Assembly (NCBI GenBank): GCA_021838785.1
Contig: JAKCCV010000010.1
Coordinates: 1 to 64,000 of the forward strand
DNA: 64,000 bases
Source of the DNA: Acidobacteriota bacterium
GTDB lineage: Bacteria; Acidobacteriota; Terriglobia; UBA7540
Reading direction: 5' to 3'
The notes beneath the pieces are model-generated. The model worked only from the letters and a program-made list of their open reading frames with translations. It was not told the DNA's origin and ran no database searches. Positions 1 to 64,000 of the stretch are shown piece after piece. How positions within the stretch are numbered: position 1 is the stretch's first letter; each line of letters begins with the position of its first letter. The translations under genes were made by a program, and so were the position numbers.

Positions 1-122
1 CCCCGGAACGATTATTACGATCCCCGGAATCGTCATCACGATGACCCCGGAATCGTTATTACCATCATCCCGGAACGACCATCACGATGCTTTCGGAATC
101 GCCATCACCATGCCCCGGAATC
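1..122. repeat. Degenerate 21-24 bp tandem repeat
   Basis: Five to six head-to-tail units each begin with a CCCCGGAA-like core followed by an A/T/C-rich tail such as TCGTCATCACGATG. Unit lengths drift between about 21 and 24 bp, so reading frame is not kept and a coding role is unlikely. The array is cut by the window start, so its full length is unknown. It runs directly into the readable part of a broken methyltransferase gene, as if the repeat had replaced or invaded its 5' part. Confidence 0.75.
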
Positions 123-128
123 CGCACG

Positions 129-512
129 CACCAAGGCGGGGATCACCACGTCAATGAGCAGTGGCCGGAGTACTGGGCGCGCCGGTTCCGTTCAAAAGGA
201 TATCAGGGCATCGACTGCGTGAGAGCAAAGTTCTGGAACAATGAACACGTGGCTTGGTAGTACGCGCAGAATTCGGTGATCTATGTCAGGAGCGAGAGCC
301 TGGAGCACCTGCCTCGCCTGAAAGAACAACCGCGTTTCGCCCCGGCGGAAATTCTTCCCCTCGTTCACCCCAGGCATTACCTCATGGCGCGGGACTTTTC
401 GGATGTTCCGCTCCGCCGAGTCCTCGGTGCCTTGCCGCGCCTGTTCAGGAGGGCGCTCCAGCGGAGAGTCGGCCACCCGTCGTCGAATGCGCCGTGCCGC
501 CTGGAGGATTAA
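129..512 (+). pseudogene. C-terminal remnant of a class I SAM methyltransferase
   Basis: From 129 the plus strand reads a protein with HQGGDHHVNEQWPEYW followed by FRSKGYQGIDCVRAKFW, then NEHVAW, a TAG stop at 258-260, then YAQNSVIYVRSE and about 65 further residues to the stop near 512. The block resembles the C-terminal end of class I SAM-dependent methyltransferases found in glycan clusters, where NEQW..YW and WWYAQN are familiar. The TAG stands where the second Trp (TGG) is expected, a one-base nonsense change. Upstream, the same frame contains a TGA at 42-44 inside the tandem repeat and no SAM-binding domain. The 3' end overlaps the convergent glycosyltransferase by about 70 bp. Family assignment is by recognition only; the pseudogene call rests on the stop and the missing N-terminus. 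Confidence 0.65.
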
Positions 513-1590
513 GAAGCTCATCGTAGATTTGCTGGATCTCGACCACCATTCGTTCCACCGAGAAGTACTTCATGGCGCGGGCCCTTCCGGCCGCGCCCAT
601 GGCGCAAGCCTCTGAGGGATTCTGTAGCAGCCGGCGAATCGCCTGCGCCAACGCTTCGGGATCACGGGGAGGAACCAGCAAGCCTGTCTCGCCATGCACG
701 ATGACCTCTGGCAGCCCCCCCACCGCTGACGCAACAACGGGCAGTCCGTCCGCCATCGCCTCCACAGTTGTAATCGGCGTCGCGTCAATCAAAGATGGTT
801 GAACGTAAATATCCCATTGTTGGAGAACTGGGGACAAATCCGTTTGCCAGCCGAGAAACCTCACGGCACTCGCTAGACCTAGCGAAGCAGCTTCCGCTTC
901 GAGCAAGCTGCGCGAAGGCCCATCGCCGGCGATTTCCAAGCAGACCTCTGGCATTGTGGAGTGCAAGGCCTTCATGGCTTGCAAGAGGTAGCTGATTCCC
1001 TTGATCGGGACGAGCCTTCCCGCGGTTCCGATCACCTTTTTGTCGGAAGGCTGCCCCGGCGTCCGCCGGCGAAAGCTTGCGGGCGCTTGAATCGCGGTAT
1101 AAACCACGCGATGGCGTGCGCCAACCATGATTTGTGCAGCGGCGCGTGAGTTGCAAATAACACAGTGGGCGCCCCAGTTCCACTTCTTGACCGGCTTGTA
1201 AACGCCGCCCTTCTCGCGGTACCAAATGACGTGGAGATGAGAGACCAGCTTGGCCGAAGTCGCGCCTCGAACGAGGAGGCGAAGGGAGCGACCCAGCAGA
1301 TGCTCATGGATAATTGAAAATCGGTTTTTCTCCCGACGCAGAGCCTGCCAGAAGCGCCATGCTCCGGCGGGATTGCGCAGCCCACCCTTCCAAGGGACGA
1401 CCCGAACCTCGGCTCCGGCCGCCCGCAGCTCACTGACCAGCGGTCCGTCGCCGTAGAGGAACCAGGCATGGATACGATAGCGGCTCGGGTCGAGATGCCG
1501 TGCCAACAGCGCGACTCTCTGAGTGATACCGGTAGCTTCTGCGCCCGCCGAATCCAGAATATGGAGCACCTCGTGTCGCTGCAAGGCCAC
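445..1590 (-). CDS. Glycosyltransferase family 4 (GT-B fold)
   Basis: Predicted cytoplasmic or membrane-associated retaining glycosyltransferase of 381 residues that adds a sugar from a nucleotide donor to a lipid-linked glycan. The C-terminal GT4 donor domain is clear: GTAGRLVPIKG near residues 188-198, a middle AGDGP, FLGW, then PSLIDATPITTVEAMADGLP at 265-284 and VVASAVGGLPEV. The usual EG of the E-x7-E motif is D-A here, which is tolerated in some members; the second Glu (VEAMA) is kept. The last roughly 20 residues are low-complexity and overlap the methyltransferase remnant on the other strand. It is the most downstream gene of the minus-strand glycan cluster, 14 bp after the methyltransferase gene. 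The donor and acceptor sugars cannot be read from the sequence. Confidence 0.9.
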   Translation of the reverse strand: MALQRHEVLHILDSAGAEATGITQRVALLARHLDPSRYRIHAWFLYGDGPLVSELRAAGAEVRVVPWKGGLRNPAGAWRFWQALRREKNRFSIIHEHLLGRSLRLLVRGATSAKLVSHLHVIWYREKGGVYKPVKKWNWGAHCVICNSRAAAQIMVGARHRVVYTAIQAPASFRRRTPGQPSDKKVIGTAGRLVPIKGISYLLQAMKALHSTMPEVCLEIAGDGPSRSLLEAEAASLGLASAVRFLGWQTDLSPVLQQWDIYVQPSLIDATPITTVEAMADGLPVVASAVGGLPEVIVHGETGLLVPPRDPEALAQAIRRLLQNPSEACAMGAAGRARAMKYFSVERMVVEIQQIYDELLNPPGGTAHSTTGGRLSAGAPS

Positions 1591-1604
1591 ACCCGCGCGC
1601 CGAT

Positions 1605-2537
1605 TTACGGTCCGTTCCGACCAGGCTTGCCATCCTTAGTGAAGACCGTAATCACATCGCCCCACTTATGAGGGAGAGCGCGGTTTTGTTCAAGCAACCT
1701 CATGCCGTTCCCTTCCAACAGATGAGCGAAAAACCTGCCGGTCATAAATGAGCGCCAGCCGTTGACACGATCAGAAGAGCTCCGGTACTCCCCAGGATGA
1801 TGAATGATGGCAATCCCCCCCGGCTTCAACTTTCCCTTGAAGTACGCAAGGTACCGGGCCGTGTCGTTCGGATTCACATGCACGAACACGTCGTAGGACC
1901 AAATGAAGTCCACGCTCTCATCGGGTATCTCGTCCGGGAGGCCATTGCCAACCAGCAGATATTGGATGTTCTGGTAGTCTGCCAGATTCTTCTTGCAGTT
2001 GTTCAGTGCGACCTCCGAGATATCGGCCGCCAGAACGCGCGAGCATCGCTGGGCAAGGATTCTTGTCCAGCGTCCGGCGCCCGCACCCATTTCGAGCACG
2101 ACTGAGCCAGGGCGGATGTACTTTAGCATCATCTCGGTCACCAGGCGGTTCTTCCATTCGCCCGGGTCTATCGCGCGCAGACTCCGGGCGTCATTTGTCC
2201 ACTCCTCACCGCCCCGCGACCAATCATAGCTGTCGGCCCATTTTCTGTTTTCCTCCAGGGTGTTGTACTCTGATGCGACCGTATTCTCACCAATCAGAAA
2301 TCGGTCTTGCTCAATGGCAATAATCCAGCGATCCAGCCTCTTCAGAGTCCTGAGAGCGAGGAGACGAAGGGTGAATAGTGCCGTCCATGGTAGTCCCCGT
2401 TCCTTTCGGTACTTCTGGAACTTTCGCCACCTCCTGCGATACAGCTCGGCGTCCAAGTCCACCCTCCCTCCATCGAACTCCAACCGCTGCCGTGGCATGC
2501 GGCTGCAACGAGCGTTGCCCGCGAGGGCATCAGGCAA
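1605..2537 (-). CDS. Class I SAM-dependent methyltransferase
   Basis: A 310-residue protein with a Rossmann-type SAM-binding domain. Motif I is VVLEMGAGAGRWT near 146-158, the acidic end of beta-2 is LAADIS, and a later block reads IWSYDVFVHV, with LKPGG before beta-5. About 130 N-terminal residues precede the catalytic domain and carry a basic helix region. The chosen start is TTG at 2537, because GGAGGG lies 6 nt upstream; the first in-frame ATG (2498) has no Shine-Dalgarno. The TTG start overlaps the end of the upstream GT2-deacetylase gene by 8 bp, which points to translational coupling in one operon. It probably methylates a sugar or a glycan end in this cluster; the substrate is unknown. 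Confidence 0.85.
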   Translation of the reverse strand: MPDALAGNARCSRMPRQRLEFDGGRVDLDAELYRRRWRKFQKYRKERGLPWTALFTLRLLALRTLKRLDRWIIAIEQDRFLIGENTVASEYNTLEENRKWADSYDWSRGGEEWTNDARSLRAIDPGEWKNRLVTEMMLKYIRPGSVVLEMGAGAGRWTRILAQRCSRVLAADISEVALNNCKKNLADYQNIQYLLVGNGLPDEIPDESVDFIWSYDVFVHVNPNDTARYLAYFKGKLKPGGIAIIHHPGEYRSSSDRVNGWRSFMTGRFFAHLLEGNGMRLLEQNRALPHKWGDVITVFTKDGKPGRNGP

Positions 2538-4281
2538 GAAGGGCCCTCCATCGCTTCGCGATAGCGTGTTTCACCCGGCCGCGCCAATGCTGCGTGATCG
2601 GGCTGCTGCCCGTTCTCAGCTTCAAGGCGAAATCCAGCGTGGAGTTATCGGGCCAGACCATGGTGCGACGCAGGTCAGCCGGGTCGGTCAATAACGTGTT
2701 CATCCCTTCCCGGGTGGTGAAGGCCGCGGCAAAATTCTGTCTTGCGCAGGCTTGCACCCTTTCGTTATGGTCGCCATAAGGATAGGCAAAGGAAACCACG
2801 GGTTTACCCAACAGCCTGGCCAGATCCTCGCGGCTGCCGACAATTTCTTCCTCAAGCCGCGCTTCATCCAGCGTCGTTAGGCGAGGATGCGTCCGTGTGT
2901 GGGCGCCAAATTCAATGCCTCTCTCCGCCCATTCCTGAATCTGCCAGGCCCTCATCAGCTTGAAGGGGCCGTCCGTGATTTGCGGATTCCAGTTGATGCT
3001 TTCTCCGATGTAACCGGTGATCACAAACACGGTGGCGTTGAATCCGAGCTCCTGAACCACCGGCAAGGCGTACTCGACGATGTCCTCATAAGCGTCGTCG
3101 AAGGTCAGCAGTACAGGCTTTGGAGGCAGCGGCTTTGCCGTCTCTCGCCACTCGATCCATTGTGCAGCGGAGATTCCTGTGTACCCGCGACGAGCCAACC
3201 ATCGCATCTGCCGCCGAAAAAGCTCGGGCGAGACCGTCAGTCCCTTCGCGGTTCCCGATTGGTACGGCCCGACATTGTGGTACATCAGAACTGGCAGGCG
3301 CACGCCAAATTCCCTGCGAAGTGCAGCCAGCGAACCGGACCCCTCGGCGGCTCCACGGAGCCTTACCAGCCCGAGCCCCTTGCCCATCATGTTCATTCCC
3401 AGCTCACAAAGGAACGGAACGGCGGGCAGACGCTCCACCGCCCCCAGAGGGAATCGGAGGAGAAGTTCAGGGTGAGCCGGCTGCTGCAAAGCCAGCTTGC
3501 GCAAGGATCGCTTCAGAAAGCTGCCGTGCTCGAGGCGGGCCAGCGACGAGAAGGGGCGATACTCGGGGTGCTTACGGCAAAGGGACACTTCATTTCTGCC
3601 CAGCCAAAAGGCATCGCTTCGCAACAGGTCCCGGGCAGACTTGCAGTAAATCTCGTAAACCGTGGCCTCTGGGAGAAACCGGAACTTGACCCCTTTTTTC
3701 CACAAGCGAAAGCCCATGTCGTAGTGGAAATAACCGGCGTGGGTCATGGCCTCATCAAAACCGCCGACCGCCAATAGGAGGCTCCGCGGGGTTGAGCAGT
3801 TCGCCTGGATAACCGCATTATGCGGCCATTTCGGCTCAGGGTCCTTCATCAATGCCGCACGACTTGTTTCCCAGTATCGGGCATTCCATCTTGCAGCTAA
3901 TGTTCGGGGGCTTTCTGAGGAATTAAGGACGCTCCCGAAAGCCACGACCGCATCGCAACCTGCGTGGGCGCGAACGTGGTGCCCGAGCAGGGACGAGTCG
4001 CAGAGGATATCGTCGTCCATGAAGAGGACGATTTCACCTTCCGCAGATCGCCACCCTGTGTTGAGGGCCGCCGCTTGCCCAAGGTGGGGTTGCTCGATGA
4101 CCTTCAAGGCGCAGGGCGGCCTTAAACTCCTGAGCCAATTCGCCACTCCGTCAGTCGAGCCATCTAATACCACAATCACCTCGTATTGATCCGAGGGGAA
4201 GTCCTGCTCAAAAACGGTCGGGAGGGTTCGGGCCAGAAGGCTCTGGCGGTTGAAGGTCGGAATGATGACAGAAATCTCCAT
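2530..4281 (-). CDS. GT2 glycosyltransferase fused to NodB polysaccharide deacetylase
   Basis: A 583-residue two-domain protein. Residues 1 to about 240 form a GT-A family 2 domain: EISVIIPTFNR at the N-terminus, VIVVLDGSTDG, the DXD-type FMDDDIL at 87-93 and FHYDMGFRLWKKG near 185-197. Residues about 330 to 560 form a NodB-homology deacetylase: PVLMYHNVG, LLTFDDAYEDI with the TFDD motif at 393-396 (catalytic Asp plus metal Asp), GAHTRTHP with the H-x3-H metal motif at 461-465, and SFAYPYGDHN. No signal peptide is present, so both activities would face the cytoplasm unless membrane-bound. The expected chemistry is transfer of an N-acetyl sugar followed by deacetylation, but the substrate is inferred. 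GT2 and NodB domains also occur joined in some other bacterial proteins; here all core motifs of both are intact. Confidence 0.88.
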   Translation of the reverse strand: MEISVIIPTFNRQSLLARTLPTVFEQDFPSDQYEVIVVLDGSTDGVANWLRSLRPPCALKVIEQPHLGQAAALNTGWRSAEGEIVLFMDDDILCDSSLLGHHVRAHAGCDAVVAFGSVLNSSESPRTLAARWNARYWETSRAALMKDPEPKWPHNAVIQANCSTPRSLLLAVGGFDEAMTHAGYFHYDMGFRLWKKGVKFRFLPEATVYEIYCKSARDLLRSDAFWLGRNEVSLCRKHPEYRPFSSLARLEHGSFLKRSLRKLALQQPAHPELLLRFPLGAVERLPAVPFLCELGMNMMGKGLGLVRLRGAAEGSGSLAALRREFGVRLPVLMYHNVGPYQSGTAKGLTVSPELFRRQMRWLARRGYTGISAAQWIEWRETAKPLPPKPVLLTFDDAYEDIVEYALPVVQELGFNATVFVITGYIGESINWNPQITDGPFKLMRAWQIQEWAERGIEFGAHTRTHPRLTTLDEARLEEEIVGSREDLARLLGKPVVSFAYPYGDHNERVQACARQNFAAAFTTREGMNTLLTDPADLRRTMVWPDNSTLDFALKLRTGSSPITQHWRGRVKHAIAKRWRALLA

Positions 4282-4430
4282 TTCAACTTCGTTGCGCCCA
4301 ATCCATCAGGATCGCGCCGTCTGATCCTGCGGAAGCAGACAGCTTCATGCCGAATCCGGCGAGCCCTGGGGCGCTGGATCGCAGCGCCTCGATCCGATTC
4401 GCCTCGGAAGACCCTCGGAGCGCTTGGCGA

Positions 4431-5948
4431 TTATTGCACATTGCTCGCCATTTCCCGAGCCACTCCGTGCCGAATCGGATGGCCGATGGCATCAGTAAGA
4501 ACTCTCAGTTCTCGCCCGCCCACCTCACCCCACGCAATCAAGATCATCGCATAGATACAAAAGGCCAACACCGCCAAGCCGGCAATGGTCCAACTGCCGG
4601 CTCCCCCGCGTGCGGCCAGGGCCTCCGGAAGGCTCGCCAGGGCTAGCGCCCCGTAAATCCTGGCAGTCGCCCGCCACGGAAAACGAGCCCCCACGACGCG
4701 GCCGGCATAGCCGAGGAGAAAGATGACTTCTAAAACCTGCGCCGATGAGTTGGCAATCGCCGCTCCCATCGCTCCATGGGAGCGAATCAGAATTATGTCG
4801 AGGACAATGTTCAGTGCGGCGATCGGAGTCTGGCACCTCGCAATGAAGCCTTGTCGTTCCGTCGCGTAGAGCACCGCGGCCCCGACGTAGGCTAGGCTGG
4901 TCAAGGTGACCGAGGCTAGGAGAACTCGTAGCACAGGAACGAGCGGCAAGTAATCTGGCCCATAAATCAAGCCAATCAGCGGGGTCGCAACGCCAATGCC
5001 AAGCAGACAAAGAGGAACCATGACCATCTGCACGTACTTCAAGGACATTGAATAAATCTTGCCCAGATCGTTCCATGCGGATCGCCCGAAGGCTTCCGAG
5101 GAGAGGGGTAACAGGGTTCCCGTAAAGGATTCAGATATGCCTTGGAGCCTCCCTGCAAGCCCAAAACTGATCCCGTAAAACGCCACCTCTTGCAGGGTTG
5201 ACAGTATCTTCAGAAAAAAAACTTCGCATCTCTGCCAGATGATGCCATCCAACAAGAGGATATAAGCCTCCGTGAGAGCAAAACCCTTTGCGCGCTGAAA
5301 GGCGGCGGGGCTTGTGGGGGATTCGCCCGCCGAGCCCTCCCGCAGCCTCGGTCGCACGGCACGGTAGCTGAGCGCCACCCCGACCGAATATCCAGCCGTC
5401 AATGCCAGGAGAATTCCGGCGATACCACTTTTCAAAATCACTGCCAGAGCCACTAGGCCCACAGTGGCGACCGAGCTCTTAACATTGATAAGAGCCAATT
5501 CTTGATAATGCTGCCAGCCTGCCAGTACGCTCCCCAACACCTGAGTCACGACGATGGGCACAACCATGCTGATCGAAAGAACCAGGACAAGCCGCTCCGG
5601 CCCATGCACCAGGAAGAACGCTACTATGCCGGCCACGATGGCAATCGCGAACACTACCTTTAGCTGCAATTTCACCAAGTGTTTGGCAAGTCTGGCGGCT
5701 TCGGTGGGATCAGCCCTTCCGAGGTATTCGGAGACGTATTTCGTGAGAGCCGAGGGCAATCCGAGCGATGCCACCACACTTAACGCCCCGGCGATCCATA
5801 TGGCGTAGCTGTAAACGCCCATACGCGACGGGCCGAGATGACGGGCAATGATGGCAGATTTGCAGATTCCCGCCAGCAGCGGCCCCGCCATGCTCAGGCC
5901 ATTGAAAAAGGTGTTCCGCACCGCCTTGTGCGCGATTTCGTTACTCAT
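4431..5948 (-). CDS. Polysaccharide flippase, Wzx/MOP-type
   Basis: An integral membrane protein of 505 residues with about 12-14 hydrophobic segments along its whole length. The N-terminus (NTFFNGLSMAGPLLAGICKSAIIARHLGPS, split over the first helix) matches the polysaccharide biosynthesis export family, where a short basic N-tail precedes TM1 and the ARxLGPxxxGxYS loop follows. It should move undecaprenyl-linked oligosaccharide from the inner to the outer face of the cytoplasmic membrane. It sits 149 bp upstream of the GT2-deacetylase gene on the same strand, with the start at ATG 5948. The position inside a glycosyltransferase cluster supports the flippase role over a MATE drug exporter. 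Confidence 0.88.
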   Translation of the reverse strand: MSNEIAHKAVRNTFFNGLSMAGPLLAGICKSAIIARHLGPSRMGVYSYAIWIAGALSVVASLGLPSALTKYVSEYLGRADPTEAARLAKHLVKLQLKVVFAIAIVAGIVAFFLVHGPERLVLVLSISMVVPIVVTQVLGSVLAGWQHYQELALINVKSSVATVGLVALAVILKSGIAGILLALTAGYSVGVALSYRAVRPRLREGSAGESPTSPAAFQRAKGFALTEAYILLLDGIIWQRCEVFFLKILSTLQEVAFYGISFGLAGRLQGISESFTGTLLPLSSEAFGRSAWNDLGKIYSMSLKYVQMVMVPLCLLGIGVATPLIGLIYGPDYLPLVPVLRVLLASVTLTSLAYVGAAVLYATERQGFIARCQTPIAALNIVLDIILIRSHGAMGAAIANSSAQVLEVIFLLGYAGRVVGARFPWRATARIYGALALASLPEALAARGGAGSWTIAGLAVLAFCIYAMILIAWGEVGGRELRVLTDAIGHPIRHGVAREMASNVQ

Positions 5949-6062
5949 CCTCGGCTCGCTTTGGGAAACTGTCGCAGGCTTTCATGTTAGTTTTGGCAAT
6001 GCCGCGCTCCCCTGCTGGCGGGGGACCTCATGCTGACTTTTCCGGTCCGCGCGGAAGGGATT

Positions 6063-7241
6063 TTAAGATGCGTTCGTGAAAAAGGACCGAAAGTAGAGAA
6101 GTGGACCGGAAACGGCCGCCAGCAAGAGTTGACTGCGGGGGAATCGCGCCGGCGGCTTAGACCCGTTGCCATGGCCGTTCATGTGCCCCAGCCTCTGCCG
6201 CACTCGCCGGAAAGCGCATTCCAGGGTTGCCTGGCGGTAATCCGACTGCTCAAAAAACAGAAATGATGCATAGGCTGCCGAGCCGTACAAATCCTTTAAG
6301 TAGCGGCTCCGCAACTCTTTGGGAAGGGCGTGGCAAGGGTGGTAAACAACCGCTTGCGGGCAGTAAATCACGCGGTAGCCGCGGCTGACCAACAAAAAGA
6401 AAGCGTAAGTCTCCTCATTGCCGAGCAGCGGTGCCGAGCGGCCTAAGCGCACATCGAATCCCTTCAGCTCCTCGAGCGCCCGCCGCCGAAACGCCATGTT
6501 CGCCCCAATGCCAATGCCCCCAAAATTCACCACCTCGAACCAATTCGGCGTTTGCTGGTCAATCCCCGCCGCGGCACGTTCCGGCACCGTGAAGCGAGGG
6601 CTTAGCGGGTGATTGGGCTCGACAGGCGTGTCGTCGGGTCGGCAGACTCGACCGGTGACAGCCATCACTTGGGGATCATCGAAGGGGCGTATCAACTGAG
6701 TGAGCCATCCGCGCTCGGGAACCGCATCATCGTCCAGGTAAGCAACGATTTCCCCGCGACAGGCTTCCAGGCCGCGATTGCGCGCGCGGCTGAGACCGAC
6801 TACTTTTTCCTCTACGTACCGCGCTCCCCACATGGCCGCGAGGCGCGGCGTCGTGCCATCGCGCGAGGCGTTATCCACCACCACCACTTCATAAGCGGAG
6901 AAGTCGAGCCTTGCAACCGAGGACAGACATCTTTCAAGATGATGCGGCCGGTTCCGCGTGCAAATGACCACTGAGCAGTATGGGTGAGTCTCGTCGTAGG
7001 CGCCAGGCTTCGGCACGAAGTTGACGGCTGACTCCATTCTTTGCTGCAGCCCGTTTCTGCCGCGATCAGGTTGTGGCCGACGAGTGCTCACTTCCCCCTC
7101 CGAAGTGCTTTCGCTCGCTCCGATTGTTGTAGCGCGGGGCTTGCTTACTTCAGCGTTCCTCAAAGCGCCCGTTCTTCTTTCATTCCCGCAACATCCATCC
7201 CCGCTCATTCCGACCGCGATGCCAGAAACTCCCGCCTTCAC
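6063..7241 (-). CDS. Glycosyltransferase family 2
   Basis: A 392-residue protein with a GT-A domain: CSVVICTRNRP, VVVVDNASRDGT, GLSRARNRGLEACRGE, then the DXD-type YLDDDAVPE, and a distal GNEETYAFF acceptor-side acidic block. It is an inverting transferase for a surface glycan. The first 68 residues are low-complexity and not part of the fold. GTG at 7241 has a GGGGA run 4 nt upstream; an alternative ATG at 7037 (MESAVNF) would remove nearly all of the extension, so the start is uncertain. It is separated from the flippase gene by 114 bp and is probably the first gene of the minus-strand cluster. Confidence 0.87.
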   Translation of the reverse strand: MKAGVSGIAVGMSGDGCCGNERRTGALRNAEVSKPRATTIGASESTSEGEVSTRRPQPDRGRNGLQQRMESAVNFVPKPGAYDETHPYCSVVICTRNRPHHLERCLSSVARLDFSAYEVVVVDNASRDGTTPRLAAMWGARYVEEKVVGLSRARNRGLEACRGEIVAYLDDDAVPERGWLTQLIRPFDDPQVMAVTGRVCRPDDTPVEPNHPLSPRFTVPERAAAGIDQQTPNWFEVVNFGGIGIGANMAFRRRALEELKGFDVRLGRSAPLLGNEETYAFFLLVSRGYRVIYCPQAVVYHPCHALPKELRSRYLKDLYGSAAYASFLFFEQSDYRQATLECAFRRVRQRLGHMNGHGNGSKPPARFPRSQLLLAAVSGPLLYFRSFFTNAS

Positions 7242-7635
7242 TTCTCCCCTTGCGAACGCAGGGGCCGAGCCATTAAGAAAACCTAATTAAGAAACTCTAA
7301 TCGCGCGCCGCCCCCTAGCCAAGTAGCTGCGCGGCTATTAGTCCGTTACTAAATAGGCTCCAGAGCCGGAATACTGTGTGGCGGCGGACGTATCGAGAGG
7401 TGTCCAACGTAACCGGTGAGGGGACATCGAGACACTTAACAAGTCTTGACGCGCTCGGTTTTGCGGGCGGCCTTTTGATGTTAGAATCCAAAAGGTTGCA
7501 CCCAAAGCGGGGCTGCAGGAAGTCTGAACGTTTTCGGCGAATCCCTGCCGGCCGGATGCGGATACCTTAAAGTCACCAGGGGCGTTTGCCGCGACTGCCG
7601 AGCGAGGAACGACGCATCTGTGCAATTGAAGCCAT
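7242..7635. other. Intergenic stretch between diverging glycan and membrane-protein genes
   Basis: No convincing gene is seen in these 394 bp. On the plus strand an extended -10 element (TG-T-TAGAAT, 7479-7487) follows a weak -35-like TTGCGG (7461-7466), about 150 nt before the gene starting at 7636. The same GATGTTAGAAT string recurs just before the response-regulator gene at 57330, which supports a promoter reading. The rest carries no clear repeats. Confidence 0.4.
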
Positions 7636-7974
7636 ATGGGTCGGCCGAAGAAGCCCATGACCGGCAACCCGCGCCGTGGCGGAGAAGTTAAAGGAGATTT
7701 GTCGGAATTGGGATTCCAACAGCAATCCGGAGAACAGCGCGACACGGAAGCGACTCGGGCGAACGGCGAGCCGATCAGCCTCGAGCATCCTGAACCTGCC
7801 CTTTCCGTCCTTGAGGCAGACCAATTGGTGGTGGCCAAGCAGCGGACCCGCTTTGGCCGGCGGAAACTCTCGCGCTCCGAAAGAATTTTGTTGTGGGGGC
7901 TGCGAATCTATGTCGTCATCATGTTGGTCATCGTGCTGGTTTCTGTGCTGCGGGCCTTGCATGGCGCGCGTTAG
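7636..7974 (+). CDS. Small tail-anchored membrane protein, unknown function
   Basis: A 112-residue protein. Residues 1-75 are polar and probably disordered, starting with basic GRPKKPMTGNPRRGG. After a basic patch (RFGRRKLSRSER), one hydrophobic helix reads LWGLRIYVVIMLVIVLVSVL near 87-106, ending in RALHGAR. This is a single C-terminal membrane anchor with a cytoplasmic N-domain by the positive-inside pattern. A minus-strand reading of the same stretch has no such organisation, so the plus strand is preferred. No strong Shine-Dalgarno precedes the ATG. No family was recognised. Confidence 0.5.
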   Translation: MGRPKKPMTGNPRRGGEVKGDLSELGFQQQSGEQRDTEATRANGEPISLEHPEPALSVLEADQLVVAKQRTRFGRRKLSRSERILLWGLRIYVVIMLVIVLVSVLRALHGAR

Positions 7975-8164
7975 GATTGGCTGACCGCGCCCCGGTTTGT
8001 TGATTCGCTTCCCAAAGCCGTGAAAAGCTGATGAGGGGAACCATCGGTTGCCTCTCTTAGCAATCTAAACCAAGCCCGGCCCAAAACCACCGCCCGAATG
8101 CTTGCGGATGAGCCACGCCGCGATGGCGGAGTCCGATGAGCCACGGGCCTTCGCAGGAGAAGCG

Positions 8165-9271
8165 ATGTTGATTCCCGGCTTTGCCACCACCGAGGGAACG
8201 GCGCGATTTCGAGATCGCTTCGGCCAGCAACTGCCGGGCCACTTCCGAGAGAGTCAATCGCTGTGGCTATCGAGCATCGGCTTGGGAACCTATCTCGGCG
8301 AGCCCACCGCACAATTCGACGCGCTTTATCATGACTCCATCACGCAAGCCATTGAACAGGGCGCCAATGTTTTCGACACGGCAATCAATTACCGGCACAT
8401 GCGGAGCGAGCGGACCCTCGGGCGGGCGCTCGCGGAACTGATCGCCTCTGGCAAGCTTCGCCGAGACGAAGTGTTCGTGGCGACCAAGGGCGGCTATCTG
8501 GCCTTCGACGCGGAAATTCCAAACGACCCCCGTGCCTACTTCGAAGAACGGCTCATCCGCACCGGGCTCGTCACGCCAGGGGATATCGTCGCGGGATGTC
8601 ATGCCATGACGCCCCGCTATCTAGCAGACCAAATTGAAGCGAGCCGGCACAATTTGGGTCTGGAGACGATTGACCTTTATTACCTTCACAACCCCGAGAC
8701 GCAATTGCGGGAGGTGGCGCGAGAGGAATTCTATCGCCGACTGCATGCCGCGTTTGAGGCGCTCGAGGCGGCTGTGGCGGAAGGCAAAATTCGGATGTAC
8801 GGCTTGGCGACGTGGAATGCTTTCCGCGTGTCGCCCGATTCTCCGGACGCGATTTCGCTTGCACAGGCACTCGAGTTGGCCGAGGCTGCTGGCGGTCAAG
8901 TACACCACTTCCGCGCCCTCCAGGTGCCGTTCAATCTGGCGATGCTCGAGGCGTTGGCTACGGGCAGCCAGGCGCTTGACGGCCGCCAGGTTCCGCTGCT
9001 GCAAGCTGCGTCCGCGCGTGGAATGATGGTATTTGCTAGCGCCAGCTTGTTGCAAAGCCGACTTGCGGGCGGCATCCCCGAACCGCTGGCACAGCATTTT
9101 CCGGGACTGCAAACCGACGCCCAGCGAGCGTTGCAGTTCGTTCGCTCTACCCCGGGCATCACCTCGGCGCTGGTGGGAATGAGCCATTCAACTCACGTGA
9201 CTGAAAATTTGGCCACTGCGGCGGCACCGCCGCTCGCAGCGGAAGAGTTCCAAGCGATCTTCGAACAGTGA
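8165..9271 (+). CDS. Aldo/keto reductase
   Basis: A NAD(P)H-dependent oxidoreductase of about 368 residues with an (alpha/beta)8 barrel. The catalytic tetrad is visible: Asp in NVFDTAINY (about residue 71), Tyr in NYRHMRSE (about 76), Lys in VATKGGY (about 108) and His in YLHNPE (about 175). The C-terminal cofactor part reads TPGITSALVGMS. ATG 8165 is chosen because AGGAGA lies 5 nt before it; an earlier in-frame ATG at 8102 has no ribosome site. The protein is longer than typical members, with an insert after the Lys strand. It is transcribed alone, facing away from the glycan cluster. The physiological carbonyl substrate is unknown. Confidence 0.88.
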   Translation: MLIPGFATTEGTARFRDRFGQQLPGHFRESQSLWLSSIGLGTYLGEPTAQFDALYHDSITQAIEQGANVFDTAINYRHMRSERTLGRALAELIASGKLRRDEVFVATKGGYLAFDAEIPNDPRAYFEERLIRTGLVTPGDIVAGCHAMTPRYLADQIEASRHNLGLETIDLYYLHNPETQLREVAREEFYRRLHAAFEALEAAVAEGKIRMYGLATWNAFRVSPDSPDAISLAQALELAEAAGGQVHHFRALQVPFNLAMLEALATGSQALDGRQVPLLQAASARGMMVFASASLLQSRLAGGIPEPLAQHFPGLQTDAQRALQFVRSTPGITSALVGMSHSTHVTENLATAAAPPLAAEEFQAIFEQ

Positions 9272-9403
9272 ATTCCACCTAGTCCGAACCTCCTCGCCCG
9301 AACCGGCTATTTGCCTGGACTGTGGGCTGCCCAATATGCCGGGCGCCTCCAGCGCTTTTTCCAGTTCGAGGATGCCGCTCCCACAACACAGTCGAAAGAA
9401 GGT

Positions 9404-9492
9404 TGGTGCGGAGGGCCGGAATCGAACCGGCACGTCCCTTGCGGGACAAGGGATTTTAAGTCCCTTGCGTCTACCAGTTCCGCCACCCCCGC
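9404..9492 (-). tRNA. tRNA-Leu(UAA)
   Basis: The minus strand folds into an 89-nt class II tRNA. The acceptor stem GCGGGGG pairs with CCTCCGC, with one G-U pair. The anticodon arm has loop CTTAAAA, giving UAA. A long variable arm (TGTCCCGCAAGGGACG) follows, then the T arm with GGTTCGATTCC. The CCA end is encoded (9404-9406). It reads UUA leucine codons. Confidence 0.97.
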
Positions 9493-9722
9493 CTAATTAA
9501 TTGGCAGCTTGCTCCACTTTCTGTTATGCCCTATCCAGAATCGTAGCAGAAACCATAACGGGTAATGCATCTTTTGGTCCCCCGGCAGGGTGGCCAGATT
9601 TTTTTCATTCGCCGCGTTCAACCGCTCGAAAGCCGGAGCCGAGCCTCTTTTCGTAGAGGCCCTGAGACTTGCGGCGTGGTTTCTCGCTCCACTCACCCAC
9701 GGCGCTTGCCAGCCCAACCGTT

Positions 9723-9881
9723 TCAGTTTGCATGGCGCTTGCCTTCCTTCGGCGGGCGTCCGCCAAGCTTGGCCCACTGGCGTAACGTGGCCTTGTCATA
9801 CTTCGCGGCTCGCGCCTTGCCGCCCTTCCTGCCCAGCTTCGCCAGATATTCCCGAATCAATTTGTCTGCATCTTTTCCCAT
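9723..9881 (-). CDS. 52-residue basic protein, unknown function
   Basis: The minus strand from ATG 9881 encodes MGKDADKLIREYLAKLG, then RKGGKARAAKYDKATL, then RQWAKLGGRPPKEGKRHAN. It is Lys/Arg-rich, with a central GRKGGKARA block and a terminal LGGRP. Small proteins with this KGGKARA...W...LGGRP arrangement recur in bacterial genomes, including next to mobile DNA, but I know of no assigned function; a nucleic-acid-binding or antitoxin-like role is only a guess. No clear Shine-Dalgarno is seen. It lies between tRNA-Leu and the decayed island. Confidence 0.6.
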   Translation of the reverse strand: MGKDADKLIREYLAKLGRKGGKARAAKYDKATLRQWAKLGGRPPKEGKRHAN

Positions 9882-10063
9882 AAGTTAACAGCTGAGGTTT
9901 ATCTTAGCCGTTAGGTTTTCGATTGTCAAGAGCAAAGTGGATGGGGCAGCCATTCGTTCGTCCCCCCGCCGGCCCCGATTGCACCTTCCTCCCGGCCTAG
10001 GCGCCACGAGCGCAAGACGGGATAGCGGCGCTGGAAATTGCGTCTGATGGGGTGAACTTACCG

Positions 10064-10533
10064 TTATTTCGACCGCTGAGAGCCGGCAGCCGGGCGAGTA
10101 TCGTCGCCCATCTGCTCCAGGCAAAGCACTTCCCCGGCTTTAGGGCATTTCGCCCACGCGCCGCCCACGTGAATGACCCTGACTTCGATAGCGTTGGAGT
10201 CTTGGTCGGCGCGTTCGAGTAGGTCGCCAAGGGTTTCAAGGCATTCACGAACTTCGCAGAGCGCCATAGCGGATGCGGGAGTATCGCCCTCGGCATCGGT
10301 GCGGGCAAGTAATTCCCACGCTTTTCGTTGGACTCGCCCCAGACCGTCAAAGAGATTTTCGCCCACGGCCTCTTCCCGCCACTCCGCCGTCTTGACGATG
10401 GCCTGGGCGGTTCATGGCCGGAAGGCTTGTTCCGAAGCGTTCCGCGGTATTTGCGGTACGGCGTTGCCGCTACCAGCGCCGCGTCAATTTCCTTGCGCTG
10501 TTTATGAATGTACAGAGAGCAATGCTGGGGCAC
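10064..10533 (-). pseudogene. Frameshifted HTH (phage terminase-small-subunit-like) gene
   Basis: Three minus-strand frames join into one protein of about 155 residues. Frame a gives MPQHCSLYIHKQRKEID and AALVAATPYRK to about 10450. Frame b gives TAERFGTSLPAMNR to about 10410. Frame c gives QAIVKTAEWREEAVG, then LGRVQRKAWELLARTDAEGD, ALCEVRECLETLGDLL and a tail to 10064. Restoring two single-base changes yields a helix-turn-helix (IDAALVAATPYRK..AERFGTSLPAMNRH) followed by a helical domain, the layout of small phage or island proteins with an N-terminal QRxxIDxALVxGxPYRxIA helix-turn-helix. The frameshifts show the gene is decayed. Exact family membership is inferred. Confidence 0.65.
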
Positions 10534-10577
10534 GGTTTACCTTTGCTTACCACCTTCGTTGTGGGACACAATCTGCC

Positions 10578-10727
10578 GTCCGCAACATCGTGTTTTTCAA
10601 ATACGTGCGCTCGGCGATGGATCTTGACCAAATGGTCGGGCGAGGCACGCGCATCGACCCGCCGAGCGGCAAATTGATGTTCCCGGTTTACGATTACACG
10701 GACGCGACACGGCTTTTCGGGGAAGAG
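10578..10727 (+). pseudogene. Fragment of HsdR-like type I restriction helicase
   Basis: The plus strand encodes about 50 residues: RNIVFFKYVRSAMDLD, QMVGRGTRIDPPSGKLMF, then VYDYTDATRLFGEE. QMVGRGTR is helicase motif VI of type I restriction R subunits and related DEAD-family helicases, and FFKYVRS and DYTDATRLF are its usual flanks. The upstream strand, in another frame, still contains LTTFVV, a possible relic of the preceding LLTTGVD motif. Nothing else of the roughly 800-1000-residue subunit remains, and no hsdM or hsdS is nearby. Confidence 0.75.
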
Positions 10728-10755
10728 TGCCTTGGCGAACCACCGCGCCTTCGCA

Positions 10756-10857
10756 AGGCACGCGAAGGGCCCGAACCGCTGCCGCCACTCCCCGTTCCAG
10801 CCGCTCGATGGCGGCCAGCTTGAACTCCTTCGTGAACTGCCGTCGAGACAAACCCAT
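10756..10857 (-). pseudogene. IS3/IS911-type transposase OrfA fragment
   Basis: Starting at ATG 10857, the minus strand reads MGLSRRQFTKEFKLAAI, then ERLERGVAAAVRALRVP before the similarity is lost. RRQFTxEFKxxAVxxLExG is the N-terminal helix-turn-helix of OrfA proteins of IS3-family elements. A short deletion near GVAAA removes part of the second helix, and the sequence then runs into the HsdR-like fragment on the other strand. No OrfB, terminal inverted repeats or target duplication were found, so this is a relic rather than an active element. Confidence 0.7.
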
Positions 10858-11134
10858 GACTCATCTCGCTTCGATGGCATTTTCATGACATTCGCTGAAT
10901 CCTGAGCCTTAACCGTTTGTCTCAACGACGGGGACAAGTCCGAAACCGGCAGTCCAGAAGGGGCTACTACACCATGCCGACATTCGGACTACCTTGAACA
11001 TTGGCACTCAAGCTGTCTCCGAAGAGAAGCGCGACGTGGCTTCAAAAATAGTCGGTGTTCTATGGAAAATGTAAGCCTTGTAGGAATTTGTACTTTTCTG
11101 AAAACCTTGAACTCGGCCCACTCTTTGAGATTAC

Positions 11135-11211
11135 TGGTCGGGGCGCGCGGATTTGAACCGCGGACCTCTTGGTCCCGAACCAAGCGCGCTACCAGGCTAC
11201 GCCACGCCCCG
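11135..11211 (-). tRNA. tRNA-Pro(CGG)
   Basis: The minus strand gives a 77-nt cloverleaf. Acceptor CGGGGCG pairs with CGCCCCG. The D arm is TAGCCTGGTAG. Anticodon stem CTTGG/CCAAG encloses loop TTCGGGA, giving CGG. The T arm contains GGTTCAAATCC. CCA is encoded at 11137-11135. Its 3' end faces the decayed mobile island at 9723-10857, making it a candidate former integration target. Confidence 0.96.
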
Positions 11212-11528
11212 TCAAAGAAAGCTCATCCAGCAGATTACGCCATAACGCCACAAATTACAACACACCCTCTTATTACGAGGTTGGCCCGTTGGCGGGGGAA
11301 GAGGCAACCTGCCCTCGTGTGCTTCACGCACCGCAAGCGCCCGTTCGGTGGCGGGCGGAGGACCGTGGGTGCGCCCCCTCACGAGGGTTCAAAGGCATCC
11401 ATCAACAAAACTCGACGCATCCAAAACGGAGCAGGCAAGAGGAGAAACGGCTTTTGTAACGCTGGCCTCCAGCGTTAACATAAATGAGGCAGCTTGTGGC
11501 TGAGGGAGGCAAAGATGGAGGCAAGCCG
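11212..11528. other. Intergenic region upstream of the VWFA gene
   Basis: No gene is seen between tRNA-Pro and the VWFA start, 317 bp. It holds a nested stem-loop (11312-11387, entered separately). GGAGG at 11517-11521 sets the ATG at 11529. No clear sigma-70 promoter was found. Confidence 0.5.
11312..11387 (+). ncRNA. Three-helix nested stem-loop, possible structured RNA
   Basis: Three perfect helices nest in 76 nt. CCCTCGTG (11312-11319) pairs with CACGAGGG (11380-11387). CGCACC (11327-11332) pairs with GGTGCG (11368-11373). CGCCCG (11338-11343) pairs with CGGGCG (11352-11357) around loop TTCGGTGG. There is no T-run after the outer helix, so it is not a simple intrinsic terminator. It lies about 140 nt before the VWFA gene and could be a 5' leader element. 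It could equally be DNA-level symmetry; strand and transcription are unproven. Confidence 0.4.
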
Positions 11529-12668
11529 ATGAGGCGAGCCGAGGCTCGGCAACCTGACGGGGCGCTTCGCTGGCGGCGCCTTGTTCTGCTCGTAGCGATC
11601 GCGTGGGCCGTTGCGGCGTGCGGCCTCGCTCCGGCGAGGGCGGCGCGGTTGCCCGGGAGGAAAGACTCATCCTCTTCGTTTGCCAAAGCTTCCGGTGAGG
11701 ACTCGCAAGGACAAATCCATGTCCGTGTGAATGTGGTTAACGTTCCGGTGACCGTGCTGGATAAACAGGGGCTGCCGGTGATTAACCTCACCCGCAAGGA
11801 CTTTCGCGTGTACGAGGACGGCAAGCTCCAGCGCATTCGGTACTTCAGCGCGGAGCATCGGCCGCCGCTGCGCATCGGCCTGTTGGTGGACACCAGCAAC
11901 AGCGCGGTGAGAGTTCTTAAGTTTGAGAAGCGAGCCGCCAGCGAGTTTGTCTATGATATCCTGGGGGAACGTAACAGCCGCAATCAGATCTTTCTCGAGA
12001 CCTTCGATTCCACGAGTTCCCTTATCCAAAATTTTACCGACGATCCCGACCGGCTGAACTCCAAGATTCGCCACCTGCAGGCCGGCGGCGGCAAGGCGCT
12101 TTATGACGCTATTTACAATGCCTGCAAAAACCAGATGCTCCATTCCGGGCCGCCCGAGGACACGCGGCGGGTGATCGTCCTGATCAGCGACGGGGTGGAT
12201 GCCAACAGCACTCACACTTTTGACCAGGCGATTGCCATGGCCCACCGGGCCGAGACCGCCATCTACACCATCGGCAACGTTCCCTGGGGCTATAGCAATC
12301 CCGGCGACGACTATCTGCGACAACTGGCCGAGCAGACGGGAGGGGCGGCGTTCTTTCCCCTGGAGCACGAGCCCGGCACCGACCTCCTCAGCGGCTATCT
12401 GGCCCACGGCCAGATTGACAGCATGCAAACCAACAAAGGGCTGGGAGCCGAAACTGGCATCTATACCGCCGACCGCATGGTTCAGATTGCCGATTCGCTC
12501 AATTCCATTGAGGAGCAACTGCAGAACCAGTACAGCATCGGCTACACGCCGACCGATGACGTGCTCGACGGGACGTACCGAACCATCAAAGTGGTCGCGC
12601 TCCGCAAGGGCTTGATCCTTCACTATAAGCCGGGCTATTTCGCAACACCTGCCGTCTTGGGCCGCTAA
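11529..12668 (+). CDS. Secreted VWFA-domain protein, acidobacterial type
   Basis: A 379-residue exported protein from ATG 11529, which has GGAGG 7 nt upstream. The N-terminus is basic and then hydrophobic (WRRLVLLVAIAWAVAACGLAPARA). VAAC fits a lipobox, so it may be a lipoprotein; cleavage after ARA is the alternative. A short beta domain follows (VNVPVTVLDKQGLPV, DFRVYEDGK), then a von Willebrand A domain with the metal site DTSNS near residue 121 and VIVLISDGVDANS. This matches the VWFA-related family abundant in Acidobacteriota. It probably mediates metal-dependent protein contacts in the envelope; the partner is unknown. Confidence 0.87.
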   Translation: MRRAEARQPDGALRWRRLVLLVAIAWAVAACGLAPARAARLPGRKDSSSSFAKASGEDSQGQIHVRVNVVNVPVTVLDKQGLPVINLTRKDFRVYEDGKLQRIRYFSAEHRPPLRIGLLVDTSNSAVRVLKFEKRAASEFVYDILGERNSRNQIFLETFDSTSSLIQNFTDDPDRLNSKIRHLQAGGGKALYDAIYNACKNQMLHSGPPEDTRRVIVLISDGVDANSTHTFDQAIAMAHRAETAIYTIGNVPWGYSNPGDDYLRQLAEQTGGAAFFPLEHEPGTDLLSGYLAHGQIDSMQTNKGLGAETGIYTADRMVQIADSLNSIEEQLQNQYSIGYTPTDDVLDGTYRTIKVVALRKGLILHYKPGYFATPAVLGR

Positions 12669-12700
12669 ACCTCCTTCCGCCGTCCAGGCTTTCAATCATT

Positions 12701-12730
12701 TTGACCAACCTCGACAAGTTGCGGTACACT
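12701..12730 (+). promoter_or_regulatory. Predicted sigma-70 promoter of galE
   Basis: TTGACC (12701-12706) and TACACT (12725-12730) are separated by 18 bp. The -10 lies about 55 nt before the galE ATG at 12786. It falls in the short gap after the VWFA gene and would start the second glycan cluster. Confidence 0.5.
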
Positions 12731-12785
12731 CGAAAAGTTTCAGACGGGGCTTGTGCGGCTGCCTTCGCGCAGCGAAGAGGCATCC

Positions 12786-13769
12786 ATGAACATTTTGGTC
12801 ACCGGGGGCGCAGGGTATGTCGGCAGCGTGTGCGCCGCCGAGCTTGTCCGGCGCAAGCACCGCGTCATCACCTACGACAATCTGAGTGCGGGCGTGCGCC
12901 GCGCCGTCCTGCCGGGTATCGCGTTGGTTGAGGGCGACATCGCAGACCGCAAGAAGCTCGAGCGAGTCCTGCGCCAGCACCACATTGAAGTGGTGATGCA
13001 CTTCGCAGCCAGCGCCTTAGTGGATGAGTCCATCCGCAACCCCAGCCTTTTCTATCGCAACAATGTTTCCGGGACGCTCGTCCTGCTGGATGCCATGCTC
13101 GCCACCGGAATCAAGCGTCTGGTCTTTTCATCGAGCGCCGCCGTGTATGGTGAGCCGACTCAAGTCCCCATCACCGAGGACCATCCGACAGCTCCGATTA
13201 ACGCCTACGGCGAGACGAAGCTGGTCATCGAAAGGGCTTTGGCCTGGTATCACCGCGCTTATGGCCTTAATTGCGTGGCGTTGCGCTATTTCAACGCGGC
13301 CGGGGCCGTGGGCACGCTGGGGGAAAATCATCGGCCGGAAACCCATCTGGTCCCGCGCATCTTAGACGTGGTCTTCGATGCACGCCAGCCGTTCCAGATT
13401 TACGGTGATGACTACCCGACGCCCGACGGCACCTGCGTTCGCGATTTTGTTCATGTTCGCGACATCGCCCGCGCCCATATTCTGGCCATGCGCAAGCTGG
13501 CCAAGCTGGGACTTGCTGTGTACAATATAGGTCACGGCCGCGGCTATTCGATTCGGGAAGTCGTCCAAACCGTCGAGGCGGTGACGGGCGCGAAGGTTCC
13601 CATTGTCACCGCGCCTCGCCGACCCGGCGACCCGGCCGTTTTGGTGGCCAGCCCTGAGAAAATTGGACGCGAACTGGGTTGGAAACCGAAGGAAGATCTG
13701 ACGCGCATTGTGCGCTCGGCTTGGCTTTATCACCGCCAAAAACGCCTACAAAAGGGAAATCACCCATAA
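12786..13769 (+). CDS. galE: UDP-glucose 4-epimerase
   Basis: A 327-residue extended short-chain dehydrogenase that interconverts UDP-glucose and UDP-galactose using tightly bound NAD+. It opens with the nucleotide-binding NILVTGGAGYVGS. FSSSAAVYGEP carries the active-site Ser/Thr region, and INAYGETK carries the catalytic Tyr-x3-Lys. ALRYFNAAGA, then DYPTPDGTCVRDFVHV and NIGHGRGYS, are diagnostic for GalE rather than other epimerases. ATG 12786 is preferred because the protein then starts at the beta-1 strand. It heads the cluster of GT9, GT4 and phosphoglycosyltransferase genes and supplies their galactosyl donor. Confidence 0.93.
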   Translation: MNILVTGGAGYVGSVCAAELVRRKHRVITYDNLSAGVRRAVLPGIALVEGDIADRKKLERVLRQHHIEVVMHFAASALVDESIRNPSLFYRNNVSGTLVLLDAMLATGIKRLVFSSSAAVYGEPTQVPITEDHPTAPINAYGETKLVIERALAWYHRAYGLNCVALRYFNAAGAVGTLGENHRPETHLVPRILDVVFDARQPFQIYGDDYPTPDGTCVRDFVHVRDIARAHILAMRKLAKLGLAVYNIGHGRGYSIREVVQTVEAVTGAKVPIVTAPRRPGDPAVLVASPEKIGRELGWKPKEDLTRIVRSAWLYHRQKRLQKGNHP

Positions 13770-13925
13770 TGGCGGCACCTGGGGCGGTGAGAGCCAGAGA
13801 TACGAAAACGGCCCGAATCCCCACTAGGCTGCAGACAACTGACGCCAAGCCCGCGGATGATTGTAGGTTGCCCACTAGAGACCTGACAAATTGGGGTGGG
13901 GCTCCCCACATTGCCCAGGCTCGCC

Positions 13926-15155
13926 ATGGCTCTCTATCGCGCGACCCAACGAAACGTCGAGTTTAAGCTGCCGCCGTTGACGGCGGCTGAGAAGATCCGC
14001 AAGGGGCTTTGCCAGGTTCTCTGCCTCAGCGGGGGTGTGCTCTTTTCTTTTGTCAGGAGGCCCAAGCTCGCCGGCGAGGGACCGCCTCAACGGGTTCTCA
14101 TAATTCGCCGTGGCGGTTTGGGGGATGCCCTGATGTTGACGCCGCTAGCTGTTGGCCTGCGCGAGGCTTATCCAGGGGTTTATTTAGCGGCGCTGGTGAG
14201 CCGGCAGGCGGTTGCGGCTTTGCAAGGCAATACTGCGATAAATCGCATCTACGAGGTGCCGGCGTCGAAGCGAGGGTTTTGGAAGCTGCTGCGAGAACTC
14301 CGGCGCGAGCAATTTGACACGGCATTTATCCTGCATCGTTTTTTTGCGCCTTCACTTTTGGCGGTCGCGGCGGGTATTCCGAGAAGGCTGGGCTTTTATT
14401 GGAAGCGGCACGGGTTTGCGCTGACAGCGGGCATTCCGTTTGATCCGCGTCGCTCGCAGGTGGTTCAGATCACTCAATTGATGAATTTGTTGGGCAAACC
14501 GGCGCCCGAAGCCAAGCTCTACTTCACGCCTTCGGCTGCCCAGCGAGCCAAGGCCTCGGAACTGTTGCGGGAGTGGGGCCATGATCCAGGCCGGCCGCTG
14601 ATTGGCATTCACGCCGGTGGAGGCGAAACTTCCGGGTCGTCCGAACCCGTCCGGCGATGGTTGCCGGAGCGGTTTGGCCGGCTAGCGGACAACCTGCAAC
14701 AGCAAGATGGAGCGCAGGTTTTGCTCTTGCAGGGCCCAAGGGACGAGCCTTTTGTCTCGGCCGCGCTGGCCAGCATGACAAGCCAGCCCTTCCGCGTGGT
14801 TTCCGGCCTCGATCTTGGGACTTTCGCAGCCGTTGTCGGAGCCTGTGATCTGGTGGTGGCGAACGACTCAGCTCCCATGCACATTGCGGCAGCCCAGGGC
14901 GTTCCCGTAGTGGCGATCTTCGGTCCTAGCCATCCTGCCTATAATCCGCCGGCCGGACCCGGCCACACGGTGGTCTGGGCGGGGGTGGCTTGTTCTCCCT
15001 GCTACCAGCCCGATGAGCTGGCGGAGACGATTCCGCTCATCGGGAAAAAAGAGTTTACGTGCTGGCGAGGAACGCACGAGTGCATGACGGCGATTACGGT
15101 CGAAGAGGTCTATGCTGCTGTTAAGGAACGCCTCGCCGCGAAAAGGCTTTCCTGA
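13926..15155 (+). CDS. Glycosyltransferase family 9 (heptosyltransferase-like)
   Basis: A GT-B glycosyltransferase of about 409 residues related to ADP-heptose:LPS heptosyltransferases. The acceptor domain begins with VLIIRRGGLGDALMLTPLA. The donor domain includes PLIGIHAGGGE, VLLLQGPRDEPF, VVANDSAPMHIAAAQGVPVVAIFGPSHP and a C-terminal Cys-rich CSPCYQP...CWRGTHECM segment typical of the family. ATG 13926 is used; GTG 13896 is also possible, and neither has a good ribosome site. It is followed after 15 bp by a second GT9. It probably builds the core or an anionic glycan; donor identity is not visible. Confidence 0.88.
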   Translation: MALYRATQRNVEFKLPPLTAAEKIRKGLCQVLCLSGGVLFSFVRRPKLAGEGPPQRVLIIRRGGLGDALMLTPLAVGLREAYPGVYLAALVSRQAVAALQGNTAINRIYEVPASKRGFWKLLRELRREQFDTAFILHRFFAPSLLAVAAGIPRRLGFYWKRHGFALTAGIPFDPRRSQVVQITQLMNLLGKPAPEAKLYFTPSAAQRAKASELLREWGHDPGRPLIGIHAGGGETSGSSEPVRRWLPERFGRLADNLQQQDGAQVLLLQGPRDEPFVSAALASMTSQPFRVVSGLDLGTFAAVVGACDLVVANDSAPMHIAAAQGVPVVAIFGPSHPAYNPPAGPGHTVVWAGVACSPCYQPDELAETIPLIGKKEFTCWRGTHECMTAITVEEVYAAVKERLAAKRLS

Positions 15156-15170
15156 CCCCGGAATTTGGTC

Positions 15171-16073
15171 ATGTCCAAAACGCTTATCGTGAAGCTTGGC
15201 GCGCTCGGCGATGTATTGAGAACCACTGCGCTGTTGCGGGTCCTCGAAGGGCAGGTGACTTGGGTCACATCGGCAAAGGCGGTTCCGCTCCTATCGGGAA
15301 ATCCGTTCATCCATCGGCTTTTGACGATGGAGCGGCTGGACGGCTGTATTTTCGCAGAGGATTTTGATCGCGTCATCAACTTGGAGGACGAGGCCGACGC
15401 GGCGCGCCTGGCCTCGCGCGTGAGGGCAAGGGAGCGGCTGGGGGCGTTCTGGGACGGGAATCAGATCGCGTACAACGAGGCGTCCCGCGAATGGTTCGAC
15501 ATGAGCCTGATTTCACGCCTCGGTAAGACCCGGGCGGATCGGCTGAAGATGGAGAACAGAAAGACCTATCAGGAATTAATTTTTGGTATGCTGGGGCAGC
15601 GATTCTCAGGGGAAGAATACGTTCTGAATTTGCCTAACCCGCCGAGGGAAACGCCCGGTCTGATAGGTCTTGAATCCCGGGCGGGCAACGTGTGGCCCAT
15701 GAAACAATGGAATTACTATCCGCAGCTTGGCCGTGAGCTTCAGGACGCCGGTTTCACAATAAAAGTTTTTGTCGAGCGTCCGAGCCTTGAGGAGTACATG
15801 CGCGACATTGCCGAGTGCGAATACGTCGTCTGCGGCGATACGCTGGCGATGCACGTCGCCTTGGCCCTGCGGAAGAAAGTGGTGGCCATTTTCACCTGCA
15901 CGGCGCCGCAAGAGATTTATGACTACGGTCGTTTGACGAAGGTTGTGAGCCCGCTATGGAAAAAGTATTTTTATTCCCGCACGGTCGCGTCGGAGGCGGC
16001 GGATGCCATTCCGGTGAGTGAGGTTTTGAACGCCGTCCTAGCGCAAGCGACCCGGGGCCGAGGTCAGCGGTGA
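15171..16073 (+). CDS. Glycosyltransferase family 9, compact member
   Basis: A 300-residue GT-B protein that starts with KTLIVKLGALGDVLRTTALL, the GT9 acceptor-domain signature. The donor domain is short: GLESRAGNVWPMKQWNYY, then the diagnostic YVVCGDTLAMHVALALRKKVVAIF. It is about 50-100 residues shorter than the preceding GT9, mostly from a trimmed middle. ATG 15171 is chosen over the overlapping upstream GTG at 15165 because it puts the start at the first beta strand. It lies in the same operon, 15 bp after the larger GT9 gene. Confidence 0.87.
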   Translation: MSKTLIVKLGALGDVLRTTALLRVLEGQVTWVTSAKAVPLLSGNPFIHRLLTMERLDGCIFAEDFDRVINLEDEADAARLASRVRARERLGAFWDGNQIAYNEASREWFDMSLISRLGKTRADRLKMENRKTYQELIFGMLGQRFSGEEYVLNLPNPPRETPGLIGLESRAGNVWPMKQWNYYPQLGRELQDAGFTIKVFVERPSLEEYMRDIAECEYVVCGDTLAMHVALALRKKVVAIFTCTAPQEIYDYGRLTKVVSPLWKKYFYSRTVASEAADAIPVSEVLNAVLAQATRGRGQR

Positions 16074-16104
16074 CCCGGAGGATGCTTTTCTCAAAGACGG
16101 TCTG

Positions 16105-17286
16105 ATGGCATCGCGCGAAATGAAACGTGTCGCCTACGATCTACGTTGGCGATCCGGGACACTCGACCACTATGTGAGCCTTCTGCTCGCCGCGCTGGTG
16201 GCTGAAGGTTCGGACGAATTTCATTTTGTCTGTTATGGCGACCCCAAGGATCGAGAGTTGGTTCAGCGTTTGGGCGAGGCGGCGGAGTTCCGAGCCGCGC
16301 TTTGGCCGCGCTATGGCCTCGCGGCGCAAATCGCCTTCCCGCGCGCGCTCCGGAAAGATCGCATTCAGTTGCTTCACTGTCCTTTTTATGTCATGCCATT
16401 ATGGGCGAGCGTGCCAACCGTTGTGACCTTCCACGACGTGATTCCCTTCACGCCGTACGCGGATAAGCGCGGCCTCGCTCGTTTCGTGGTTTGCTCCATG
16501 TACGGAATGGCCGCCCGTCGCGCCACTGCCATCGTGACCGTCTCAAACTTTTCGCGCCGTGACATCGCGCGGGTGCTGCGCGTGCCGGAAAGCAAAGTGA
16601 CGGTCGCTCACGATGCGCCGGGTCCTTATGCCTTCCTCGAGCCGCGGCCGGAATGCTACGCGCCATACACCCCTTATTTCGCCTGCATGACGGCGCGACA
16701 CATCGAGAGTAAAAATACGGTGGTGGCCGTTAAGGCGTGGCGCATCTTCCGCGAGCGAACCGGGTTGCCCCATCAGCTCCTCATCGGCGGCAAGACTACC
16801 GAACAAGGGAAAGCGCTGCTCGCCCAAGCCGGTTGTGGAGCGGGTTGTCACCTGCTCGGCTTCATTCCCGATGCGCAGCTTTCCTCTTTTTTCCACTCGG
16901 CGGAAGCCTTCATCATTCCGTCCTTGTACGAAGGCTTTGGTTTGCCACCGCTTGAAGCGATGGCCGCCGGCGCGCCGGTTCTCAGCTCGAACGCGGCTTC
17001 TCTGCCCGAGGTTTGCGGCGATGCGGCGCTCTACTTTAACCCGGCGAGCGCTGAAGAGCTGGCCAGCCTCATGGCGCAGGTTGCCCGGGATGCCTCGCTA
17101 CACGCTCGCCTGGCGGAGCAGGGACGCCGGCGCGCCCAGCAGTTCTCTTATCAACAATCGGCCCGGCGCATTTTGGAACTCTATCGTACGTTGCTCTCAG
17201 GCGACGAGGGTTCTTCGCCGGCTGCCGCGCCGGAGGAGCGGTGGGTGGCGCGCAATGCGGAAAACCGCGGCGCGCCGATGCGGTAA
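16105..17286 (+). CDS. Glycosyltransferase family 4
   Basis: A 393-residue retaining GT-B transferase. The N-domain has [16 protein letters not shown] and [10 protein letters not shown]; the mannosyltransferase-like [13 protein letters not shown] follows. The donor domain has [21 protein letters not shown] and the complete E-x7-E motif in [20 protein letters not shown], then [15 protein letters not shown]. The C-terminal 25 residues are low-complexity. It is 8 bp from the next gene, so it is co-transcribed with the initiating phosphoglycosyltransferase. Confidence 0.9.
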
Positions 17287-17294
17287 CAGCGACC

Positions 17295-17996
17295 ATGACG
17301 CGCATCCATGCTTCGGCCTCGCATGAGGCCCCAGGCAGCTCTCAAGCCAACTCGTCGCCCGGCGCAAGTCCGCCGGGATGGCTCCGGCGTCGCACGCCTT
17401 TCCGGCTGGCTCTCAAGACTGCGATGGACGTGACGCTGGTGATTCTTGCCGCGCCGCTGGCGCTCATCATCATTGGCGTCGCCGCAGTGTGGATTAAGCT
17501 TGACGACGGTGGCCCGGTGATTTATCGCCGCCGGGTTCTGGGCCCTGGAGGCGAGTTTGATGCCTTTAAGTTGCGCAGCATGCGCTTGGACGCCGACCAG
17601 ATTCTGGAGCGCGACCCCCGCCTGCGCGCCGAATTTGAGGCTACCTACAAGTTGAAACAGGACCCGCGCGTCACGCGCCCCGGCAGATATCTGCGCGCCT
17701 GGAGCCTCGATGAGCTGCCCCAACTCTGGAACGTGCTGCGCGGCCAGATGAGCTGGGTGGGGCCGCGCATGATTATCCGCCGCGAACTCGAAAAGTTCGG
17801 CCCGGACGGCAATATCTTCCAATGGGTCAAGCCCGGCTTGACGGGGCTCTGGCAGGTCAGCGGGCGGCAGGAAGTTTCCTACCAGGAGCGTGTCAAATTG
17901 GATCTTCGCTATTTGGAGAATTGGTCGCCCGCGCTCGACGTTAAAATTATTTTCAAGACCGTTTGGAAGGTGCTCAAGCGCGAGGGCGCCTACTGA
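17295..17996 (+). CDS. Initiating sugar-phosphate transferase (monotopic PGT)
   Basis: A 233-residue bacterial sugar transferase that moves a hexose-1-phosphate from a nucleotide sugar to undecaprenyl phosphate, the first step of glycan assembly. After a disordered N-tail comes one re-entrant membrane helix ([20 protein letters not shown]). The catalytic block shows the Asp-Glu dyad in [16 protein letters not shown], with FKLRSMR before it. The distal signature is WVGPRM and [12 protein letters not shown]. It lacks the extra N-terminal membrane domain of WbaP, so it is the short PglC/EpsL-like type. ATG 17295 follows the GT4 stop by 8 bp. It is the last recognisable gene of the cluster. Confidence 0.9.
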
Positions 17997-18131
17997 GCGG
18001 CTTTTCGCGGAACAACGCGCCGCAAGACTTCGCAAAAATCGTTGGCAAGCGCGGCGCCGGCTGCTCCGGCCAAGGCTTGCCGCAATGTTTTATGATATCA
18101 GAGGGGCAACAAAATCAACCCGGAGGATGTT

Positions 18132-18584
18132 ATGCGAGAGCATGCCGACCATCATGACGCTGAATTGATGCTGAGGCTTTATGAGCTGCGGCGCGAGGAG
18201 AAACTGCGTCGCGCGCGCGAGTGGTTCATGCGAGAGTTCAAGGCCGCCACGCCGGAGGAGTTCGAGCAACAGTGCCCCTGGGGCTCAGAGGCCAATGCGT
18301 TCTTTCGCATGGTGACCAGCTACTGGGAAATGGCCGCCTCGATTGTCAATCACGGCCTGATTAAGCCGGAGTTTTTCTTTGAGACGCAGACGGAGTTCTT
18401 CGGCGTGTGGGAAAAGATTAAGCCGCTGGCCGAATCGTCCCGCCAATCCTTCAAAAACCCGCATCTGTGGGAAAACTTGGAGAGTCTCTCCGCCGATTAT
18501 GAAAAATGGATGTCGAAGCGTGCCCCGGGCGCTCTCCAGGCTTACCGAGAGCGCATCAAGAGCCGCGCCGCCAAAACTTCATGA
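18132..18584 (+). CDS. Conserved hypothetical protein, helical
   Basis: A 150-residue soluble protein, strongly helical and charged. Recognisable blocks are LYELRREEKLRRAREWF, CPWGSEANAFFRMVTSYWEM, FFFETQTEFFGVWEKIKP and ENLESLSADYEKW. Similar proteins occur as single genes in Acidobacteriota, without an assigned role. GGAGG lies about 6 nt before the ATG, a strong ribosome site. No transmembrane segment or signal is present. It stands alone between the glycan cluster and the molybdate genes. Confidence 0.75.
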   Translation: MREHADHHDAELMLRLYELRREEKLRRAREWFMREFKAATPEEFEQQCPWGSEANAFFRMVTSYWEMAASIVNHGLIKPEFFFETQTEFFGVWEKIKPLAESSRQSFKNPHLWENLESLSADYEKWMSKRAPGALQAYRERIKSRAAKTS

Positions 18585-18720
18585 GGCGGCGCGACGAGCC
18601 TTCAGCCCGCCAAGTGTCGCCGGCGGAAGATTAGACGCCACTGCGCTTTCGGAGCTTCAAAAATCAACTCAAGACATATCATCTACGGCGTAAAATCGTA
18701 TAGAATGTCGAGGAGGTGGT

Positions 18721-19179
18721 ATGGCGGAAGAACTCCTACGGCTCCCGGAGGCGGCGCGGCGTTTGGGCGTGAGTTATCCGACGCTCAAGCAATGGATTTA
18801 TCGCAAAAAGATTCGCACCGTGCGAACCGCCGGTGGCCACCATCGGGTTCCCTTTTCCGAAATTGATCGGCTGCTTTTCCAGAACGCGCCGCGCGCGCCA
18901 AGTCCTCGCCAGTCTGAGCCGGCCCGCGCCACGCCCGCGCCGGCTACCGGCCTTGGGACCTTCATCAGCGGGCGCAATCAGCTCGTCGGCCGCATCGTGG
19001 AGCTGGAAGTGGTTGGGCTGCTGGCCAAAGTCAAGCTCGATATCGGGGGCCAAACCGTCACCTCCATCATCACCCGCGACGCCGCCCGCGAACTCAAGCT
19101 GAAGGTGGGCGAAACGGCCGCCGCCCTCATCAAAGCCACCGAAGTCATGATTATCCGCCCACCCGTAAGGAGGCCGTGA
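18721..19179 (+). CDS. HTH-Mop (TOBE) molybdate-responsive regulator
   Basis: A 152-residue protein. Residues 4-55 form a MerR/excisionase-type helix-turn-helix (LRLPEAARRLGVSYPTLKQW, then RTVRTAGGHHRVPFSEIDRL). After a Pro/Ala linker, residues about 80-148 form a Mop/TOBE oxyanion-binding domain: SGRNQLVGRIVELEVVGLLA, then VTSIITRDAARELKLKVG, and ALIKATEVMI. Mop domains bind molybdate as oligomers, so this should sense molybdate and control DNA binding. GAGGAGGTGG sits directly before the ATG. The next gene, 6 bp on, is a molybdate-family permease, which supports the assignment. Confidence 0.85.
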   Translation: MAEELLRLPEAARRLGVSYPTLKQWIYRKKIRTVRTAGGHHRVPFSEIDRLLFQNAPRAPSPRQSEPARATPAPATGLGTFISGRNQLVGRIVELEVVGLLAKVKLDIGGQTVTSIITRDAARELKLKVGETAAALIKATEVMIIRPPVRRP

Positions 19180-19185
19180 ACCGGC

Positions 19186-20385
19186 TTGAGCGCAACCACC
19201 CTCAGCGAACCCCTCGCGGAACGCGGATTCGATCGGCGGGAAGTGGCGGGCGCCTTTGGCGACATCGGGGTTTTGTTTCCGATTGCCATCGCCCTCATCA
19301 CCCTCAATCACATGAACCCCACGGCGGTCTTTCTGGCTGCGGGCCTCGCCTACATCTTGGCGGGACGCTACTATCGGATTCCCATCGCGGTTGAGCCGTT
19401 CAAGGCCGTCGCCGCCATCGCTCTCGCCTTGTCGCTCGCGCCGTCGGCCATTGCGAGTGCCGGGCTGCTGATGGGCATTCTTCTAGCCCTGATTGGTTTA
19501 ACCAACGTGGCCGACCGGCTCGCCAAGCTGTTCACGCTGCCTGTGGTCCGGGGCATTCAACTCGGGCTGGGCTTGCTGTTGGTGCGGGAGGGACTTCATT
19601 TGCTGGCGAGCCCGAATGCCACGGAAGTTCTCGGCGGAAGGCTTCGCCTTTCCGGCTGGGTGGTGGCGCTGGGCGCGGCGGCTTTGCTCTTCGCTTTTCA
19701 AAGCTCGAAGCGATTCCCCGCGGCGCTGGTGCTCTTGGTAGCGGGAATGCTGGAGGGCCTGGCGACCGAGTGGGGCCGGCTGCCGGCGTGGCATTGGGGT
19801 CCGCTGCCGCTCGAGCTGTTGCATCCGCGCATGATGGAACTTTGGCGCGTGATTCCGCTGCTGGTGATTCCCCAATTTGCGCTGACGTTTGGCAATTCGA
19901 TTGTGGCCACCGAAAACACGGCGCGAATTCTGTACGGCGAGCAAGCACGCCGCGTCACGGTGCGCGCGCTTACGCTGAGCATTGCGGCCATCAACCTGGC
20001 GAGTTCGGCCATTTTGGGTTCGCCCATGTGCCATGGCTCGGGCGGCATCACCGCGCACTACCGCTTTGGCGCGCGGACGGAAAAGGCGAGCTACGTCATC
20101 GGCGGAGTGTGTTTGCTCTTGGCGCTGTTTGGCGGCGCCGCCATCGGCCTATTGAATCTGATTCCGCTGGCCGTTCTTGCCGTTTTCCTGATTTATGTGG
20201 GACTCCGACACGCTGCTTATCTTAGCGACATCGCACACCGAACGCCTTGGCTGTTGATTGCCGTGGTCGTCGGTCTCGTCTCTCTATGGACGACCAATTT
20301 GACGTGGGGCTTTCTCGTCGGCATGGCGCTCGAAGGTCTCAGCCGGCTGGTGGCGAAATTTCGAGCCGCACGCGCCCTCAGCTAA
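19186..20385 (+). CDS. MOT1-type molybdate/sulfate permease
   Basis: A membrane protein of 399 residues with about 10-12 helices. It carries signatures of the MOT1 branch of the SulP-related transporters: EVAGAFGDIGVLFPIAIAL near the N-terminus, RIPIAVEPFKAVAAIAL, and SPMCHGSGGITAHYRFGART in the C-terminal half. MOT1 proteins lack the cytoplasmic STAS domain of SulP, as here. The start is TTG at 19186; AAGGAGG lies 12 nt upstream, overlapping the regulator's 3' end. Co-transcription with the Mop-domain regulator points to molybdate as substrate; sulfate transport cannot be excluded. Confidence 0.87.
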   Translation: MSATTLSEPLAERGFDRREVAGAFGDIGVLFPIAIALITLNHMNPTAVFLAAGLAYILAGRYYRIPIAVEPFKAVAAIALALSLAPSAIASAGLLMGILLALIGLTNVADRLAKLFTLPVVRGIQLGLGLLLVREGLHLLASPNATEVLGGRLRLSGWVVALGAAALLFAFQSSKRFPAALVLLVAGMLEGLATEWGRLPAWHWGPLPLELLHPRMMELWRVIPLLVIPQFALTFGNSIVATENTARILYGEQARRVTVRALTLSIAAINLASSAILGSPMCHGSGGITAHYRFGARTEKASYVIGGVCLLLALFGGAAIGLLNLIPLAVLAVFLIYVGLRHAAYLSDIAHRTPWLLIAVVVGLVSLWTTNLTWGFLVGMALEGLSRLVAKFRAARALS

Positions 20386-20433
20386 CGCTGGTGGGGTGCG
20401 TCGGAAATAGGTTTACAGAGGCAGAGCTTCCGG

Positions 20434-20452
20434 CACGGCCATCTTGGCCGTG
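20434..20452. repeat. REP-like palindrome
   Basis: CACGGCCA, loop TCT, TGGCCGTG: a perfect 8-bp stem with a 3-nt loop. There is no T-run, so it is not an intrinsic terminator. Similar CACGGxxA...TxxCCGTG hairpins next to CACACGGG are a familiar dispersed type in acidobacterial intergenic DNA, but only one copy is seen here. Confidence 0.4.
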
Positions 20453-20624
20453 TTCCTGCACGGGTGAGACGCCCCTGCCACACGGGACATTGTAAAAGAG
20501 TCGCCACGCTAGATTCCAATTCCAGTCATGTGAAACGCCCGCTGCCGTCCGCCTGGAACATTGGCGAGGCAGGCCTGCCCGCGCGCGCCCCGAAGCGGCG
20601 GAAATCCGCCCTCGATGAAAACCG

Positions 20625-20654
20625 ATGACTCCCCGATGCCGGTTGCGTTACAAT
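20625..20654 (+). promoter_or_regulatory. Candidate promoter of bactofilin gene
   Basis: ATGACT (20625-20630) and TACAAT (20649-20654) are 18 bp apart. The -10 is one base off consensus and lies 76 nt before the bactofilin ATG. Confidence 0.35.
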
Positions 20655-20729
20655 GCGATGCGCAAGAGATCCCCAGAGCGACGCGCTCGCTCGGCATGCA
20701 GCTTCGACTCAATTTGCGAGGTGAGCCCT

Positions 20730-21167
20730 ATGCCCTTTGGATTCAGCGGCCGCCGAAAAAGCAACCAGGCAAGAAGTCTTGCGGGACAGGACGTAGTCGG
20801 CCTGATCGAGCCCGGGGTCGAGGTTGAAGGCAAAATCAAGGTGAGTTCCGGAATGCTTCGTCTGAACGGCCACTTCAAAGGTGAGCTTGATTCCCTCGGA
20901 GTGGTTGTTGTGGCCGAGCAAGGGGAAGCCGAAGGGCAGATTCGCGCCAAGATGGTCAGCGTGGCTGGCAAGGTGAAGGGCGCCGTTCATGCGACCGAGC
21001 TCGTGGAGATCAAACCCCGCGGCGTAATTCTAGGCGACATTCACTCCCCTGCCTTGGCCGTTGAGCCGGGCGGCTTCTTCGATGGTCAATGTCACATGCC
21101 AGCACCCGCCGCCGACGCCCCCGCCTCGCCGCCGGCAACCCCGCAGAGCACTCCCCGCCCTCGGTAA
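20730..21167 (+). CDS. Bactofilin (polymer-forming cytoskeletal protein)
   Basis: A 145-residue protein with a central beta-helix of about 100 residues made of short strands and turns: GLIEPGVEVEGKIKVSSGML, LNGHFKGELDSLGVVVVAEQ, VSVAGKVKGAVHA and ILGDIHSPALAVEPGGFFDG. Both ends are disordered; the C-tail is Pro/Ala-rich. Bactofilins polymerise without nucleotide and scaffold cell-wall or polar functions at the membrane. ATG 20730 is preferred, with GAGGTGA about 5 nt upstream; longer upstream readings are not bactofilin-like. It is a single gene. Confidence 0.88.
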   Translation: MPFGFSGRRKSNQARSLAGQDVVGLIEPGVEVEGKIKVSSGMLRLNGHFKGELDSLGVVVVAEQGEAEGQIRAKMVSVAGKVKGAVHATELVEIKPRGVILGDIHSPALAVEPGGFFDGQCHMPAPAADAPASPPATPQSTPRPR

Positions 21168-21318
21168 TTTCGGCGGGCGGCGAAACGGGACGAAACACCC
21201 TCTCGCGGCCATGGATGGGCTGAGTTTCTGAACCTTCGGCCGCAGCGAAACACCCGCTCTCGCGCAGCTTGCCGCGTCAAGCCGGCTCATTTACGCCATG
21301 CTCTCTACTTCAAGACTT

Positions 21319-22077
21319 CTAGTAGGAGAGCTGCCCTTTGTACATCATTTCCGACGGTTTGAAGTCCAGGTAAATGGTTTGCCCCACCTGCGGGACGTAC
21401 AGTTGAAACCGCATCCTCGAATCGCCCGGTTGTAGGATCGGCTTGCCGTTGAAGAGGCGCGGATAGATGAAGCGCGCGCCCAGCCCGCCGCTTCCTTGGG
21501 CTGGGAAGTATTTGACGAGTTGAACTTGGCCGGCGCTGGAAGTATAGAGGTAAGCGTTCTGCCTCAACGTGTCGGCGGTTTGCGTGGCAAACCACTGCCT
21601 GAGATTTCGCTCCGACTGAGGATCGTTCGTGCCGTAAAACAGCGTCACCACGACTTCCTTGCTGACGTCGGCGTGCAGAAGCCCATCCACCTTGGCGTCA
21701 AAGATGCGCTGCTGAGCGGCGGGCATCGTGTCATAGTGATTCAGGATTTGGAGCATGCGAACATAAGCTTCGCGGATGGGCTCGGATGAAAACAGCCTGG
21801 CAGTGAAACTGTAGGTCACCGTGTTCACGCCCAGGGTCGCGTTGCCTGCCGTTCCCGTCACGCCCTGGGTGAAGGAGCCGTGCTCTCCGGTCGTCTGGCC
21901 GCGGTAGTCTCGAGATCGCGCCCAGGGAGAGTTATTGAACAATTGTGCCACTTGGCCCCTGTTCCACTTCGTGAAGGGCTTATCCAGCCACGAGGTACGG
22001 GGCTTCTTCTTGGCGTAAAGGCCACCCACCGTCATGGCGATGAGGAGAAGGGGCAACCAGAGTCGCCGAATGGTCAT
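21319..22077 (-). CDS. Exported conserved protein of unknown function
   Basis: A 252-residue protein with an N-terminal signal (IRRLWLPLLLIAMTVGGLYA). The mature part begins KKKPRTSWLDKPFTKWNRGQ and continues QVAQLFNNSPWAR, a pattern seen in exported acidobacterial proteins of unknown role. The C-terminal half is beta-rich (QTIYLDFKPSEMMYKG). GGAGGTG lies 5 nt before the ATG. No catalytic motif was recognised, and no operon partner is adjacent. Confidence 0.75.
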   Translation of the reverse strand: MTIRRLWLPLLLIAMTVGGLYAKKKPRTSWLDKPFTKWNRGQVAQLFNNSPWARSRDYRGQTTGEHGSFTQGVTGTAGNATLGVNTVTYSFTARLFSSEPIREAYVRMLQILNHYDTMPAAQQRIFDAKVDGLLHADVSKEVVVTLFYGTNDPQSERNLRQWFATQTADTLRQNAYLYTSSAGQVQLVKYFPAQGSGGLGARFIYPRLFNGKPILQPGDSRMRFQLYVPQVGQTIYLDFKPSEMMYKGQLSY

Positions 22078-22333
22078 CTTTCACCTCCGCTTTGCTTTCA
22101 AAATCATCGCCCCGCGCGTCCGTTCCTCGGCCCCACCGGTCTCTCGAATCACGGTACTCTTCGGTCGGGGCGCTCTGTCCCAGCGGAGCAACCCTGGCTA
22201 GATTCTAGCGCAATTGGGCGCGTTGGCTAGAGGAATTTTTGGGGCGATACGTCAGCACGCTTACCTGCTCGTCGGATTGGCTGCCTGCGAACGTGCTGTT
22301 GAAGTATCATGGGCGCGGCCTGACATGACCGTA

Positions 22334-22636
22334 TCACTCGGGTAGGCGCGTAGCGTCACCCAAAATATTGACAGGCCGCTGATCGAATTTAAGTCCAGCG
22401 CTCGAGCGGTCCTGCTCCACAGGCCGATAAAGCGTATGACAGCGCTCGCAGCGATAAATCACCGCGCCGGATTCCAATTGAGAGCGAAGTCTCTTTGACC
22501 AGCGTTTGGCTGGCCACAACTTGAGATGCCCCAGGCAGATTTCGCCTTTGGCATCCTTCTCGTCGCAGGCGCGCTGACCCGGCTTCTTCTCTTTAATCGT
22601 CAGAACTTCCTCTGGCATGGTTGGCTTCTCCGACAT
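22334..22636 (-). CDS. Small Cys-motif protein, zinc-ribbon-like
   Basis: About 100 residues. Candidate metal ligands are CDEKDAKGEIC and YRCERCHTLY, four cysteines plus nearby histidines (GHLK, CH), resembling a small zinc ribbon. PEEVLTIKEKKPGQRACDEK and the YRCERCxTLYxP end form a recognisable conserved type of unknown function. Three nearby starts are possible: GTG 22651, ATG 22636 and ATG 22618; only the last has a GGAG (9 nt upstream), so the protein may be 6 residues shorter. Confidence 0.65.
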   Translation of the reverse strand: MSEKPTMPEEVLTIKEKKPGQRACDEKDAKGEICLGHLKLWPAKRWSKRLRSQLESGAVIYRCERCHTLYRPVEQDRSSAGLKFDQRPVNILGDATRLPE

Positions 22637-22894
22637 GACAAATCGCTTCACACCTATCTTATCAACAAAAGGGTGGGAAGCATTACGGAAGGCTGAGCAA
22701 CAGGGCGCCCGCTTCGACCGGCGCGCTGTTCCACCTCGAAGTTATCCCCGCTCGTTGCGGACATCTCGGGCAGCACCCTTGCGCCGCTCAAAACGACGGT
22801 CGGTTTTTTGGTTTTCCACCAGGACCCGCGATGCCAATTCCCGGCGATGGATCCAGTTGCTTCTGAGCGCCGGTTCTGGCGAGGCAATATGCTC

Positions 22895-22923
22895 TTGACA
22901 AACCTCAAGACCGAGAATATAGA
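22895..22923 (+). promoter_or_regulatory. Strong sigma-70 promoter upstream of cold-shock gene
   Basis: TTGACA (22895-22900) is a perfect -35. TATAGA (22918-22923) is a -10 with two mismatches to TATAAT. The spacer is the optimal 17 bp. Predicted start near 22930, giving a leader of about 140 nt to the cold-shock start. Confidence 0.75.
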
Positions 22924-22979
22924 TGGGTGGGCAGGGAGTCTGCGCGGTGCACTCGTCGGCAAGTCGTCATGGAATTGAA

Positions 22980-23012
22980 GGCCAGGAGCGTAATGGTTCC
23001 TGGCCTTTTTTT
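22980..23012 (+). terminator. Intrinsic terminator inside the cold-shock leader
   Basis: GGCCAGGA (22980-22987) pairs perfectly with TCCTGGCC (22998-23005) around a 10-nt loop, and seven T residues follow (23006-23012). This is a full intrinsic terminator on the plus strand. It lies about 60 nt after the promoter and 57 nt before the cold-shock start codon. Confidence 0.8.
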
Positions 23013-23068
23013 GAACCCGCCGACCAACCGCGCATCCGCAAATGTCTCAATCGCAAGGAGGAACGCAA

Positions 23069-23278
23069 GTGGCACGACTTCAGGGAAAAGTGAAATGGTT
23101 CAACAACAGCAAGGGTTACGGGTTCATCGGCCAGGAAGGCGGAGCCGATGTTTTTGTGCATTATTCGGCGATCCAAGGCGATGGCTTCAAAACCCTGCAA
23201 GAAGGCGATGCGGTGGAATTTGAAATCGTGGAGGGGCAAAAAGGTCCCCAGGCGGATAAGGTGGTTAAGATCGGATAA
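23069..23278 (+). CDS. CspA-family cold shock protein
   Basis: A 69-residue OB-fold single-stranded nucleic-acid-binding protein that melts RNA structure. RNP1 is KGYGFIG and RNP2 is [19 protein letters not shown] and [14 protein letters not shown] complete the fold. GTG 23069 is chosen: AAGGAGGA stands 6 nt before it, and the length then matches the family. An upstream in-frame ATG at 23042 would put that ribosome site inside the gene. Expression must pass the leader terminator at 22980-23012 unless another promoter lies between them. A GC hairpin (23299-23324) follows the stop. Confidence 0.92.
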
Positions 23279-23298
23279 CGAAGCTCTTCCCTTAAGTC

Positions 23299-23324
23299 CC
23301 GCAGGGTCCCCGCGCCCCCTGCGG
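23299..23324 (+). terminator. GC hairpin after cold-shock gene, no T-run
   Basis: CCGCAGGG (23299-23306) pairs with CCCTGCGG (23317-23324) around a 10-nt loop, 20 nt after the cold-shock stop. No T-run follows, so it may protect the mRNA 3' end rather than terminate. Confidence 0.35.
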
Positions 23325-23460
23325 CAGGACGGAGGAAGCCGCCCCCCAGGGCGTCTCGGGCGAGGGCGACTGCCGACCCTGCGCGGTGGGCGGGTGAGTA
23401 GCCTTTGCGGGAATTTTACAATCCCGGCATTCGTTTGGCTCTCTATTGTGCTATGATGAT

Positions 23461-23485
23461 GGCCCGTGAACTGAACCCACGGGCC
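23461..23485 (+). promoter_or_regulatory. Perfect inverted repeat abutting a ribosome site
   Basis: GGCCCGTG (23461-23468) and CACGGGCC (23478-23485) are perfect 8-bp arms with a 9-nt loop. The right arm touches the AGGAGG (23486-23491) of the next gene. It could be an mRNA hairpin that tunes translation or a repressor operator. Confidence 0.5.
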
Positions 23486-23497
23486 AGGAGGCATTCC

Positions 23498-24211
23498 ATG
23501 CGCAAGCCAGTTCTCGCAGGATTAGGGATTACGCTTTTAGCTCTCTCAGTCTGCCCTCTGACCTCCTGGGCTCATCTTCGGCTCAGGCACCGCCGCCCGC
23601 TGGTCCTCTCCTCAAGCGCCCCTGCCACGGCGCCCGGAGCTTACACCGTCCCGGCACGAACCGAAGTGCGGGCTCAGTTGCTCTCCGGGATGCAAACGCA
23701 GTTCAACCGCGTGAATGACCCTGTGGAAGCGCAAGTTCTCCAGCCCGTCTATGTCCACGGGCGCATCGTGCTGCCGGTGGGAACGCTTTTCGACGGGCGC
23801 ATCACCACGGTTCGTCAAGCCGGCACGCTGCATCGTCCCGGCGAATTGGCGCTTCGGTTTGACCAGCTTACCTTGCCGGACGGCCAACAGCTTCCTATCT
23901 CCGCTTTCATCAGCAAGCTTGAAAATCAGCGTCAACTCAACGTGAGGCTCGATTCGGAAGGCTACATCAAGGGGCGGCGACATTTTTCCTGGCATGATGC
24001 CGTGGCCGGCCTGGCCGCGGCGTGCGGCTTTGGCGCCGCCAAGGCTTTCGCCCTGAGCACCACGACGGCGGCCATTGTGGGACCTGCCAGCGGCGCCGCC
24101 TTTATCGCCTACGAATTATTCTGGGCGCATGGAACCGAAGTCAGCCTGCCGCCGCGCACTCGGTGCAAGATTCGGCTGGATACGCCGGTGACGGTCGAAA
24201 CCCTCAGTTAA
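23498..24211 (+). CDS. Exported protein with TrbI/VirB10-like beta domain
   Basis: A 237-residue exported protein. ATG 23498 has AGGAGG 6 nt upstream. The signal is RKPVLAGLGITLLALSVCPL ending near SWA. The mature part contains YTVPARTEVRAQLLSGMQTQ, VEAQVLQPVYVHGRIVLPVG, TLFDGRI and LTLPDGQQLPI, a beta-barrel pattern like the periplasmic domain of TrbI/VirB10 proteins. A Gly/Ala-rich hydrophobic segment (AVAGLAAACGFGAAKAFAL) follows. No other conjugation gene is nearby, so it is probably a stand-alone envelope protein. Function is not known. Confidence 0.7.
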   Translation: MRKPVLAGLGITLLALSVCPLTSWAHLRLRHRRPLVLSSSAPATAPGAYTVPARTEVRAQLLSGMQTQFNRVNDPVEAQVLQPVYVHGRIVLPVGTLFDGRITTVRQAGTLHRPGELALRFDQLTLPDGQQLPISAFISKLENQRQLNVRLDSEGYIKGRRHFSWHDAVAGLAAACGFGAAKAFALSTTTAAIVGPASGAAFIAYELFWAHGTEVSLPPRTRCKIRLDTPVTVETLS

Positions 24212-24255
24212 CCCGATTCCGACCTCTCATGGAAAGAGACGATTCTGTCTCGCTG

Positions 24256-26979
<2,724 letters not shown>

Positions 26980-27163
26980 CGGGACGTTTACCTCAGTCTA
27001 ATTTCATCATAATACAAATTCGGTTTCCCTGATGCTTTGAAAGTTCATTTTTATTGGAGGCCGAACCTCTGTGATGGACTGCCGGGCTGAAGCCCTTGAG
27101 CGCTGCGGCTCGGGGCGGCAGATTAGTCATCCCGCCATCCGCGCGCGCTTTAATTAAACAAAT

Positions 27164-27200
27164 GGCCCGGAATCAGATGGTTCTCATCTGATTCCAGGCC
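27164..27200 (-). terminator. Intrinsic terminator after the FNR-like gene
   Basis: Arms GGCC-x-GGAATCAGATG (27164-27179) and CATCTGATTCC-x-GGCC (27185-27200) form a 16-position stem with one mismatch and a 5-nt loop. Read on the minus strand, it is followed by a T/A-rich tail ending at about 27145, just downstream of the regulator stop at 27239. Confidence 0.65.
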
Positions 27201-27238
27201 TCGGTCGTTGCGCGGTAGCTTGGAGGAGGCTGGATAGG

Positions 27239-27955
27239 CTAGCCGCCGACGAAATTTTCCAGTCCTGCTTTGTTTTGGATGACCAGCGTGGCGCCGCGCA
27301 GAGACGCCAGGCGCCGCGCCCGAAATTCACTGAGGATGCGCGTCACCGTCTCGCGCGAGGTGCCGATAAATTGGGCAATCTCTTCGTGAGTCAGGCCCAG
27401 CTTGACGCGCGTGCCTTGCGGGGAGGGTTCTCCATCCTCCGACCACTCAAGCAGCAGGCGCGCCAGCTTCTCCGGCGCCGAGCCCGCCAGTCCGAGCGTC
27501 CGCAATTGGTCAGTGACGGAATTGTAGTTTGAGCTGAGGTTCTCCACCGCCCGCAATCCCGCCTCGCCGTGCAGCCTCAGCAACCGCAGAAAATCGTCTC
27601 TCCCAATAAAGTTGACCTGGCAGGGATGGAGGGCTTCCGCCGTCACCTCGTAGGGCTGACCGGCAATTGTGGCGCTCAACCCCAACACTTCGCCCGGTCG
27701 GGCAATGCGCAGGATCAGCGTCTTCCCTTCGCTTGAACTGGTCGAAAGCTTCACCCGGCCTTGGCAGAGCACGAACACTCCGCGGGAGGCCTGGCCCTCG
27801 ACAAAAAGAACAGCGCCTTGCGGGTAGCTGTTGGTGAACTTCACGGCCTCCAAGTCGCGCAAGGCATTGGGATTTAACTTACAGAAAAATCCGTTGGTGC
27901 GTGCGCGGCACGTTTGGCAATTCTCAATCAATTCCAGCCCATAAGGTGACCGCAT
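27239..27955 (-). CDS. FNR-like transcription regulator with four candidate Fe-S cysteines
   Basis: A 238-residue Crp/Fnr-family protein. An N-terminal cluster has Cys 13, 16 and 25 (ENCQTCRART, FFCKL). A cyclic-nucleotide-type beta barrel follows, with Cys 112 (ALHPCQVNF) at the position matching the fourth ligand of E. coli FNR. The winged helix reads LTHEEIAQFIGTSRETVTRI. SRETVTR in the recognition helix is CRP-like rather than the E-xx-SR of FNR. The four cysteines suggest an oxygen-labile [4Fe-4S] cluster, which is inference. ATG 27955 is set by GGAGG 7 nt upstream. It follows the STAS-like gene within 1-2 bp. Confidence 0.85.
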   Translation of the reverse strand: MRSPYGLELIENCQTCRARTNGFFCKLNPNALRDLEAVKFTNSYPQGAVLFVEGQASRGVFVLCQGRVKLSTSSSEGKTLILRIARPGEVLGLSATIAGQPYEVTAEALHPCQVNFIGRDDFLRLLRLHGEAGLRAVENLSSNYNSVTDQLRTLGLAGSAPEKLARLLLEWSEDGEPSPQGTRVKLGLTHEEIAQFIGTSRETVTRILSEFRARRLASLRGATLVIQNKAGLENFVGG

Positions 27956-27956
27956 C

Positions 27957-28250
27957 TCACTTCCTCCCTTCCCGGAGGCTTTCAGCCTCCCTAACAGCTT
28001 CGGCAACAATATATTTGGTCATGGGAGCGTCGGCAATCAGTTCCGTCCCGTTTCGATGCATCCGGCTGAGAAGCTCCTTCCCGTTCTCATCAACCGCTGA
28101 CACTGAACAGAGATCCACGCTCAGCCGCTGTTCGCCAGCCCTTAATGACGTCCACACACTGTCAACCTCATTGACCCAAGGCCCGACCAATCGTCCCTCC
28201 AGTTTAATCCTCATCCCGTGCGGGGAGGCTTCTGTCGTGATCCTCAGCAC
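27957..28250 (-). CDS. STAS-like domain protein, partner of FNR-like regulator
   Basis: A 97-residue single-domain protein: LRITTEASPHGMRIKLEGRL, VGPWVNEVDSVW, LSVDLCSVSAVDENGKELLS and HRNGTELIADAPMTKYIV. Strand-helix order and the DLxxVxxVDENGKELL block match STAS/anti-sigma-antagonist-like domains; the usual phosphorylatable Ser is not obvious. GTG 28250 is chosen, with AGAGGG 6 nt before it; a longer TTG start at 28316 is unsupported. Its stop nearly touches the regulator start, so the two are translated together and may act on each other. Confidence 0.7.
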   Translation of the reverse strand: MLRITTEASPHGMRIKLEGRLVGPWVNEVDSVWTSLRAGEQRLSVDLCSVSAVDENGKELLSRMHRNGTELIADAPMTKYIVAEAVREAESLREGRK

Positions 28251-28338
28251 ACCAAGCCCTCTTTGCTCTTGGACGCCTCCACGCCCTGTGTTACGAGCAT
28301 TTTCGTCTCCAACCAAGCCTGTTCGCCAAATGTTAAAA

Positions 28339-28361
28339 ATAAGCTACTTATAATCAATAAG
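28339..28361. promoter_or_regulatory. Overlapping palindromic half-sites before STAS-regulator operon
   Basis: Three half-sites alternate orientation: ATAAG (28339-28343), CTTAT (28347-28351), ATAAG (28357-28361), with spacers of 3 and 5 bp. The region is A/T-rich within GC-rich DNA and lies in the 200-bp gap upstream of the minus-strand operon. It may be an operator; it does not match the FNR box. Confidence 0.35.
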
Positions 28362-28451
28362 ATACATTGCTTACGCAGCTTTCTTGGTGGAAGGCCGAGG
28401 TGCCCGGAAGCCGGTTTTGGCTGACGTTATATCGTCATTGACGGCTTATCG

Positions 28452-30692
28452 TCAGATGTCTCGCCGGTCAATCCCTAGTTTCCGCATTTTTGAGTTCAAG
28501 GTAGTGCGTTTGAGCCCGAGGCGAGCGGCTGCGCCATCCGGCCCGCTGATGCGGCCGCCGGCTTCTCGCAGAACGCGAAGGATGTGCTCTCGCTCGGCAA
28601 CCTCCAGCGAGGTGGAGGGACCCGAAGGTGAGGATAGCGCCGCCTTGAGTTCTGCTATGGGAGCTTGCAGTCTGCCGCCCGGCGACAGAATCACGGCCCG
28701 CTCGATAAAATTTTCCAACTCGCGCACGTTTCCTGGCCAAGGATAACTGCTCAAGGCGTCCATGGTTTCCTGGGGGATATCCGTGATTTTGCGGTTCATG
28801 CGCTGGGAGTGTTTCTGCGTGAAGTAGCGGACCAAGATGGGGATATCGCCCCGGCGCTCGCGCAGAGGGGGAACCAAAATCGGGAACACGTTGAGGCGAT
28901 AAAAAAGGTCGCTGCGGAAACGGCCGTCCTTCACCATCTCTTCAAGGTTGCGATTGGTGGCGGCAATCAGCCGCACATCCACGTGGATGGAGCGGGTGCC
29001 TCCCAGCCGTTCGATTTCCTTCTCCTGCAGAGCGCGGAGGAGCTTGGGCTGGAGTTCCAAGGGCAGGTCGCCAACTTCGTCGAGGAACAGCGTGCCCTGG
29101 TCGGCCAGCTCCATGCGGCCGACCTTTTGCGCGATCGCGCCCGTGAAGGCGCCCTTCTCGTGACCGAAGAGTTCGCTTTCCAGCAAGCCGGCGGGAATCG
29201 CGGCGCAACTGATTTTGACAAACGTATGGTTCTTGCGCGGGCTAAGCCGGTGGATGGCGCGCGCGATCAGCTCCTTGCCCGTTCCGGTTTCGCCGAGAAT
29301 TAGAACGGTCGCCTCCGTTTCCGCCACGGTTTCCACCTGTTTTAACACGCGGCGCAAGCCGGGGCTTTCGCCGACGATTTCCTCAAAGTTGTACTCGGTT
29401 CGCAGTTCGTCTTCAAGGTAGGTTTTCTCTTCTGCCAGACGGTCTTTCAGCTGAGTGATGCGCTGGAAGGCCAGCGCATTATCCATCGCCAAAGCAATTT
29501 GGTTCGCCAACTGCGAGAGCAGGTGACAGTTTTCCTGGCGAAAGGCGTTGGGCTGACGGCTGGCTAAATTCAGCGTTCCCAGCACGCGATCCCGGCTCAC
29601 CAGCGGCAGCCAGCAGGCCGATTGCATCCCCGCCGCTGCAAGGTAAGGAATGAGTCCGGAATGAAAACCGGAATCCTCAATGCGGTCAAGCGACAAAACC
29701 TTCTGCGACGTGACGACCCAGCCTTCCGGCGAACCGCTGCGCGGGACCACGGCGGGTGCGCCTTCGTCTGGCAACCCCTCGCCAAGGGCTTGGACGTAAA
29801 GCTGTCCGGTAGTGGCGTCGAAGAGCGCCAGGCTGGCGTAATCGCAAGGAAATACCCTCCTCAGGCTGGACGAGATGGCGTCCAACAGTTGGTGGATGTC
29901 CACGCTGGCGATCAGCACGCTTGAAAATTCCAACAGCAACGCCTCCAGAGCTTGCTTGCGCGCCGTAAAGTCACGGGCCACCTTGGAATAGTTGCGGATC
30001 TTGCCCGTGCTATCCCGAATGGCGGTGGTGACGACGTTGGCCCAGAATTTGGTCCCGTCTTTCCGCAGTCGCCATCCTTCATCCTCGGTCCGCCCCAGAA
30101 GCGCCGCCCGATGCATTTCCGCCTCGGGCAAGCCCCGCGCCACGTCTTCCGGCGTGAAGAGAATCGAGCAAGGCTTTCCTAAAACCTCCTCGGCGGTAAA
30201 ACCGTTGGTTTTTTCCGCTCCGGGACCCCATCGGACAATGCGGCCCTCCGCGTCCAACATAAAAATGGCGTAATCCTGAATGCTCTCGACCAGCAGCCGG
30301 AGTTGCTCCTCGCGGAGGCGCAATTCTTCTTCGTACTTCCTCCGGTCGGTTAAATCTCGAATCACACTGAGGGTGACGCCGCCGTCTTCTCCGGCGATAG
30401 GACTTAGCATGATGTCCACGGGAAACTCGCTGCCGTCCTTGCGCCGAGCGCCCAGCTCCAGGCCCGTGTTGAGATGACGCCGGTGCGGTTCGGCCTGGTA
30501 GGCTTCCCGCCGTTGAACGTGCTTTGCCCGAAGGTGGTCGGGGACCAGCCGCTCGATAGGTTGTCCGAGGAGCTCATCTCGGCTGTAGCCGAACAGCGCC
30601 TGAGCCTGGTTATTCAGTTGGATAATCTTGCCTTCAGAGTCCGTCAGGATGATGGCGTCTGGCAGGGATTCGAAGAGTTGCTCAAAGTTCAA
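28452..30692 (-). CDS. PAS-PAS-GAF sigma-54-dependent activator
   Basis: A 746-residue enhancer-binding protein. PAS domain 1 (about 1-120) and PAS 2 (about 125-250) end in RDLTDRR and RDFTARK. A GAF domain spans about 255-410. The AAA+ domain has Walker A in [18 protein letters not shown], the sigma-54 contact loop GAFTGA, Walker B in [12 protein letters not shown], and the R-finger region. A Fis-type HTH ends the protein ([20 protein letters not shown]). The start is TTG 30692 with GAGG 8 nt upstream. There is no receiver domain, so the signal probably enters through PAS/GAF, such as redox, light or a small ligand. Its targets are not adjacent. Confidence 0.92.
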
Positions 30693-30854
30693 GCCTCACA
30701 CCTCGCGCCCATACGCCAAGCTACCCAGCCTAATTACCTGGGATTCAACCTACCTCTTTTTCTAGCATAACATGTCGCCGGGCCTAAGGGAGCCTTTGAA
30801 AGGAGCGAACGCCGAAACGGCGGGATAAGACCGGCTCAGGTTTTTTTGGCACGC

Positions 30855-32582
30855 TCAGAGCGGATGCCCGGTTCCTTTGCGCAGGGTCACTATTTGATCC
30901 GCCTTAATTCCCATCCACTTCTCATTAGCTCCGCCCGGCCACCGGACGACGACGGCGTCGGCTCGAGGGCTTGTGCCAAGACCAAAATGTACGCGAATGT
31001 CGCTTGCGCTGAGCATGCTCCCATCGGTGTGAGCGCGCCGCCAAATTGTCGGTTGGCCGGTGCGAAAAACACCCACCTCCGCCCCCATGCCAAACCGGTT
31101 GCCTTCCGGGGCGGTCAACCGAACCAACAACCAATGTCCGCCGGAGCTGGCTTCATTCAGCAGCAGTAGGGCGCGGCCGTTTTCGTTGGTCACCACAATA
31201 TCCACGCTGCCATCGTTGTTGATATCCCCAAAGGCCGCCCCGCGGCCGACGCGGAGCGGCTGGAACGCCGGCCCGGCCGTTTGCGTCACCTCAAGAAAGC
31301 CCTGTCCCGGCCCTTGATTGTGGAAGAGCTGGTTTCTCTGCGCGTAAGGGTAGGCGTTATGAGCGCGCGCCCGCAGGGATTCGATGATGGTCATCGCGCC
31401 ATCGGCAATGAAGAGGTCCATCAGCCCGTCGTTGTCATAATCCAAAAACCCCACGCCGTAGCCTGTGTATCCGAAGGTGGCTTGAGCCAGGCGAAACTGC
31501 GCCGTCACGTCGTCATAGAGTCCCTTGCCGTCGCTGCGGAACAAAGTTACGCCCTCGCCCGTCAGGTTGGTGACGACAATTTCCAGGTGACCGTCGTTAT
31601 CAACGTCTTCGGCGGCCAAGCCCATGCCGGCCTTGGCCAAGCCGTCTTCGCTGTAGGCCAAACCCGCTTCAAGCGCCCCTTCGCGGAAGGTTCCATTGCC
31701 TTGATTCACCCACAAATAGTTGGCGGCCGAATCGTTGGCCACGTAGATATCCGTTCGGCCGCTCCCCAGAAAATCGGCGCAGATGACTCCCAAGCCGTAC
31801 CCCGGTTTAGAGCCGATGCCGGAGGAGGCGGTCACATCCTCGAAGCGCCCGTGGCCCAGATTGCGAAACAGCCGTGCGGGAAGCGGGTCATAGGCTCGCG
31901 GGGAACAATAGTCCAGTTCGCCGGCCGGCGCGTAGCACCGCTTGTTGTCCGCCACGGTAAAGTCCACGTAGTTGCAAACGAACAGGTCCAGCCGCCCGTC
32001 GCCGTCGTAATCCAACCAGGCGGCGCTGGTGCTCCAGCGGGGATCATCCACGCCAGCCGCGGCGGTCACGTCGGTGAACGTGCCGTCTCCGTTGTTGTGA
32101 TAAAGCACGTTGTGGCCGAAGTTGGTGACGTAAAGGTCCTGATAGCCGTCGTTGTCATAATCTCCGACGGCTACCCCCATCCCGTAGCCGACGTGTCCGA
32201 CGCCGGCCTTCTCCGTGACATCCACAAAGCGCAGCTTGCCGGTTTCCGCCAACAGGTTCTTAAAAAGCCGATTGCCGGGTTTCCACCCGGCTGGGGGCTC
32301 CATCAGCGGGCGCGCCTGGGGATTGAGCAAGCCACCCTGCAGAAAATAGACATCCAAATCTCCGTCGTTGTCGTAGTCCACTAGCGCCACGCCGGCGCCG
32401 ATAATCTCCGGCATATAGTGCTGCCGCGTGGGAGCGCCGTAGAGAAAAAAATCCAGCCCTACCTCCGAAGCCACGTCGCGGAAAAGAGCCGGAGCGCTGG
32501 GCGGACGTGGCCCGGCTCCCTTCGATTTGCGGGGAAGTCCCGTCAGGGCCAGCGTTGAAAGTAGAAGGTCGCGTCGCGTCAA
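30855..32582 (-). CDS. CRTAC1-type FG-GAP repeat protein with ASPIC/UnbV domain
   Basis: A 575-residue exported protein. The N-terminus TRRDLLLSTLALTGLP is a Tat-type signal. The body holds six to seven FG-GAP/VCBS repeats with Ca-binding motifs: DYDNDGDLDVYF, DYDNDGYQDLYV, DYDGDGRLDLFV, DVDNDGHLEIVV, DYDNDGLMDLFI and DINNDGSVDIVV. The C-terminus is an ASPIC/UnbV domain (VHFGLGTSPRADAVVVRWPG). It folds as a beta-propeller that probably binds calcium and a surface or matrix partner. The adjacent TPR gene upstream, 34 bp away, is a usual companion of this family. The exact role is unknown. Confidence 0.88.
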   Translation of the reverse strand: MTRRDLLLSTLALTGLPRKSKGAGPRPPSAPALFRDVASEVGLDFFLYGAPTRQHYMPEIIGAGVALVDYDNDGDLDVYFLQGGLLNPQARPLMEPPAGWKPGNRLFKNLLAETGKLRFVDVTEKAGVGHVGYGMGVAVGDYDNDGYQDLYVTNFGHNVLYHNNGDGTFTDVTAAAGVDDPRWSTSAAWLDYDGDGRLDLFVCNYVDFTVADNKRCYAPAGELDYCSPRAYDPLPARLFRNLGHGRFEDVTASSGIGSKPGYGLGVICADFLGSGRTDIYVANDSAANYLWVNQGNGTFREGALEAGLAYSEDGLAKAGMGLAAEDVDNDGHLEIVVTNLTGEGVTLFRSDGKGLYDDVTAQFRLAQATFGYTGYGVGFLDYDNDGLMDLFIADGAMTIIESLRARAHNAYPYAQRNQLFHNQGPGQGFLEVTQTAGPAFQPLRVGRGAAFGDINNDGSVDIVVTNENGRALLLLNEASSGGHWLLVRLTAPEGNRFGMGAEVGVFRTGQPTIWRRAHTDGSMLSASDIRVHFGLGTSPRADAVVVRWPGGANEKWMGIKADQIVTLRKGTGHPL

Positions 32583-32616
32583 GATAATTTCCGCGGATAG
32601 CTTATAGGATGCGCGG

Positions 32617-34035
32617 TTAGCGCTCGGCGGTATTGTTCTCTAGCGCTCTCAGGTCGCGCTGAATGCTGGTTACCAACTGAGTTTGGCCGCGTGCCGAAGC
32701 TTCGGCCTCGGCCTTGCGCATCGTCGTGAGGGCTTGGGGAAAATTCCCCGCTCGCGCGTAAGTCGCTCCCAGCGCATACAAAAAAGTTGGAGTTTTGTCG
32801 TCATCCGGCGTAAGAATCTTTCGGAATTGCCGGATGGCTTCGGCATAGTGGCCCTGGTTCGCCAAAATCTGTCCCATGTGGAAGCGCGCCAGCCGATAAT
32901 CCGGCTGATCCTCGACTGCCTGCTGAAACTGTTGCAAAGCCTGCCGCAGGTGGCCCTGTTGTTCCAGCAGAAACCCCAAATTGTTATGCGCCTGCGCGTA
33001 ATACGGATTAATCTCCACCGCCTTGCGAAACGCTTGCTCGGCCTCCGCGTATTTCCCCAGGCCAAACATCAGCACTCCGTAATTGTAATAGCAATCCGAT
33101 CGGTGCGGGTTCAGCCGAACCGCCGCGCGGTATTCCTCTTCGGCTTTGGTGTAATCTCCCACTCGCGCGTAAAGCTGAATGAGGTTGATGTAGGGCTGCA
33201 CGAAATCCGGATCGAGCGCAATGGCTTTCAAATGCGCCTGAATGGCGGCTTGCAGATTTCCCTCCTGAGCCAGCGCCAACCCGCGCTGCAAATAATGGAG
33301 CGGCGCTTGATTCAACTGCTGCACGGCGGCGCGCAGCGGATCCACCGCCGGCGGGTCCGTGGTCGCGTTGGCCTGATAGGCGATAAATTGTCGCTTGGCT
33401 TTGCGAGGGTGGCCCAACTTTCGGTAGGCCAGCGCCAGGGCGTAATGCGCCGCGCCATAACGAGGAAACAACCGGCACGCCCGCTCAAGCGCCACGGCCG
33501 CCGACGCCGTCTCCCCCTGCTCGGCTTCGGCGCGGCCCAGTCCGTAGAAAGCTTCAGGATTATCCGGGTAGTTTTTCGTGATGACGGAATAAAGTCTTTG
33601 GCTCTCGCTCCATTGCCCGATGGCCAGCAGGCACCGGCCAAGATTCAATCGGGCAGGCAGGTAGCTCGGTTGCATCCTGATGGCGGCTCGAAAGGTCTGG
33701 GCAGCCTGCTGATATTGACCTAGTTTCATTTCAACATACGCCAGGTTATAAACCCACTGGAATGCCGTGGGCGCCAAAAGGTGTGCCCGACGATAGCAAA
33801 CCGCTGCCGCCGCGTATTGCTGGTAGGCATCGAGCACCATCCCTAACTTCCCGGTGGCTTCGGGATCGGTGGGATGCTGGCGCGCGGCGGTGGCCGCGTT
33901 TTCAATCTGTTGGCGCACGCCGGGGAAAACATGCGCCAAATCAAGCTGGGGTAAAGGTGGCAATTTCGCCGAGCGAGCCGGCCCTGCCAGGCCCATCCCA
34001 AGCAACACCACCGCCCATGCCCGGCGAACCTTCAT
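32617..34035 (-). CDS. Exported TPR-repeat protein
   Basis: A 472-residue protein with a signal ([19 protein letters not shown]). It contains about ten tetratricopeptide repeats, such as [80 protein letters not shown] and [20 protein letters not shown]. This makes a superhelical protein-binding scaffold in the envelope. It lies directly upstream of the CRTAC1-type gene in the same direction, so the two probably form a unit. Confidence 0.85.
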
Positions 34036-34216
34036 GCTTTGATTCTAGCGACCGAGGGGGCGGCGAAGTCAAGCACGCCGATGGCGTGGCACAGCCCACC
34101 GCACTTATCCTCGCGGAGTTGTAGGATGCTGCTGAGAAGAGGAGAGCGGAGTTGGCTGCCTGAATAGGGAAACCGCGCACAGTTGATGGAGCAGAAGATG
34201 CGAACCCTGGCAACCG

Positions 34217-36205
34217 CTACATCCGTTCAGGAACCTCGATGCCCAACAATTCGAGCGTTTGCGTTAAGGTTTGGCTGACGATGGACACCAGAAACAGCAA
34301 AACCTTTTGCCGCGCCGCGTCCGGCTCGCTCAAGATGTGGTGCCGATGGTAGAAATTGTTAAAACTTTGCGCCAGACGGAAAGCGAATTTGGCGACGACG
34401 GCCGGCTCGGCATGGGTGATGGCCTGGTCGGCGACGAGTTCAAGCTGCGCGGCGAGCGCGGTCAACTGCCAAAGCGCCAGTCCGTCCTCCCCTTCAAAAG
34501 CGGCGCGAAGCTGGGCCGGGCTGACTTCCTGATCGAGCGAACGAACGTCGAAGCCGGGGTGCGATTCGGCGAATTTGCGGAAAATATTCCGCGCGCGCAC
34601 GGTCGAATACTGAAGGTAGGGGCCGGTTTCGCCCTCGAAGGCGAGCGCTTCTTTGAAATCGAACACGATGACGACGCGGCGCGAAAATTTGGAGAGAAAA
34701 TACCGCAACGCGCCGACGGCAATCATGCGGCCGTAGGCTGCCTGCTCTGCCGGGTCGTCGGTCATCTGGCGCGAGCGAACTTCTTCCGTGGCCTTTTCGA
34801 CCAGCCGATCCAACAAATCATCCGCTTTCATGCCGAGCCCTTTGCGCCCCGAAACCTCCACGTAGCTGCGCTCGCGGTCTTCCGCCGAAAGTTCAAAGCC
34901 CAATTCCTCGGCGCAAGCCGGTGAAAGCCCCACTACTTCATAGGCGAAATGGTGCAAATGGGCGGCGGCCTCGGCATGTCCCATGGCCCTGAGCGCCGCG
35001 GCGACGACGTTTTGAAGATAGGTTTGCCGCGTGTCAATGACGGAATAGACCGTGGTGGCGTGGCCAAAATGAGGAGCCGACCCCTGGGCCTCGCCCGCCG
35101 TCAGCCAGAGCGTTTTCCCATCGGGGTACTGATAAAACGGCGCGTAGGTAAAATCCTTGCCGAGCAAACCGAATTTCCAAAGATGATAGGCAATGTCCTT
35201 GCCGACGTAAGTGACGGTGCCGTTCGAGCGAACGATAATTTTGACGTCGTCGTTTTTTTCCTCCGCGTCGTCGTCGGGGCTTCCCTCCAGGCTCATCACC
35301 CAGCAGCCGGCGTTTTTGCCCGCGGTCTCGTAACGAACCGCGCCCACGCGCTGCATCTCCTCAAACGCCGCCTTCCAGAAATCCAGCCGCAAAATTTCGC
35401 TTTCTTCCACCAGCAGGTCGTACTCGATGTTGAGGCGGAGCATCGTCGCCAAATGCTTTTTGACGATGGCGGTGGAAACGATTTTGGCGACAGTCGCGGC
35501 CTCGCCGTGATTTTCTTCAATCGCCTTCAGGGTGTCGGCGCGCAGTCTCAACATCTCCGGATGCTCCTCATAGGCGCGAAAGACGCGCGCGTAGAGGTCC
35601 CAACAATAGTAATCAAACCGCGTGGCGGGGTCGTTTACGATGGCTTGAACGTCGTCGTCGGTTTTTCGCTCGAGGTTGAGGAAACCCACGACGACGTCCG
35701 CCACCTGCACGCCGGTGTTGTCAATGTAGTTTTGGACTTCGACGCGATAGCCGCGGAACCGCAGCAGACGGGCGAACGAGTCGCCGAGCACGGCGTTGCG
35801 CAAGTGGCCGATGTGTGCGGCCTTGTTGGGATTGATGCTAGTGTGCTCGACTAACACCTTTTCATGCTTTCGGCGCGGGGAAGTCTCCGTCTGTCCGTGG
35901 CGCAGGCGATAAAGCCGCAGCGCCACGGGCCCCCGTTCCAGGTAAAAATTGACGTAACCGCCACCGGCCACGCCGGCTCGCTCAACGCCGTCAATCGGCA
36001 GCATCTTTTGGGCGAGATGTTCAGCAATCCGCCGCGGCGGCTGCCGCAGCTTTTTAGCCAGCTCGAACGCCGCCGCCAGTGAAACATCGCCCAGCTCGGG
36101 CTGCGGCGGAGTGTCCAACGCCGGCGGCTCCACCGTCAGACCAAAAAGCTCGCGCACGACCTCGATATACTTCCGCCCAATCGCTTCCTGAATCGCTACG
36201 TACAC
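34217..36205 (-). CDS. argS: Arginyl-tRNA synthetase
   Basis: A 662-residue class I aminoacyl-tRNA synthetase that charges tRNA-Arg. HIGH is at 131-134 in NPNKAAHIGHLRNAVLGD, the ArgS-specific context. A KMSKS equivalent is degenerate (SGRKGLGMKADDLL), as usual in bacterial ArgS. The N-terminal additional domain (about 1-110) and C-terminal DALR anticodon-binding domain (ARNIFRKF, then QSFNNFYHRHHILSEPD) are present. It is slightly longer than many relatives owing to an acidic insert (PDDDAEEKNDDVK). Single gene, divergent from rpiB. Confidence 0.96.
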   Translation of the reverse strand: MYVAIQEAIGRKYIEVVRELFGLTVEPPALDTPPQPELGDVSLAAAFELAKKLRQPPRRIAEHLAQKMLPIDGVERAGVAGGGYVNFYLERGPVALRLYRLRHGQTETSPRRKHEKVLVEHTSINPNKAAHIGHLRNAVLGDSFARLLRFRGYRVEVQNYIDNTGVQVADVVVGFLNLERKTDDDVQAIVNDPATRFDYYCWDLYARVFRAYEEHPEMLRLRADTLKAIEENHGEAATVAKIVSTAIVKKHLATMLRLNIEYDLLVEESEILRLDFWKAAFEEMQRVGAVRYETAGKNAGCWVMSLEGSPDDDAEEKNDDVKIIVRSNGTVTYVGKDIAYHLWKFGLLGKDFTYAPFYQYPDGKTLWLTAGEAQGSAPHFGHATTVYSVIDTRQTYLQNVVAAALRAMGHAEAAAHLHHFAYEVVGLSPACAEELGFELSAEDRERSYVEVSGRKGLGMKADDLLDRLVEKATEEVRSRQMTDDPAEQAAYGRMIAVGALRYFLSKFSRRVVIVFDFKEALAFEGETGPYLQYSTVRARNIFRKFAESHPGFDVRSLDQEVSPAQLRAAFEGEDGLALWQLTALAAQLELVADQAITHAEPAVVAKFAFRLAQSFNNFYHRHHILSEPDAARQKVLLFLVSIVSQTLTQTLELLGIEVPERM

Positions 36206-36347
36206 GGTTTCCTTTCAGGGAAAGAAAATCTTCTCTTCAGGCATCCCACCGCCGCCCGAGCCTTCACGACGGCGTAACGCTTATCATAGCAGACCAACCT
36301 CCGGCGTGCGGCAGGCGCCGCGGCGCGCCCCACACCGCGCGCGAGTG

Positions 36348-36376
36348 TCGCTTTTCTCAGCGGGGGTTTATATAAT
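36348..36376 (+). promoter_or_regulatory. Candidate promoter of rpiB
   Basis: A consensus TATAAT (36371-36376) lies about 80 nt before the rpiB start. The -35 position 17 bp upstream (TCGCTT) is weak. Confidence 0.4.
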
Positions 36377-36454
36377 TCTTGGCCACGGACTGCGGCGAGG
36401 CAAAACTCACCGGCTGCCGCGCCCGGATCAAGATGTGCCGTGAGAGGAGGCGTC

Positions 36455-36916
36455 GTGAAGATTGTGCTCGGGGCGGACCACGCGGGATTTGAAATGAAAC
36501 AGAGCCTGCTGGCTTACGTCCAGGGTTTGGGTCACGAGGTCCTGGATGTGGGGGCCTTTGACGGCTCGCATCCCGACGATTACCCGGACTTTGCCCAGGC
36601 GGTCGGCGAGGCGGTAAGGAGCGGCCGGGCCGAGCGCGGGATTTTGATTTGCGGCAGCGGCGTAGGAGCCTCCGTCGCGGCCAATAAGATGCTCGGCATT
36701 CGGGCGGGGATTTGCCATGACACCTACTCGGCCCATCAAGGCGTCGAGCACGATGACATGAACGTCCTGGTGCTGGGCTCGCGGATTATTGGCCCAGAAC
36801 TCGCCCATGAGTTGGCGCGCGCCTTTCTCGCCGCGCGCTTTTCGGGGGAGGAGCGCCACGTGCGGCGGCTGGCGAAGGTGAAGGCCATCGAAGCTCGATT
36901 CCTCGCCGGCGCCTAG
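36455..36916 (+). CDS. rpiB: Ribose-5-phosphate isomerase B
   Basis: A 153-residue RpiB/LacAB-family enzyme that interconverts ribose 5-phosphate and ribulose 5-phosphate in the pentose phosphate pathway. [15 protein letters not shown] gives the N-terminal phosphate-site region. [20 protein letters not shown] contains the active-site Cys and the Gly-rich loop. [20 protein letters not shown] is the C-terminal signature. GTG 36455 is preferred, with AGGAGG 4 nt upstream. Its stop codon lies inside the left arm of the inverted-repeat element that follows. Monocistronic. Confidence 0.94.
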
Positions 36917-37056
36917 TGTCGCGTTACAGAAGAAAGTGAAACACCGAAAAGCGACGGGGCTGCTGAAATAACTTGTGAAAGCTGGCTCTCAGGCCCCATC
37001 CGGACCTTCTGTTTTCTACAGATCATGTTTCACCTATTTCGGTAACATGACACTAG
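36913..37056. repeat. MITE-like element with 31-bp imperfect terminal inverted repeats
   Basis: The left arm (36913-36943) and the right arm (37026-37056) match in reverse complement at 25 of 31 positions. Both begin CTAGTGTC and end GTGAAACA when read inwards. The 144-bp unit has no gene. The arms form a very long hairpin if transcribed. A related end, CTAGTGTC-N6-CAGAAG, is found once more at 53891-53910. No target duplication is obvious. Confidence 0.5.
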
Positions 37057-37199
37057 CCTGCCGCCGGGGTGCGCTCCATCACAGCGGCGCGGGCGCAGTC
37101 GCACCACAATGTGAATGGGGCTTTCTCGCGCCGCGCGCGAAGACGGTGCCCGCCGACAGGCTGAAGTAAGTCACGGCAGCCCATTCTTGGAGGAAGGTC

Positions 37200-37478
37200 A
37201 TGAAGCTGATGCCTTTCGTCTTCGGTTGGGTGATTTTGCTCATTATCACCATCGTCGTGGGAATCTACCGGCAAGTATTGGGAAGCCATGAGGATGAGAC
37301 CGTGCACCTTGGAGCGGCCGAAGCGACCCTGTTGAGCCAGCAACAGCGCCTGGCGAAGAAAATCGAGTCGGTAGGGCGCTGGTTGAAATGGCTCATCGCG
37401 TTGACGGCGCTCTACGGGCTGGGCATCTTGGCAGCCTATCTGCGCCACGTGTGGATTCAAAGCGCCATGCCGCATTAG
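37200..37478 (+). CDS. Small two-helix membrane protein, unknown
   Basis: A 92-residue protein with TM1 at about 5-22 (PFVFGWVILLIITIVVGIY), a polar Gln-rich middle (EATLLSQQQRLAKKIESVGR) and TM2 at about 62-82 (WLKWLIALTALYGLGILAAY). GGAGGAAG lies 5 nt before the ATG, a good ribosome site. No family recognised. It is a single gene between rpiB and the convergent phosphatase gene. Confidence 0.7.
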   Translation: MKLMPFVFGWVILLIITIVVGIYRQVLGSHEDETVHLGAAEATLLSQQQRLAKKIESVGRWLKWLIALTALYGLGILAAYLRHVWIQSAMPH

Positions 37479-37660
37479 GCGTGTGTGGCGTGATGCCCAC
37501 CGGTGGTGGCGCCACGCCGTCGGAGGGCAAACTTGCTCGTGCCGGCCGCTGACTCGCCCACCTCAGAGGCCGCGCGCCTCGTGCAAGGTCAGTTGGCGCG
37601 CCGCACCGCGTCAGGGCAGTTTTTGTCGCCCGGTGAAATGGCCCGGCGCCGCCCGCGTGT

Positions 37661-39445
37661 TCAGAGGGCCTTAATGGCGAGCATCACTTTGTCGTCGAGG
37701 TGGGTGCCGCGTTGGGAGAACCGCGTCACGTCGGCGCAGACCGCGGTCACAATGTCGGAAGCCTTTTGCGCCGCCGCATCCTTTACCGCCGCGATCAACC
37801 GATCCGTGCCGTACTCCTCCTCTTCGGCGTTCATGGCTTCGGTGATTCCGTCCGTGCAGAGAACCAAGACATCGCCCGGTTGGAGCCTCTCTTGGCCGCG
37901 CTGGAATTCGGCGTTTTCAAACAGACCGATGACCGTGCCGCCCTCGGTCAGCCGAACCGAACCGTTGGCCGAGCGCACAATGACGGGTGGCACGTGGCCG
38001 CAGTTGATGTAATGAAGGGATTTGCGCTTGAGGTCAATCAAGCCCAGAAACAGGCTGAGGTATTTTCGGGAACGTGTGTCGGTGAGCATCTTGCGGTTCA
38101 GCGCCTCGACAATCTCATTGAGCGAGTGAAGGTGAAGCGCCAACGCGCGCAGCGCCGCCTGCAGGTTCGACATTACCATCGCCGAGGCGACGCCCTTGCC
38201 CTCCACGTCGGCGATGACCACCAACAGCGTGCTCGGACCGAGCGTGAGGAAGTCATAGTAATCGCCGCCCACTTCATAACAGGGCTCGTTCAGCACCGCA
38301 ATCTCAAACCCTTCCAGGTTCGGCGTGGTCTCCGGCAGAAGGCTGCGCTGGATGCCTCGCGCCAGCGCCATCTCTTTCTCCAGCCGTTCCTTTTCGAGCA
38401 GGTCCCGATGCAGTTGGGCGTTTTCGAGCGCCAAGGCGATGTGCGCCGAAAGCGTCATCAGAAAATCCGCGTCCTCCTCGGTAAACGCTCCCTCCCGCTT
38501 GTTCAGCAGTTGCAGCACGGCCACAATCTTGCCGGCTTTGTTGCGAATGGGCAGGCACAAAATGTTGCGGGTGGTAAATCCGGTTCGCTTATCCACCTCC
38601 GGGTTGAAGCGCGGATCGGCGTAGGCGTCGGGAATATTAATCACTTCCCCCGTCAGCGCCACGTGGCCGGCAATGCCTTTGCCCATGGGGAGCCGAATTT
38701 CCTGCCGTTCCAGGCCGTGGGCAATCAGCGACCAAATTTCTTTGGCCGGCTCGTCCAACAAGAACAACGTGCCGCGTTCCGCCTCCACCTGGGATTTGGC
38801 GACCTCCAGAATGCGGCCCAAAAGTTCCGGCAGATCGAGCGTCGAATTGAGCGTTTTGCTGGCCTCCACCAAAAAGCTGAGCCGCGTCAACGTGCGCTGA
38901 GCCGAACTCAGCAGGCCGGCATCCCGCAGCGCCAGAGCAGCCAGCTTGGCATAAAGCAAAAACTGTGCATGGAGAGATTTCGCGAGCGGCTTGCGGCAAC
39001 CTACTACCAGCACGCCCATCCCTTCCGCTTCAAGCCTCAGCGGATAGCAGGCCACGAATCCCAACTTATTTTGCCGCGCCCAGCTCGGGATACCGTCGGA
39101 CTTCACTCCCTCGGCTTTCACCACCTGCGGGAACCCGCGCTCGATGGCGCGGCCGAATACGCTCCCCTTGACGGCTACTTTTTGCAGATGGGCGGGAATG
39201 GCCACGGAGCCCGAGGCGGCGGCCAACTTGAGGGCGTCTTGCGTCGAATCCATCTGCCAGACGGCGCAAACGGAAACGCCGGGGCATTCTGCCAGGCGAT
39301 GCGTCACCCGACTCATCACTTGGGTGGGATTGAGGTTCCCTTGGAAGTCCCTTCCCAGCTCGTCAACGACCGCAGCAAGCGGCCAGGCTGAGAGGTCTCC
39401 GCTCGCTGACGTCCCCCGCTCAGCCCGCCGCCGGGTTTTCGGCAC
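37661..39445 (-). CDS. GAF-GAF-PP2C serine phosphatase (RsbU/SpoIIE type)
   Basis: A 594-residue soluble signalling protein. GAF 1 spans about 35-175, and GAF 2 about 205-340 (ERGTLFLLDEPAKEIWSL, GIAGHVALTGEVINIPDAYA). A helical linker (LEKEMALARGIQRSLLP) leads to a PP2C/SpoIIE domain at about 375-594, with metal-binding Asp in GGDYYDF, in VIADVEGKGVASAM and in LCTDGITEAMNAEEEEYG. It should dephosphorylate an anti-sigma antagonist of STAS type when its GAF domains bind a ligand. No partner-switching genes are adjacent; the nearest STAS-like gene is at 27957. GTG 39445 has GGAG 7 nt upstream. Confidence 0.92.
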   Translation of the reverse strand: MPKTRRRAERGTSASGDLSAWPLAAVVDELGRDFQGNLNPTQVMSRVTHRLAECPGVSVCAVWQMDSTQDALKLAAASGSVAIPAHLQKVAVKGSVFGRAIERGFPQVVKAEGVKSDGIPSWARQNKLGFVACYPLRLEAEGMGVLVVGCRKPLAKSLHAQFLLYAKLAALALRDAGLLSSAQRTLTRLSFLVEASKTLNSTLDLPELLGRILEVAKSQVEAERGTLFLLDEPAKEIWSLIAHGLERQEIRLPMGKGIAGHVALTGEVINIPDAYADPRFNPEVDKRTGFTTRNILCLPIRNKAGKIVAVLQLLNKREGAFTEEDADFLMTLSAHIALALENAQLHRDLLEKERLEKEMALARGIQRSLLPETTPNLEGFEIAVLNEPCYEVGGDYYDFLTLGPSTLLVVIADVEGKGVASAMVMSNLQAALRALALHLHSLNEIVEALNRKMLTDTRSRKYLSLFLGLIDLKRKSLHYINCGHVPPVIVRSANGSVRLTEGGTVIGLFENAEFQRGQERLQPGDVLVLCTDGITEAMNAEEEEYGTDRLIAAVKDAAAQKASDIVTAVCADVTRFSQRGTHLDDKVMLAIKAL

Positions 39446-39674
39446 TGAAATTCTCCCTCCCTCGCTTCCCCGACTTCGCTGGTTGCAAGTATATCTTTAA
39501 TGCTCTGCCGATGCAAACCGCCACCAACGGTCTCGAGAATTTCGGTCGGCACGATGGCACGAAGCCGCCGTCGCTTGACAAGTCCGCGACACGGTTGGGT
39601 GTGGCGCGGGTTCCAATTTGGTGGCGTGAGTTTCAGCGGGCGGCGACGCCAACGCGGCAGTCAATCTCCCGGGA

Positions 39675-40688
39675 CTAATTCGGCTCTCTCGATGCAGGCC
39701 ACTCATAGACCCAGGAATAAGTGGTGTAAGTAGTCAGTTGCGGCTTGCCAGTGGGTCCGAATATCTTGCCGCCTCTCTCCTCGCCGCAGCGGCAGGACAG
39801 GCGAAGACCGTCAGAAAAGAAGATCGGGTCGAGATCGTGAAAGCGGTATGCGGAAAAGCTGTGGTCGTCTTCGTCGCGGTGAGTGAGACCTGCCTGGCGA
39901 AGATGATATAGGCCGCGGTTGAAGTAGTAAGTTCCGAGGAAGTAGTCTTCCAGCCCCGAGGAGAGAAACTGAGGCTCTTGTGCTTTGCCGATGTAGGCGC
40001 GCATCTGGCCTTCCATGAACTCGAAGTTGGTGCTCTTCGCCGCGATCGTAACCATGAAGACCATTCCGTTTCCCGGCACCCTGCACAGGTCGAATTCCTG
40101 CAGGGGCTGAACCTGAAGGCCGACGTTCTTGTAGAGCCTGAGCCGGCTGCCCTGCGGGATCTTCCAGCCGGATAGATCGAGGGGCATGTTCTCGAGCCCT
40201 CGCACGATCCACCAAAGGAGGGTATCGCGGGAGACGCCCTCGGGGAGTTCAGCCGTCACGCGGATGCTTTTCGTATAGGGAATTCGGTAGTTGAAAAAGA
40301 TTCCACTCGGTGCGCCGGTAATGCCGTTGAATTTTGTTCCCCAGGGCGCCGTCGGGTCTTCGAAGCCAACACCAACACCGAGTCCGAGCTGCATGTCAAT
40401 GGACGGCGTGGCTTCTCCATCGACATAGAAGCGAAGTCGAAGATTCTTATAGTTCGGGAAATCTCCGCCGAACCACAGATGATCGAGGTATCCGGTACCG
40501 TGCCGTTCCGCGAGTGTCGCCTCCGGCGACGCCTGGAAGGGGCGTTCTTCCTTGCCGGTAGCCGTGAATGTGAAGGGCGAGGAGGACTGAACTCTGGAGG
40601 TGGATTCAGCTTGAGCGGAAGAAAGGGCACCCGACGCTGCTGCCAGAGAGAGTCCGGCAAACGAGAGGGAGAAGTTTCGCCGATCCAT
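39675..40688 (-). CDS. DUF2961/GH172-family exported protein
   Basis: A 337-residue protein with a Tat signal (DRRNFSLSFAGLSLAAASGA ending AQA). The mature part is a double jelly-roll of the DUF2961 family: YLDHLWFGGDFPNYKNLRLR, YVDGEATPSIDMQLG, NYRIPYTKSIRVTAE and the family's acidic site in SSGLEDYFLGTYYF. Members with known activity (GH172) act on fructofuranosyl or arabinofuranosyl linkages; whether this one does is not visible. GLEDYF replaces the common GTEDYF; the Glu-Asp pair is kept. Single gene. Confidence 0.82.
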   Translation of the reverse strand: MDRRNFSLSFAGLSLAAASGALSSAQAESTSRVQSSSPFTFTATGKEERPFQASPEATLAERHGTGYLDHLWFGGDFPNYKNLRLRFYVDGEATPSIDMQLGLGVGVGFEDPTAPWGTKFNGITGAPSGIFFNYRIPYTKSIRVTAELPEGVSRDTLLWWIVRGLENMPLDLSGWKIPQGSRLRLYKNVGLQVQPLQEFDLCRVPGNGMVFMVTIAAKSTNFEFMEGQMRAYIGKAQEPQFLSSGLEDYFLGTYYFNRGLYHLRQAGLTHRDEDDHSFSAYRFHDLDPIFFSDGLRLSCRCGEERGGKIFGPTGKPQLTTYTTYSWVYEWPASREPN

Positions 40689-40885
40689 TCATTTGCTCCA
40701 AGTCGGTATAGGGTTCATATCTTCTAACTTCGAAGTGTTAACAGCCGTCTCTGAAGTGCTCCCCATTGTCAGGACACAAAATCAGGCTTTGTAAGGTGGA
40801 CCGCGGCCTGAAATAAGTTATGAGTTTATACCCGCCGTCGGGACTGTGGGAACTGTGAAAAAGCCGCAGGTTGCAGGGGCCCGCG

Positions 40886-41100
40886 CTACAAGGCCCGGTA
40901 CCTGCCCCGACCGAGAAATTCCAGAAAGCCCATGTCGCGAAGGATCTGAAGCTGCTGACGGATTTTCGGCTCGACGTTTTTGTTTTGCGGATGCAGGCGG
41001 GCCAGCGCTTCCGCGTGCGCATAAACCTCGCCGAGTGAAAATTCGCGTTTGCCCAGCCCGCGCACAATTTTCGCTAAGGTCCCGCCCCGGGTTGCCGATC
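40886..41100 (-). pseudogene. Winged-helix end of a DpnI-like restriction enzyme
   Basis: The minus strand reads LAKIVRGLGKREFSLGEVY, AHAEALARLHPQNKNVEPKI, RQQLQILRDMGFLEFLGRG and RYRAL to a TAG at 40886. The KIRQQLQxLRDxGxxEFxGRGxYR block is the C-terminal winged-helix domain of DpnI-type enzymes, which reads methylated DNA. A one-base shift near 41076 separates it from IGNPGRDL in the preceding frame. The N-terminal PD-(D/E)XK domain of DpnI is not found upstream, so this is a relic or a stand-alone domain. Confidence 0.65.
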
Positions 41101-41122
41101 ACAGACCTGAGGAAGGTCGGGT

Positions 41123-41314
41123 ATGACGGGAAGACGACGAACAAAGAAACGGTACGCGAGGCTCACGCCGTGGGAAGACCACTGTTGGGTTTGGTATTTC
41201 GGCCATTACGTCGCAGAGGAAGGGAAGTCTGATAGCGAGGCGGATCGACTTGCGTGGCGCGACATGCTCTCGGAGTTCCCCCGGCTGAGGTTTCACGACG
41301 GCTGCGAGCCGTGA
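41123..41314 (+). CDS. 63-residue protein in restriction locus, unknown
   Basis: From ATG 41123 the plus strand encodes TGRRRTKKRYARLTPWEDHC, WVWYFGHYVAEEGKSDSEAD, RLAWRDMLSEFPRL and RFHDGCEP. It begins basic, then is Trp-rich and acidic. AGGAAGG lies about 8 nt upstream. It is the only plus-strand gene in the restriction locus and was not recognised as a controller or antirestriction family. It is short, so the call is tentative. Confidence 0.45.
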   Translation: MTGRRRTKKRYARLTPWEDHCWVWYFGHYVAEEGKSDSEADRLAWRDMLSEFPRLRFHDGCEP

Positions 41315-41375
41315 TGGGACCTTCGGCCGGCAAGCCCCTTGGTGGCGCGAGGCGGCGTTCCCCTGCCCGCGTCGC

Positions 41376-41801
41376 TCATTCGGCGTCCCGCGTCCCTCGG
41401 GGCTGGGTTAGGTCGAGCCCGAAGTAAAGCCTAAGCCACGGCTCAAGGTCGTTTAGCTCGACCGCTTTTCCCGTCGACACAAGGAATGATTTCATATTTT
41501 CGGTGAACCCCTCCCCGGCGAAGACGACGATGCCGTCAATCGGCCACGCCCCGATGTCCTGTATCGTCGTCGGCACCTTCTCCTCGGCAGTTCCGCCGAC
41601 GGACTGGTACTTGCATTCGACGCCGAGGGTCTTCCCGTTCCTTGGATTTCGGAGGACGACGTCAATATGCCGCTCCGCGCCCCACAGACGGCGCCCAACC
41701 TTGAACTGCTCCCTTGCCTCAAGGCCGAGCATCCTTCCCAGGCTTACGACAGCCTCCACTAGCCCGCCGCCGCTTTCGACTGCCTTGCCCTTGCCGGACA
41801 T
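41376..41801 (-). CDS. PD-(D/E)XK restriction endonuclease
   Basis: A 141-residue protein with a compact nuclease fold. The metal site is Asp 47 (HIDVVLRNP) and Glu 62-x-Lys 64 (LGVECKYQ), that is ID-x14-ECK. A helix before it (LGRMLGLEAREQFKVGRRLW) and a strand after it (PIDGIVVFAGEG) complete the fold. It starts 6 bp after the methyltransferase stop, whose end supplies the GAGGGG ribosome site, so the two are coupled. The pairing identifies a type II restriction-modification system. The cleavage site is unknown. Confidence 0.8.
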   Translation of the reverse strand: MSGKGKAVESGGGLVEAVVSLGRMLGLEAREQFKVGRRLWGAERHIDVVLRNPRNGKTLGVECKYQSVGGTAEEKVPTTIQDIGAWPIDGIVVFAGEGFTENMKSFLVSTGKAVELNDLEPWLRLYFGLDLTQPRGTRDAE

Positions 41802-41807
41802 AGCCCC

Positions 41808-42812
41808 TCACGCGGGCTGAAGCCCCGCGAATATTATGCCCCCTACTGGGCGCACCCGCGCTTGGGTCGGGGCGCGGCGACGCGCTGTTGATCGCCGCTT
41901 GGACTTACCCCTGGACCTGGCGCGTTTCGCTCTGCCTTCGATCGTGGCCGCGGGGGCGGACGGACTCGTCTCCTCCAACCGTCTCGCGGCCACCGAGGTC
42001 CACCTTCTATCGCTCTCGATTCCCTGAAACGCTCTCCGCGTGCGCAGCGCCGCGACGGCGGTTGTTCCGCTGCCCATGAAGGGGTCCAAAACCAAATCCC
42101 CTTCGTTCGAGGCGGCGAGCAGAATCCTTTCAATGAGCGCCACGGGCTTCTGTGTGGGGTGCTTGCCGAAGCGTTTTTCCTCGCGGTCGGGCGCAGGAAT
42201 CGTCCACACGCTTTTCATCTGCTTGCCGTCGGCGAACTGGCGCATCAATGCGTAATTGAACGTGTGCCGGCTCTTCGCGTTCTTCGCCGCCCAGATGATG
42301 GTTTCCGTAGCGTGAGTGAAATACCGACAGGACAGATTTGGCGGCGGATTGGGCTTGACCCACGTGATGTCATTCAAGAGCTTCATGCCGAGTTGCTGCA
42401 TGGCGAAGCCAACGGAATGGATGACATGCGCCGTGCCGGAAACCCAAATCGTGCCATTCGGCTTGAGCAGCCGCTGGCAGAGGGCGAGCCACTGGCGGTT
42501 GAACCGGTGCATGGCGTCCGGGCCGGGCGAGCGGTCCCAGGCCCCTTTGTTGACGCTGACCATGCGTCCGGCGTGGCAGGTGATGCCGCCGTTTGAAAGA
42601 AAATACGGCGGGTCGGCGAAAATCAGGTCCACGGAATTTTCCGGGAAGAGCGGCAATAGCTCGAGCGAGTCGCCTTGGTATATCCTGATGCCGTGCTTGG
42701 GGTCGTCAAAGAGGGGCGAAGGCATGGTCTCGATTTTGGAATTTGGATGGGCAAGCTGGGGTTGCGGGAAGTGATTCATGGATTCCATCATCTTTAGTCG
42801 CGTCACGGCCAT
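41808..42812 (-). CDS. Beta-class DNA adenine/cytosine-N4 methyltransferase
   Basis: A 334-residue type II modification enzyme. The catalytic DPPY is at 67-70 (LIFADPPYFLSNGG) and comes before the SAM-site block VLDPFMGSGTTAVAA, which defines the beta group. HPTQKPVALIERI, GTIWVSGTAHVIHSVGF and NLSCRYFTHATETIIWA are typical of N6-adenine enzymes such as those acting on GATC or GANTC sites, but the target was not derived. A basic C-tail (KRARSRGKSKRRS) is unusual. Several in-frame starts exist near 42812 and none has a clear ribosome site. Confidence 0.9.
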   Translation of the reverse strand: MAVTRLKMMESMNHFPQPQLAHPNSKIETMPSPLFDDPKHGIRIYQGDSLELLPLFPENSVDLIFADPPYFLSNGGITCHAGRMVSVNKGAWDRSPGPDAMHRFNRQWLALCQRLLKPNGTIWVSGTAHVIHSVGFAMQQLGMKLLNDITWVKPNPPPNLSCRYFTHATETIIWAAKNAKSRHTFNYALMRQFADGKQMKSVWTIPAPDREEKRFGKHPTQKPVALIERILLAASNEGDLVLDPFMGSGTTAVAALRTRRAFQGIESDRRWTSVAARRLEETSPSAPAATIEGRAKRARSRGKSKRRSTARRRAPTQARVRPVGGIIFAGLQPA

Positions 42813-43094
42813 TCGGTGACCGACGGAGAGCCCCGGACGCCTTTGCCGCCCCAGCGCCGATGGCTCGCAAAAATCTCCGCTGGGACTGCCTCAATCCGCG
42901 GACGGCGCGGGATCGGATCGTTGATCGAGCGAGCGCGGTTGTCAAGAGCATGCGGTAGCGGCGTAGCGCGCGTGGACGGCTCTCCTCCGGGGCCTTCGAC
43001 ACGGACCAAGGCAATCCCACGCAGCCGGCGAGTTTGACCGGAGGGAAGGGTTCGTGATATCAAAGGCGGTTCCGACCATTGGCGAAGGGAGGGT

Positions 43095-44072
43095 ATGGCG
43101 GTGCAACCGAAAATCTTTGTCACGCGGCCGTTGCCGCAGCCGGTCATGGACCTGCTGAAGGCTCACGGTGAGGTTGGGTTTTATCCCGAGGATGCTCCGA
43201 TACCCGCCGAGGAGCTGATGCAGGCTTGCCGCGACGTTGACGGGCTGCTGGTGGTGAGCAATCGGGTGACCGAGGATCTGCTCAGCCAGGCCAAGCGGCT
43301 GAAGGTGATTTCAACGCCGTCGGTGGGTTACGACAATATTGACGTGGCGGCGTGTACGCGGCGAAATATCGTGGTGACGAACACGATGGGAGTGCTGGAA
43401 GAAACGACCGCCGATCTTGCCTTTGGGCTGCTGTTGGCGACGGCGCGGAGGCTGGTTGAGGCGGATCGGTTCGCGCGCGCGGGACGATGGAAGTATTGGC
43501 AATACAATTTGCTTTATGGGGTGAACGTCTATCAGAAGACCCTCGGACTGATTGGCTTTGGGAAAATCGGGCAAGCGACGGCTCGGCGGGCGCGAGGCTT
43601 TGCCATGCGCATTCTCTATTTCACTCGGCATCGTGTCGCGGAGGAGATAGAACGCGAGCTTGGCGCGACGTATGTAGATCGGGAAACCCTGCTGCAACAG
43701 TCCGACTTTGTCAGCTTGCACGTCCCTCTAACCCCGGAAACACGCCACCTCATCCAAGCCAAGGACCTGGAATTGATGAAGCCGACGGCCTTTTTGATTA
43801 ACACGGCGCGCGGGCCGGTGGTGGATGAGGAAGCGCTGGTGAACGCATTGAAAGCGAAAAGATTGGCCGGCGCCGGGCTTGATGTTTTTGAGAATGAACC
43901 TCGCATTCACCCAGAGCTGCTCACCATGGAGCAGGTTGTTTTGATTCCCCACTTGGGCAGCGCCACGGCCGAAACGCGGTTAAAAATGGCTATGCTGGCC
44001 GCGCAGAATCTCACCGCCGCTTTGTCCGGCCAGAGGCCGCCCAACGTGGTCAACGCGGAAGTGTATCGGTAA
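43095..44072 (+). CDS. D-2-hydroxyacid dehydrogenase (glyoxylate reductase type)
   Basis: A 325-residue NAD(P)-dependent reductase that acts on glyoxylate, hydroxypyruvate or another 2-ketoacid. The Rossmann loop is GLIGFGKIGQATARRARGF. The catalytic triad is Arg in INTARGPVVDEEAL, Glu in GLDVFENEPRIHPEL, and His in IPHLGSATAE. VISTPSVGYDNIDVAAC and VTNTMGVLEETTADLAFGLL are the substrate-side signatures. GGAGGG lies 3 nt before the ATG. Single gene; the exact substrate cannot be fixed from sequence. Confidence 0.92.
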   Translation: MAVQPKIFVTRPLPQPVMDLLKAHGEVGFYPEDAPIPAEELMQACRDVDGLLVVSNRVTEDLLSQAKRLKVISTPSVGYDNIDVAACTRRNIVVTNTMGVLEETTADLAFGLLLATARRLVEADRFARAGRWKYWQYNLLYGVNVYQKTLGLIGFGKIGQATARRARGFAMRILYFTRHRVAEEIERELGATYVDRETLLQQSDFVSLHVPLTPETRHLIQAKDLELMKPTAFLINTARGPVVDEEALVNALKAKRLAGAGLDVFENEPRIHPELLTMEQVVLIPHLGSATAETRLKMAMLAAQNLTAALSGQRPPNVVNAEVYR

Positions 44073-44235
44073 CACGTGTCGGGCGCGCTTGACGGTCTCG
44101 CGGATTCTATGGTAAAAAACAACGTTCAGTAAGCGGACGATTCCGCGTCCCTGGAGTTGCCATCCTAAAGCAAGGCCACCCCGGTAGGTAAAACCCGCCT
44201 CGGGAGGGCACCAGCAAAGACGGACGGGAGGGTAT

Positions 44236-46887
<2,652 letters not shown>

Positions 46888-47204
46888 TTCCCTCGCCTCC
46901 ATAAAAAATCAGCTTCAACCCTGTGCTGCTACCCTAGATTTCCCTCGGGGGGTACGAACTGCCCGAAGGAAGCGTAGTGCTGCGAGTGGCGCGAGTTTAG
47001 CTTCGCGCTCCGTCCAATGCAAAATGCGGTGGAACCGGAATTGCCGATGGCGGAGGTGCTGTCCAATTGGAACCAGCTCGCGGTTGATTTAGCCGAGCGG
47101 CCAATGGGGTGCACAATCCAGGTATGCACGTTAGGTTAGCGCTCATGGGGCTGTACGGCGCGGGGTGCAGGCGGTATCATCAGATTTCACAAGGAGGATG
47201 AGAG
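46888..47204. other. Intergenic region before rhamnose operon
   Basis: 317 bp with no supported gene. The only open frame of note is a 41-codon reading from ATG 47018 with no ribosome site. AAGGAGGATG (47190s) serves rhaI. No operator or promoter was clear. Confidence 0.4.
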
Positions 47205-48398
47205 ATGAGCGAAGAGACCAATTCGGCGATGGAGGCGCGGGTCCGCGAGGCGCTCGACGGCTTTCGCATTGAGCTTCCGTCATGGGGGTTCGCGGATACC
47301 GGAACGCGGTTTGGGAAATTCTTGCAGCCGGCGGCGCAGACGTTGGAGGAGAAATTGGCGGACGCCGGGCAGGTGAATCAGTTTACGGGAGCGTGTCCGA
47401 CGGTGGCGTTGCACGTGCTCTGGGACGTGCCGGCAGGGACGCGCTGCGCAGACGTGTTGAAGCTGGCGTCGCGTTACGGGGTGCGGCCGGGTTCGATCAG
47501 CCCGAATGTATTTCAGGATCAGATGTACAAGTTTGGCTCCTTGTCGAACGAGCAGGAGTCGGTGCGGCGGCACGCGCTCGAACACATCCTGGATTCGGTG
47601 CGAATCGCCAAAGAACTGGGCTCGCGCGATGTGACCCCGTGGTTTGCCGACGGCTCGAATTTCCCCGGCACGGCCAATATCCGAGCGCGCAAGCGGTGGA
47701 TGTCCGAAGGCCTGAAGCGCGCGCACGACGCGCTCGGGCCGGAACAGCGGTTGCTGATTGAGTACAAGCCGTTTGAGCCGGCGTTTTACCACACCGACAT
47801 CGCCGATTGGGGCATGGCGCTGGAACTGGCGCGCGAGGCGGGGCCGAAGTCGCGCGTGCTGGTGGACACGGGGCATCACTACCAGGCGCAGAACATCGAG
47901 CAGATTGTCGCGTGGCTGCTGGATGAGGGAATGCTGGGCGGATTCCATTTCAACGACCGGCGCTACGCGGACGACGATTTGACGCTCGGCTCCATTGATC
48001 CCTACCAGGTCTTCCGCATCTTTGCCGAGATTCGGTATTACGAGTGGGAGACGGGCCACCCCGCCGATATTGCCTATATGGTGGACCAGAGCCACAACCT
48101 GAAGGGCAAAATCGAGGAGATGATTCAAACGGTGATGACGGCGCAGGAGATTTACGCGAAAGCAGCGCTGATTGATTTTCTGGCCCTCGCGAAGGCGCAA
48201 CAGGAGCAGCGGTTGATTGACGCGGAAAATATTTACAAAGACGCTTTTAGCACGGATGTGCGACCAGCGGTGCGGGCGTGGCGACGCTCGAAAGGCTTGG
48301 CGGAGGATCCCTTGGCGGCGTTCCGCGGGAGCGGATACCTCGAGCGCATCACCCGCGAGCGGGCGGGCCGCGCCATCGCAGCCGGCAGCTACGCCTAA
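47205..48398 (+). CDS. rhaI: L-rhamnose isomerase
   Basis: A 397-residue metal-dependent TIM-barrel enzyme that converts L-rhamnose to L-rhamnulose. Typical blocks are WGFADTGTRFGKFLQPA, ISPNVFQDQMYKFGSL, VTPWFADGSNFPGTANIRAR, LLIEYKPFEPAFYHTDIADW and GGFHFNDRRYADDDLTLGSI. Asp, Glu and His residues in these are the metal ligands. The length matches the Streptomyces/Pseudomonas RhaI type rather than E. coli RhaA. AAGGAGGATGAGAG precedes the ATG. It is the first gene of a three-gene rhamnose operon. Confidence 0.93.
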   Translation: MSEETNSAMEARVREALDGFRIELPSWGFADTGTRFGKFLQPAAQTLEEKLADAGQVNQFTGACPTVALHVLWDVPAGTRCADVLKLASRYGVRPGSISPNVFQDQMYKFGSLSNEQESVRRHALEHILDSVRIAKELGSRDVTPWFADGSNFPGTANIRARKRWMSEGLKRAHDALGPEQRLLIEYKPFEPAFYHTDIADWGMALELAREAGPKSRVLVDTGHHYQAQNIEQIVAWLLDEGMLGGFHFNDRRYADDDLTLGSIDPYQVFRIFAEIRYYEWETGHPADIAYMVDQSHNLKGKIEEMIQTVMTAQEIYAKAALIDFLALAKAQQEQRLIDAENIYKDAFSTDVRPAVRAWRRSKGLAEDPLAAFRGSGYLERITRERAGRAIAAGSYA

Positions 48399-48557
48399 CG
48401 AGTTGCCGAGGCATCCGAAATTGTCATGCTGAGCGAAACATCGCCGCCTTCGCACGAAAAGCCATGCGGAATCGGCGCAACCCCGAAGGCGGAGGGACTT
48501 TGCGTCGCGCGGGCGGAGCCAAAAGAATCTTAGGAACGATCGGTGGAGGGACATGAG

Positions 48558-50774
48558 ATGGCCGTAGGGCAAGCGCAAAGTTTGCGGTATTTGGCCGACC
48601 TGTGGGACGAGGAAGTGGCGCGCGGGCTGGACGAGCCGGAGCGGTTGCGCTACCGGTCGAACCTGCTGGGGCGAGACTTGCGCATTACCAATTTTGGCGG
48701 CGGCAATACCAGCTCAAAAATCGAGCAGACGGACCCGCTCGATGGCGAGTCGCGGACGGCGCTGTGGGTCAAGGGAAGCGGCGGAGACTTGGGCAGCATC
48801 CAGCGCAGCGGCTTTGCCGTGTTGTACTTGGACAAGCTGCGAGGGCTTGAAAGGCGGTATCGAGGCGCGGCCCACGAAGATGAGATGGTGGCGTATTATC
48901 CGCTCTGCGGCTTCGGCCAAAGCACCGCGGCGGCCTCGATTGATACGCCGCTGCACGCTTTGCTTCCCTTCGCGCACGTGGACCACCTGCATCCGGACTG
49001 GGGCATTGCTCTCGCGGCCTCGGCCAACGGACGGGAGAAGATGGAGGAATTTAACCGACGGTTTGGGCATCGGCTGATTTGGATTCCGTGGCGGCGGCCC
49101 GGCTTTGAGCTGGCCATGATGCTGAAACGCGCCGTGGAGGCCACCCCCGAGGCGGACGGCATTTTGCTGGGCGGACATGGGCTGTTCACTTGGGGCGAAA
49201 CGCAGCGGCAGGCGTACTTGAACGCCATCACCCTAATTGACCAGCTTGGGCAATTCGTGATGGCGGCGGTGGAAAAAGCGGGCCAGGAATTGTTCGGCGG
49301 GCCGCGCTACCGCCGACGAGCGGACCATCGCCGGGTGGCGGCGGAGCTGTTTCCTTATCTGCGAGGGCGCGTGGCAGGAGCGCGCGGCGTGATTGGCCAC
49401 TTCAACGATTTGCCGGAGGTGGAACGGTTCGTCAATTCCGAGGAGGGGCCGAAGCTGGCTCATTTAGGAACGAGTTGTCCCGACCATTTTTTGCGCACCA
49501 AAATTCGGCCGCTGTGGGTGCCGTGGGATCCGGGAACGGGAAATGAGGAGGCCCTGCGTCGGGCGCTGGATGCGGCGCTGGAAGAATACAGGAAAGAATA
49601 TGAGGCTTACTATCACCAGCACGCGAAACCCGATTCACCACCCCTGCGCGACCCCAATCCGACGGTCGTGCTGGTGCCGGGCGTGGGCATGTTCAGCTTT
49701 GGCAAGAACAAAACCGAGGCGCGCATCACCGGCGAGTTTTACATAAACGCCATTCACGTGATGGAGGGCGCGACGGCGCTCGAAGAAGGTCCACCGCCGA
49801 ATCCTCTGCCGCAGGCGGGCGCGGCCGCGCCGTCGGAAGCGTTTCAGGTTTATCGGAATTACGTGGCTTTGCCGCTGGCGGAAGCCTTTGGCATCGAATA
49901 TTGGTCATTGGAAGAGGCCAAGCTGCGAGGGCAACCGCCAGAAAAGGAGTTCAGCCGCAAAGTGATGGTGGTGGTCGGCGGCGGGTCGGGCATTGGCCGA
50001 GAAGTGGCGCGAAGGGCTGCGGAGCGCGGCGCGCACGTGGTGGTGGCCGACCGCGAGCTTGCGGAGGCGGAGAGTGCGGCAAAGGAAGCTCAAGCCGTCG
50101 GGGGAAAGGAAGTTGCTCTGTTTGCCGAGGTGGACATCCGCGAGCGCGCTTCCATCCGCGCCGCGATCGAGAAGTCGGTGATGAATTTCGGCGGCGCCGA
50201 TATGCTGATTAACACGGCGGCCATCTTTCCCACGGCGGCCGACGGGCGCATCTCGGACGAGCAATGGCGGTTGACCTTGGATGTGAACATCACGGGAAAT
50301 TATCTCTTGGCGGATGAAATCCGTAAGATTTTTGCCGAGCAGGGGTTGCCGGCGGCGATCGTGCTCACCAGTTCGGCGAATGCCGTCGTGCCGAAGGCCG
50401 GCAGCGAAGCGTACGACGTGAGCAAAGCGGCGGTGAGCCATCTGGTGAGGGAGTTGGCGATTGCTCTGGCGCCGAAGGTGAGGGTGAACGGCATCAGCCC
50501 GGCGACGGTGGTGAAAGGTTCGGCGATGTTTCCCCGCGAGCGCGTGCTGACGTCGCTCGCCAAATACAAAATCGAGCATCGCCCGGATGAGCCGACCGAA
50601 GAACTGCGGGCGAAGCTGGCGCGATTCTACGCGGAACGGACACTCACCAAAACCGCCATCGAGCCGGCCGACTGCGCGGAAGCGATTCTTTTTCTGGCGA
50701 GCGAGCGGGCGCGCGTGACCACCGGGCACTTGATTCCGGTGGATGGCGGGCTGACGGAAGCCTTTCTGAGATAA
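48558..50774 (+). CDS. rhaEW: Bifunctional rhamnulose-1-phosphate aldolase / short-chain dehydrogenase
   Basis: A fused enzyme of 738 residues. The N-terminal part (about 1-400) is a class II aldolase (NFGGGNTSSKIE, LWVKGSGGDLGSIQRSGFAV, AHVDHLHPDWGIALAAS with metal His) that cleaves rhamnulose 1-phosphate to dihydroxyacetone phosphate and L-lactaldehyde. The C-terminal part is a Rossmann short-chain dehydrogenase (VVVGGGSGIGREVARRAAER, VLTSSANAVVPKAGSEAYDV with catalytic Tyr and Lys in YDVSK, LIPVDGGLTEAFL) that oxidises lactaldehyde. ATG 48558 follows GGAGGG. The same fusion is known from Bacillus RhaEW. Confidence 0.93.
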   Translation: MAVGQAQSLRYLADLWDEEVARGLDEPERLRYRSNLLGRDLRITNFGGGNTSSKIEQTDPLDGESRTALWVKGSGGDLGSIQRSGFAVLYLDKLRGLERRYRGAAHEDEMVAYYPLCGFGQSTAAASIDTPLHALLPFAHVDHLHPDWGIALAASANGREKMEEFNRRFGHRLIWIPWRRPGFELAMMLKRAVEATPEADGILLGGHGLFTWGETQRQAYLNAITLIDQLGQFVMAAVEKAGQELFGGPRYRRRADHRRVAAELFPYLRGRVAGARGVIGHFNDLPEVERFVNSEEGPKLAHLGTSCPDHFLRTKIRPLWVPWDPGTGNEEALRRALDAALEEYRKEYEAYYHQHAKPDSPPLRDPNPTVVLVPGVGMFSFGKNKTEARITGEFYINAIHVMEGATALEEGPPPNPLPQAGAAAPSEAFQVYRNYVALPLAEAFGIEYWSLEEAKLRGQPPEKEFSRKVMVVVGGGSGIGREVARRAAERGAHVVVADRELAEAESAAKEAQAVGGKEVALFAEVDIRERASIRAAIEKSVMNFGGADMLINTAAIFPTAADGRISDEQWRLTLDVNITGNYLLADEIRKIFAEQGLPAAIVLTSSANAVVPKAGSEAYDVSKAAVSHLVRELAIALAPKVRVNGISPATVVKGSAMFPRERVLTSLAKYKIEHRPDEPTEELRAKLARFYAERTLTKTAIEPADCAEAILFLASERARVTTGHLIPVDGGLTEAFLR

Positions 50775-50843
50775 CCAAAGAACCGCAGCCCGCGGCGAAG
50801 AAGGTCATGACGGCGGTGCGGCTGAAAATCAACGATCAACTTG

Positions 50844-52292
50844 ATGCGATGCATTGCCATTGATTTGGGCGCGGGAAGCTGCCGGGTGAGCGTGGCGGAG
50901 TGGGACGGCCGTGCGATGAAGGTGCGCCTGGCTTACCGATATCCGAACGGCCCGGTGGAGCGCGACGGGCATCTTTATTGGGAGCTCGAACGACTCTGGC
51001 AGGGAGCGGAAGAAGGGCTTCGCCGCGCAACCGAGGGATTGGCCGGCAAGGTGGATTCGGTGGGCGTGGATGGCTGGGCCGTGGATTACGTGCGCCTGGA
51101 TGCCGGCGGACGGCCGCTCGGCGAACCGTTCTGCTATCGCGATCCGCGGACGGAAAATGCGATGGCGGAAGTGTGGGAGCGCATTCCGCGCGAGCGGCTC
51201 TATGAATTAACCGGCATTCAGTTTCTGCGCTTCAACACGTTGTATCAGCTTTGGGCCGATCGGCGCGACGGCCTCAAGCCCGCGGCCCGATGGCTCAACC
51301 TGCCGGAATATCTTCTTTTTCGCTTGGCGGGCTTTGCCGAAGGAACCGCCGTTTCCGAATACACCAACGCCACGCACACGCAGTTGCTCGAAGCGCGGAC
51401 GCGGAAGTGGTGCGACGAAATTTTTGAGCGCGTGGGGTTGGACCGCGGCGCCGCGCCGCCCGTGGTTTCACCGGGCGCGCCTCTGGGGCCGATGGGCGGG
51501 CCGCTTGCGGAAATGCAGGTTTTTAGAGGCACGCGCGTGATAGCTCCCGCGTGCCATGACACTGGGGCGGCCATCGCCGGCATTCCGGATGACGGATCTG
51601 ACTGGGCATTTTTGAGTTCCGGCACGTGGTCGCTGCTCGGGACAGTGCTGGAAGCGCCGTGCATCACGGCGGCGGCGCTCAGAGAGAACTTCACGAACGA
51701 AGGCGGAGTGGGCGGGCGAATACGGTTTTTGAAAAACATCAATGGGATGTGGCTGCTCGAGGAGTGCCTGCGGGAATGGAATGCGGTGGGCGGGCGGGCC
51801 TGGAAAGTCGAAGAGCTACTCGAGGAATGCGAGCGCCGACCCATGCCCGAGACCACGTTCAACGTGGACGCTCCAGAGCTTCTCTTGCCGGGGGCCATGC
51901 CGACGAAAATCAATCAAGCGTTGGAACGGGCGGGACATGCGCCTCTCGCCGAGGACGCGGGGCACGCTCTGGAGATGGCCAATGTCATCTTCGTCAGCCT
52001 AGCGGCGCGTTACGCCGAAGTGCTGCGGGCGCTTAGCGAAGTGACCGGCCGCCACTTTCGACGCCTGAACGTGGTGGGCGGTGGGAGCCAAAATCGGCTG
52101 CTCAACCGCTTACTCGCCGAGCGGACGGGACTGGAGCTGCGGCGCGGAGCGGTGGAAAGCTCCACGGCGGGGAATTTGGCCATCCAATTCGCTTCGCTAG
52201 AAAACGGCGGCGGTGGCGTGGCGGCAGCGGCGGTGGCTCGCTGGGCCGCGCGATGCGTCACGGCCATGACGGAAACTCCTCCTTCACTTTGA
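50844..52292 (+). CDS. rhaB: Rhamnulokinase
   Basis: A 482-residue FGGY-family kinase that phosphorylates L-rhamnulose at C1 with ATP. CIAIDLGAGSCRVSVAEWDG is the N-terminal phosphate-1 loop. VGVDGWAVDYVRLDAGGRPL carries the catalytic Asp region. ACHDTGAAIAGIP and LSSGTWSLLGTV are the kinase core, and NVVGGGSQNRLLNRLLAE is the C-terminal adenosine site. ATG 50844 is preferred to the adjoining TTG. The 70-bp gap after the aldolase gene is short, so it belongs to the same operon. A transport gene for rhamnose is not in the window. Confidence 0.93.
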   Translation: MRCIAIDLGAGSCRVSVAEWDGRAMKVRLAYRYPNGPVERDGHLYWELERLWQGAEEGLRRATEGLAGKVDSVGVDGWAVDYVRLDAGGRPLGEPFCYRDPRTENAMAEVWERIPRERLYELTGIQFLRFNTLYQLWADRRDGLKPAARWLNLPEYLLFRLAGFAEGTAVSEYTNATHTQLLEARTRKWCDEIFERVGLDRGAAPPVVSPGAPLGPMGGPLAEMQVFRGTRVIAPACHDTGAAIAGIPDDGSDWAFLSSGTWSLLGTVLEAPCITAAALRENFTNEGGVGGRIRFLKNINGMWLLEECLREWNAVGGRAWKVEELLEECERRPMPETTFNVDAPELLLPGAMPTKINQALERAGHAPLAEDAGHALEMANVIFVSLAARYAEVLRALSEVTGRHFRRLNVVGGGSQNRLLNRLLAERTGLELRRGAVESSTAGNLAIQFASLENGGGGVAAAAVARWAARCVTAMTETPPSL

Positions 52293-52353
52293 GGCCGCAA
52301 CCAGAGGTTCTGGAGCGCGGCGGACGGCGCGAGACAAGCGGGCAAAGAACAAG

Positions 52354-52500
52354 TCAACTACTGGGAACGATGACGTAGAGATAAATGGTCAACACCAACG
52401 TGCCCGCCGTTATCAGCCAAACAGTCGGCTGGTGGTCCAAAACCCATTGCAGCCACCCACTGCCCGTGGCCGGCTTCCGAGCTTTTTCGGCAAGCCGGCG
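52354..52500 (-). pseudogene. Fragment of an RND efflux pump
   Basis: The minus strand reads RRLAEKARKPATGSGWLQWV, then LDHQPTVWLITAGTLVLTIY, then LYVIVPSS and a stop. This matches the start of the second half of HAE1/MdtB-type RND transporters, where ...WVLRHQ.....TLxLTVYLYxxIPKGFFP opens the second porter domain. Only about 48 residues remain and the sequence ends at the point where KGFFP would follow. It may be a gene fragment left by deletion. Confidence 0.55.
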
Positions 52501-52583
52501 AGAAGCTGCCAGCGTTGCTTAACAACGGTGCAAAGAGCAGAAACCCATTGCGCCCTCGTATTTTAACGGGCTGCGACAGCCTG

Positions 52584-52617
52584 TTTTCCACAAGGTTTTC
52601 AACAAAACTGTTGAAAA
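52584..52617. promoter_or_regulatory. Trio of DnaA-box-like 9-mers
   Basis: TTTTCCACA (52584-52592) fits the loose DnaA-box pattern TTWTNCACA. TTTTCAACA (52596-52604) differs by one base. TGTTGAAAA (52609-52617) is its perfect inverted copy, with a 4-bp AAAC spacer. The last two also form a 9-bp A/T-rich hairpin, so a weak terminator is an alternative. No dnaA, dnaN or other origin gene is in view. Confidence 0.4.
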
Positions 52618-52871
52618 TTTCCGTCCGATGGCATCGTGCCGAAGCGACCCAAGTCGAATGACTTTTGAAAAACGGTTCATCTGCCGGGCCAAAAATGTTC
52701 CGGCCAAGCGAACGATTGCCAGGGTGAGCGGAAAACAAACATCTTGAGGTTTTGTGGAGTTTGCGCAAAGCGAAGTCTGGAAGTGAAGTGAAAACCGGGG
52801 ATTCGGCCAGCGGCGGACGAATTCGGCGAGCGCAAACAGTTCTGGAGCCGAGGCTTTATCGGCCAAGGCGA

Positions 52872-53861
52872 TTAACGCGGGCTGCCGGCGGGTTGCGCGG
52901 AGGTCGGCGAGGCTTCTGAGCCTGCGGGGCCGTCGGAGGACTTCTGCCCGAAATAGGTCGGGTCCATCCAAATATTCGCCGCCTTCTTGAGGCTGGCGAT
53001 CTCAGCCTGTAACTTTTGCTGACGAAGAATGCTCTCGATTTCCCGGGAAAGCGTGGGGGGGTCGGCTTGCTTGTGGCCCACCACCTGAATGGCGACCAGC
53101 GCTTGAGGCGTTTCAATGGGGTCAGAAACCTGGTTGACCTTCAGCGAAAAGGCGGCCTTATCGAGGGCGGGCAGAAGCTGGCCTTCGCGGACGGTCTGAA
53201 CTTGCGTATCCACCATCACGACGTTCGGCATATCGAATTGCTTGGCAACTTGCTGGACGTCGGTTCCCGCAGACAGGGCTTTGCTGATGGCAGCCATCTT
53301 GGCATGAGCGTCGGCGGAAGAGAGGCCGGGAGCATTGGCGGGCGCGCCGGCGGGTTTCTTGCGAATCAAAATCTCGCGGATTTGGACCTGATTAAATTCG
53401 TCTTTGTGCGTGGCAAGATATTGGCTGACCTCGGCAGGGGTAATTTGGACGTGTTCAGCCAGGTTTTGGTACTCGGCTTGCGCGAGCAATTTCATGCGGT
53501 CGAGGGCCAGTTGCTTCTGGATGGCCGTTTGGGTATCCAGGTGATCAGCGACGGCTCGCTGTGAGAGCAGCAGCAGGAGCGCGTACTCGTTGCCGACCGG
53601 AGCGCGACCTTGGGCTTGAATGGCTTCCTGGGTCTGCGGGCTGAGGGAGGCGATTAAAAAGTCCATGTCGGACTGAGTTACCTCTTGGCCGCCGACGCGC
53701 AAGACCACGCGGTCTTCGGCGCCGGGCTGGCTTTTGACGCTGGCGGATGAAGGTGCCGCGGCTGTGGCTTTCGGATTCTGTGCGAAGGATGGCTGCGAGA
53801 GCACGCTGGCTGCCAAAACCAGCGCCGCAATCCAACTTAGTTTGCCAAACTTACTCTTCAT
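52872..53861 (-). CDS. Periplasmic PpiC-type peptidyl-prolyl isomerase/chaperone
   Basis: A 329-residue exported foldase. The signal is GKLSWIAALVLAASVLSQPS ending SFAQ. A SurA-like N-terminal helical region (RVGGQEVTQSDMDFLIASL, SQRAVADHLDTQTAIQKQLA) precedes a parvulin domain (VQIREILIRKKPAGA, AKMAAISKALSAGTDVQQVA, then LPALDKAAFSLKVNQVSDPI and TPQALVAIQVVGHK). The C-tail is disordered. It should assist folding of envelope proteins. It ends 579 bp from rhaB, and the region between holds only relics. Confidence 0.85.
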   Translation of the reverse strand: MKSKFGKLSWIAALVLAASVLSQPSFAQNPKATAAAPSSASVKSQPGAEDRVVLRVGGQEVTQSDMDFLIASLSPQTQEAIQAQGRAPVGNEYALLLLLSQRAVADHLDTQTAIQKQLALDRMKLLAQAEYQNLAEHVQITPAEVSQYLATHKDEFNQVQIREILIRKKPAGAPANAPGLSSADAHAKMAAISKALSAGTDVQQVAKQFDMPNVVMVDTQVQTVREGQLLPALDKAAFSLKVNQVSDPIETPQALVAIQVVGHKQADPPTLSREIESILRQQKLQAEIASLKKAANIWMDPTYFGQKSSDGPAGSEASPTSAQPAGSPR

Positions 53862-54070
53862 TCAACACCCCCGCGCCTTGTTCGCGCAATCTAGTGTCCT
53901 GAGTCAGAAGTTCGATGAACAACTAAAAGCCTGTTTCACGCCAAGGCGCAAGGATCGCAAAGGGCTTGCGGGAGGCCTGACGGCCCGGAATTATTCATCT
54001 TTCTTACGACTTAGAACACTTGCTATCATAGCACAAACTCCCAGCTTCGGAGGCCGAATTTCTTCGCCCT

Positions 54071-56239
54071 TCACGGCTTCGCGGCCGCGGGGCTGGTGGA
54101 GGAAGCGGGAAGCAAGCCCAAAGATTCGGGAGTGGGCAACGGCTGGCCTCGATAGTAGGCCACACGAAGATCGTTGTATTTGGCGATCAAGCGCTGCCAA
54201 AGTCGGCTGTTGCGGTCGTAGAGCTGAAGCATGTTGGGTAGCCAGTGGGGAAGGTTTTCGCTAAGCCAGCGCTGGCGATAGATTTCCTCCAATCGAGTCG
54301 TGTAATCGCGAAGGTCTTGCAGGCGGCCGTTGGTGGAGTCAATGTCGGAGAAATCGTTGCCGGTCTGCCGCCAGGCGCGATCGTTTTGGTGGCCGTAAGC
54401 ATCGTCGTAGCGATTGGAGATTTCCTGGACGTATTGGTAGCGCATGCCGAGCGCGTCCATCTTGAGCGCGGCAAATTCCAAGTCCCGCAGAAGCCCGGTG
54501 TGTCGGCGAGCCAAGGGCCGGTCTTGGACCATGACCGTGTAAGCCTTCTCGGCCGTCATGCGGATTAAGGAAGCGATGGGCAACGTCTTGGTGACCTCGG
54601 GCTGCCAGAGCGGCGAGAAGGGATTGTGCCAGAACTTGGCGTCGTCAGTGCCACCACGCTTCATGTCATAGGTCTGAACAGGCCCGCCGGCGCGAATCAC
54701 TTCATTCAAATGCCCCAACGCCATGATGGCGTTCACCAAGCGAGGGTTGGGGTCGCGGAAAAAGGCCCAGTCAAACTTGCGGTTGAACCGCGCGACGCTC
54801 GGATTGCCGGGCTCCCAGGCGCAGGCGGCGCCATAGACGATGCTCCACCAGTTGGGGCCGTAGAGCGTTTCGCCGTCGTCGTTCCAGACGGTGATGTCGG
54901 TCCCAATCGCGCCCACTTTTTTGCCGTCGGCGATAAACTGGCGGATGTTGTAAGCGGCCTCTTCATAGTCGGGAACGATGAGGCTGGTGTTGCTGGTCCA
55001 AGGGCAGATAAAAATCTTCATGCCGGTTCCGGCAAACGGCTTGAGCCACCGAGCATAGCTTTTGTGGGCACTATAGACCCAACTGGCCACGATCAAGCCC
55101 TTGGGCAGGCTTGGAATCATGTCGGGATGCTCGACCGCGATGTCTCCCCAGAACATCACCTGCTTGTTGTAACTGCGGACCAGATGATAGACCTTCGTCA
55201 AGTAGTCCACGTAAACCTTGCCGTAACCCTCCTGCTGCACCAAGGCCTTGCTGCGGCCCAGTCCTAATTCAAAGGTCTCGTCACAGCCGACGTGGTAAAT
55301 GGAAGAGGGGAAAACCGGCAGTAACTGCGCGTAAATGCTCTTCAGGAAACCGATGTCGCGGGGATCGGAAGGCGCCAGGACAAATCCATGGGGGCGTTCC
55401 GCCATGCCGCTGTACTCCTCAAACCTCAGAATCTGGTGGAGATGGCCGCAATCCTCGGTGGCAGGCACGAGATCCACGTGATAGTGAGCGGCGTAGGCGA
55501 CCAGCACCTTCCAATCGTGTTGCGTCAGCGTGTCGCTCAGCACGCCGATGAGCGGTTGGCCCTTCACTCGGAAGGAATCCTCCATGTAAAGGTAGAGCTG
55601 ATTCATTTTGAAGGCGGCGATGGTGCGAACGATCAACTTGAGATAAGCCAACTTGGGCACGGGGCCGCGCGCCAAATCTACCTGCGTGCCGCGATAGCGA
55701 AGCGCCGGCCAATCGCGAATCTGCGCGCCCAGAATTTTGGCTTCGCCTTGGCCCGTGGGCACGAGCAGCTGCCGAAGCGTTTGCACGCCGTAAAATAAGC
55801 CCGCCGCGTCATGGCCGGCCACCAGAACTCGGCTTGGCGAGACGCTGAGCGCATAACCCTGCGCCGGAATCCCCTGCGGGTCGAGGCCGGCTTGCCGCAG
55901 GAGCGAGACCAGGGACGGCTGGTTCAGTCGCCCCATGATAATCACCGGCTTGCCGACGGGCGCACTCAACGTGGTGACGATCGGAAAATCAAGGCCCGTG
56001 TCGCGGCGCAGTTCCTTCTGGAGATTTCGCGCGGCGAAGGTGTCTTGGGGCGAGGCGGGCGAGAGCAGGTCTATTTCAAGGCCCGACCTCACGAGGAAAG
56101 GCGCGGCCTCCACGCGAAGCTGGCGCGGCTGAGGAATCAGCATGGGCTGCTGCGCGAGCGCCGCAGCGGCGCCGCAAAGGGTCAGCGCCGCGAGGCAAAG
56201 CCCGCGAATTCTCGAGAAAGGAAAATTGAAGTATTGCAT
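54071..56239 (-). CDS. Exported GH20 beta-N-acetylhexosaminidase
   Basis: A 722-residue exported glycoside hydrolase that removes terminal GlcNAc or GalNAc by substrate-assisted catalysis. A signal (LCLAALTLCGAAAALA) is followed by a GH20b beta-sandwich (PMLIPQPRQLRVEAAPFLVR, VLVAGHDAAGLFYGVQTLRQ) and the catalytic TIM barrel. The Asp-Glu pair is in YHVGCDETFELGLG; the family's usual GGDE is GCDE here. ATG 56239 is set by GGAGG 5 nt upstream. The C-terminal 200 residues are helical and less conserved. Possible targets are chitin, peptidoglycan fragments or host glycans. Confidence 0.88.
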   Translation of the reverse strand: MQYFNFPFSRIRGLCLAALTLCGAAAALAQQPMLIPQPRQLRVEAAPFLVRSGLEIDLLSPASPQDTFAARNLQKELRRDTGLDFPIVTTLSAPVGKPVIIMGRLNQPSLVSLLRQAGLDPQGIPAQGYALSVSPSRVLVAGHDAAGLFYGVQTLRQLLVPTGQGEAKILGAQIRDWPALRYRGTQVDLARGPVPKLAYLKLIVRTIAAFKMNQLYLYMEDSFRVKGQPLIGVLSDTLTQHDWKVLVAYAAHYHVDLVPATEDCGHLHQILRFEEYSGMAERPHGFVLAPSDPRDIGFLKSIYAQLLPVFPSSIYHVGCDETFELGLGRSKALVQQEGYGKVYVDYLTKVYHLVRSYNKQVMFWGDIAVEHPDMIPSLPKGLIVASWVYSAHKSYARWLKPFAGTGMKIFICPWTSNTSLIVPDYEEAAYNIRQFIADGKKVGAIGTDITVWNDDGETLYGPNWWSIVYGAACAWEPGNPSVARFNRKFDWAFFRDPNPRLVNAIMALGHLNEVIRAGGPVQTYDMKRGGTDDAKFWHNPFSPLWQPEVTKTLPIASLIRMTAEKAYTVMVQDRPLARRHTGLLRDLEFAALKMDALGMRYQYVQEISNRYDDAYGHQNDRAWRQTGNDFSDIDSTNGRLQDLRDYTTRLEEIYRQRWLSENLPHWLPNMLQLYDRNSRLWQRLIAKYNDLRVAYYRGQPLPTPESLGLLPASSTSPAAAKP

Positions 56240-56469
56240 GTTGGCCTCCGAAAAATTGTCGAGGGCGCACGTCACCTCCCGCCACCCTCACTCCGCCGAG
56301 CCTGCTGCGGTTGACTTCGACCCGCGTCAACGGCCCATGAGTTTATAAACCCTGCCTCATGGAGTCAAGGACAAGGGTCCGCCGGCTTTGTGCCTGACGC
56401 TCGCTGGCCGATTGACCCGGCCCTGCGGGATTGCTAACATGGCATGAGGCGCTCCAAGGAGGGAAAACG

Positions 56470-57189
56470 GTGGATCGGCTAACACGCCGCGAATTGAAGC
56501 AAGACGAGTTCCGCGAGAAGATGGAGTCGCTCGAGCAGTATGCGAGGAAGCATTGGCGACCCCTCACCTTGGGCGGAGTCGTGGTGGTGGTGGCGGTGGG
56601 ACTGGTCGTTGGCCTCAAGCGCTACTCCGCCCGGCAGGAGGCGGCCGCCAACGTGATGCTGGGCGCGGCCCTGAAGACGTTTAATGCCTACGTCGGTACG
56701 GTGGCGCCGGGGACCTTATCTCCGGGCGACCAATCCTTCGCCACCGCCCAGGCCAAGTATCAGAAGGCGCTCGGCGAATTTCAACAGGTGATTGCGAAAT
56801 ACCCGCGCACGGATGCGGCGGATTATGCGCGCATTCATGCGGCCTTTTGCGAGGCGCAGCTCGGCAAAGATACCGAGGCCATCCAGCTTCTCGAGCAAGC
56901 GGCCAGGAACTCCCACCGGGAGATTGCCTCGCTCGCAAAGTTTGCCCTGGCCAATGAATACGCCAAAACCGGGAAGACGGCCGAAGCTGAAAAAATTTAT
57001 CAGGAGCTTTCCCAGCACCCCACCCTGGCGGTGCCGCGGGCCACGGCGTTGATGGCGATGGCCCAGATGTACTCGTCGCAGCAGCCGGCGCGCGCCCGGC
57101 AAATCTACGCTCAGCTTGAGAAGGAATACACGGGCCATCCGACCGTTATTGCCGCCATCAAGCAACAGCTCGCCGCGCTTCCCAATTAG
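56470..57189 (+). CDS. Membrane-anchored TPR-like protein, YfgM type
   Basis: A 239-residue protein. A basic N-terminus (RLTRRELKQDEFREKMESLE) is followed by one TM helix (LTLGGVVVVVAVGLVVGLKR) and a periplasmic region with tetratricopeptide-like helices: YQKALGEFQQVIAKYPRTDA, IHAAFCEAQLGKDTEAIQLL and FALANEYAKTGKTAEAEKIY. The arrangement is that of YfgM, which works with periplasmic chaperones at the Sec translocon. GTG 56470 has AGGAGGG 7 nt upstream. Single gene. Confidence 0.82.
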   Translation: MDRLTRRELKQDEFREKMESLEQYARKHWRPLTLGGVVVVVAVGLVVGLKRYSARQEAAANVMLGAALKTFNAYVGTVAPGTLSPGDQSFATAQAKYQKALGEFQQVIAKYPRTDAADYARIHAAFCEAQLGKDTEAIQLLEQAARNSHREIASLAKFALANEYAKTGKTAEAEKIYQELSQHPTLAVPRATALMAMAQMYSSQQPARARQIYAQLEKEYTGHPTVIAAIKQQLAALPN

Positions 57190-57309
57190 GGCGAGCGACC
57201 CACCACCGAGCTGAGTCTGGGCTCAGGTGCCCTTCGGGCATCAGTTTCCGTCAGGGCCAGCGGGCGAGCCCGACCGAGGCGCGAAGACCTATCGCCCTTT
57301 TCCGTGGGA

Positions 57310-57318
57310 TGTTAGAAT
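57310..57318 (+). promoter_or_regulatory. Extended -10 element at response-regulator start
   Basis: TGT-TAGAAT fits an extended -10 (TG at the -15 position). Transcription would begin near 57325, only about 5 nt before ATG 57330, giving an almost leaderless message. No good -35 was found. Confidence 0.45.
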
Positions 57319-57329
57319 TCCCCAAGCTC

Positions 57330-58046
57330 ATGCGGCCACACATCGCGATTATCGAGGATGAGAAAGATTTGGTGGAACTGGTGCGCTACAACCTCCGCAA
57401 AGAAGGCTTTGAGGTGGAGGGATTCACGAGCGGGCGCGAAGGCTTTGAGCATCTGCGGCGCCATCCGGCCGATCTGTTGATTCTGGATATCATGTTGCCG
57501 GATGACGACGGCCTGGAACTCTGCCGACGACTTCGCGCTCAGGAGCGCACGCGCTCCTTACCAGTGATTTTTCTGACCGCCAAGGGCAGCGAGGTGGACC
57601 GAATCCTGGGGCTGGAGATGGGCGGCGATGATTACGTCACCAAGCCCTTCAGCCCACGCGAGCTGGTGGCCCGCGTCAAGGCGGTTTTGCGCCGCCGCGA
57701 CCGTTCGGAGGCGCCGCCGGAAATTATTGAGGTGGGCGATCTTCGCCTCGACGGAGCGACGCGCGAAGTCCGCTTGCGGGGCAAGTCGGTGGAATTGACG
57801 TCCCTCGAGTTCAAGCTGCTGCGCTTTTTGGCCTCGCAACCCCAGCGGGTCTTCAGCCGCGACCGGTTGCTCGACGAGGTTTGGGGAACCGACCGCTTTG
57901 TAACGCCGCGCACCGTGGATGTTCACATTCGTCGCCTGCGGGAAAAGATTGAGCCGGAGCCGAACCGGCCGCGCTACATTCAAACCGTTCGCGGCTCGGG
58001 TTACCGCTTTGCCACCCCGGCCGCCGACGCTCACGAGGCCGGATAG
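57330..58046 (+). CDS. phoB: PhoB-like response regulator
   Basis: A 238-residue OmpR/PhoB-family regulator. The receiver domain has IIEDEKDLVELV, phospho-acceptor Asp in DLLILDIMLPDDDGLELC, FLTAKGSEVDR (Thr) and DDYVTKPFSPRELVARV (Lys). The winged helix ends SPRTVDVHIRRLREKIE-like as FVTPRTVDVHIRRLREKI, then TVRGSGYRF. ATG 57330 is preferred to ATG 57309, which lies inside the promoter -10. The next gene is its kinase. Identification as PhoB rests on the downstream pst genes and Pho-box-like repeats. Confidence 0.88.
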   Translation: MRPHIAIIEDEKDLVELVRYNLRKEGFEVEGFTSGREGFEHLRRHPADLLILDIMLPDDDGLELCRRLRAQERTRSLPVIFLTAKGSEVDRILGLEMGGDDYVTKPFSPRELVARVKAVLRRRDRSEAPPEIIEVGDLRLDGATREVRLRGKSVELTSLEFKLLRFLASQPQRVFSRDRLLDEVWGTDRFVTPRTVDVHIRRLREKIEPEPNRPRYIQTVRGSGYRFATPAADAHEAG

Positions 58047-58067
58047 AGCCACCCGGCTGAGGCCATC

Positions 58068-59495
58068 TTGTTGAACCTTTTTCGGAGCCGCATCTTTCGA
58101 AGGTTCTTCCTGGGCAGCGTGCTCGTGGTTGCTGTGACCTTGCTGGCGCTCGGCTGGGAGGTGGGTCGCTTGGGCTCTTCGTCTGGGAGCGCCGTCTTCG
58201 CCTCCGGCATTGATCGGGAGATTTGGGACGTTGGGCTCTGGGGCATTCTGGCGGCTCTCGTCGTCGCGGTGGCGCTCTCTCGCCCGCTCGTCCGGCGCTT
58301 GCAGCAACTACAACACCTGGCGCAAAGACTGGCATCCTCACCCGCGCCCGATCCCAGCTTGGCGGAAACCACCGACGAGTTGGGGACGCTCGGACAGGCG
58401 CTCAACCAGGCCGCGGTGGAATTAAGCCGCGTGGTCGAGCGCCTCGGCTTGGAATCGGCGCGGCAGGAGGCTATTTTGGCCAGCATGGTGGAAGGAGTAC
58501 TGGCGGTGGATAACGAGCTGCGCGTGACGTTCTGCAATCAGGCGTTTTTGCGCGCGGTTCACTATGACGGCCCTCCGCCCGAACAGCTTCCCTTGCTCGA
58601 AGTGGTTCGCGACCCGAGCCTGTTGGACGTCCTGACGCGCGTGCTGGTTTCCGGCGAGCTGGTCAAAGGGCGCATTCGTCTGACAGGGCCCGAGGGACGC
58701 TCCTTGGAAGTGCAGGCGTCGCCGCTCACCGCGCCGCCACGAACCGGAGCGATCGCCATTTTCCACGACATCACGGACATGGAGCGGCTGGAACGCGTGA
58801 GAACGGATTTCGTGGCCAACGTTTCCCACGAGCTGCGCACGCCGCTCGCCGCCATTCGTGGCTATGCGGAGACCTTGCTGGAAGGGGCGCTCGAAGACAA
58901 GGAGCATAACCGACAGTTCCTTGAAATCATCAAGAATCATGCCATCCGCTTGAACAACGTGGCCTCGGACCTGCTCACGCTGACCGAACTTGAATCCAAA
59001 ACCGACCCGCCCACGACGGAAATCTTTACCGTGGCCGAATGCCTCAAGTCGGCGTTGGCGGTGGTTGAGCCGGAAGCCCGCGCCCGCAACGTCCGCATTG
59101 AGTGGGAGCGCGGAGACGAGCTGAAGCTCGAAGGCGAGCGTCATCGCTTTGAGCAGGCGCTGGTCAATCTCCTGAACAATGCCATCAAGTTCAACCGGCC
59201 GGGTGGCGAAGTTCACGTGAGCGCAGGCCGCGCGGAAGACGGCCGGGCGCGCATTGCCGTCCGAGACACGGGCATCGGCATCCCGTCGCAGGACCTCGAC
59301 CGCATCTTTGAGCGCTTTTACCGCGTGGATAAGGCCAAATCGCACGAAGTGGGCGGCACCGGCCTCGGTCTCTCGATTGTCAAACACGTTATCGAGCGCA
59401 TGGGCGGCACCATCCAGGTTGAAAGCGAGTTAGGGAAAGGTTCCTCCTTCACGCTGTGGCTGCCTTGCGCTGAAGCGGCGCGCAGCACGGCCTGA
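58068..59495 (+). CDS. phoR: PhoR-like sensor histidine kinase
   Basis: A 475-residue membrane kinase. Two TM helices (FFLGSVLVVAVTLLALGWEV; LWGILAALVVAVALSRPLV) flank a very short periplasmic loop, so sensing is probably not external. HAMP-like helices lead to a PAS domain (ILASMVEGVLAVDNELRVTF, IFHDITDMERLERVR), then the H box FVANVSHELRTPLAAIRGYA and the ATPase with NLLNNAIKFN, DTGIGIP and GGTGLGLSIVKH. The start is TTG 58068. It follows phoB by 21 bp. The short loop fits PhoR, which reads Pst transporter state through the membrane. Confidence 0.88.
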   Translation: MLNLFRSRIFRRFFLGSVLVVAVTLLALGWEVGRLGSSSGSAVFASGIDREIWDVGLWGILAALVVAVALSRPLVRRLQQLQHLAQRLASSPAPDPSLAETTDELGTLGQALNQAAVELSRVVERLGLESARQEAILASMVEGVLAVDNELRVTFCNQAFLRAVHYDGPPPEQLPLLEVVRDPSLLDVLTRVLVSGELVKGRIRLTGPEGRSLEVQASPLTAPPRTGAIAIFHDITDMERLERVRTDFVANVSHELRTPLAAIRGYAETLLEGALEDKEHNRQFLEIIKNHAIRLNNVASDLLTLTELESKTDPPTTEIFTVAECLKSALAVVEPEARARNVRIEWERGDELKLEGERHRFEQALVNLLNNAIKFNRPGGEVHVSAGRAEDGRARIAVRDTGIGIPSQDLDRIFERFYRVDKAKSHEVGGTGLGLSIVKHVIERMGGTIQVESELGKGSSFTLWLPCAEAARSTA

Positions 59496-59588
59496 TGTTT
59501 TGCGCCCCCTCCTACTTTACGGACGGCGTGGCATTTCCCGCCAATCGCGGGCGCCCTGTCGCACTTCCCCTGCCTGAATTTAACCAAA

Positions 59589-59606
59589 TTGTCATCATTT
59601 GTTCAG
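59589..59606 (+). promoter_or_regulatory. Pho-box-like repeat upstream of porin
   Basis: TTGTCAT (59589-59595) and TGTTCAG (59600-59606) are spaced 11 bp apart, the register of PhoB sites, whose consensus is CTGTCAT with 4-bp spacers. The first unit matches at 6 of 7 positions; the second is poor. Confidence 0.4.
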
Positions 59607-59705
59607 CTTGACTTAATCTGGCTCGCACAGACTTAGCCTTTCAAGAAACTTAAATTGGCGTCGGTCGTGGGCTTGAGAGGAAATCCAACGCTCAACAGGA
59701 GACAA

Positions 59706-61430
59706 ATGAACATGAAATGTAGCATTCAGCGAAGCTTTTTGACTTTTGTAGCGACAGCGTGCGTCGTCATGGTGGCGCGAGGCGCATCAGCCGGGAAGGC
59801 GCAAGCCTCCCACCGGAGCACGGCTCAAGAGGCGACCAAATCTCCGCAATCCAACGATGCGGGGAAATCGCGCCGCCAGATCGCCTCGATTAGAAAGCAA
59901 TTGCTGAAGCAGCAGGCGGAAATCGCCCAATTGCTCGAAAGGATTCGCCAACTCGAGGCGCAGGTTGAGCCTCATCCGGCTGCGGCACGGCCGCCGGCGC
60001 CATCCGAGCAAACCACGACGGAGGCCAGCCTGACGCCGGTTGTCCCCGCCTCCAAAGCTGCCGACGCCAGCCCCGTCAGCCTTCCTGCGATGCTCGGCGG
60101 AGCGGCTTCCAGCAGCGGGGAAGCGGGCGCGCCGTCGCCGCTTCAGTTCAAGATTGGGAGTGCCTACATCACGCCGGTGGGTTTTATGGATTTCACCAGC
60201 GAATGGCGCAACCACGATGCGGGCAGCGGCATTGGAACGAACTTCGCCGGCATTCCCTACGGCAACGTCTTCCAGACCAATCTGAGCGAGTTGCGCTTCA
60301 GCATGCAGAACTCCAGGGTTGGCTTTCGTCTGGATGCGGAAGTCCATGGCGCTCACGTCATCGGTTATATGGAGTCCGACTTTTTAGGGCTCTCACCCGG
60401 CAACGCCGCCGTCAGCAGTAACAGCAACAGCCTGCGGTCACGGCTCTATTGGGTGGATGTTCGCAAAGGCGATTGGGAAGTCCTGGGCGGGCAAACTTGG
60501 AGCCTGATTACGCCGGGGCGCGACGGCATCTCGCCCTTGCCGGGAGACATTTTCTTTACCCAGGACATGGATGTGAATTACCAAGCCGGCCTGGTGTGGG
60601 GACGCATCCCCGAACTGCGAGTGGTTTATCACCCCAGCCGCCACGTGGCCTTCGCCGCGGCATTGGACAGCCCCGAACAGTACGCGGGGGGCTCGGCAGG
60701 AGGGCCGCTCATTACGTTTCCCTCGGCGCTGGCCTCAACTTACGCGAGCGAGTTGAACGTAGGCAGCAATACGTTTGGCGTGCCGAATGTGGCTCCCGAC
60801 GTTATCGCCAAATTGGCGCTCGATCCTTCCAGCCGATTCCACTTTGAGGTCGGCGGCGTGGAGCGCAACTTCAAACTGTGGAACCCCCTGAACCACCAAA
60901 CGTATTCGGCGACGGGGGGCGGCGCGTTTGCCAACCTGAATTTCCAGGTGTTTAAAGGGATGCGATTCTTGACGAATAATTTCTGGAGCGATGGCGGCGG
61001 GCGATACATCTTCGGCCAAGCACCGGACCTCATCGCCAGGGCTAATGGCAGTCCTTCGCTGATTCACTCCGGCTCCACGGTGACCGGCCTGGAATATACG
61101 CACGGCAACAGCTTGCTGTTCGGCTACTACGGCGGAATTTACGTGGCGCGAAACACCGCCATAGATGCGAACGGCAAGCTGATCGGTTACGGCTACGCGG
61201 GGTCGCCCTCCAGCCAAAACCGCGCCATCCAGGAAGCTACGGTGGGCCTCAACCAGACGCTTTGGAAAAGCGCGCGCTACGGGGCGCTGAACTTCATCAG
61301 CCAGTACTCGTATCTGACGCGCAATCCCTGGTATGTGGCCCCGGGCAGCCCAAGAAACGCCAGCCTGAACTCGGTGTTTCTGGACCTTCGCTATACGTTG
61401 CCGGGTTCGGCCCCGACCTTGGGTAAATAA
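59706..61430 (+). CDS. Outer-membrane porin, DcaP-like
   Basis: A 574-residue protein. A signal (FLTFVATACVVMVARGASA) is followed by an N-terminal coiled coil (QIASIRKQLLKQQAEIAQLL, ERIRQLEAQVEP), a Pro/Ala linker, then a beta-barrel of alternating strands from about 160 (FKIGSAYITPVGFMDFTSEW, SRLYWVDVRKGDWEVLGGQT, TLWKSARYGALNFISQYSYL). It ends with a beta strand (LDLRYTLPG), though not in Phe. This resembles trimeric DcaP-type porins. ATG 59706 has AGGAG 5 nt upstream. Position between phoR and pstS suggests anion or phosphate uptake. Confidence 0.85.
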   Translation: MNMKCSIQRSFLTFVATACVVMVARGASAGKAQASHRSTAQEATKSPQSNDAGKSRRQIASIRKQLLKQQAEIAQLLERIRQLEAQVEPHPAAARPPAPSEQTTTEASLTPVVPASKAADASPVSLPAMLGGAASSSGEAGAPSPLQFKIGSAYITPVGFMDFTSEWRNHDAGSGIGTNFAGIPYGNVFQTNLSELRFSMQNSRVGFRLDAEVHGAHVIGYMESDFLGLSPGNAAVSSNSNSLRSRLYWVDVRKGDWEVLGGQTWSLITPGRDGISPLPGDIFFTQDMDVNYQAGLVWGRIPELRVVYHPSRHVAFAAALDSPEQYAGGSAGGPLITFPSALASTYASELNVGSNTFGVPNVAPDVIAKLALDPSSRFHFEVGGVERNFKLWNPLNHQTYSATGGGAFANLNFQVFKGMRFLTNNFWSDGGGRYIFGQAPDLIARANGSPSLIHSGSTVTGLEYTHGNSLLFGYYGGIYVARNTAIDANGKLIGYGYAGSPSSQNRAIQEATVGLNQTLWKSARYGALNFISQYSYLTRNPWYVAPGSPRNASLNSVFLDLRYTLPGSAPTLGK

Positions 61431-61562
61431 GTGGGCTACCCAGTGCTGATTTTTGAGCAAATCTTCACCCCTTGGACGGCCGGCCCATCCCCCGGCCGGC
61501 CAACCCCGAAGCGACGGAGCTTCCGGCGGGGGATCGGCGCCGGTCGGCAAGCTCTAACGTTC

Positions 61563-61591
61563 GCGTCACGCAGTTGTAACGAAATTGTAAC
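61563..61591 (+). promoter_or_regulatory. Pho box before pstS
   Basis: Three 7-mers lie in an 11-bp register: GCGTCAC (61563), TTGTAAC (61574) and TTGTAAC (61585), separated by GCAG and GAAA. Two are identical. The 7-4-7 layout is that of PhoB-binding direct repeats (CTGTCAT/C). They end 33 nt before the pstS start. Confidence 0.65.
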
Positions 61592-61623
61592 AATCGAATT
61601 TCAAAATAAAGGAGGATATTTTT

Positions 61624-62715
61624 GTGAAAAGACTGAAGTCTATTACGGTCGGGGTACTCACAGCCGTTATCGCCGTCTTGGCGGTGGCGGGGAAGGGGGC
61701 GATGTCATCGGCCAGCCCGCTGCCAACGCCGCCTGCCGACATCAATATCTTGGAAACCGGGTCCAGCCTGCTCTATCCGCTTTTTCAACTCTGGATTCCG
61801 TATTACACCAAAGCCAACCCCGGGGTGAGAATCACGCCGCAATCCACCGGCAGCGGCACAGGGATTGCTCAGGCGGTCGCCGGCATCGTTCAGATCGGAG
61901 CTTCCGACGCTTATATGAGCGACGTGCTGGTGCGGCAACACCCGCTGCTGAACATTCCGCTCTGCATCTCGATGCAAATGGTGAACTACAATTTGCCGGG
62001 CCTCAATCGCCAGCATCTGAAGCTGAGTGGGCCGGTGCTGGCGGGCATCTACCAAGGCCAGATTCGCTATTGGGATGATGCCGCCATCAAAGGGCTGAAT
62101 CCGGGCGTGGCCTTGCCGCATCACCTCATCATTCCCGTGCATCGGACCGACGGTAGTGGCGACACGTTCATTTTTACGCAGTACCTCTCCTTCAGCACGC
62201 CTGCTTGGGCCAATAGCGTCAGCTACGGGACCACCGTCAGTTGGCCGCCAGTTTCCGGAGGCCTCGGCGCCGAAGGCAACCCCGGCATGGTGACGGCGAT
62301 TCAGGACAATCCTTATTCGATCGCCTACATCGGCACCAGCTTCGAAAACGCTATTGAAAAGGCCGGGCTCGGCCTCGCCTTGCTGAAGAATCGCAACGGC
62401 AATTTTGTGTTGCCTTCCGCTAAGACCGCGGAAGCGGCCGCCGCTCAGATGGTGCCCAAGACACCGCCCGACGAGCGCATCAGCCTGATTTTCGCGCCCG
62501 GAGCCGATTCCTATCCCATCATCAATTACGAATACGCCTTGGTGAGCCGGCAGCAACCCTCGGCCGAGATGGCGGCAGCGTTGCGCAAGTTCTTCACGTG
62601 GGCCATTAGCCCGCGCGGGGGCAATGCGCCGCACTTTATGAAGGCCGTCCATTTTGTTCCGCTTCCGGCCCCGGTTGTCAAACTGAGCGCAGCGCAGATT
62701 GCGCAGATTCATTAA
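61624..62715 (+). CDS. pstS: Phosphate-binding protein PstS
   Basis: A 363-residue periplasmic binding protein of the high-affinity phosphate ABC transporter. A signal (SITVGVLTAVIAVLAVAG) is followed by ETGSSLLYPLFQLWIPYYTK, the phosphate loops QSTGSGTGIAQAVAG and PVHRTDGSGDTFIFTQYLS, and IGASDAYM. No lipobox is evident, so it is probably soluble. GTG 61624 has AAGGAGG about 8 nt upstream. A Pho box lies just before it. Two hairpins separate it from pstC and probably allow more PstS than permease to be made. Confidence 0.94.
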   Translation: MKRLKSITVGVLTAVIAVLAVAGKGAMSSASPLPTPPADINILETGSSLLYPLFQLWIPYYTKANPGVRITPQSTGSGTGIAQAVAGIVQIGASDAYMSDVLVRQHPLLNIPLCISMQMVNYNLPGLNRQHLKLSGPVLAGIYQGQIRYWDDAAIKGLNPGVALPHHLIIPVHRTDGSGDTFIFTQYLSFSTPAWANSVSYGTTVSWPPVSGGLGAEGNPGMVTAIQDNPYSIAYIGTSFENAIEKAGLGLALLKNRNGNFVLPSAKTAEAAAAQMVPKTPPDERISLIFAPGADSYPIINYEYALVSRQQPSAEMAAALRKFFTWAISPRGGNAPHFMKAVHFVPLPAPVVKLSAAQIAQIH

Positions 62716-62778
62716 GCGGGCAGCCAACCCTTCAGCCGCTTAAGGCTCGCGGAGGAATGGCACGAAACGCCGCGAGCC
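62712..62778 (+). promoter_or_regulatory. Tandem hairpins between pstS and pstC
   Basis: TTAAGCGG (62712-62719) pairs with CCGCTTAA (62736-62743), and GGCTCGCGG (62744-62752) pairs with CCGCGAGCC (62770-62778). Both stems are perfect and they abut. The first begins at the pstS stop codon. Neither is followed by a T-run, so mRNA protection or attenuation is likelier than full termination. Confidence 0.6.
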
Positions 62779-62857
62779 GACACAAGAAGGGAAGAAGAAG
62801 GTTGAGATTCGGCGCGAGCCTTGAGGGGCACGCGCCGAGTTTGTCCAGAGGGAAAAG

Positions 62858-63817
62858 ATGAACTTCCGCCGATTCACGGCACTTCTGGGGAGCGTCGTCG
62901 GCGCCACGCTCATCGTGATGGTGGCTTTTCTGGGCATCTACGCCTGGCCGGCGATTCGGTTTAATGGCTGGCACTTTTTGACCCAAAACAACTGGAATTT
63001 AGGAAATCTTTACGCCAATCCCATAACGATCCGCGGCCAGCAAATTCTGCCCGCGGCTCACTACGGCATTCTATTTCTGATTGCCGGCACCTTGCTGAGC
63101 ACGGCCATTGCGATTTCGCTGGCAGTCCCGGTCGGCGTGGGGGCGGCGATTTTCCTGGCGGAAGGCACACCGCCCATGCTGCGCTCATGGGTTTCCTTGT
63201 TTGTCGAGCTGTTGGCGGCGATTCCGAGCGTGGTGTACGGTCTTTGGGGTTACGTGGTGGTGATTCCGTTTCTTTCCCATCGTGTCTATCCGTGGATGGC
63301 CAAATATCTTGGCTTCATCCCCTTTTTGGGAGGCCACGCCGGGAGCGGCTATGGCCTGCTGACGTGCGGCCTGGTGCTGACGTTGATGATTGTGCCGCTC
63401 ATCACGGCGACCCTGCGCGACGCCTTGGTGAGCCAGGGAGCCAGCCGACGCGAGGCCGCTGTGGCGCTCGGCGCCAGCCGCTTTGAGACGGTTTGGACCG
63501 TCCTGTTGCCGGAGGTGCGACGGGTGTTGATCGGCTCAAGCATCCTCGCCACCGGCCGCGCCCTGGGCGAGACGATGGCCGTGCTGATGATCAGCGGCAA
63601 TGCTGTCAACTATTTGCCGCACAACATCTATGCTCCCATTTCGACCATGGCGTCCTTCATCGTCTCGCAATTGGATAGTGCCTTGACGGATCCGACGGGC
63701 ATGGCCGTGCGCGCGCTCGCCGAGGTGGCGCTGGCGCTCTGCCTGATTTCCATTTTGGTCAACGGGCTGGCGCGCGTGCTGCTCTATTATCAAGATCGTC
63801 ACAGCCTAGGGGTGTAG
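62858..63817 (+). CDS. pstC: Phosphate ABC transporter permease PstC
   Basis: A 319-residue inner-membrane permease with about six helices. The N-terminal TM (LGSVVGATLIVMVAFLGIYA) is followed by a periplasmic loop, GILFLIAGTLLSTAIAISLA, FVELLAAIPSVVYGLWGYVV and the ABC-coupling EAA loop in GASRREAAVALGASRFETVW, then GRALGETMAVLMISGN, the PstC/PstA family signature. It starts after the hairpin pair and ends 2 bp before pstA. Confidence 0.93.
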   Translation: MNFRRFTALLGSVVGATLIVMVAFLGIYAWPAIRFNGWHFLTQNNWNLGNLYANPITIRGQQILPAAHYGILFLIAGTLLSTAIAISLAVPVGVGAAIFLAEGTPPMLRSWVSLFVELLAAIPSVVYGLWGYVVVIPFLSHRVYPWMAKYLGFIPFLGGHAGSGYGLLTCGLVLTLMIVPLITATLRDALVSQGASRREAAVALGASRFETVWTVLLPEVRRVLIGSSILATGRALGETMAVLMISGNAVNYLPHNIYAPISTMASFIVSQLDSALTDPTGMAVRALAEVALALCLISILVNGLARVLLYYQDRHSLGV

Positions 63818-63819
63818 TT

Positions 63820-64000
63820 ATGGCCACGACCGCGACGGAGATTTGCGCCCCTGATCGGCGCGCACGGCGCGGTTCCTTGCTCCGCCGGCGCTTGTTTGAT
63901 TTGGTCGGTTGGGGCTCGAGCGCGCTGGCGTTGCTGCTGCTGGGCGGCGCGATGCTGTGGATTCTAGGGGTCGTTTTCCTGCGCGGCTTAAGCGCCCTCT
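63820..64000 (+). CDS. pstA: Phosphate ABC transporter permease PstA, 5' part
   Basis: The first 60 codons are present and the window ends within the gene. The cytoplasmic N-tail is basic (PDRRARRGSLLRRRLFDLVG), and the first TM helix is SALALLLLGGAMLWILGVVF. Identity rests on position 2 bp after pstC and on the N-terminal arrangement; the EAA loop is beyond the window. Confidence 0.75.
   Translation, partial: MATTATEICAPDRRARRGSLLRRRLFDLVGWGSSALALLLLGGAMLWILGVVFLRGLSAL

Follow-up and report, generated by a model that had tools for sequence, protein, structure and literature searches.

The window, a 64,000-nucleotide stretch of Acidobacteriota DNA, carries on its reverse strand a gene for a sigma54 enhancer-binding protein (EBP), followed by a gene for a small protein with a STAS fold and by a gene for a Crp/Fnr-type regulator (Table 1). 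The TGA stop codon of the STAS gene is separated from the ATG of the regulator gene by a single G, so the junction of 1 to 2 bp described in the sequence-only reading of this DNA is in fact a gap of 1 nt. The same 1-nt gap is found in 9 of the 21 pairs among the best regulator loci, and in 6 of the 12 pairs among the named loci.

Table 1. Features of the STAS-regulator locus and of the sigma54 module upstream of it, in positions of the window.
Feature	Position	Strand	Basis
Sigma54 enhancer-binding protein (EBP), PAS-PAS-GAF-AAA+-HTH_8	28452..30692	-	Pfam Sigma54_activat 2.3e-73, PAS, GAF, HTH_8
UAS-like palindrome 1 TGACGATAAGCCGTCA, overlapping the EBP stop codon	28439..28454	-	TGAC-N8-GTCA
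UAS-like palindrome 2 TGACGATATAACGTCA	28422..28437	-	TGAC-N8-GTCA
AT-rich dyad CTTATAATCAATAAG (CTTAT-N5-ATAAG) in the spacer between UAS and promoter	28347..28361	.	exact motif match
-24/-12 sigma54 promoter-like site, TTGG-N10-GC	28297..28312	-	142 nt from EBP stop
STAS-fold protein, 97 aa, GTG start	27957..28250	-	model pLDDT 92.5; Foldseek SpoIIAA 7.2e-05, RsbV 3.4e-04; no Pfam match
Crp/Fnr-type regulator, 238 aa	27239..27955	-	Pfam cNMP_binding 6.1e-20 and HTH_Crp_2 4.4e-19; model pLDDT 88.3; Foldseek GlxR/CRP/FNR
Cys13-X2-Cys16-X8-Cys25	27881..27919	-	regulator N-terminus
Cys64, proposed fourth Fe-S ligand	27764..27766	-	cysteine co-occurrence
Cys112, variable; column of FNR Ser119 and the CRP cysteine, not of FNR Cys122	27620..27622	-	
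Recognition helix SRETVTR, CRP-type	27338..27358	-	TGTGA-N6-TCACA found near relatives fits the helix

A STAS gene lies directly upstream of the regulator gene in 21 of the 30 best regulator loci, the window included; eight of these loci have no STAS gene (one of them carries a shortened remnant) and one has no upstream sequence. Among 80 named loci kept from 547 confirmed ones, which we take from their names to belong to Acidobacteriota, 12 are paired (L152 through a weak, partial STAS match with an E value of 0.0074), 67 are unpaired and 1 has too little upstream sequence. A phylum-wide draw of 199 genomes contains the regulator in 27 genomes (E ≤ 1e-40) and the STAS protein in 25 (E ≤ 1e-6), and a comparison of coordinates finds the two genes adjacent only in the window's own genome, indicating that the pairing is a trait of the window's closer relatives, one clade among the sampled Acidobacteriota. 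When the presence of a STAS partner is mapped onto a FastTree tree of the regulators (81 labelled rows, 28 of them paired; 15 rows whose open frame starts far from the matched start, mostly unpaired regulators, are left out), it requires 2 changes, compared with a mean of 23.4 and a minimum of 19 in 100 shuffles of the label. Given this difference, the pairing is consistent with one origin. The sequence-only reading had named conservation of the pair as its own test, and the pair is indeed conserved, within one clade. In a congener (G003), the EBP gene, the UAS-like sites, the promoter-like site and the regulator gene are kept, and the STAS frame is internally shortened, in frame, to a remnant of 39 codons (L070:9248-9367) that still lies 1 nt before the regulator gene.

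At the level of sequence, the features expected of an operon under the control of a sigma54 EBP are all present: an AAA+ protein with a Fis-type HTH, upstream dyads and a -24/-12-like promoter. We collected 25 distinct EBP-regulator units, 22 of them with STAS, and counted UAS-like and promoter-like sites in them without a shuffle control. TGAC-N8-GTCA with at most one mismatch lies within 80 nt of the EBP stop codon in 21 of the 25 units, 19 exactly, and 13 of those 21 units have two copies that are 17-18 nt apart. TTGG-N10-GC lies 120-142 nt downstream in 17 of the 25, and its offset in the window, measured from the EBP stop codon, is identical in two congeners. Within the 64-kb window, TGAC-N8-GTCA matches only the twin sites (2 matches; shuffle mean 0.44, with 8 of 100 shuffles reaching 2). 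The stricter TGACG-N6-CGTCA has 2 matches in the 3.42-Mb genome, both of which are this twin, and the reversed control also gives 2. Because the genome-wide count is not raised over its control, it is the tandem position behind the EBP gene that is the telling part.

The sequence-only reading had drawn attention to alternating ATAAG/CTTAT half-sites upstream of the pair. These half-sites are present and include an exact CTTAT-N5-ATAAG in the AT-rich spacer that runs from the twin TGAC-N8-GTCA sites (28422-28454) to the promoter-like site (28312-28297). With at most one mismatch, the window holds 2 matches to the dyad, where shuffled sequence averages 0.41 and 5 of 100 shuffles give 2. We rejected it as a candidate operator on finding that it is not kept in the congener G003 and that only an outer CTTA-N7-TAAG is kept in G001. 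We saw no sign of autoregulation through a CRP-type site at the operon's own promoter, with 16 matches (at most two mismatches) in the window compared with 13.8 expected. In one relative, G024, the corresponding region does contain TGTGA-N6-TCACA without a mismatch. Of the 40 fetched loci, 15 have a receiver-like gene, in most cases between the EBP and STAS genes, where the window has none; as judged by eye, the usual phosphoacceptor Asp of this gene (L067:6597-7013 and homologues) is seemingly present in some loci and missing in others.

Pfam, the predicted model and Foldseek agree that the regulator has the Crp fold, with a cNMP-type domain and a C-terminal Crp HTH. The sequence-only reading called it a four-Cys protein of the FNR type, with a SRETVTR recognition helix. 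The helix is as described, and Cys13, Cys16, Cys25 and Cys112 are all present; what had been overlooked is a fifth cysteine, Cys64, and in both a MAFFT and an HMM alignment Cys112 pairs with Ser119 of E. coli FNR and with the cysteine of CRP. In neither alignment is the fourth ligand of FNR, Cys122, matched by a cysteine of the regulator, which has Asn115 in that column. Cys64 occupies the column of FNR Arg72 (FNR residues are numbered on the fetched E. coli sequence).

We then compared the cysteines across 159 family members scoring at least 150 bits, a set that leaves out partial rows, near-identical cores and rows under this score. The N-terminal triad Cys13/16/25 is kept in 139 members, and 138 of these 139 also have Cys64. 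Cys112 is present in 87 of the triad-bearing members and missing in 52. Conversely, among the 15 members without the whole triad, Cys64 is found in 0 and Cys112 in 8; five of the 159 have intermediate cysteine sets. The fewest changes that account for these distributions are 8 for the triad, 8 for Cys64 and 25 for Cys112 on a tree of 157 rows (two further gappy rows left out), and 8, 8 and 14, respectively, on a tree of 80 rows. Cys13, Cys16, Cys25 and Cys64 are invariant in 59 aligned members. Exceptions exist in the wider family: L031 keeps the triad and has neither Cys64 nor Cys112, and the STAS-paired members L026 and L028 have damaged cysteine sets. Variability of the cysteines among orthologues, which the sequence-only reading would have counted against itself, is therefore seen for Cys112, whereas Cys13/16/25/64 are nearly invariant. 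Since only 3 phylogenetically independent contrasts between the triad and Cys64 lie on well-supported branches, a sign test cannot reach significance, and we claim none for their joint change.

In the predicted model of the regulator, DSSP places Cys64 within a strand spanning residues 59-65 and Cys112 at the start of a strand spanning residues 112-118. We take these strands to be neighbours in the Crp fold, which might allow Cys64 to approach the position of FNR Cys122 from the strand next to it. The pattern of co-occurrence suggests that Cys13, Cys16, Cys25 and Cys64 are the likely Fe-S ligand set, with the fourth ligand in an unusual position.

Other members of the family, and Crp-type proteins near them, are worth recording here. 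Three triad-less paralogues (L098:4489-5451, L099:6214-7101 and L100:6178-7191) lack Cys13/16/25/64, keep Cys112 and have, at a distance of 0.7 to 5 kb, genes recognised by eye as encoding CusA-type pumps; a CusA-type gene also occurs in the loci of two cysteine-bearing members, L084 and L094. Several relatives have a second Crp-type protein 3' of the regulator that consists of a cNMP-type domain only, without an HTH and without the cysteine set (L067:9581-10189, L068:5121-5663, L081:9558-10019, L082:5042-5530 and L083:5368-5814; L068 by Pfam, the others by eye). A role for these proteins as decoys or dimer partners is possible.

An unbiased search for 5+5 dyads in the upstream regions of 49 neighbour genes returned TGTGA-N6-TCACA in 8 regions and GTGAC-N4-GTCAC in 7, whereas no dyad rose above 2 in 20 shuffles. 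At up to one mismatch, TGTGA-N6-TCACA precedes 15 of 19 universal stress protein (USP) genes near regulators, some of these 19 regions coming from close relatives, and the 8 exact sites all lie before USP genes; in 200 shuffles of the 49 regions the count never exceeded 2. The sixteenth site at this threshold lies before an alcohol dehydrogenase gene (1 of 3). No such site was found before the genes for phosphoketolase (0 of 6), acetate kinase (0 of 8), cytochrome bd (0 of 2) or CoA-ligase (0 of 11), so among the low-oxygen neighbours only the link to USP genes is supported. In the 40 fetched loci, the neighbours, which were named by eye except for one phosphoketolase and one CoA ligase, comprise USP (13), CoA ligase (6), phosphoketolase (3), acetate kinase (3) and cytochrome bd (2). 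The window's own genome has 4 exact TGTGA-N6-TCACA sites compared with 0 for the reversed control: one precedes a USP gene, one a radical SAM gene and one a small gene without a Pfam match, and the fourth is ~0.5 kb from a gene named by eye as that of a 2-oxoacid dehydrogenase E2. Going by the specificity of CRP, an RETVTR helix would predict this very dyad. On these sequence comparisons, TGTGA-N6-TCACA is likely to be the operator of the regulator; it might also serve the genome's other Crp-type proteins. A transcriptome of Acidobacterium capsulatum shows strong uspA induction at low oxygen: on a drop from 10 to 0.1 µmol/l, expression of several uspA genes goes up, two of them 7- and 56-fold (PMC11636273). 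The term FNR is absent from the main text of that paper.

A different account of the cysteines is that they bind Zn or form redox disulfides, and that the signal to the regulator is thiol stress or something else. CxxC motifs commonly ligate Zn, and the NCBIfam models for FtrB (72.6 bits) and CRP (61.3 bits) score the regulator above those for the Fe-S sensors FnrL (51.1 bits) and Fnr (39.1 bits), with all four far below their cut-offs. What argues for a cluster instead is the presence of three N-terminal cysteines as in FNR, the Foldseek similarity to holo-FNR among other Crp proteins, and the low-oxygen type of the neighbouring genes, each of which is compatible with Zn too. We consider a Zn-binding or disulfide-forming regulator unlikely, although it is the strongest of the competing explanations.

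The label STAS-like, given to the 97-aa protein by the sequence-only reading, is right, as SpoIIAA and RsbV are the best Foldseek matches of its predicted model (probability 1.00 for a SpoIIAA-like fold); a comparison with Pfam profiles gave 0 families at E ≤ 1. A conserved phosphorylatable Ser, as in the DS[SG]G loop, was not found in the column that we matched by eye to SpoIIAA: 7 of 17 rows have Ser or Thr there, and the window protein has Glu. Likewise, no RsbW-type kinase was recognised by eye in the loci; L073 has a Ser/Thr-kinase-like frame.

The window's own genome contains one further STAS copy (G000:C38:284427-284720, locus L101). Directly upstream of this copy lies an EBP paralogue (C38:284937-286445), which scores 571 bits compared with 299 bits for the next in that genome. 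Of 49 distinct STAS genes, 44 have enough flanking sequence for their context to be read, the 5 loci with short flanks being left out, and 30 of the 44 lie behind such an EBP. By context, these 44 genes divide into 23 with EBP, STAS and regulator, 2 with STAS and regulator without an EBP, 7 with EBP, STAS and TolC, 5 with STAS and TolC without an EBP, and 7 others; several of the 14 loci with no EBP found upstream have only ~1.5 kb of flank. Judged by this gene order, the STAS gene appears to be tied to an upstream EBP no less than to the regulator. Because STAS also follows an EBP of this kind where a TolC gene stands in place of the regulator gene (7 loci, own genome included), we think it more likely that the STAS protein is part of the EBP module, with an action on the regulator as a further possibility. 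The second STAS frame runs without a stop codon into an OEP/TolC efflux gene (L101; also L102:6388-8154), and STAS-TolC open frames of ~550-620 aa occur in a number of genomes; a cytoplasmic STAS domain ahead of a signal-peptide-like stretch is odd. Elsewhere in the own genome, the stretch G000:C27:120213-121172 resembles an EBP gene whose frame is interrupted by a single TGA.

The sequence-only reading had proposed that the STAS protein directly modulates the Fe-S regulator at the protein level, much as PipX does for NtcA. The 1-nt gap in about half of the pairs and the retention of the pairing in one clade agree with this proposal, and the NtcA-PipX structures among the Foldseek matches illustrate that a Crp-family protein can have a protein partner. 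The proposal is weakened, however, by the 67 of 79 informative named regulator loci that have no STAS partner and by the STAS-EBP-TolC loci that have no regulator; moreover, the congener G003 makes do with the 39-codon STAS remnant while keeping the rest of the module. We therefore regard direct modulation of the regulator as rather improbable.

The two kinds of EBP differ in their recognition helices, which read ..TTLN.. in 19 of 19 EBPs from the CRP context and ..TTLQ.. in 6 of 6 from the TolC context; in 5 of the 30 units (L077, L072, L151, L143 and L053) the helix was not located, so their intergenic stretch may be misplaced. Sites in the CRP context are closer to TGAC-N8-GTCA in 21 of 23 cases (2 ties), two of these assignments (L077 and L134) resting on 2 mismatches compared with 3, and sites in the TolC context are closer to TGCC-N8-GGCA in 6 of 7 (1 tie), all without a shuffle control for the comparison of helix and site. 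The Asn/Gln difference in the EBP helix and the A/C difference in the twin sites look like a covarying specificity pair in a duplicated circuit.

The explanation that we favor, with a probability of roughly 0.55, is an EBP-driven cassette of a STAS protein and an FNR-like Fe-S regulator with a relocated fourth ligand that switches on USP genes at low oxygen. The EBP, sensing through its PAS and GAF domains, would bind the TGAC-N8-GTCA twin, which overlaps the stop codon of its own gene, and fire the -24/-12 promoter, yielding a translationally coupled operon of STAS and regulator in which, in a number of relatives, a receiver-like gene precedes STAS. The regulator would carry an oxygen-labile Fe-S cluster, most likely on Cys13, Cys16, Cys25 and Cys64, the last of which is on a different strand from the one with the fourth ligand in E. 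coli FNR. At low oxygen, the regulator would bind TGTGA-N6-TCACA and activate the genes for universal stress protein and related survival functions. The STAS protein would most likely be an accessory of the EBP, acting by feedback or partner switching, and would be made together with whatever cargo the EBP drives, namely the regulator here and an efflux gene in the paralogous module. What the sequence analysis establishes is the order of the genes and its conservation, that the sites are present, that the cysteines occur together and that the folds are predicted; the cluster, the response to oxygen, the binding events, the activity of the promoter and the target of STAS are inferred. That the regulator is instead a canonical FNR orthologue with Cys112 as its fourth ligand is very improbable, because its CxxC motif with a third N-terminal Cys and the 87 triad-bearing members with Cys112 are outweighed by the 52 without it, the alignment of Cys112 with FNR Ser119 and the CRP cysteine, the CRP-type recognition helix and an Fnr model score of 39.1 bits against a cut-off of 228.

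More tentatively, we propose that these regulators may form a distinct Fe-S class of the Crp/Fnr family, with Cys64 on another beta-roll strand as fourth ligand and a CRP-type operator, and that this class is the low-oxygen USP regulator of Acidobacteriota, delivered by a duplicated EBP-STAS cassette whose circuits are kept apart by the EBP Asn/Gln and site A/C differences and whose STAS protein represents a novel type of EBP accessory. Soils in which oxygen levels fluctuate harbour many Acidobacteriota, and the regulator family is a concrete candidate, with a predicted operator, for the induction of uspA at nanomolar oxygen. Its cysteine pattern makes it possible to test directly whether the Crp/Fnr fold can hold a cluster in a different geometry, and the association of STAS with an EBP suggests a target for STAS proteins. 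A 2026 structural review divides [4Fe-4S] FNR proteins into an N-terminal and a C-terminal kind (PMC12937710), and the excerpted text of PMC8256260 has no occurrence of FNR. Each component of the locus belongs to a known kind. Our searches of the open-licence literature turned up no counterpart of the cysteine set, of the linkage between EBP and STAS or of the specificity pair in the two circuits. In that literature, we found no paper on a STAS domain with Fnr in Acidobacteria, on an operon of Crp/Fnr and a STAS domain protein, or on an association of STAS with an EBP or sigma54, the papers on STAS and RpoN naming no such association in their titles or in the opening lines of their abstracts.

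Several known systems resemble parts of this one. The FNR proteins of E. coli and A. fischeri share with the regulator the Crp fold, an N-terminal CxxC with a third Cys and a probable role in oxygen sensing, and E. coli fnr adjoins the USP gene uspE, much as regulators here have USP neighbourhoods. In contrast to FNR, the regulator has a spacing of X8 rather than X5 to the third Cys, a conserved Cys64 in place of a Cys at the FNR Cys122 column, and an RETVTR helix with TGTGA-N6-TCACA enriched near USP genes, where FNR has a VETISR helix and TTGAT. The CRP/NtcA/GlxR branch provides the best sequence and fold matches to the regulator, and CRP likewise pairs an RETVxR helix with a TGTGA-N6-TCACA operator; unlike CRP and NtcA, the regulator has an extra cysteine set, and there is no evidence for cAMP or 2-oxoglutarate as its ligand. 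The STAS protein resembles the STAS-only proteins SpoIIAA and RsbV in its predicted fold and differs from them in its variable phospho-Ser position and in lying below Pfam detection. In the Syp system of Vibrio fischeri, with the EBP SypG and the STAS protein SypA, a STAS gene likewise lies in a sigma54-controlled locus. There, SypA is phospho-regulated by SypE, which is a difference, and we know of no Crp/Fnr partner in that system. SypA and SypE of V. fischeri are the subject of PMC10120452, as its excerpted text has it. Finally, the EBP shares the GAF-AAA+-HTH_8 architecture of FhlA, NifA and NorR (NCBIfam scores of 538, 404 and 380 bits, respectively, each below the cut-off of its family), and differs from these EBPs in that the UAS-like TGAC-N8-GTCA overlaps its own stop codon and in that its cargo consists of STAS and the regulator.
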